A stretch of 20,095 bases of DNA from the IMG/VR virus record IMGVR_UViG_3300031703_000074, positions 1 through 20,095 of that record; one strand, 5' to 3'. This document shows, piece after piece, positions 1-20,095 of the stretch. This stretch comes from a virus. How positions within the stretch are numbered: the stretch's first letter is position 1; every line of letters starts with the position of its first letter. Made by a program: the position numbers and the translations under genes. The notes below the pieces were generated by a model. That model had not been told where the DNA came from and searched no databases. It was given only the letters and a program-made list of their open reading frames with translations.

Positions 1-20
1 ATGCCTTTATTGTCCTGCAT
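1..20 (-). CDS. Start of an unidentified gene, cut by the window edge
   Basis: An ATG at 20-18 follows a GGAG ribosome binding site at 30-27 with a 6-base gap, and reads M-Q-D-N-K-G before the window ends. The binding site overlaps the stop codon of the dexA gene, the tight packing seen across this genome. In T4 the clamp-loader small subunit gene 62 directly follows gene 44, so a displaced gene 62 is one possibility, but six residues cannot identify it. Confidence 0.5.
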
Positions 21-29
21 ACAATACTC

Positions 30-626
30 CTATGAAATTGCTTGAATTAATACTTGAAGCCTTAAAATATCTAATGCGATATCATAACGCGGGTCATGTA
101 ACACTACGTCTTTATACTCAACAGGCTCAGGCATAAAACTATTAGACATTTTACTGCCATATGATAGTCCGTCAATCATTGAACGAGTATCTCTGATTGA
201 CCACCATGGATAAGGTGAAGGTTTACCCATGGCTTTACACATTGTTTCAGTAATAATAGGATCAAAAGTATTGCCACGAGTATAAACACTAGCACCTTCA
301 GTATATATGCTTTCTAAAACATCAGGCATTTCACTTATAGAAACATCAGTCTTATAAGCTTTTAATTGAGACCTTTGTGCCTCTTTAGATTGTAGCATCC
401 ACCAATCAATGGTAGAAGATTCAATCACACGCTTAAATACTTTGACCTGCTCGTTGACGTCAAACTTAACGTATGTGGATCCGTCCACAATCTCACTTAG
501 GGTATATGGCTTACTAATAAAACGATTAGTATCAAAAGCGAATGCAGCCATCGATAATACCGGACAATTAATTACGTCTTGTCCAAGAGTCTCATAGTCA
601 TAAATCAATGAATTATTCATTTCCAT
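30..626 (-). CDS. dexA: DexA-like 3'-5' exonuclease (DEDDh family)
   Basis: This 198-residue protein resembles T4 exonuclease A (227 residues), a DnaQ-superfamily enzyme that removes nucleotides from DNA 3' ends using two metal ions. The acidic set is visible: D10 and E12 in YDYETLG (Exo I), D122 in RGNTFDP (Exo II), and H177 with D182 in HDPRYD (Exo III, DEDDh spacing). The STIDWWMLQS segment near residue 75 also matches T4 DexA. It overlaps the end of the gp44 gene. A second start at 620 forms an ATGA overlap with the gp44 stop codon and suggests translational coupling; neither start has a clear ribosome binding site. In T4, gene 62 rather than dexA follows gene 44, so the placement is unusual. 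The family call is strong; the role in this phage (end trimming or host DNA breakdown) is inferred. Confidence 0.85.
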   Translation of the reverse strand: MEMNNSLIYDYETLGQDVINCPVLSMAAFAFDTNRFISKPYTLSEIVDGSTYVKFDVNEQVKVFKRVIESSTIDWWMLQSKEAQRSQLKAYKTDVSISEMPDVLESIYTEGASVYTRGNTFDPIITETMCKAMGKPSPYPWWSIRDTRSMIDGLSYGSKMSNSFMPEPVEYKDVVLHDPRYDIALDILRLQVLIQAIS

Positions 627-1558
627 TCACTATTGGCCATAATCTCTGTGAGACATGCCGCAGTATTAAGTTCATGATCAGCAACAAAAGCATTTTTATA
701 CTGATAGTCTGCAAGGATTAGAATGATTTGTGGAACACTATTAGCAGTAAGTTTACTAGTCATAGTATCATATATCTTACGGAATAGAACATGTGGTTCA
801 GTGTCAGAGTTCTCGCCAACCCACTTACGCATCTTATTAAAGTCTTTATCTTTTAGATGCTTAACTAGATCTGAGAATGAATCATCTGACATGTTACTTA
901 GGATACCAGCATCAATTGCACCAGAGGTACTATAACGTTGACATTCATTAATAACACGACGCCAATCAGGCGCATGAGTCATAATAAGATTAGCGATAAC
1001 CTTCTTATCGTATATAACACTTTCTTCGACTAGGATGAGTTGAAGACGTTTCATGAAGGATGCAGATAGGTATGCAAGTGCCTTCTTTGAAGTGTTGAAT
1101 TCATATATAGAACATCGAGAATGAAGTGGTGCAATAATACGGTTTTTAAAGTTACATGTTAGAATGAACCGGCAATTATTAGAGAATTCTTCCATGAATC
1201 CACGAAGTGCTGGTTGAGTACTTTGAGCATTTAAGTAGTCTGCTTCATCAAGTATGACAACCTTTAGTCCACCATGAAGTGATACAGTACTTGCAAATTG
1301 TTTAATAGTCGTTCGAAGTGTATCAATGTTTCCTGATTCAGAAGCGTTGATAATGATATAGTCTAGATCTAGACTGTGGCATATGGCACGAGCAATAGTA
1401 GTCTTACCTACACCTGCAGTACCTGAAAGAAGCATGTTTGGAACATTGCCACTCTCTACGATTTCAGAGAAGGTCTGAGATAGATCTTCACTTAGAACAC
1501 ATTCATTAATAGTTTGAGGGCGGTATTTCTCTACCCATAACATATCGCTTTTATTCAT
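617..1558 (-). CDS. 44: Sliding-clamp loader large subunit (gp44-like AAA+ ATPase)
   Basis: This 313-residue protein (T4 gp44 has 319) is the ATPase of the clamp loader, which opens the gp45 ring and places it on primer-template DNA. It starts with the family signature LWVEKYRP. Walker A is GTAGVGKT at residues 46-53, Walker B is VVILDEAD at 100-107, and the SRC motif that carries the trans-acting arginine finger is at 147-149. The start at 1558 has GGAG six bases upstream. It has its own TGTACA/TATAAT promoter at 1616-1588, in the gap after the dsbA gene. The expected partner subunit gp62 is not the next gene; dexA is. Identity is very secure. Confidence 0.95.
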   Translation of the reverse strand: MNKSDMLWVEKYRPQTINECVLSEDLSQTFSEIVESGNVPNMLLSGTAGVGKTTIARAICHSLDLDYIIINASESGNIDTLRTTIKQFASTVSLHGGLKVVILDEADYLNAQSTQPALRGFMEEFSNNCRFILTCNFKNRIIAPLHSRCSIYEFNTSKKALAYLSASFMKRLQLILVEESVIYDKKVIANLIMTHAPDWRRVINECQRYSTSGAIDAGILSNMSDDSFSDLVKHLKDKDFNKMRKWVGENSDTEPHVLFRKIYDTMTSKLTANSVPQIILILADYQYKNAFVADHELNTAACLTEIMANSEWK

Positions 1559-1587
1559 TCACTACTCCATAATATATTGATGTACCT

Positions 1588-1616
1588 ATTATAACATAGA
1601 TACACCAGTTTGTACA
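1588..1616 (-). promoter_or_regulatory. Early-type promoter (TGTACA-N17-TATAAT) for gp44
   Basis: On the minus strand the -35-like TGTACA lies at 1616-1611, then 17 bases, then TATAAT at 1593-1588, preceded by TGT (extended -10). It sits between the dsbA stop and the gp44 start. Flanks are almost the same as at the gp47 promoter: GTTG before TGTACA, TATG before the -10, GGTACAT just after it. It should be read by host sigma-70-type RNA polymerase. The -35 recalls the GTTTAC of T4 early promoters. Confidence 0.8.
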
Positions 1617-1624
1617 CAACTATT

Positions 1625-1894
1625 TTATGCCTCTGCGGAGAATAAAGCTTCGTATAATGTTTCAACTTCTTCTGCTGCTTCGGTAGTCTCAGCAATATTT
1701 TGCTTATGATATGCAGATGCAACCTTCTTAAGATACTTTTTAGGTAGGTCAAACTTTTCGGATAAGTCATCAATTGTTTCTTTGATATAATCACGTTCGC
1801 CTTCGGTACGTACCATTGAGTTAGAAATTTCTTTCATAGCTGAACGGATTGCTTGACGGTCTGCAGGTGCTGATGGGATAATTAAGTTGTTCAT
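1625..1894 (-). CDS. dsbA: DsbA-like double-stranded DNA binding protein
   Basis: This 89-residue protein has exactly the length of T4 DsbA, a small dsDNA-binding protein reported to bind near late promoters and influence late transcription. The C-terminal half aligns well: a lysine-rich helix, then AYHKQN (T4 has LYHKDN), then a glutamate-rich stretch ending EVETLYEALFS (T4 EVVELYDTVFS). The N-terminal half is diverged. The start at 1894 has AGAG upstream. It lies just downstream of gp45 (12-base gap) and so is probably co-transcribed with the clamp from the promoter at 2656-2628. In T4 dsbA lies beside gene 33, so its place between genes 45 and 44 differs. The match is from memory of the T4 sequence. 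Confidence 0.8.
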   Translation of the reverse strand: MNNLIIPSAPADRQAIRSAMKEISNSMVRTEGERDYIKETIDDLSEKFDLPKKYLKKVASAYHKQNIAETTEAAEEVETLYEALFSAEA

Positions 1895-1906
1895 AATATA
1901 GTTCTC

Positions 1907-2590
1907 TTAAACGTTAAATTTAGATGATTTTTCAAGTGCTACCCAATATGTTAATTGGTCAGCGGTATTTTCAAACTTAGAAATTAGTTTGGACGATATG
2001 GATACCTTATAGTCTCCTTGTACGAATTTAAAGTTATTAATATTAAATACTAACTCAAAGTCATTGTCATACTCAAGGTCTGAATCAATGTCTAGTTTAT
2101 ACGAGTTAGCGGTTTTGTTGGCAATATCAGTAGATAATAATGTCAACGATGAGCTTCCAGATGTACCTTTAACTACAATATCGGTAGTGCCAAGAACAGC
2201 GGAAGATTTACGTAATGAATTTAAGTCTTCATTACTTAGTACAAACTCAACATCAGTCGAAGGCATTTTAATGTCTTTGGACGGAGAAGTAAGTATGGAT
2301 GTATCAGAGAAGAAGTACTTAATGGACTGTCGTCCTTGATTAATAGTGACATACTTCATATCTGCGTTAAAGATAAACTCGGGATCTTCAAACATACCGA
2401 TAACATTTAAGAACTCATTCAGATCATAGATACCGAATCCGTTTTCAAAGGTCTCGCTTATATCTGCAGAGCTAAGAATGTTCTTAGCATTTGACATGGT
2501 TTTAACCGTGCTGCCTTCGCTGAATACTATGTTTGAATTAATCGAACTAAAGTTTTTTAGAATCGATACAGTCTTACTAGATAATTTCAT
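1907..2590 (-). CDS. 45: DNA polymerase sliding clamp (gp45)
   Basis: This 227-residue protein (T4 gp45 has 228) forms the trimeric ring that tethers the phage polymerase to DNA and, in T4, also tracks along DNA to activate late promoters through gp55 and gp33. The start MKLSSKTVSILKNFSSINS closely follows T4 (MKLSKDTTALLKNFATINS). Other matches are IYDLNEFLNVIGMF near residue 55, the FNINNFKFVQGDYKVSI segment, and the C-terminal YWVALE (T4 YVVALE). AGGA lies seven bases before the start at 2590. It is the first gene behind its own promoter, ahead of dsbA. The presence of both gp45 and gp55 supports T4-style clamp-dependent late transcription; gp33 was not found here. Confidence 0.95.
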   Translation of the reverse strand: MKLSSKTVSILKNFSSINSNIVFSEGSTVKTMSNAKNILSSADISETFENGFGIYDLNEFLNVIGMFEDPEFIFNADMKYVTINQGRQSIKYFFSDTSILTSPSKDIKMPSTDVEFVLSNEDLNSLRKSSAVLGTTDIVVKGTSGSSSLTLLSTDIANKTANSYKLDIDSDLEYDNDFELVFNINNFKFVQGDYKVSISSKLISKFENTADQLTYWVALEKSSKFNV

Positions 2591-2627
2591 TGGTACTTCC
2601 TTTATAATGTAACTTGATTATGGTACT

Positions 2628-2656
2628 ATTATATCACGATATTAGTGAAGTGTACA
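2628..2656 (-). promoter_or_regulatory. Early-type promoter (TGTACA-N17-TATAAT) for gp45-dsbA
   Basis: On the minus strand TGTACA lies at 2656-2651 and TATAAT at 2633-2628, exactly 17 bases apart, with the extended element TGA directly before TATAAT. It is in the 74-base gap between the gp46 stop and the gp45 start. Geometry matches the other four members of the family in this window. Confidence 0.8.
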
Positions 2657-2664
2657 CTCTTTTT

Positions 2665-4380
2665 TTATTTAATTTTACTAAAGTTGCGATCTTTTATGAA
2701 TTCGATCTTACTGCGGAACTTACTCTCTAATATCTCACCCTTATGTGAGATGACGAACACATTGGTACCTTCATCTAACGTATTAAGGATTTTCATTAGA
2801 TTTTCTACACCATCATGATCCATGGATGAATCAAAAGTCTCATCGAGTATCAATAAGTTTGTGTTAGTAGAATTCTTCATACGTGCAATTTGACGCCATG
2901 TGAACATTAGTGCCAAATCGATACGTGTCTTTTCGCCTTCAGAGAATGATTCATATGAGAAGTTATCCCTATGGCGTGAACGTATACTTTCATCAAAGTT
3001 CTCATCTAGATTAAATGACACAAAAAAGTCAAGAATCTGTAGGTAACTATTGATTAACTTATTCATTACAGGCAAGTATTCTTTAATTACCTTAGTCTTA
3101 ATGCCTGTGTCCTTTAGCATTTCTGCGATGACGATAGCATATGAAATCTCTTCGTTGATCTGATACTTACGATCTGAAAGTTGTAACTTAGTCTCTTGCA
3201 ATTCATTTAGTTCAAGCTTAGCCTTTTCAATGTCGCTATTACTTGCAGTACTATTAAGGATTTCTGATTCAAGCGTTGCAATATTAGCATCGACATTGGC
3301 GATATTAGCTTCGGTAAGTTTGAGTGTCATCTTTATGTCACGCTTCTTTTTTAGCTTATCGCTAATAGTTTCAATGGTATTCAATACCTCACTGAATTCA
3401 GTCTCAAGTGTATTCTTAGTGGTTATCCTTGATTTAGCGTTGTTACTAATATCAGATATTTTAGACTTACGCAATGATTCATCTATTATCTGTGTACAAG
3501 AAGGGCACTCATCGTTCGATGAATAGAACTTAGATTCAGTCATTAGAACCTTTAATTCGTTATTTAAGGTGTGCAGATCCATAGTTAGAGCAGTCTTTCT
3601 ATCAGAAATAGAGCTTAAGCTTGACTCTGTGATAGTATCAAATTCATCCAACCATTCATTAAGGTTATCCTTTTCAGACGTATATCCTGCCTTGTCACCT
3701 TTAAACTTCGTGATAGATTCACGTTTAGTTTCTGCAATACTCTCAGAAGCCTTTGCCATATCCTTAATATACTTTGACTGCATATCAATCTTTGAGGACT
3801 GAAGAGTAATCTCTTGAGTGATAGACTTATAGTCTTCCTTAATACGTGCTGAGTTCTCTTTAAGTAATCCATTCATTTTAGAGAATATATTGATGTCTAA
3901 CAAGTCTTCAATTACTTCACGCCGATACGAAGATTTAAGCTGCATAAACGGTACAAAGGAAGATGATCCTAATACTACAATCTGATGGAAAGACTTATGG
4001 TTAAGCTTTAGAATATTCTGTTCTAAATACTTCTGATAGTCACGAGTGGTTGAGCTCTGATTAATCATATGGCCATTCTGCCATATCTCAAAGATACCTG
4101 GCTTAATACCACGTTTAATCTCAAACTTATGATTACCGATATCGAACTTAACCGTAACCTCACAGTTCTTCATATTAATAGAGTTAAGCAATGCTGGCTT
4201 ATTAATATCACGATGTGGTTTACCAAACAATGCAAAAGAAATTGCATCTAAGATAGTAGACTTACCTGCACCATTTGCACCGACAATAAGAGTCGTAGGA
4301 CTACGGTCTAATTGAATTAGTGTAGGTGTATCACCAGTTGATAGAAAATTGCGGTATTCTATAGACTTAAACGTTATCAT
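2665..4380 (-). CDS. 46: Recombination nuclease ATPase subunit gp46 (Rad50/SbcC-like)
   Basis: This 571-residue protein (T4 gp46 has 560) is the SMC-like ATPase that works with gp47 to resect DNA ends for recombination-dependent replication and host DNA breakdown. The N-terminal lobe has Walker A GANGAGKS at 34-41. Two coiled-coil arms (about 170-285 and 300-425) flank a zinc hook C292-P-S-C295. The C-terminal lobe has the ABC signature SFSEGEKTR at 478-486, Walker B NLLILDETFD at 508-517 and the H-loop ISHK at 544-547. All key residues are intact. The start overlaps the end of gp47 as ATGA, so the two are translationally coupled and made together from the promoter at 5484-5456. Confidence 0.96.
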   Translation of the reverse strand: MITFKSIEYRNFLSTGDTPTLIQLDRSPTTLIVGANGAGKSTILDAISFALFGKPHRDINKPALLNSINMKNCEVTVKFDIGNHKFEIKRGIKPGIFEIWQNGHMINQSSTTRDYQKYLEQNILKLNHKSFHQIVVLGSSSFVPFMQLKSSYRREVIEDLLDINIFSKMNGLLKENSARIKEDYKSITQEITLQSSKIDMQSKYIKDMAKASESIAETKRESITKFKGDKAGYTSEKDNLNEWLDEFDTITESSLSSISDRKTALTMDLHTLNNELKVLMTESKFYSSNDECPSCTQIIDESLRKSKISDISNNAKSRITTKNTLETEFSEVLNTIETISDKLKKKRDIKMTLKLTEANIANVDANIATLESEILNSTASNSDIEKAKLELNELQETKLQLSDRKYQINEEISYAIVIAEMLKDTGIKTKVIKEYLPVMNKLINSYLQILDFFVSFNLDENFDESIRSRHRDNFSYESFSEGEKTRIDLALMFTWRQIARMKNSTNTNLLILDETFDSSMDHDGVENLMKILNTLDEGTNVFVISHKGEILESKFRSKIEFIKDRNFSKIK

Positions 4381-5426
4381 GTAATTTCCATATTTGAAGC
4401 TTCGGTATATAAAGTTTTTATAATACCTTTAATACGATCTTTATTCAATTCAGTATCAACCGCATCAACATAATCATTGAGTAGGGTAGAAGTATCTTCA
4501 ACAGATACACTTTCATCATCGACATTTTCACCCATGAATTCATCGAATGTTTCTGCAATCTTTAACTCATGTGGATTATATGAATTAACTTCGTCTACAA
4601 ACTTATCGAATAGGTATGCATCACTCTTCTCAGAGACGATGATTTTAACGAATTTATCAGTGATAACACTAAGGTCTGCATCACATCCGTTATTCCACTC
4701 TAGCTTATGGAACATTCTATGTGGATTCAATACAGGAGTAAGTTCAAGAGTTTCGGTGTCTAATATGTGGAAGTACTTAGGATCATCTGCGTCATTCCAA
4801 TAGAATTCCATCTGAGAACCTAGGTAATGAATATTATCCGTAGATGATTTAGTATGATAATGACCAGATAACACGGTATCGAAATGGCTGAATAGATTAG
4901 CATTCATACCAGTGTGACTCTTTACACCTCTCATCATCTCAAAGTTATTCAATTCTAGATGAGCACCAATGACTTTAGCCTTACATGACTTAATCCATTT
5001 AGTATATTCAACATAGTTTTGACTGTTAATCCATGGAACAAGTGCCATACGCAAAGAACCATATTTCATCACAGTCGGTTTCATAACGATATTAACATTA
5101 TTAATGTAATACCCTAAGAGTTCCTTCAATGAATTTAGTTCGTTTGTGTTCTTATAATAGACGTCATGGTTGCCAGGAATAATATCCATCATCATGCCAT
5201 TCTTCTTTAATGGATCAAGGAAGATTTCTCTATTATGGTTTAACGCTTTGAAATTAACAAACTTGCGATGATCGTAATAATCACCAAGGTGTAATACCTG
5301 TTTGATATTGTGTTTGATACAGTAAGGGAAGAAAACGTCCGAATAGAACGTTTCTTGGTATTTAAGAAACACATCTGAGGAGTTGCGAATTCCACAGTGT
5401 GTATCATTAAGGATTGCTATCTTCAA
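4377..5426 (-). CDS. 47: Recombination nuclease subunit gp47 (Mre11/SbcD-like)
   Basis: This 349-residue protein (T4 gp47 has 339) is the metallophosphoesterase nuclease of the gp46/gp47 complex. The calcineurin-like metal-binding motifs are in order: LNDTH with D8 and H10, GDYYDHR at 48-54, GNHD at 85-88, GAHLEL at 154-159 and SGHYH at 187-191. The C-terminus (about 270-349) is acidic and probably contacts gp46. The start codon is TTG at 5426-5424, with GAGG seven bases upstream; there is no in-frame ATG nearby, and the next residues KIAILNDTH line up with the family N-terminus. It is the first gene of the gp47-gp46 unit and ends in an ATGA overlap with gp46. Confidence 0.95.
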   Translation of the reverse strand: MKIAILNDTHCGIRNSSDVFLKYQETFYSDVFFPYCIKHNIKQVLHLGDYYDHRKFVNFKALNHNREIFLDPLKKNGMMMDIIPGNHDVYYKNTNELNSLKELLGYYINNVNIVMKPTVMKYGSLRMALVPWINSQNYVEYTKWIKSCKAKVIGAHLELNNFEMMRGVKSHTGMNANLFSHFDTVLSGHYHTKSSTDNIHYLGSQMEFYWNDADDPKYFHILDTETLELTPVLNPHRMFHKLEWNNGCDADLSVITDKFVKIIVSEKSDAYLFDKFVDEVNSYNPHELKIAETFDEFMGENVDDESVSVEDTSTLLNDYVDAVDTELNKDRIKGIIKTLYTEASNMEIT

Positions 5427-5433
5427 CTTATAA

Positions 5434-5437
5434 CCTC
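5434..5437 (-). promoter_or_regulatory. Ribosome binding site fixing the TTG start of gp47
   Basis: GAGG on the minus strand lies seven bases before TTG at 5426-5424. It supports TTG as the true initiation codon, since the metal-binding motif begins only seven residues later and no ATG is available in frame. Confidence 0.7.
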
Positions 5438-5455
5438 ATCAATATAGTATGTACC

Positions 5456-5484
5456 ATTATAACATAGTACAGTCAATTTGTACA
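5456..5484 (-). promoter_or_regulatory. Early-type promoter (TGTACA-N17-TATAAT) for gp47-gp46
   Basis: On the minus strand TGTACA is at 5484-5479 and TATAAT at 5461-5456, 17 bases apart, with TGT directly before the -10. It begins only seven bases after the stop codon of the oxygenase-like gene. The surrounding 50 bases are nearly a copy of those at the gp44 promoter. Confidence 0.8.
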
Positions 5485-5491
5485 CAACTAT

Positions 5492-6592
5492 TTACGCATA
5501 AACGGCTTCTTTTTTCAAAGGATTAGCTGGATCTACGTTTAAGTACTTTCCCCATTCTGCATAGAAGTGACGCATACCAACTTCGTCATGAATAGTATTA
5601 TTTTCATGTCTGCCGTGCAGTATATTCCTTCGTTCAGTACCAGGAGCCATTGCTACACCTTGACCTGTAACTGCTAATAAGTCTTCGTGCAAGTTACGTC
5701 CGAATGGTCCCCATATAGTATTATGATGATCTATACGCTTCTTGCGATCTTCAGCAGAATCACTTAATAGGCCATATCCACGGAACTCAATTAATACGCT
5801 ATCTGGTCCTAATGGTGTAATACTATCTGTGCGGTATGCAGAGCCTCGAAGATTAAAGTTATATCCTGGAAACAAGTCTACCATATACCATTGATTAGGA
5901 GGAACGCCAGGAAAACTTAATGCGCCACGATCTCCTGCACCTTCAAACTTATCATACTGTACTTCAAAGCTACCTACGTTTACATGTCCGTTATCAAATC
6001 CTGTACAAGGACGGGCAAAGTAATCATCGTTAAAGCCAGTAATGCGATTGAAGTAATGCAAATAGTCATGGTAAAACTCACTATTAGTATCATGCCATAG
6101 CTTATAGTTTGTTGGAATAATTGCTTTATGATAGTGAAATACCTCTAGTTCTTCTGTGTCAATTGCTGTAGCAATACAGTCGAAAGATCCGTCTGTCCAT
6201 TGCTCTACGTCCATAGTTGGGTTTGTGTTTAGTGTTGTCCACACCATACCGCCGTACTTTACTTCTGAATGAAGTTCCCTACTAGTTTTAATGACTTCTT
6301 CTAAATGTGTATGACCATGTGAAATATTACCAGATACACCGGTAATTCCAGGATTAATATAACATCCAATGCGCTCACCAAGATTTATGATAATAATATT
6401 TTTAAACGCAATTTGTGATGTTCTGTAGTCACCCTTATTCTTTATCTCACTCTTATGAATGATAGGGATCCAAACTTTAGCAAATATCTCTTTAATTTCT
6501 GCTTCGTAAATTTCCTGACTACTATAACATTCGCTACTAATATGCTCAACTGATGGTTCTGATAACCAATCTTTATGACTGCGTGATGCCAT
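5492..6592 (-). CDS. Ring-hydroxylating oxygenase alpha-subunit-like protein lacking the Rieske cluster ligands
   Basis: This 366-residue protein resembles the large subunit of Rieske non-heme iron oxygenases. The N-terminal part (about 30-80) reads like a Rieske-domain edge (EIFAKVWIPIIHKSEI, NKGDYRT). The cluster-binding pattern C-x-H...C-x2-H is missing: the only cysteines are C22, C77, C139 and C196, and the region after GCYINPG is shortened. The catalytic domain is better kept: NYKLWHDTNSEFYHDYLH at 162-179 holds candidate iron ligands H175 and H179 (one residue closer together than the usual H-x4-H), and LHEDLLAVTGQG at 301-312 holds a candidate third ligand D304. The C-terminal IDHHNTIWGPFGRNL segment is typical of the family. 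I chose ATG 6592 (GGAG six bases upstream) over an in-frame TTG at 6604. It follows gp55 by 15 bases and has no promoter of its own. It is an auxiliary gene with no T4 counterpart; substrate unknown. Confidence 0.75.
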   Translation of the reverse strand: MASRSHKDWLSEPSVEHISSECYSSQEIYEAEIKEIFAKVWIPIIHKSEIKNKGDYRTSQIAFKNIIIINLGERIGCYINPGITGVSGNISHGHTHLEEVIKTSRELHSEVKYGGMVWTTLNTNPTMDVEQWTDGSFDCIATAIDTEELEVFHYHKAIIPTNYKLWHDTNSEFYHDYLHYFNRITGFNDDYFARPCTGFDNGHVNVGSFEVQYDKFEGAGDRGALSFPGVPPNQWYMVDLFPGYNFNLRGSAYRTDSITPLGPDSVLIEFRGYGLLSDSAEDRKKRIDHHNTIWGPFGRNLHEDLLAVTGQGVAMAPGTERRNILHGRHENNTIHDEVGMRHFYAEWGKYLNVDPANPLKKEAVYA

Positions 6593-6598
6593 GGTCTT

Positions 6599-6602
6599 CT
6601 CC
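6599..6602 (-). promoter_or_regulatory. Ribosome binding site deciding the oxygenase-like gene start
   Basis: GGAG on the minus strand sits six bases before ATG 6592-6590. It overlaps the alternative in-frame TTG at 6604, which makes the ATG the better start. Confidence 0.7.
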
Positions 6603-6607
6603 AACGT

Positions 6608-7195
6608 TTATTCGTTTAATTCTTTTTCCATAAACTTGCCAAGATTCTTCTCCTGTGACAATATTTTATGCTTAACATGCAACTGTTCAGGCTCTTTACT
6701 ATTAGTCTCTTTCTCTCTAATTTTATCGTAATTAGTCCTGAGCTCTTCAATAAATGCTGTATCATAATCACCATTATTGTCCGCAGTCACAAACTCATCA
6801 AATCCTGACATTTCGATGTATTTGAATTTAATGTCATGCTGACGTTTTTCTTTAGCAATCCGACGTAAGAATGCAAACCAAGAGATTTGTGTAAAGTATG
6901 CAAAGGCATTAGGCTTACCTGTTCTGGTAGCAGCTTCAATATTATAATTTTTAATTGCCTTTAGACAGTTTTCAACTGCATCCATAACCATCTCATCTCT
7001 ATAGGAGTACCTAATGAAATTAGATTTATGAGATAGTCCCTCTGAAATCTTCATAAAGCAAGACGCAATATAATCAGTTACCTTAGGAAAATCTTCTTCT
7101 GCAGCTTCGGCATCATTAACGGTTTTAACGTAGGCCACAACAGCTTCTGAGAATTCCCTATTGTTAACGTAATGTTCTCTCTCTTTAGGTTTCAT
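6608..7195 (-). CDS. 55: Late-transcription sigma factor gp55
   Basis: This 195-residue protein (T4 gp55 has 185) is the small sigma-70-family factor that directs host RNA polymerase to the TATAAATA late promoters. Shared features with T4 gp55 are the early YVNNREF (T4 YVNNKEL), ISEGLSHKSNFIRYSYRDEMVMDAVENCLKAIKNYN (the region-2-like helices), and the PNAFAYFTQISWFAFLRRIAKEKRQ segment. AGAGA precedes the ATG at 7195. It is the first gene behind the minus-strand promoter at 7254-7226, and the oxygenase-like gene follows. Four TATAAATA boxes in this window are its expected targets. Confidence 0.93.
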   Translation of the reverse strand: MKPKEREHYVNNREFSEAVVAYVKTVNDAEAAEEDFPKVTDYIASCFMKISEGLSHKSNFIRYSYRDEMVMDAVENCLKAIKNYNIEAATRTGKPNAFAYFTQISWFAFLRRIAKEKRQHDIKFKYIEMSGFDEFVTADNNGDYDTAFIEELRTNYDKIREKETNSKEPEQLHVKHKILSQEKNLGKFMEKELNE

Positions 7196-7225
7196 AATTT
7201 AATCTCTTTATTAATTATATAATAT

Positions 7226-7254
7226 ATTATATCACGTTTAACCTCATTTGTACA
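7226..7254 (-). promoter_or_regulatory. Early-type promoter (TGTACA-N17-TATAAT) for gp55
   Basis: On the minus strand TGTACA lies at 7254-7249 and TATAAT at 7231-7226, 17 bases apart, with TGA before the -10. The downstream leader is very AT-rich. It fires away from the plus-strand promoter at 7292, with 37 bases between the two TGTACA boxes. Confidence 0.8.
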
Positions 7255-7278
7255 ATTCATGAAATGAATAGCGGCTAT
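7255..7278. repeat. Overlapping inverted repeats between divergent promoters
   Basis: ATTCAT-GAA-ATGAAT (7255-7269) and ATAGC-G-GCTAT (7268-7278) overlap and fill most of the space between the two -35 boxes. They look like possible operator or protein-binding sites. Short AT-rich palindromes also arise by chance. Confidence 0.4.
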
Positions 7279-7291
7279 ACGCATATAGTAG

Positions 7292-7320
7292 TGTACAGAT
7301 CCCTCTAACTGTGATATAAT
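7292..7320 (+). promoter_or_regulatory. Plus-strand early-type promoter with no gene downstream
   Basis: TGTACA at 7292-7297, 17 bases, then TATAAT at 7315-7320, with TGA directly before the -10. The match to the four minus-strand promoters is exact in both hexamers, spacing and extended -10. A transcript would start near 7327 and run antisense into the 3' end of uvsW. I see no ribosome binding site plus open frame in front of it, so the product is unknown (possible non-coding or antisense RNA). Confidence 0.7.
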
Positions 7321-7372
7321 AAGACTGTAGTCTGCTGAGGGGTAGAATACAATATTGGTGGTACTTTAAAAG

Positions 7373-8866
7373 CTAAAGCTTTACTTCGTATATTTGATAT
7401 TTGAACTTCTCTTTAGAATACATTTTAACTCTCTCTGCACCATGGTTAAGTGTATAGTTCTTTCTAGATTTAAAGTGCAAATCATCAGTTACGTCGAATA
7501 AAAAGGTATCTGTGCCGTCATCTGACTTACGCAGTCCACGTCCAACACTCTGTAATACTCTTATTTGACTCTTACTTGGAGAAGCAAATATAATATTATG
7601 GATGTTACGTATATTTATACCTGTAGAAAATACACCATATGAAGCAACAATAATAGCATTCTTTTGTTTCTCGGTTACTTCTCTTATGGCCTCACGGTCA
7701 TCCACACCAGTAGCACCGGATACAAAGAATATCATTCTCTTCTCATGCGCAGCTTGTTCTATTAATTTATGTAATGGCTTACCATGCTTATCCACATATT
7801 GAAATAGAACTAATGTATTACCATCCTGATCTATCGCAAGATTCTTAATAAAGTTATTACGCTTCTCATGTCTAACAATATAATCCATCTCTTCGGCATA
7901 AGTCTTCTTACCAAATGATTTACACTCAGCTTCTCCATACTTCATGATAAGCATTTGAATGTCAAGCTTAGCTATATCATCGTTATCCATCAAGCTTTTA
8001 GTAGTGGTAACTTGCTTAATAGGTCCAAATAAACCTTGAAGCGTCAACGCATTTGTTTCCATGCCATCTAATGTACCCGTTGTGCCAATACGATACTCAG
8101 CATTATAGAGTTTAGTCATGATTGCAGTAAGTGATTTAGCTTTAAATTGATGTGCCTCATCTCCAATAACCATACCAAAGTCTTCAAACCATCCTGCACG
8201 TAACTTATATATTGACTGCCAAGTTGTTATTACGACTCTTTCAGAAAACTTCTCTTTCTCTTTGCCTGAATATATCTTATGTGAAGGATAATATTCACCA
8301 TTATAATCAGAGAAATCAGACGCTAATTGTTCTACCAAAGATGTTGTAGGTACAATAATTAATATGTTCTTATCACGGTTATCTATGTACCAACGCAATA
8401 ATTTGTATATTATTAACGATTTACCTGATGCTGTAGGTGATAGTAACAGCGCCTTCTTTCTTTCCAATGCGTGCTGGAATGCAGCGATCTGATAATCTCT
8501 TGCCACAATTTGATTCACACCAGCCCTTAGGTTTAAGCTCTGTGCGTATTCGATACACTCATCAACAGGTATATTCTCATATGAATCAGGTCGACCATAA
8601 TAATCCGAATCAATACATTCAACAGTGTAACTACGAGCAGCTGCAAATTCTAGAACATACTCATATAGACCTGCATACAACTCTCTTGTTCTAGAGTTAA
8701 ATAAACGGATCTTGCCATCCCACATTTTATTCTTATATGCTGGAGTGAATTTATAGTTAGGCACAAAGAATGTAAAATGATCTACCAATTCATTGGCAAT
8801 ACTATAATCACATTCTATGTTAATGTATACGTAATTCTTATTATTAATAACTATGTCTGATGTCAT
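7373..8866 (-). CDS. uvsW: UvsW-like DNA/RNA helicase
   Basis: This 497-residue superfamily-2 helicase matches T4 UvsW, which unwinds R-loops and branched DNA, ends origin-dependent initiation and supports recombination-dependent replication. The N-terminal domain (1-100) holds the FTPAYKNKMWDGKIRLF pattern seen in UvsW (RFNPRFRYGNWDGRIRLL in T4). Helicase motifs follow: Walker A SPTASGKS at 143-150, motif Ia VPTTSLVEQ near 172, DEAH at 236-239, TGT at 263-265, and motif VI QSVGRGLRK at 439-447. The start at 8866 has GGAG six bases upstream and lies one base after the uvsY stop codon, so the two are coupled. Its 3' end faces the orphan plus-strand promoter at 7292. Confidence 0.94.
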   Translation of the reverse strand: MTSDIVINNKNYVYINIECDYSIANELVDHFTFFVPNYKFTPAYKNKMWDGKIRLFNSRTRELYAGLYEYVLEFAAARSYTVECIDSDYYGRPDSYENIPVDECIEYAQSLNLRAGVNQIVARDYQIAAFQHALERKKALLLSPTASGKSLIIYKLLRWYIDNRDKNILIIVPTTSLVEQLASDFSDYNGEYYPSHKIYSGKEKEKFSERVVITTWQSIYKLRAGWFEDFGMVIGDEAHQFKAKSLTAIMTKLYNAEYRIGTTGTLDGMETNALTLQGLFGPIKQVTTTKSLMDNDDIAKLDIQMLIMKYGEAECKSFGKKTYAEEMDYIVRHEKRNNFIKNLAIDQDGNTLVLFQYVDKHGKPLHKLIEQAAHEKRMIFFVSGATGVDDREAIREVTEKQKNAIIVASYGVFSTGINIRNIHNIIFASPSKSQIRVLQSVGRGLRKSDDGTDTFLFDVTDDLHFKSRKNYTLNHGAERVKMYSKEKFKYQIYEVKL

Positions 8867-8867
8867 A

Positions 8868-9311
8868 TTAGGCTCCGCTAACGAATTGTCTCCATTTGAT
8901 CATATTGCCAATATTCTGGTGTCTCCATTGAATATTACTCATGATCTCCTTTAATGTATCTACTAATGCTTTGCGATATTCTATTTGCATAGTAACTTTT
9001 TGAATATCTTCATCGGCATTATAATAGTAATCCATATCTCCCTTCAGTACTTTCATACCATGGAACGGATCATATTCCCAACCTTCGGCTTCAATTTGTG
9101 CGGCGGTCATTTTGCCGTTGTAGTATAGCCACTTCAACTTGAGTAAAGATTGTAGGGATTGCTCTTTGCTTTTTAAATGCAGCTTAGCTGTCATGTACTT
9201 GGACAAGTACTTTGAGTGCAGCTTAGCGGAATCACGAGACGCATCATCTAATGCCATCTCGTTAATTTCTGAGTCTGTTGTCCATTCACTTAAAACATCA
9301 TCTAAATTCAT
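8868..9311 (-). CDS. uvsY: UvsY recombination mediator
   Basis: This 147-residue protein (T4 UvsY has 137) is the mediator that loads the UvsX recombinase onto gp32-coated single-stranded DNA. It is mostly helical and charged. It shares with T4 UvsY the LHSKYLSKYMTAKLHLKSKEQ helix near residues 31-51 (T4 MLYSKWLNKHSSIKKEML), the LKLKWLYYNGKM motif near 57-68, and the later DEDIQKVTMQIEYRKALVDTLKEIM helix. GAGA precedes the ATG at 9311. The order uvsY-uvsW with a one-base gap matches T4 and supports the call. Confidence 0.88.
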   Translation of the reverse strand: MNLDDVLSEWTTDSEINEMALDDASRDSAKLHSKYLSKYMTAKLHLKSKEQSLQSLLKLKWLYYNGKMTAAQIEAEGWEYDPFHGMKVLKGDMDYYYNADEDIQKVTMQIEYRKALVDTLKEIMSNIQWRHQNIGNMIKWRQFVSGA

Positions 9312-9329
9312 TATATAATTTTCTCTAAT

Positions 9330-9788
9330 TTATTCGAAAAGGAACTCTGAGTATCTAAAAGAAACATCAAAGGTTAGGTATTCTTCTGACTGTGAAGTGA
9401 ATGCTAACTGAGCAATGTTTGTAGGAAATGCATCCTTATACCTTATAGTCTTCACTACATTACTATGTGACGAAAGCACCTGCAAGGATATATCCTCTGT
9501 TACCGATTTTTGTGATTGCACCACACTTTTCAGCCACTCGACCATTTCAATATATGAAGTCATATTTTCGTCGATTATAATTGATACTGTTAATGTGCCA
9601 TAACTTACCGTATCACCTGGTATAAAACTGTTAAGACCTGGAATGTTTAATGTGCCTTCACCAACGAATACATCCGGATGATTCACCGCAGTGCAAAAAT
9701 ACTCTGTGTTGGCATATCGTGTACTATCTATAACTAGCTTAAATCCTATTGGATTTAAATAGTTTTTATTCGTCGTTAGTGTTGCCAT
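9330..9788 (-). CDS. Second tail-tube-fold protein (gp19 paralogue)
   Basis: This 152-residue protein resembles the tail tube protein gp19 encoded at 15215-14682. Shared points along the fold are an N-terminal F-x-L strand, a central strand pair ending GTLTVSIIIDENM (gp19: WGLTIINDTDM), the helix EMVEWLKSV (gp19: AFEKWMNSI), then YKDAFPTNIAQLAF (gp19: FRDVWPTNLSAIEL) and EYLTFDVSFRYSEF (gp19: EEFTVELQLSYWEA). The start is ATG 9788, with GGAG eight bases before it. It is the first gene behind a late promoter at 9816-9809, after the gp23 terminator. Cyanophages usually have a gene labelled gp3 between genes 23 and uvsY, so it may fill that role. It could be a tube cap, tube initiator or minor tube component; the exact role is not resolved. 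Confidence 0.7.
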   Translation of the reverse strand: MATLTTNKNYLNPIGFKLVIDSTRYANTEYFCTAVNHPDVFVGEGTLNIPGLNSFIPGDTVSYGTLTVSIIIDENMTSYIEMVEWLKSVVQSQKSVTEDISLQVLSSHSNVVKTIRYKDAFPTNIAQLAFTSQSEEYLTFDVSFRYSEFLFE

Positions 9789-9796
9789 ATTACGTT

Positions 9797-9800
9797 CTCC
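9797..9800 (-). promoter_or_regulatory. Ribosome binding site deciding the start at 9788
   Basis: GGAG on the minus strand lies eight bases before ATG 9788. An upstream in-frame start near 9821 would fall inside the terminator and ahead of the late promoter, so it is excluded. Confidence 0.75.
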
Positions 9801-9808
9801 TATACCAC

Positions 9809-9816
9809 TATTTATA
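9809..9816 (-). promoter_or_regulatory. T4-type late promoter TATAAATA
   Basis: A perfect TATAAATA box on the minus strand, placed directly after the gp23 terminator. Transcription would begin about six bases further on, near 9803, giving a leader of roughly 15 bases with the ribosome binding site for the gene at 9788. Confidence 0.85.
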
Positions 9817-9821
9817 CGCAT

Positions 9822-9848
9822 AAAAAAAGGGAGCCTTTCGACTCCCTT
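9822..9848 (-). terminator. Intrinsic terminator after gp23
   Basis: On the minus strand AAGGGAG pairs perfectly with CTCCCTT (seven base pairs, eight-base loop) and is followed by a run of seven T at 9828-9822. This is a classic intrinsic terminator placed to end the highly expressed capsid transcript. Confidence 0.9.
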
Positions 9849-9853
9849 AAAAA

Positions 9854-9886
9854 TGCTAAATTATAATTATTATTATTATATTAGCA
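9854..9886. repeat. AT-rich inverted repeat upstream of the terminator
   Basis: TGCTAA (9854-9859) pairs with TTAGCA (9881-9886), and TATAAT (9862-9867) with ATTATA (9875-9880), around a seven-base loop with a two-base bulge. It lies between the gp23 stop codon and the main terminator. In RNA it may protect the gp23 message 3' end or help termination. Confidence 0.6.
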
Positions 9887-9903
9887 CTGTTTGAACTAAA
9901 TGA

Positions 9904-11094
9904 TTACAGGTTACTTACCAAAGAAGTTCTGTAATAAGTATTCAAGTTAGCAGTTAAGCTAGTGAATGGGTTAGCAACCATTCCGTAACGTGACTTGAAT
10001 CCAATCTTAGGTTGGAATGTAGCCGCGTCTGATGCACGCATCATGGTCAATGGAACGTATGGGCAGTAGAAGATACCAGCGTCATAAGCGTTTGAACCCT
10101 TATAACCAACAGTGATATAGTCTGCAGCAGCATATGGATCAACATAAACCTTCATCTTACCACCGATAACACCAGCAAATGTATTGCCAGCAGCATCAAC
10201 GTTTAGATTAGCTTGCAAAGCAGGAGTGTAATCCAAAGTACCAGCAGCTGCTAAAGAAGAAGCAACGTCAGCTGAACAGATTAGGAAGTTACCCTTACCA
10301 CGACGAGTTGCGATTGCAATGCCGTTAGCTTCACGCTCGATGATGTGATGTAAAGCCTTGAAACGCTCAACATTCCAACGACCATCTAAGTCACCAGAAG
10401 TTGCAGTAGCATCGATAGTACGAACGGTAGCAGCCAAAGTACCAATGGTACCAGGAGTTGCAGCAACGTTAATAGTATTGATCATCTCACGGTTCATTTC
10501 AGCAAGAATTTCTGTGCTCAAGATGTTAGCAAGTTCAGATTCAGCAGATAGGCCGTGAACAGCTTTAAGGTCTTGTGCAAGTTCCATTGAGTAAGAAGCG
10601 GCCAAAGCACGTGTCTTAGCAGTTACGGCAGTCTTGTCGATTGAGAACGCCATTTCAGCAGGAGTAATAGCTTCACCAGCTGCAGTAGACATACCAACAC
10701 CAGCAGGATCAGAACCAGTACCAGAGAAATCGGTATCAGCAGCTGCAAGGCCAAGAGCCTCAGCACCAGCTTGGTTAGTGTAGTGTGACTTCATTGCGAA
10801 GATCAAACCAGTAGGACCAGTCATTGGCTGAACGCCAGCAACATCAAATGCCATTAGGTTAGGCATTGCACGACGAACTAAAGAGATCAATACGGGATCA
10901 AAGTTGTCAACACCAGCCGCGAGGGTAGTAGCTTCGTTTACGCCACCGAAAGAAGTAGCAGAACGCTCTTCAGCCAATGCCTTTTCTTGGTTTTCTAAGA
11001 TTTGTGCAGTAACTGCACGCTTGTGGCTATCGCCAATTTTACCAGCTTCTTCGCTGTTTAGGACAGGTGCCCATTTTTCTTGTAAAGTAGTCAT
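9904..11094 (-). CDS. 23: Major capsid protein gp23 (compact form)
   Basis: This 396-residue protein forms the hexamers of the head shell. It matches T4 gp23 in the N-terminal LQEKWAPVLN, the DPVLISLVRRAMPNLMAFDVAGVQPMTGPTG block near residues 66-96, and the C-terminal YGMVANPFTSL segment. It is much shorter than T4 gp23 (521), with the loss in the central part, so much of the T4 insertion domain is probably absent. The first 50 or so residues should be the propeptide removed by gp21; VNE54-A55 fits the hydrophobic-x-Glu cleavage pattern (inference). AGAGGA precedes the start at 11094. It follows gp22 directly and ends in strong terminator structures. No gene 24 (vertex) is seen in the window. 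Confidence 0.95.
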   Translation of the reverse strand: MTTLQEKWAPVLNSEEAGKIGDSHKRAVTAQILENQEKALAEERSATSFGGVNEATTLAAGVDNFDPVLISLVRRAMPNLMAFDVAGVQPMTGPTGLIFAMKSHYTNQAGAEALGLAAADTDFSGTGSDPAGVGMSTAAGEAITPAEMAFSIDKTAVTAKTRALAASYSMELAQDLKAVHGLSAESELANILSTEILAEMNREMINTINVAATPGTIGTLAATVRTIDATATSGDLDGRWNVERFKALHHIIEREANGIAIATRRGKGNFLICSADVASSLAAAGTLDYTPALQANLNVDAAGNTFAGVIGGKMKVYVDPYAAADYITVGYKGSNAYDAGIFYCPYVPLTMMRASDAATFQPKIGFKSRYGMVANPFTSLTANLNTYYRTSLVSNL

Positions 11095-11117
11095 TGAATA
11101 TTCCTCTAGACTGTGTC

Positions 11118-11981
11118 TTATTGTGATTGTTTCATTGCATTAACATAACGCTGCATTGATACAGAGATTTCGACTTCTTCAGTCTCATCAATAATATCTT
11201 CTACACTGTCTGTCATAACTTCAAGCTTAGCTTCTTTGAAATAGGCTTCTTTAATAGTAGAAACTTTCTCAGCAAATTGCTCAACCGAATCAAAATCGAT
11301 GTCCTTAGTCAGGTCACGAAGTTTTTCTGTATCGTTAATTGTAAGGCCTTCAGAGATATCGGTGAACTTTGCAGCACGTTCCAATTCCACATTAGCTTTC
11401 TTAAGTTCAATTGACTTGTCGATAGCTTCAGAAAGCTGCTCTTCAAGGTCATCTGCCTTATTAACGATCTCATCAAACATATCTTCTTTGCCAGCTGGCA
11501 CTTCAATATAATGTTCTTTGAATGTAGTCTGGAGAGCTGACATAAAGTTTTCTGCGATTTCAGTACGAATACCTTGTTCAACAGCCAACTTGTTATCTTC
11601 CATCCAATTTTCAACGACATACGTTAGGTAGTCATTAATCTTGCTAGTTAGATCTTCACGGATAGTAGAAGTCTCTTCGGCTAATTTCTCGCCATATGAC
11701 TCTTCTAAACGATCGATTTCGCTAGACATTTTTGATTTAATTGCAGCTTCGAAAATGATTTGTGCTTTACCTTTAAAACCTTCAGATAACGTAGCTTCTT
11801 CGGCAGTTAGTGCATCTAAATCTTCAGCAAAATCAAATTCTGCTACCGACTCTTCAGTACTATCTTCAGCCAAAGTTTCCTCGTCTACTTCAACGTCTTC
11901 AACTAGCTCTTCATCATTTTGGAGTTCTGCACTCGTAATGTCTTCGATCTGATCTTCTAGTACTAGATCTTCTTTTGACAT
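11118..11981 (-). CDS. 22: Prohead core scaffolding protein gp22
   Basis: This 287-residue protein (T4 gp22 has 269) forms the inner scaffold on which the capsid assembles, and is then broken down by gp21. Residues 1-65 are extremely acidic. Then comes LSEGFKGKAQIIFEAAIKSK, a pattern typical of marine gp22, followed by long charged helices with coiled-coil character (about 85-230) and an acidic tail ending SMQRYVNAMKQ. GGAG lies seven bases before the start at 11981. It sits between the protease and the major capsid protein as in T4. Sequence similarity in this family is low, so composition and position carry most of the evidence. Confidence 0.9.
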   Translation of the reverse strand: MSKEDLVLEDQIEDITSAELQNDEELVEDVEVDEETLAEDSTEESVAEFDFAEDLDALTAEEATLSEGFKGKAQIIFEAAIKSKMSSEIDRLEESYGEKLAEETSTIREDLTSKINDYLTYVVENWMEDNKLAVEQGIRTEIAENFMSALQTTFKEHYIEVPAGKEDMFDEIVNKADDLEEQLSEAIDKSIELKKANVELERAAKFTDISEGLTINDTEKLRDLTKDIDFDSVEQFAEKVSTIKEAYFKEAKLEVMTDSVEDIIDETEEVEISVSMQRYVNAMKQSQ

Positions 11982-11999
11982 AGTAATACTCCTATATTG

Positions 12000-12647
12000 T
12001 TAAAGTTTAGAGAGGAAGTCTTTAAAAGCTTTCATCTGAACATTGCCGGATCTTAGATCCGATGTAGATGCTTGCTTAACTTCAGTCTCGATTTTCTCAA
12101 CTTCCTGAACCAATACTCCATTGTTCCAACACCAATCAGCGCCTTCCATGATTCCGTTAACAAACGCATCATGTGCTGATGGATCTTGAACAATGTCGAC
12201 AGTGTTGAGGATATAATCCTCTGCGACATAATTATGTCCACCTTTTGATACAAGACTACCCATACCACGACTTGAGACACCCAATTTAACACCACCTTCG
12301 ACAAGACCTTTTACGATCTGGCCCATAGGAGTATTAAGTATAAGTGCTTTTCCTATACAATCATTTCCTTCCCATTGGAGATTTGTGATTCTATGTGAAA
12401 CTTTATCCAGGTTAACCGTTGGACCTTCAGGATGATTTAACTCACCAACAGCACGACCTGTGATTACTTGCTCGTTGACATAACGTTCAACAGCAGGTAA
12501 TAAAATTCGTCTTTCGTATATTCTGCCATTCCGATTTTTCTTCTCGGCTTGCATAAATATACCTTCTATATATACTTTCTTTTCTCCATCAACTTCTTCA
12601 GTCATAGAGGTTAGATTATTTTCTGTATATTCGGTAATTAACTTCAT
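12000..12647 (-). CDS. 21: Prohead maturation protease gp21
   Basis: This 215-residue serine protease (T4 gp21 has 212) cleaves the scaffold and capsid proteins during head maturation. The family signatures are present: YIEGIFMQAEKKNRNGRIY near residue 26, the GELNHPEGPTV segment with the catalytic histidine, and LGVSSRGMGSL with the catalytic serine. The start was set at ATG 12647; an in-frame GTG at 12659 overlaps the end of the upstream gene and is less likely. The C-terminal tail, about residues 180-215, is polar and may be self-processed. It is between the core proteins and gp22, the T4 order. Confidence 0.93.
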   Translation of the reverse strand: MKLITEYTENNLTSMTEEVDGEKKVYIEGIFMQAEKKNRNGRIYERRILLPAVERYVNEQVITGRAVGELNHPEGPTVNLDKVSHRITNLQWEGNDCIGKALILNTPMGQIVKGLVEGGVKLGVSSRGMGSLVSKGGHNYVAEDYILNTVDIVQDPSAHDAFVNGIMEGADWCWNNGVLVQEVEKIETEVKQASTSDLRSGNVQMKAFKDFLSKL

Positions 12648-12651
12648 AGTA

Positions 12652-12897
12652 TTAATCACCCATTAAATTAGAAAGTTCTTTTGCTGCTTTAACCGCAGCT
12701 TTTTCTGATGTATAAGTGTCTAACTTATCACCATCAAGGTATGCAGTAAACACATTACCTTTCTTAGTAACGTGAGCATCAATAGTATTTGGCTTTTTGC
12801 CTACATCAAAAGAAGTAATAAGCGTCTCGCCTTTAGGAGTCTTGAAGCTCTTCTTCAGTTCCTGCAGACTCATCTTCAAAGTCTTGAATGTTTTCAT
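12652..12897 (-). CDS. Small basic protein in the gene 68 position
   Basis: This 81-residue protein lies between gp67 and gp21, where T4 has prohead core protein gp68 (141 residues). I do not see clear similarity to T4 gp68. The sequence has a lysine-rich N-terminal helix (MKTFKTLKMSLQELKKSF), then a small strand-strand-helix module (VTKKGNVFTAYLDGDKLDTY, then a lysine/alanine helix). The ATG at 12897 is preceded by AGGAAG; a more upstream ATG at 12924 has no binding site. It overlaps the end of gp67 by 65 bases in another frame, long for this genome. Role inferred from position only: prohead core or head assembly. Confidence 0.6.
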   Translation of the reverse strand: MKTFKTLKMSLQELKKSFKTPKGETLITSFDVGKKPNTIDAHVTKKGNVFTAYLDGDKLDTYTSEKAAVKAAKELSNLMGD

Positions 12898-13063
12898 CTT
12901 CGATATCTTCCTTATCTGTACCATACATGTTTGTAGCTATATCTATACGTTTTGCATCTATAGCATTAGTAAGCTTACCGCCAATAATATCAGTAAAAAT
13001 TTCTTTTGAATCACCTTTTCTGTCAGAAGAAATAGCGTCAATCAATTTATCAATGTCTGTCAT
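12833..13063 (-). CDS. 67: Prohead core protein gp67
   Basis: This 76-residue protein (T4 gp67 has about 80) is a minor core protein needed for correct head shape. The N-terminal half has a helix like those of marine gp67 proteins (TDIDKLIDAISSDRKGDSKEIF, then GGKLTNAIDAKRIDIATNMY). The C-terminal half is very acidic with many D and E residues. ATG 13063 was chosen over ATG 13069 because AAGG is eight bases upstream of 13063 but only two from 13069. A late promoter box lies directly upstream. It sits between portal and protease as in T4. Confidence 0.75.
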   Translation of the reverse strand: MTDIDKLIDAISSDRKGDSKEIFTDIIGGKLTNAIDAKRIDIATNMYGTDKEDIEDENIQDFEDESAGTEEELQDS

Positions 13064-13080
13064 GTTCATAACCTTTAGTA

Positions 13081-13088
13081 TATTTATA
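13081..13088 (-). promoter_or_regulatory. T4-type late promoter TATAAATA upstream of gp67
   Basis: A perfect TATAAATA box on the minus strand in the 59-base gap after gp20. With the usual six-base offset, transcription would start near 13075, giving a leader of only about 12 bases before the ATG at 13063. Confidence 0.8.
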
Positions 13089-13122
13089 TAATTTTCAGTT
13101 TTAAGCTTATAACGTTTTGTTA

Positions 13123-14625
13123 TTAGTCTTCATCATCCATATCATCATCTGGATCATCAATATCGCCAGAATCTATTTCTTTGGCAATCTGAGCATCGAT
13201 ATCCTTAATCTCATCTTCAGTCTGCATTAGAATGTTTTTACGAACCCACTCTCGTGAGTAATATGTTCCAATATGCTCTTCCATAATACCAAGGGTTTCA
13301 ACTCTCTCACGTAGTATTTCAGCATCTTTTAATTCAGCAAAGTGAACGTTAGATTGGAATATGATATTAATATCGTCTTTAATATTTTCCCAGTCATCAG
13401 ATGAAATAACCTTCTTTAATAAAAGCTGTGTACGTAACATACCCAAGAATATTTCTGAGAACTTGCTTCTTAGCTTACTAATAAACTTAGAGAACTTAAC
13501 CTCATCGCGGGTAATCTCAGTAGATCTACCTACAGAGAACGTAGACTCTTGATCTAACCTTGAGACAGGTACGTTTAGAGATTTATATAACTTCTTTTGG
13601 AAGTATACAATATCATCAATCTCGCCTAGACTCTGACCGCCTGGCAATGAAGTAATCTCTGTACCACGACCGCCTTCACGACGAGGTAACCAAAAGTCTT
13701 CAAGTGCAGACATATGTTTCTTTGAATCTTTTACTTCACCTGTAGAAGCATCATATACCATCTTGTTACGGTATTTGTCCATGATACCTTTTAGGTATGC
13801 TTCGGCCTTAGTCTTAGGTAAGTTACCGACATCAATATAGAAGATTCGCCTTTCAGGTGCTCTCGCAACTCTGTATATGACTAATGAATCTTCCATTAGT
13901 TTTAACTGGTTAGCAGGTTTAAGTGCTTTATGCATGTATGAGATCACACGCTTTCTTTCTGGGTCCATCAAGCCTGACGTAACATGGGATATAGAGTCTG
14001 GATGGATTTTAATTGCCTCAGACTTGTTTGCCATATTAGTTGATTGATACAAGTAGTATTCTTTAATACTCTTAATAATATCAGCAGTCTGACCTTGGAT
14101 CTTATCCTTTTCAATCTCTTTAACCTTACGAATTAACGTAGGATCAATGTATCGTATTTCTTGAATGCCTAAGTTAGGACGTTTTTGATCTATAATAATA
14201 TGATGATAAACGCGTCCGTCAATATACCACTTCCTGAACAAATCGTGTCCACGTGTCTTAATCTTAGTAAGTTTGATTATAGTATCAAATTCGGTTCTAA
14301 TCGTTTCTTTAACAGCATCAGAGGTTTCAATATCACCTACGTCAACTGATAACGGAGAATTGTTGTCATCTGTAATAATAGCTTCATTAATAATATCTTC
14401 TACCGCTGCATCACATTCAGTAATACCTGCCATATTACGATACTTTAAAATAAGATCGTTATTATTCTTTGAGTCATTACCATCTAGATCAATATACTGT
14501 CCGTAATGGCCACCACCAGATATACTTGTAGAACCCGCGTCATCTTCGGGAGCGACAAACGAAGTAGGAAGATTATTCTTCTTGTCAGTTTTTCTGGATA
14601 GTTCAAATCCAAATAATTCAGCCAT
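13123..14625 (-). CDS. 20: Portal vertex protein gp20
   Basis: This 500-residue protein (T4 gp20 has 524) forms the dodecameric portal through which DNA is packed and to which the neck attaches; it also nucleates head assembly. Family hallmarks include the GHYGQYIDLDG segment near residue 40, YRNMAGITECDAAVEDIINEAI near 62-83, DPTLIRKVKEI, the RRIFYIDVGNLPKTKAEAYLK block, WLPRREGGRGTEITSLPGGQSLGEIDDI, and KSLNVPVSRLDQ. The C-terminal 25 residues are highly acidic. The start at 14625 has AGG about seven bases upstream. A late promoter and a hairpin lie in the gap before it. Confidence 0.96.
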   Translation of the reverse strand: MAELFGFELSRKTDKKNNLPTSFVAPEDDAGSTSISGGGHYGQYIDLDGNDSKNNNDLILKYRNMAGITECDAAVEDIINEAIITDDNNSPLSVDVGDIETSDAVKETIRTEFDTIIKLTKIKTRGHDLFRKWYIDGRVYHHIIIDQKRPNLGIQEIRYIDPTLIRKVKEIEKDKIQGQTADIIKSIKEYYLYQSTNMANKSEAIKIHPDSISHVTSGLMDPERKRVISYMHKALKPANQLKLMEDSLVIYRVARAPERRIFYIDVGNLPKTKAEAYLKGIMDKYRNKMVYDASTGEVKDSKKHMSALEDFWLPRREGGRGTEITSLPGGQSLGEIDDIVYFQKKLYKSLNVPVSRLDQESTFSVGRSTEITRDEVKFSKFISKLRSKFSEIFLGMLRTQLLLKKVISSDDWENIKDDINIIFQSNVHFAELKDAEILRERVETLGIMEEHIGTYYSREWVRKNILMQTEDEIKDIDAQIAKEIDSGDIDDPDDDMDDED

Positions 14626-14646
14626 GTTAGCACCTATGTAAAATTA

Positions 14647-14663
14647 GGGCACAACGTGTGCCC
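14647..14663 (-). terminator. GC-rich hairpin in the gp19-gp20 gap
   Basis: GGGCACA and TGTGCCC form a perfect seven-base-pair stem with a three-base loop. On the minus strand it is followed by TAATTTTAC, a weak U-rich tail. It may terminate gp19 transcripts. It also lies about five bases from the predicted 5' end of the late transcript starting near 14668, so it could instead be a stabilising 5' hairpin on the gp20 message. It does not cover the gp20 ribosome binding site. Confidence 0.65.
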
Positions 14664-14673
14664 CTTATATCAG

Positions 14674-14681
14674 TATTTATA
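14674..14681 (-). promoter_or_regulatory. T4-type late promoter TATAAATA upstream of gp20
   Basis: A perfect TATAAATA box on the minus strand, directly abutting the gp19 stop codon and 48 bases before the gp20 start codon. Confidence 0.85.
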
Positions 14682-15215
14682 CTAAGTAGTAATACCCGCT
14701 GCTTCCCAATAAGAAAGCTGCAATTCAACTGTGAATTCTTCAATTGTATCAGTCGAGTCATATGATAACTCAATGGCTGATAAGTTAGTAGGCCATACGT
14801 CACGGAAATCGTAACGCTTAACTACTTCACCAGCTTTATCTAATTGCTCAATTGCCATATCACATATATATTCATTTGGATTAGAAGCACCACCACCATC
14901 TGTGTGATGGTTGATACTGTTCATCCACTTTTCAAATGCATTACGTACTGCCATGTCAGTATCATTTATAATGGTCAAACCCCAAGGTTCGAACGTACGA
15001 TCCCCGGCAATTTGAAGTTGTCTTCCACGGAAAGGAATTGTGATAGGAGCAATTACCGATGAGGGTAACTGTGCTGCCTTACACATAAATGATGCTTTGG
15101 AAGAATCTCCTGCATCAATTCCTGCTGGGAAGTTAAGAGTAGCGCGGAACAAGTTTGGACGAGCACCACCACCACTTAATTTAGCTTTAAAATCATCTAC
15201 ACTAAGAGCTGCCAT
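14682..15215 (-). CDS. 19: Tail tube protein gp19
   Basis: This 177-residue protein (T4 gp19 has 163) polymerises into the inner tube of the contractile tail. It shows the family pattern LFRATLNFPAG near residue 22, KAAQLPSSVIAPITIPFRGRQLQIAGDR near 47-74 and EPWGLTIINDTDMAVRNAFEKWMNSINHH, ending with DFRDVWPTNLSAIELSYDSTDTIEEFTVELQLSYWEA. AAGGAGAT lies just before the ATG at 15215, a very strong binding site fitting a protein needed in many copies. It follows gp18 by 11 bases. A related gene lies at 9788-9330. Confidence 0.95.
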   Translation of the reverse strand: MAALSVDDFKAKLSGGGARPNLFRATLNFPAGIDAGDSSKASFMCKAAQLPSSVIAPITIPFRGRQLQIAGDRTFEPWGLTIINDTDMAVRNAFEKWMNSINHHTDGGGASNPNEYICDMAIEQLDKAGEVVKRYDFRDVWPTNLSAIELSYDSTDTIEEFTVELQLSYWEAAGITT

Positions 15216-15226
15216 TTTATATCTCC

Positions 15227-16915
15227 TTATCCTGCAATTTCACTGAACGCAACACCAGTTCTGGTAACTGTGAAGTTCAATGTAATAAAGTTAATAGAAC
15301 GAGACGGCTTAACGTAAATATCAGCAATAAATTGGTTTGTATCAACTATTGTACCAGTATTATTAGTACCGTCACATACTACCTTAAAGTCTGTAACACC
15401 TCGACGACCTTTAACATCACGTAAGAAAGGCTCAATCATATTCTTAAACTGCGCACGTGTGAATTCATCGTTGAATTCAAATATTTGTGCTTGAGCAGCA
15501 AGATTGATTGCTTTCTGTAAAGTGATAAAGAGTCTACGTACGTTAATACGATCAAAGGAGCTTGGTGCACCTGCGTTAGTCTTATCACCAAATAGCATGG
15601 TACCTTGTCCAGGCATTGCAACTATTGGGTTAACTCCAGCCTTGTATAGACTGTCTCTTTCTGTCTGTGAAGGATTCCAAAGCAACTTTGTAACACCGCG
15701 GATTTGTCCACGCGCTACACCAGCTGGTGAAAACCAGGGATCAGCAACCTCATCAGTAGCAGCCATACAACCAGCAACTGCGGCTGAAGCACCGATATTA
15801 ATGAATACGTCATTATATTTATCATACACTTTAAGAGCTGTAGAATCTAGCACAGCGTATGTAGATTTAGTTATAGGGGTTCCAGCACCCGTCGTGTTTG
15901 TCGCCCAATCAAGCACTGCTATAGCAGGTGTTGCTGATGTGCTATCACTAATTTCTGGAGATATACATGCAATACAGTCTCTACGACCATCAGCAATAGC
16001 GACTAACATATTACCTACGGTTTGAGTAACCGCACCGCCAATAAGGAAATCAATTTCGACCGATGCACTATCGCTAAACTTTTGATATGCAGTAGTAATA
16101 TTGCCAGCGGTTGGAGCGCTATCATCAACACCGCCAGTAAAGTCTACAGTAATAGCTGCAGTGTGGGTGTCCATTGCACCGCTAACGGCACTTGATGCAC
16201 TACCTACTTGTGTAAGTTCAGTTGAATTGTGACCAGCCCACCAAACCCAGCGAGATTGGTTATTAATTACATTTTTGTAGAATACAGTTTCACCTGTGCC
16301 GCCCTTAGCATCAGATAACTGAGACACATGTGGAAATCTTTCAATAACACTTCCAGCTGTACCTGTTATAGCACCACTTGAATCAACAAGTGCAATGTGC
16401 ATCTCGTCTCCAGTGATTGAACGTGCATTTGCAAACGCTGATGTTCCTGGAGCGAAATCGAATCCTGCTTTATATGACCATGTAGCAAATGCCGAGCCGG
16501 CAGGACATACTGAAACCTTGATAGCATTACCTATTGCTCCAGGGTATTTTGCAATAAATGTTGCACCAGTTGGAAATGATGACAAAAGATCATGTGCTGC
16601 TTTATTTTGAATAGAGATGTTAGTGCTAGAACCATTATCTGCGTTCTTTTGAGCTGCTCCTTCTGTACGCACTACTCTAAGAGATTGAGCATATAAAAGA
16701 AATATAGATGCGCTCGTGAATGTTGAATTAGTTAATAGATCCGGAGATCCAAATGATGCAACAAGTTCTGTTTCAGAACCTACTGTTACGATGTCGTTGA
16801 CAGGACCCCAGTTAAAAGCACCAGCAATTGCGCCGGTTGACGTTGACACGCCGGGTACTGAATTAGAAGCATCGATTTCTTTTGACTGTACGCCAGGGGA
16901 AACTAAAAATGCCAT
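15227..16915 (-). CDS. 18: Contractile tail sheath protein gp18
   Basis: This 562-residue protein (T4 gp18 has 659) forms the outer contractile sheath. The start MAFLVSPGVQSKEIDAS and the GAIAGAFNWGPVNDI segment are typical. The C-terminal domain carries NVRRLFITLQKAI, then FEFNDEFTRAQFKNMIEPFLRDVKGRRGV, and ends INFITLNFTVTRTGVAFSEI, all strongly conserved in the family. The shorter length suggests that surface protrusion domains of T4 gp18 are reduced (inference). GAGG lies seven bases before the start at 16915. It is transcribed from a late promoter 73 bases upstream. Confidence 0.96.
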   Translation of the reverse strand: MAFLVSPGVQSKEIDASNSVPGVSTSTGAIAGAFNWGPVNDIVTVGSETELVASFGSPDLLTNSTFTSASIFLLYAQSLRVVRTEGAAQKNADNGSSTNISIQNKAAHDLLSSFPTGATFIAKYPGAIGNAIKVSVCPAGSAFATWSYKAGFDFAPGTSAFANARSITGDEMHIALVDSSGAITGTAGSVIERFPHVSQLSDAKGGTGETVFYKNVINNQSRWVWWAGHNSTELTQVGSASSAVSGAMDTHTAAITVDFTGGVDDSAPTAGNITTAYQKFSDSASVEIDFLIGGAVTQTVGNMLVAIADGRRDCIACISPEISDSTSATPAIAVLDWATNTTGAGTPITKSTYAVLDSTALKVYDKYNDVFINIGASAAVAGCMAATDEVADPWFSPAGVARGQIRGVTKLLWNPSQTERDSLYKAGVNPIVAMPGQGTMLFGDKTNAGAPSSFDRINVRRLFITLQKAINLAAQAQIFEFNDEFTRAQFKNMIEPFLRDVKGRRGVTDFKVVCDGTNNTGTIVDTNQFIADIYVKPSRSINFITLNFTVTRTGVAFSEIAG

Positions 16916-16938
16916 GATCTTTCCTCATTATTTATTTT

Positions 16939-16969
16939 ATATGGTTTCATTATATGGTTCATTATATGA
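16939..16969 (-). repeat. Short direct repeats in the gp18 leader
   Basis: The unit ATATGGTTTCATT is followed by ATATGGTTCATT and then a partial copy, ATATGAATT, on the plus strand. On the minus strand these fall inside the untranslated leader between the late promoter and gp18 and create two extra ATG codons. Function unknown. Confidence 0.5.
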
Positions 16970-16988
16970 ATTAACTCAATCTTGATAC

Positions 16989-16996
16989 TATTTATA
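16989..16996 (-). promoter_or_regulatory. T4-type late promoter TATAAATA upstream of gp18
   Basis: A perfect TATAAATA box on the minus strand in the 102-base gap between the gp17 stop codon and gp18. The leader would be about 67 bases. Confidence 0.85.
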
Positions 16997-17017
16997 CTTA
17001 AACCATATTCACCTATG

Positions 17018-18595
17018 TTATTCTAAATTCCACAATGTCCCGCCAAGCATTTCTTGTGTTGGCTCATCATCGCGGTTACTAGGTATCACACCAAATGGCA
17101 CTAAATCATTCTCTATTTCTAATGATCTTTCTGCATACAACATGTTCTTTATATCGATATTAGTCATTTCTTGGAAGAATGGTGTGGATGTGTACCAACC
17201 AAACATAACTAAATTCATTACAAGATCGTCATGCATTCCAGGTAATGCTTCGTATGAAGCTCCTCTTGCAGAAAATGCTGATAGCTCACGTATAGTTTCA
17301 GCGTCATTAATAACAATTTTACCCTGCTCTATTAAATCTTTCATATTAGAGCAACCGATTCTTTTGACCTTCTTGGTCATTGTGACACCTACACCACCAG
17401 CTTTAACAGCGCTTTCTACGTGTACATTCTCATATTCTAAATCGTAATATAATCCATTACATACAACGTCACCAGACGCGTTATTTTCAATGACAACATA
17501 TGCATCGTTAAATGTCTTTCCGTATTTATATATAATATCCGGAAATAGTAGAGGTGACATCATATTATTTCTATATGTTGCCACTTGAATGAATGGCTCT
17601 ACGCTAATATCTATAACGTTAAAAGTAGAGTAATCCTGACCTCTTCCCTTTGCTACGTCGACAAACATTAAATAATTGTGGTCTTCTATTGGTTTCTTAT
17701 AGAGATTAACACCATTCTGAGTATATAATGGTTCAATTGACACAAGGCTCATTAACTTATTTGCATCAATTAGAGTATTACCAGACGATATGACTTGGTT
17801 ACCAAACTCTTGATCGAACTGCATTTGTGAAGTGTTTGCTATAGTCTCAGCCTTCCATGCTTCATCACGTCCAGGAACGTCCCACCAATCTACTTGGAAT
17901 GGTTTAAAATTATTTGTACTCTGTACTGCACCTTCCCATAATTTATGGAATACATTAGCTACACCATTTCGTGTCGATGTAATAATAACCTTAGTGTTCT
18001 TACCGGATGAAATTACAGGGTATGTAGAGGTATAAAATTCAGCGTCATTCTCCACAAATGCAAACTCATCTAAGAATAATAAGTTAATAGACATACCACG
18101 AATAGATGAACCTGATGTAGCAGATGCAATAATACGAGAGTTATTACTAAATTCAATAGAACCTTTGTTGAGTGCCTTACAACCAGGTTGAAGAAAGAAT
18201 GGAAGATTTTCTAACATAAGAGTGATACGAGATAACATTTCTCGTGAAGTAGCACCTTTGTTAGCAAGAATAGCTATCGTTTGTTCTGAATGGAATACTG
18301 CATACCATAATATATACGCAACGGATGATATACTTTTTCCAGACTGTCTACACGCAAGTACAATAGAGAATCTATTATCATTAAAATGATTAAACATTTT
18401 CTCTTGATAATCGTACAACTGGAATGGAACTAAACCTTCATCCAGGTTTATCACTTTAAGATAGGTCACAGCAAAGTATACCGGATCACGCATACACTTC
18501 TGGTATTCAAATATAGTCTCTTTATCCCATCCTTGAGAAACCCCATCACGCTTAATTAGTGGGTTACCTAGATAAGTTTCAATCCTTTGAGTCAT
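17018..18595 (-). CDS. 17: Terminase large subunit gp17
   Basis: This 525-residue protein (T4 gp17 has 610) is the DNA packaging motor. The ATPase domain has Walker A ACRQSGKS at residues 81-88, Walker B NLLFLDEFAF at 171-180 with D176 and the catalytic E177, and the coupling motif ITSTRNG at 205-211. The RNase H-like nuclease domain has D313 in FVDVAKGRGQD, E370 in VVIENNASGD and D456-D457 in GMHDDLV. All catalytic residues are intact. The start at 18595 has AGAGG six bases upstream and overlaps the end of gp16 by 17 bases. Confidence 0.96.
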   Translation of the reverse strand: MTQRIETYLGNPLIKRDGVSQGWDKETIFEYQKCMRDPVYFAVTYLKVINLDEGLVPFQLYDYQEKMFNHFNDNRFSIVLACRQSGKSISSVAYILWYAVFHSEQTIAILANKGATSREMLSRITLMLENLPFFLQPGCKALNKGSIEFSNNSRIIASATSGSSIRGMSINLLFLDEFAFVENDAEFYTSTYPVISSGKNTKVIITSTRNGVANVFHKLWEGAVQSTNNFKPFQVDWWDVPGRDEAWKAETIANTSQMQFDQEFGNQVISSGNTLIDANKLMSLVSIEPLYTQNGVNLYKKPIEDHNYLMFVDVAKGRGQDYSTFNVIDISVEPFIQVATYRNNMMSPLLFPDIIYKYGKTFNDAYVVIENNASGDVVCNGLYYDLEYENVHVESAVKAGGVGVTMTKKVKRIGCSNMKDLIEQGKIVINDAETIRELSAFSARGASYEALPGMHDDLVMNLVMFGWYTSTPFFQEMTNIDIKNMLYAERSLEIENDLVPFGVIPSNRDDEPTQEMLGGTLWNLE

Positions 18596-18980
18596 CTACA
18601 ACCTCTTTTTCAGTAGGCTCTGATGATAATAACCTTTGAAGTTCAGTAGTAGATCCTACAAATAGATTATTATTCACAGTACCACTACCTATAGCAGCGA
18701 TACTTTTATTATCTTGAAGATCCTTCTTGACCTTCTGCAGCGTGATTATCTTCTCGTTAACGTCAGCCACGTCTTTGATAAGTCTTCCAAGAACTTCGAA
18801 CGATCTTGGGTTATCAGATTCAGTTGCCAGTTCAAGCATAGCCTCAATTGCTTCAGATCCTCTATCCACTAACTCATAATACTTAGCCCGAGAATAATTA
18901 TAATCTGCATCAACATCAAGACTGTTCTTATCAGTCGTCACCTTCGAAGAAATTATAGGTTTCTGTGTATCCATAAACAT
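18579..18980 (-). CDS. 16: Terminase small subunit gp16
   Basis: This 133-residue protein (T4 gp16 has 164) recognises DNA and regulates gp17 during packaging. The central helical hairpin resembles T4: EAMLELATESDNPRSFEVLGRLIKDVADVNEKIITLQK parallels T4 [36 protein letters not shown]. After it comes NNLFVGSTTELQRLL (T4 NATVFMGSPTDLMDEI). ATG 18980 was chosen because GGAG lies six bases upstream; an in-frame TTG at 18998 has no binding site. It overlaps the end of gp15 by 50 bases and the start of gp17 by 17. Confidence 0.88.
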   Translation of the reverse strand: MFMDTQKPIISSKVTTDKNSLDVDADYNYSRAKYYELVDRGSEAIEAMLELATESDNPRSFEVLGRLIKDVADVNEKIITLQKVKKDLQDNKSIAAIGSGTVNNNLFVGSTTELQRLLSSEPTEKEVVDDSKD

Positions 18981-19701
18981 CATTAACTCCTGCATCAACT
19001 GGATTTGTTGTAGTATTTACTCGTTCCAGATATAGGTCTGAACCAGTTCTATTAATATCTGTTTTAGTAGTACGTATCGTAGCTTGTTCACCATCGACAG
19101 GGCCATAGAAGTTGGTTTTAATATCAAAGTCAAGTGTATAAATTATAACACGTCTCTGAGTAAAATCACCCTCATACTCATCAGACATATTAACACCAGT
19201 TAAAGTAATAGGCATATCAGTTTTGATTGCCTCACTTCCAGGAATATTTTTAATAGTCACTGTATAAGATGGTTGGAAGTATGGAATGATTTGCTCAATA
19301 ATCTGAAGTCCATCATCCTGAGTCTTCGCCATTATATTTAACTGCATACCAATGGTATACGGAGCAGCAACATACACACCAATTTTCTTATTAAGCGTGG
19401 TTGATGCTACTGAAAACTTTGTTGTTTTCGCTAACTGTCGAGCCGGATCATATGCCATTGAAGTAATTTCAAAGCTCATGCGTGGTAACTTAATACCCAT
19501 TGAAGTATCATTTAACTTAGGAGATTCTTCTAATCTAGCTAAGAACTTCTGACGAGGTCCATAGGCAAGAGGTACCTTCATTTGATCTTTAGTAGCACCT
19601 GCAGAATCTTTTCGAATAACAAATATATCATTAAATATAGTACCAAATACCGATACAGTTCTTCGAATTGTTTGATGATAAAAGTGTCCATTAGTAAGCA
19701 T
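18931..19701 (-). CDS. 15: Tail sheath terminator gp15
   Basis: This 256-residue protein (T4 gp15 has 272) caps the finished tail sheath and joins it to the head neck. The start GHFYHQTIRRTVSVFGTIFNDIFVIR parallels T4 (GYFYNSSFRRYATLMGDLFSNIQIKR). Other conserved parts are VPLAYGPRQKFLARL, LPRMSFEITSMAYD, and IIEQIIPYFQPSYTVTI (T4 IVEQILPYFQPHFNTTM). The start has GGAGAG just upstream and shares one base with the gp14 stop codon (TAATG), so translation is coupled. Order gp14-gp15-gp16-gp17 is as in T4. Confidence 0.93.
   Translation of the reverse strand: MLTNGHFYHQTIRRTVSVFGTIFNDIFVIRKDSAGATKDQMKVPLAYGPRQKFLARLEESPKLNDTSMGIKLPRMSFEITSMAYDPARQLAKTTKFSVASTTLNKKIGVYVAAPYTIGMQLNIMAKTQDDGLQIIEQIIPYFQPSYTVTIKNIPGSEAIKTDMPITLTGVNMSDEYEGDFTQRRVIIYTLDFDIKTNFYGPVDGEQATIRTTKTDINRTGSDLYLERVNTTTNPVDAGVNDVYGYTETYNFFEGDD
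18987..18990 (-). promoter_or_regulatory. Ribosome binding site deciding the gp16 start
   Basis: GGAG on the minus strand lies six bases before ATG 18980. ATG 18983 (three-base gap) and ATG 18974 (12-base gap) are less well spaced. The site is inside the gp15 coding sequence. Confidence 0.7.
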
Positions 19702-20095
19702 TATATCTCTCCGAATGGATTAGTTTCATTAAAGTCCAATATATCAGTACGAAGAGTGTCAAACGTATCATTCTTATTGAATGGATCACCTTGGTCTTCA
19801 GATACAGAAACTACATTCCATGAAGCTGCAGATGCCATTCCAACAACAGGAAGAGCTAATGCAAATTCGGTGTATTTATTAGTTGATGCTCTAACATGAC
19901 TGAGATACAAGTATCTATTAGCAGGTAATGTTCCTGCTGTAACTTGAGCAACTTCAGCGGTTATGACCGTACCAGTACCTAATGTCTGTGTTACCGTCTC
20001 TTGTACTGTAAACGATGTACCGTTACTACCATCTATTAACAACTTATAAGCGAATGCAAAGTCGTCATCTAGCTTGTCAATCTCGGCGTAACCAG
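19701..20095 (-). CDS. 14: Neck protein gp14, C-terminal part (gene runs off the window)
   Basis: The open frame continues through the right edge of the window, so only the last 131 or so residues are visible. The visible start is GYAEIDKLDDDFAFAYKLL; a TTG at 20042 is internal. Position directly before gp15 and the ending FNETNPFGEI, like the endings of marine gp14 neck proteins, point to gp14, which connects head and tail. The middle contains a strand-rich segment (VQETVTQTLGTGTVITAEVAQ, later ASWNVVSVSED) that T4 gp14 lacks as far as I can tell. The call rests more on gene order than on strong motifs. Confidence 0.65.
   Translation of the reverse strand, partial: GYAEIDKLDDDFAFAYKLLIDGSNGTSFTVQETVTQTLGTGTVITAEVAQVTAGTLPANRYLYLSHVRASTNKYTEFALALPVVGMASAASWNVVSVSEDQGDPFNKNDTFDTLRTDILDFNETNPFGEI

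Follow-up and report, generated by a model that had tools for sequence, protein, structure and literature searches.

A phage-borne homologue of MsmA lacking the Rieske cluster site, probable catalytic half of a divided oxygenase

Introduction

Where would a Rieske oxygenase obtain its electrons if the cluster that hands them over is missing from its catalytic chain? This question is raised by a gene found in a 20,095-nucleotide stretch of viral DNA (positions 1 to 20,095 of the IMG/VR record IMGVR_UViG_3300031703_000074, hereafter the window), whose product is a homologue of Rieske oxygenase alpha subunits without the cluster site. An initial annotation, made from the sequence alone, argued that such a protein must get its electrons by another route or be no classic enzyme, which we judge right for an alpha chain of this kind.

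The bare observation is already known, since Henriques and De Marco (2015) reported, without a mechanism, that the 'MsmA' of phage HMO-2011, of GOS and of viromes, as well as one of the two copies of the SAR116 bacterium IMCC1322, have no Rieske motif (PMC4433239). A review treats the HMO-2011 protein as MsmA and speculates that it oxidises MSA (PMC4928673), and marine virome papers list viral 'msmA' as an organosulfur gene. Among the open-licence papers we have found no proposal of a mechanism for a Rieske-less MsmA-type protein.

The viral protein and its metal sites

The features of the window that concern us here are the following (the last two are context, outside the system itself).

5492..6592, minus strand: the iron half, an MsmA-clade Rieske oxygenase alpha homologue without Rieske cluster site, 366 aa
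6056..6094, minus strand: HDTNSEFYHDYLH, residues 167-179, with the bridging E172 and the predicted iron ligands H175 and H179 (ligand role assigned by homology)
5678..5689, minus strand: HEDL, residues 302-305, with the predicted third iron ligand D304 (invariant; ligand role assigned by homology)
6275..6361, minus strand: shortened variable stretch, residues 78-106, at the place of the CXH-X26-CXXH cluster loops of complete MsmA
6596..6602, minus strand: GGAGAAG, likely ribosome-binding site of the iron-half gene, 3 nt before the ATG
6608..7195, minus strand: gp55-like late sigma factor gene, just upstream (phrog_234, E 1e-50)
4377..5426, minus strand: gp47/SbcD-like gene, just downstream (phrog_100, E 1e-96)

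The reading frame starts with an ATG at 6592. Its product matches the catalytic domain of Rieske oxygenases (PF00848) just above the cut-off (26.2 bits, cut-off 24.9), has no match to the Rieske domain PF00355 in Pfam and finds no informative family in PHROGs. Over the N-terminal 60-70 residues there is a resemblance to carnitine oxygenase CntA, among others. A structure model built on 48 homologues (pLDDT 86.6, pTM 0.87), which supersedes an earlier one from 21 close sequences (pLDDT 67), superposes on the alpha subunits of naphthalene, terephthalate and biphenyl dioxygenases and on salicylate 5-hydroxylase with Z scores of 30-33 over ~330 residues. The claim that the outline of a ring-hydroxylating oxygenase alpha subunit is kept therefore holds, and superposition on naphthalene dioxygenase, the check suggested in the initial annotation, gave an agreeing fold; an unrelated fold is ruled out (Z ~32). 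Searching a viral structure library with the model returned no close match by name.

The absence of a cluster site was borne out as well. The pattern C-x-H...C-x2-H does not occur in the protein, whose four cysteines (C22, C77, C139 and C196) are scattered, C139 being the only one invariant among 48 aligned sequences. The loop described as shortened corresponds to residues 78-106, which are indeed short and variable compared with complete MsmA. On the other hand, the alignment of viral homologues that had been proposed as a check shows H175 and H179 (H-x3-H), H302-E303-D304 and E172 present and invariant in every one of them. The 2-His-1-carboxylate ligands and the bridging carboxylate (H175, H179, D304 and E172), all predicted, line up with those of complete MsmA, and in the Rieske oxygenase family the glutamate at the position of E172 faces the cluster of the neighbour subunit. 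Among the Rieske-less homologues of phages and cells, 56/56 keep the E/H/H/D set and 0/56 the cluster ligands, and the E, H and H of the motif at residues 167-179 are likewise invariant in 25/25 complete MsmA. One detail of the initial annotation did not survive: H175 and H179 had been described as one residue too close, and this is the normal spacing of the clade, because complete MsmA and the Rieske-less cellular group both carry NYKLWHDTN[SC]EFYHD[YF][ML]H. As judged from its residues, the protein is Rieske-oxygenase alpha-like, belongs to the MsmA clade, and has the mononuclear-iron residues complete and no [2Fe-2S] ligands.

Genome context in the phage

The window comes from a T4-like phage and encodes proteins that match the PHROGs named portal, terminase, tail tube, tail sheath stabiliser and major head protein. 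Among its nearest cultured relatives by terminase and capsid are the pelagiphage HTVC008M, Phage C48C1 and the Melnitz OM43 phages, for which the hosts are OM43 or SAR11, or none is stated. Two different window proteins match phrog_45 (tail tube), at 9330-9821 (E 5e-28) and at 14682-15215 on the minus strand (E 5e-66); in C48C1 a 'tail tube' gene is also found after the major head gene.

The iron-half gene lies 15 nt from the gp55-like gene and 65 nt from the gp47/SbcD-like gene. It had been read as co-transcribed with gp55; the same-strand adjacency and the short gap stand, and no T4-type late promoter (TATAAATA) was found on the minus strand of 5492-7195. Among the viral loci examined, the adjacency to gp55 is specific to one lineage (L001, L002 and L011 only). 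C48C1 and Melnitz, its cultured T4-like relatives, have a gp47-type gene directly after gp55, so that the oxygenase gene has the look of an insert within a row of core genes. Since it resembles cargo of this sort, its position next to gp55 says little about function, and a role linked to gp55 transcription was rejected, the adjacency being local. On other phage contigs with an iron half, this neighbourhood contains genes for ribonucleotide reductase or radical SAM proteins (L034 124-2457; L015 10050-13007).

Relatives in viruses and marine bacteria

IMG/VR contains at least 598 stretches with a gene for a relative of the window protein. Within the phage collection, HMO-2011 (two records) is alone in having a close copy; it infects IMCC1322. 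Its protein (ADW08429.1, 'methanesulfonate monooxygenase hydroxylase alpha subunit') is 65% identical to the window protein over 99% of the length and, like it, has no Rieske motif, although the phage is of another type and the gene neighbourhood differs. Ratios of dN/dS between 0.05 and 0.13 in phage pairs indicate purifying selection on the gene. A sequencing or frame artefact and a pseudogene are ruled out by these low ratios together with the hundreds of homologues.

The bacterial relatives fall into two groups, complete MsmA (409-430 aa, with CXH-X26-CXXH) and Rieske-less proteins (362-364 aa). The latter come from SAR116 and from a small number of other marine alphaproteobacterial bins, and their identity to the window protein is 63-69%. 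Two further Rieske-less rows, L083 and L084, were not counted in the cellular set; the contig of L083 has the same length as a viral contig in the IMG/VR list. The long-spacer motif CXH-X26-CXXH, the hallmark of MsmA, has been used to define its Rieske site (PMC4433239) and is absent from the window protein, for which the closest Rieske-containing proteins found are precisely these X26-spacer MsmA; trees also place it in this clade. The two share identical catalytic motifs, H-x3-H included, with 48-55% identity over the whole protein and 62-70% over about residues 105-362. The window protein is ~50 residues shorter, mostly around the missing CXH-X26-CXXH. A further difference is that MsmA is encoded with a beta subunit, a ferredoxin and a reductase, as are most cellular orthologues of the window protein, while none of these genes was found in the viral flanks examined.

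The Rieske-bearing chain described below was also sought in phages. Two scans of viral contigs, one of them using an alignment of the motif-bearing part, yielded no relatives of it, and no PF00355 match above the cut-off was present in 21 phage records of up to 221 kb. Subthreshold matches covered the first half of the Rieske profile only, within frames of 358-373 aa, and are interpreted as hits on the N-terminal part of the iron half; one weaker subthreshold match in HMO-2011 falls within a 49-aa frame. On the evidence of these searches, the phages carry the iron half only.

A complementary protein in SAR116

Near the Rieske-less gene, cellular genomes encode a product of ~800 aa in which a FAD pyridine-nucleotide reductase is joined to an MsmA-like part bearing the X26 Rieske motif. 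This complementary partner, a Rieske-bearing protein without iron site, was missing from the initial annotation, whose overall reading is to this extent supported only in part. In the alignment, 14/14 of these Rieske halves keep all four cluster ligands (C, H, C, H) and have a decayed iron site: none of the 14 retains the aspartate or the first histidine, and 13/14 lack the second histidine. Neither the HDTN...H motif nor HEDL occurs in any full-length copy of the fusion, and the catalytic domain as a whole is much changed. In one genome (G089, 2,753,527 bp), which encodes both halves and which we take to be IMCC1322, the decay can be read residue by residue, EFYHDFMH having become KFHQDFMK, and the segment around HEDL is gone.

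The degree of conservation of the two sites follows the same division. The cluster loop is 97% identical among Rieske halves and 74% identical between them and complete MsmA; for phage iron halves against complete MsmA the figure is 5%. Identity to complete MsmA in the first iron motif is 16% for the Rieske half and 79% for the phage iron half. In terms of sequence conservation, this shows the two halves under mirror-image constraint.

Two other arrangements deserve mention. In one genome (G002:C5:71188-73571; L174, L179) the Rieske half and the reductase part are in two frames, possibly by a frameshift or possibly as a real unfused pair. At a complete-MsmA locus (L105 6883-8187) the reductase is encoded separately; sharing 60% identity with the reductase portion of the fusion, it may represent an unfused forerunner.

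Co-occurrence and gene neighbourhood

Fifteen genomes have a cellular iron half. The fusion was found in one frame in 12 of them, in two frames in one (G002), as a piece at a contig edge in another (G007) and not at all in the last, a fragmentary bin (G015); G001 has two copies of each half. Among 136 genomes of the SAR116 order, the iron half occurs in 12, and 11 of these have the Rieske half as well by a strict count (12 with the contig-edge piece). One of the remaining genomes has a complete MsmA and the others neither half. A Fisher test of this co-occurrence, in which kinship between genomes is ignored, gives 2e-15 (strict) to 2e-17. Genomes with complete MsmA have a single MsmA-type copy (25/25), and the iron half is absent from all 25.

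Operon linkage is seen in the cells, where the iron half belongs to, or sits close to, a cluster that includes the fusion, a Rieske ferredoxin and a ring-hydroxylase beta subunit, along with a sulfonate-type ABC transporter, TauE and one-carbon genes. The surroundings of the split loci also include formate-tetrahydrofolate ligase and, in IMCC1322, dmsABC-like genes. Beta subunit and Rieske ferredoxin genes accompany most split loci and equally most complete-MsmA loci. Since these surrounding genes fit, the substrate would be methanesulfonate or a related C1-sulfur compound.

Some neighbours are recorded here in their own right. In most split loci, the cellular iron half is directly preceded by the gene of a ~275-aa protein without Pfam match (L198 13555-14385; L095 8921-9745), and relatives of it at 28-39% identity are found near some complete MsmA genes. 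In the SAR116 loci L085 and L086, a GcvT-like folate-dependent methyltransferase (L085 7561-8679) lies two genes before the iron half, and the Rieske half is ~12 kb away rather than next door.

Origin of the two halves

The Rieske halves form one clade joined to complete MsmA of the SAR116/Hyphomicrobiaceae type, and the iron halves a separate clade elsewhere in the MsmA tree. The two are therefore not the products of one recent duplication. In the tree of the whole length, cellular iron halves are nested within phage diversity (AU p 0.032 against the phages as one group), whereas in that of the catalytic domain IMCC1322 and HMO-2011 are near the base. As the two trees differ, we claim no direction of transfer. 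A bolder scenario, to which we give only a small chance, is that the iron half was a phage gene at its root, a streamlined MsmA borrowing the cluster of the host, which spread among phages and later entered SAR116, after which the resident MsmA would have lost its iron site and the host become dependent on a phage-derived subunit. One copy from a viral contig (L044 6001-7065) forms a long branch inside the cellular iron-half group, possibly a host-to-phage transfer or a mis-called contig.

A proposed divided oxygenase and its alternatives

Electrons in Rieske oxygenases pass from the cluster of one alpha subunit to the iron of its neighbour, over a distance of ~12 A (PMC12445004). Because electron transfer runs between subunits, a division of the two sites between separate chains is plausible on chemical grounds. 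We consider it likely that the window gene encodes the catalytic half of a divided MsmA-clade Rieske oxygenase, receiving its electrons across subunits from the Rieske half of the host. In SAR116, the fusion chain (with its FAD-type ferredoxin reductase) would keep the cluster and the second chain the iron, and both halves, with the beta subunit and the Rieske ferredoxin, would rebuild one working oxygenase. Electrons would pass from NADH to the flavin and then to the Rieske cluster of the fusion, from which they would cross the subunit interface to reach the iron in the iron half. During infection the phage protein would assemble with the host Rieske half, replacing or topping up the host iron half, and so keep the cleavage of methanesulfonate (or a close relative) to sulfite and formaldehyde running, to the presumed benefit of the phage. 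By the same reasoning the window phage would prey on a host with a Rieske half; in a host without one there is no obvious electron donor for the phage protein. Against this reading, the descent of the halves from different complete-MsmA lineages means that they are not simple duplicates with an inherited shared interface, and the Rieske half, for all the changes in its catalytic domain, would still have to fit into an alpha3-type ring; their physical pairing is what we infer. As to why phages carry this half, our guess, by analogy, is that the O2-activating chain may wear out first. Photosystem D1 is thought to do so in cyanophage-infected cells.

Alternatively, the iron half may stand alone, with a soluble Rieske ferredoxin or some other small carrier as its direct electron donor, the fusion being a reductase only. 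The separate Rieske ferredoxin gene of the cellular cluster and the fact that phages carry the iron half by itself would suit such an arrangement, which we nevertheless regard as improbable: a fusion that is only a reductase is hard to square with alpha-type cluster loops that stay 97% identical while the iron site decays, and the iron half has an invariant E172, the role of which is known from the family. It is less probable still that the phage protein joins the complete MsmA of other hosts in mixed rings, with activity raised or altered. The 62-70% of the catalytic domain common to both proteins could allow this, but the one known host-phage pair, IMCC1322 and HMO-2011, has the split system (if G089 is IMCC1322, as we take it to be), and no complete-MsmA genome examined has an iron half. 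Finally, a non-catalytic or interfering subunit, or a role other than oxygenase such as late transcription, might be read from the lack of an own cluster and the neighbouring gp55, and is hardly credible given the invariant iron-site residues, the purifying selection and a gp55 neighbourhood confined to a few near relatives that looks like an insertion.

A distant precedent for the divided oxygenase is the caffeine N7-demethylase NdmC/NdmD/NdmE, in which the catalytic chain has no cluster and the missing Rieske domain is on the reductase (PMC4408171). We liken the two by description: a cluster-less catalytic chain and a Rieske domain on the reductase chain are both found, at the sequence level, in the SAR116 pair, whereas a phage would depend on its host for the partner. 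Unlike in NdmCDE, the Rieske carrier here keeps a decayed MsmA catalytic domain beside its FAD pyridine-nucleotide reductase, and the catalytic half is carried by phages.

The existence of a complementary partner provides a concrete electron path for the proteins left unexplained in 2015. It suggests that a phage can take along only the catalytic part of an enzyme of its host. The system would be another Rieske oxygenase divided over two chains, beside NdmC/NdmD, and the series of host genes, of which that of IMCC1322 is the least decayed, records the loss of one of its two metal sites by an enzyme subunit.

Follow-up and report, generated by a model that had tools for sequence, protein, structure and literature searches.

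A predicted non-coding promoter facing the wrong way is conserved at the end of the uvsW late unit in marine T4-like phages

What does a promoter do when it points against every gene around it and has no gene of its own to serve? The question is raised by the window, the whole stretch of viral DNA analysed here (20,095 bases; IMG/VR record IMGVR_UViG_3300031703_000074, positions 1 to 20,095). A preliminary description of this DNA had called a plus-strand site identical to four gene-linked promoters and opposed to every gene. Both statements proved correct. The TGTACA, the 17-base spacer (GATCCCTCTAACTGTGA), the TATAAT and the TG of the extended -10 were all verified, and the large credible genes of the window all lie on the minus strand. 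The promoter features are as follows.

7292..7297, plus strand: -35 hexamer TGTACA of the antisense promoter (direct reading and exact-pattern search)
7312..7313, plus strand: TG of the extended -10 of the antisense promoter (direct reading)
7315..7320, plus strand: -10 hexamer TATAAT of the antisense promoter (direct reading and exact-pattern search)
7327, plus strand: G at the expected transcription start, 7 nt past the -10 (from spacing)
1588..1616, minus strand: gene-linked promoter ahead of the ORF starting at 1558 (exact pattern match)
2628..2656, minus strand: gene-linked promoter ahead of the ORF starting at 2590 (exact pattern match)
5456..5484, minus strand: gene-linked promoter ahead of gp47 (exact pattern match)
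7226..7254, minus strand: sense early promoter of gp55 (exact pattern match)

The exact pattern TGTACA-N17-TATAAT occurs five times in the window, once on the plus strand (7292-7320) and four times on the minus strand, against a chance expectation for both strands of 0.02 on average and 1 at most in 300 first-order Markov simulations. The reversed pattern, used as a control, has 0 matches in the window. All four minus-strand copies sit directly upstream of minus-strand genes, which start at 1558, 2590, 5426 and 7195; the first of these is clamp-loader-like and the second clamp-like. With -35 and -10 hexamers 17 nt apart, inside the 16-18 nt range of sigma70-type promoters, and a better match than chance would give, the site belongs among them. 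It stands back to back with the sense promoter of gp55, 37 bases separating the two -35 boxes in the window. The gene-linked promoter at 2628-2656 is overlapped by a weak, sub-threshold match to the ribosomal S15 leader (2629-2715, plus strand; 26 bits against a cut-off of 39.5, E 0.021), which is probably due to chance.

The neighbouring genes and signals, all on the minus strand, are these.

6608..7195, minus strand: gp55-like late sigma factor (phrog_234, E 9.9e-51)
7373..8866, minus strand: uvsW helicase (PF21241 UvsW_N and helicase domains)
8868..9311, minus strand: uvsY (PF11056)
9330..9821, minus strand: tail-tube-like gene heading the unit (phrog_45; likely start ATG 9788-9786)
9809..9816, minus strand: T4-type late promoter TATAAATA heading the tube-uvsY-uvsW unit (exact motif)
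9827..9848, minus strand: intrinsic terminator behind the capsid gene, the sole strict minus-strand terminator in the window

Read leftwards, the minus-strand order is tail-tube-like gene, uvsY, uvsW and the gp55-like gene with its own TGTACA promoter. Because the terminator and TATAAATA precede tube-uvsY-uvsW, the antisense promoter lies at the joint of a late-promoter unit and an early operon, the promoter types suggesting late timing for the one and early timing for the other. The first gene that a predicted antisense transcript would meet in the window is uvsW, at its 3' end. As to coding capacity, the preliminary description had seen neither a ribosome binding site nor an open frame behind the promoter. 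The plus-strand ATG, GTG and TTG starts after G7327 indeed give at most 4 codons before uvsW (TTG 7355, GTG 7358), although GAGGGG near 7339 has the look of a ribosome binding site. Exact TATAAATA occurs six times in the window, always on the minus strand (7612, 9809, 13081, 14674, 16989 and 17523), and the copies at 9809, 13081, 14674 and 16989 fall within about 75 nt of minus-strand gene starts. A Rieske/ring-hydroxylating dioxygenase-like gene (5492-6604, minus strand; PF00848, E 8.9e-06) is placed between gp55 and gp47, inside the replication block.

Conservation was examined at 410 loci (IMG/VR loci found through UvsW or through the gp55 of four phages, plus 10 loci of named records). Twelve were omitted for missing or truncated gp55 upstream sequence, and the 398 usable loci represent 226 distinct gp55-upstream regions. 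Of the 226 regions, 209 have an antisense promoter scoring at least 10/12 in the 250 nt ahead of gp55, compared with 144 of 1001 control windows; at a score of at least 11/12 the counts are 160/226 and 14/1001. Conservation in relatives, which the preliminary description had made part of its test, is borne out by the 209 regions that keep the promoter. Among these 209 relatives the -35 is TTGACA in 136, TGTACA in 18 and TTTACA in 16, the -10 is TATAAT in 100, and a G occupies the expected start position in 68% of the aligned sequences. Seventeen regions have no promoter within 250 nt. Eleven of them have one farther upstream (L044, L260, L268, L269, L270, L276, L282, L286, L303, L310 and L319), at the 3' end of a gene we label LSm-like, a label of our own for what the databases annotate as "methylamine utilization" (phrog_471). 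A good antisense promoter was not found in six regions (L059, L070, L077, L084, L461 and L273). The best hit inside 250 nt is not always the true site, since L426 and L483 have a better one farther upstream.

Ten named records were read directly (Syn9, S-PM2, P-SSM4, S-MS29, S-CAM3, ACG-2014f, S-RIM8, AG-345-O18, HTVC008M and C48C1), and all ten have the antisense promoter. In Syn9 the position equivalent to 7327 is at about 123,698 on the minus strand. The strict pattern TTGACA-N17-TANAAT is present at the junction in 6 of 9 whole phage records and is the sole reverse-strand match in 5 of the 9. This uniqueness is limited to the strict pattern, because a looser threshold (11/12, three -35 variants) gives 1 to 30 reverse-strand sites per record in eight records. 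Two loci, L006 and L007, have a UvsW 100% identical to that of the window and an identical intergenic sequence, and probably come from the same phage population. That this is a functional, non-coding promoter facing the wrong way is a prediction from sequence that these comparisons strongly support.

The gene upstream of the promoter is LSm-like in 217 of the 226 regions and uvsW in 5, those of the window's clade; in the other 4 neither is close by. In most relatives the LSm-like gene lies between uvsW and the antisense promoter, and it is absent from the window's clade. The earlier proposal of an RNA antisense to the 3' end of uvsW thus holds for the window but not for most relatives, where the RNA would be antisense to the LSm-like gene. 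The original observation is right and understated; its link to uvsW is too narrow. The distance from the end of the -10 to the stop codon of the last late gene has a median of 32 nt (interquartile 27-35.5, n = 207), and the expected start is opposite to, and overlaps or abuts, a gene, as in cis-encoded antisense RNAs.

Loci with inserted genes tell which neighbour the promoter follows. The gap between the end of LSm or uvsW and gp55 is at least 230 nt in 24 of 394 loci, mostly from inserted genes, and in 21 of these 24 a promoter of at least 11/12 stands at the LSm 3' end. When genes are inserted, the promoter keeps some 30-45 nt behind the late-unit end rather than near gp55. Three loci, L453, L455 and L472, have their best antisense promoter close to gp55, and L483 has a second hit there too. 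Near-identical relatives occur among the 24 loci, so the independent insertion events are fewer than 24. In L499 the LSm-like gene is separated from uvsW by two genes and followed by three others; the promoter is behind the new last late gene, with one more gene between it and gp55. The promoter is lost in L500 (the L273 record), where four genes separate LSm from gp55. From the insertion loci and L499 we conclude that the late-unit end is what the promoter follows, rather than gp55 or, strictly, uvsW. The LSm-gp55 junction is also a recurrent insertion spot, which several different genes have entered (L044, L260, L276, L282, L303, L310, L483, L499 and L500).

Two further elements adjoin the -10.

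7322..7333, no strand assigned: inverted repeat AGACT-GT-AGTCT centred on the expected start (direct reading and arm-swap test)
7334..7345, plus strand: G-rich transcript start GCTGAGGGGTAG (alignment, hybrid energies and direct reading)

In the alignment of relatives anchored at the -10, information reaches background level about 25 positions further on. The repeat, directly after the -10, varies in its stem, and its loop mostly contains GT or TGT. A stem score of at least 4 is reached in 134 of 209 sequences (64%), compared with 21% after shuffling and 32% when right halves are swapped between loci; counted over distinct left arms, 46/81 reach it, whereas 1000 swaps gave 17.5 on average and never more than 30. 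The preliminary description had suggested a search for covariation in relatives. Covariation is there in the arms of the start-site repeat, but a conserved RNA body beyond about 25 nt is not. The gp55 sense promoters lack the repeat (17% with a score of at least 4, n = 195), which rules it out as a general promoter feature, and it is absent in some lineages, among them L020, L026 and L034. Transcription from a start 7 nt past the -10 would leave the left arm untranscribed, so the repeat would act as DNA, perhaps as an operator-like dyad or as a hairpin in the opened strand. A similar repeat (AAC.CTGT.AGGGTT-like) follows another, forward promoter in the early small-gene or a similar region of five phages (Syn9 52741, S-PM2 162737, P-SSM4 51125, S-RIM8 41799, S-MS29 9803 and 121186). 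This second occurrence places the repeat in a small promoter class, possibly a distinct early class with a shared regulator.

Searches for a product or an end of the transcript gave little. Rfam has no match at the promoter site up to E 5, and neither a covariance-model match nor a conserved RNA body marks a structured small RNA. Same-residue codon identity, compared in four groups, gives no clear excess of synonymous conservation beside the site: it is 0.558 over the last 20 codons of uvsW in the window's clade, against a mean of 0.577, and 0.545, 0.546 and 0.560 near the gene end in three LSm groups, against 0.523, 0.524 and 0.518. Only 2 of 196 loci have an intrinsic antisense terminator within 900 nt, and a scan over 6 kb in eight isolates found none; a strict sense terminator is present at the junction in 0 of 226 regions. 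These scans reject a terminator role for the site in either direction. With no terminators, the antisense RNA may be long, or may end by other means.

What is conserved, then, is the promoter, its orientation and its attachment to the late-unit end, across the family and with no conserved product or terminators. The RNA sequence beyond about 25 nt seems immaterial, and a promoter kept without its transcript implies that the act of transcribing must matter, which makes action in cis most likely. Function is probably a choice among a few cis roles: silencing, shielding of the late block, or priming of DNA replication. Our tentative preference, held at somewhat less than even confidence, is for an early non-coding promoter that would act in cis against the late uvsY-uvsW unit, through antisense RNA or colliding polymerases. 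The promoter would be a strong early one, of the sigma70 type used by unmodified host RNA polymerase; early polymerases and antisense RNA would enter the late unit from its rear; the messages of that unit, including the one for the R-loop helicase UvsW, would be kept silent until late promoters take over; and antisense transcription would work against read-through across the joint of the late unit and the early gp55 operon. Firing, timing and repressive effect are what we infer; the contrast of early and late promoter types, the fixed place at the unit end and the absent terminators fit antisense action or polymerase collision. Of the three options in the preliminary description (regulatory antisense RNA, small non-coding RNA, replication primer), cis antisense fits best, since the position at the late-unit 3' end is kept despite insertions and no constraint of its own is visible in the RNA body. 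Several observations count against silencing in cis. In L499 about 5.8 kb separate uvsW from the promoter, and the LSm-like gene is the first target in most relatives, so uvsW is not a constant direct target. The promoter is lost in at least one locus, L500, and five other distinct regions have no good one. T4 already times uvsW through a late promoter, according to PMC3016281, which may make a further brake superfluous. Nor does simple interference explain the covarying repeat at the start site.

The most serious competitor, unlikely as we judge it, holds that the site corresponds in position to T4 oriF and is an origin of replication primed by RNA. Leading-strand synthesis towards the late genes would start from an R-loop formed by the early untranslated transcript, for as long as UvsW had not yet removed that R-loop. 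The T4 annotation places oriF behind uvsW, with a primer RNA that heads back to the uvsW 3' end, a geometry that recurs here as geometry only, since the T4 oriF promoter, compared by eye, has no sequence likeness. PMC3016281 describes T4 UvsW as removing origin R-loops, oriE as using an early promoter, and oriE, oriF and oriG as lying at composition shifts. Such an origin would also account for a non-coding promoter conserved without a conserved product. In energy calculations an RNA-DNA hybrid is favoured over the first 20 nt more strongly than at other promoters, but it is predicted to be favourable for no more than the first 20-30 nt and unstable past about 25 nt; after the first 20 nt it compares poorly with random reverse-strand DNA. 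No A+T-rich unwinding element is seen, the best value in the first 100 nt being 0.693 against a background of 0.652 (mean, 196 loci). The minimum of cumulative G-C skew at 4-fold sites is 2.3 kb from the site in Syn9, 2.1 in S-CAM3, 3.7 in S-MS29 and 9.7 in S-RIM8, each with P 0.02 or below, and the right-minus-left skew at the site ranks 9/178, 3/198, 5/179 and 5/170 in the same genomes. In the other 4 of the 8 genomes, however, the minimum is far away or not significant (P-SSM4 has a significant one, P 0.046, at a distance of 53.5 kb), it is capsid-region genes that drive the joint minimum, and the pyrimidine-site component has the opposite, wrong sign in 6/8. The 4-fold-site skew is suggestive but confounded with late and early codon use; all-base whole-genome GC skew was unusable, most of its minima being some 8-23 kb or more away from the site. 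A bolder version, in which the site is the RNA-primed origin of marine T4-like phages (Kyanoviridae) and descends by position from T4 oriF, uvsY having moved away, the primer promoter having been left and the covarying repeat replacing the unwinding element as a docking or hairpin element, is a shade more doubtful still.

Improbable, though worth weighing against these, is a boundary device, in which polymerase at or leaving the promoter would block late read-through into gp55, or the competing divergent promoter would be coupled to gp55 output. In its favour, the junction has no strict terminator in any of the 226 regions, and sense and antisense promoters overlap in the S-MS29 group and exclude each other: of 38 -35/-35 gaps measured there, 35 are negative (binned -20 to -1). 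The promoter nevertheless leaves gp55 and keeps to the late end in 21/24 insertion loci, which also rejects a simple divergent pair with gp55 as the whole story, and its spacing to the gp55 promoter varies from overlapping to about +45. In the S-MS29-group loci L330-L409 the overlap runs through a palindromic -35 of the TTGACAAACTTGTCAA type, which would limit polymerase to one promoter at a time. A short trans-acting small RNA, perhaps with the G-rich run as its active part, seems quite improbable: conservation concentrated in the first 25 nt past the -10 and covarying repeat arms would suit it, but the left arm is upstream of the expected start and hence outside the RNA, and conservation ending at about 25 nt, with no terminator and no Rfam match up to E 5, disfavours a structured RNA acting in trans. 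We give very little credence to a hidden small protein encoded on the strand opposite the upstream gene's end. The LSm-like gene ends in His in 99 of 217 distinct copies, which gives ATG or GTG on the opposite strand, and an SD-like run precedes 41 of these 99 starts; the frames, with a median of 15 codons and a 10th percentile of 1, are nevertheless not convincingly longer than in internal-His controls, whose median is 11, and the start codon is missing in 118/217 LSm-like loci and in the window. Equally hard to credit is a functionless chance or relic sequence, for which nothing speaks beyond the weak promoter-like hits that an A+T-rich genome gives everywhere, and which family-wide conservation amid changing neighbours contradicts.

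Most wrong-way promoters are noise; a very diverse phage family has kept this one while the neighbours of the site change. If silencing in cis is the true role, the site is a widespread early brake on the unit that holds the R-loop helicase. If priming is, it locates a replication origin for very abundant ocean viruses, for which PMC2984593 reports a prediction in one phage, a single theta origin in Syn9. A literature search of titles and abstracts found no report of this promoter, which is not proof that it is unreported.

Among known systems, T4 oriF (ori uvsY) resembles the site in having a promoter behind the 3' end of uvsW that points back at uvsW, and that promoter is active before late transcription, as the T4 annotation and PMC3016281 indicate. 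The T4 promoter, however, is a MotA-dependent middle promoter that also makes uvsY mRNA and is accompanied by an A+T-rich unwinding element, whereas the present site is sigma70-like, non-coding and without such an element, and uvsY is on uvsW's own strand. The early sigma70 promoters of T4-like cyanophages share its -35/-10 architecture, but the forward, repeat-bearing promoters of the five phages precede small forward genes, whereas the present promoter points the opposite way and precedes none. CfrI of S-PM2, as described in PMC2984593 and PMC5931967, is an antisense RNA in a T4-like cyanophage and serves as a precedent for the antisense reading; it is about 225 nt long and spans psbA and a homing endonuclease gene, whereas the promoter described here occupies the uvsW/LSm-gp55 junction and is found family-wide.
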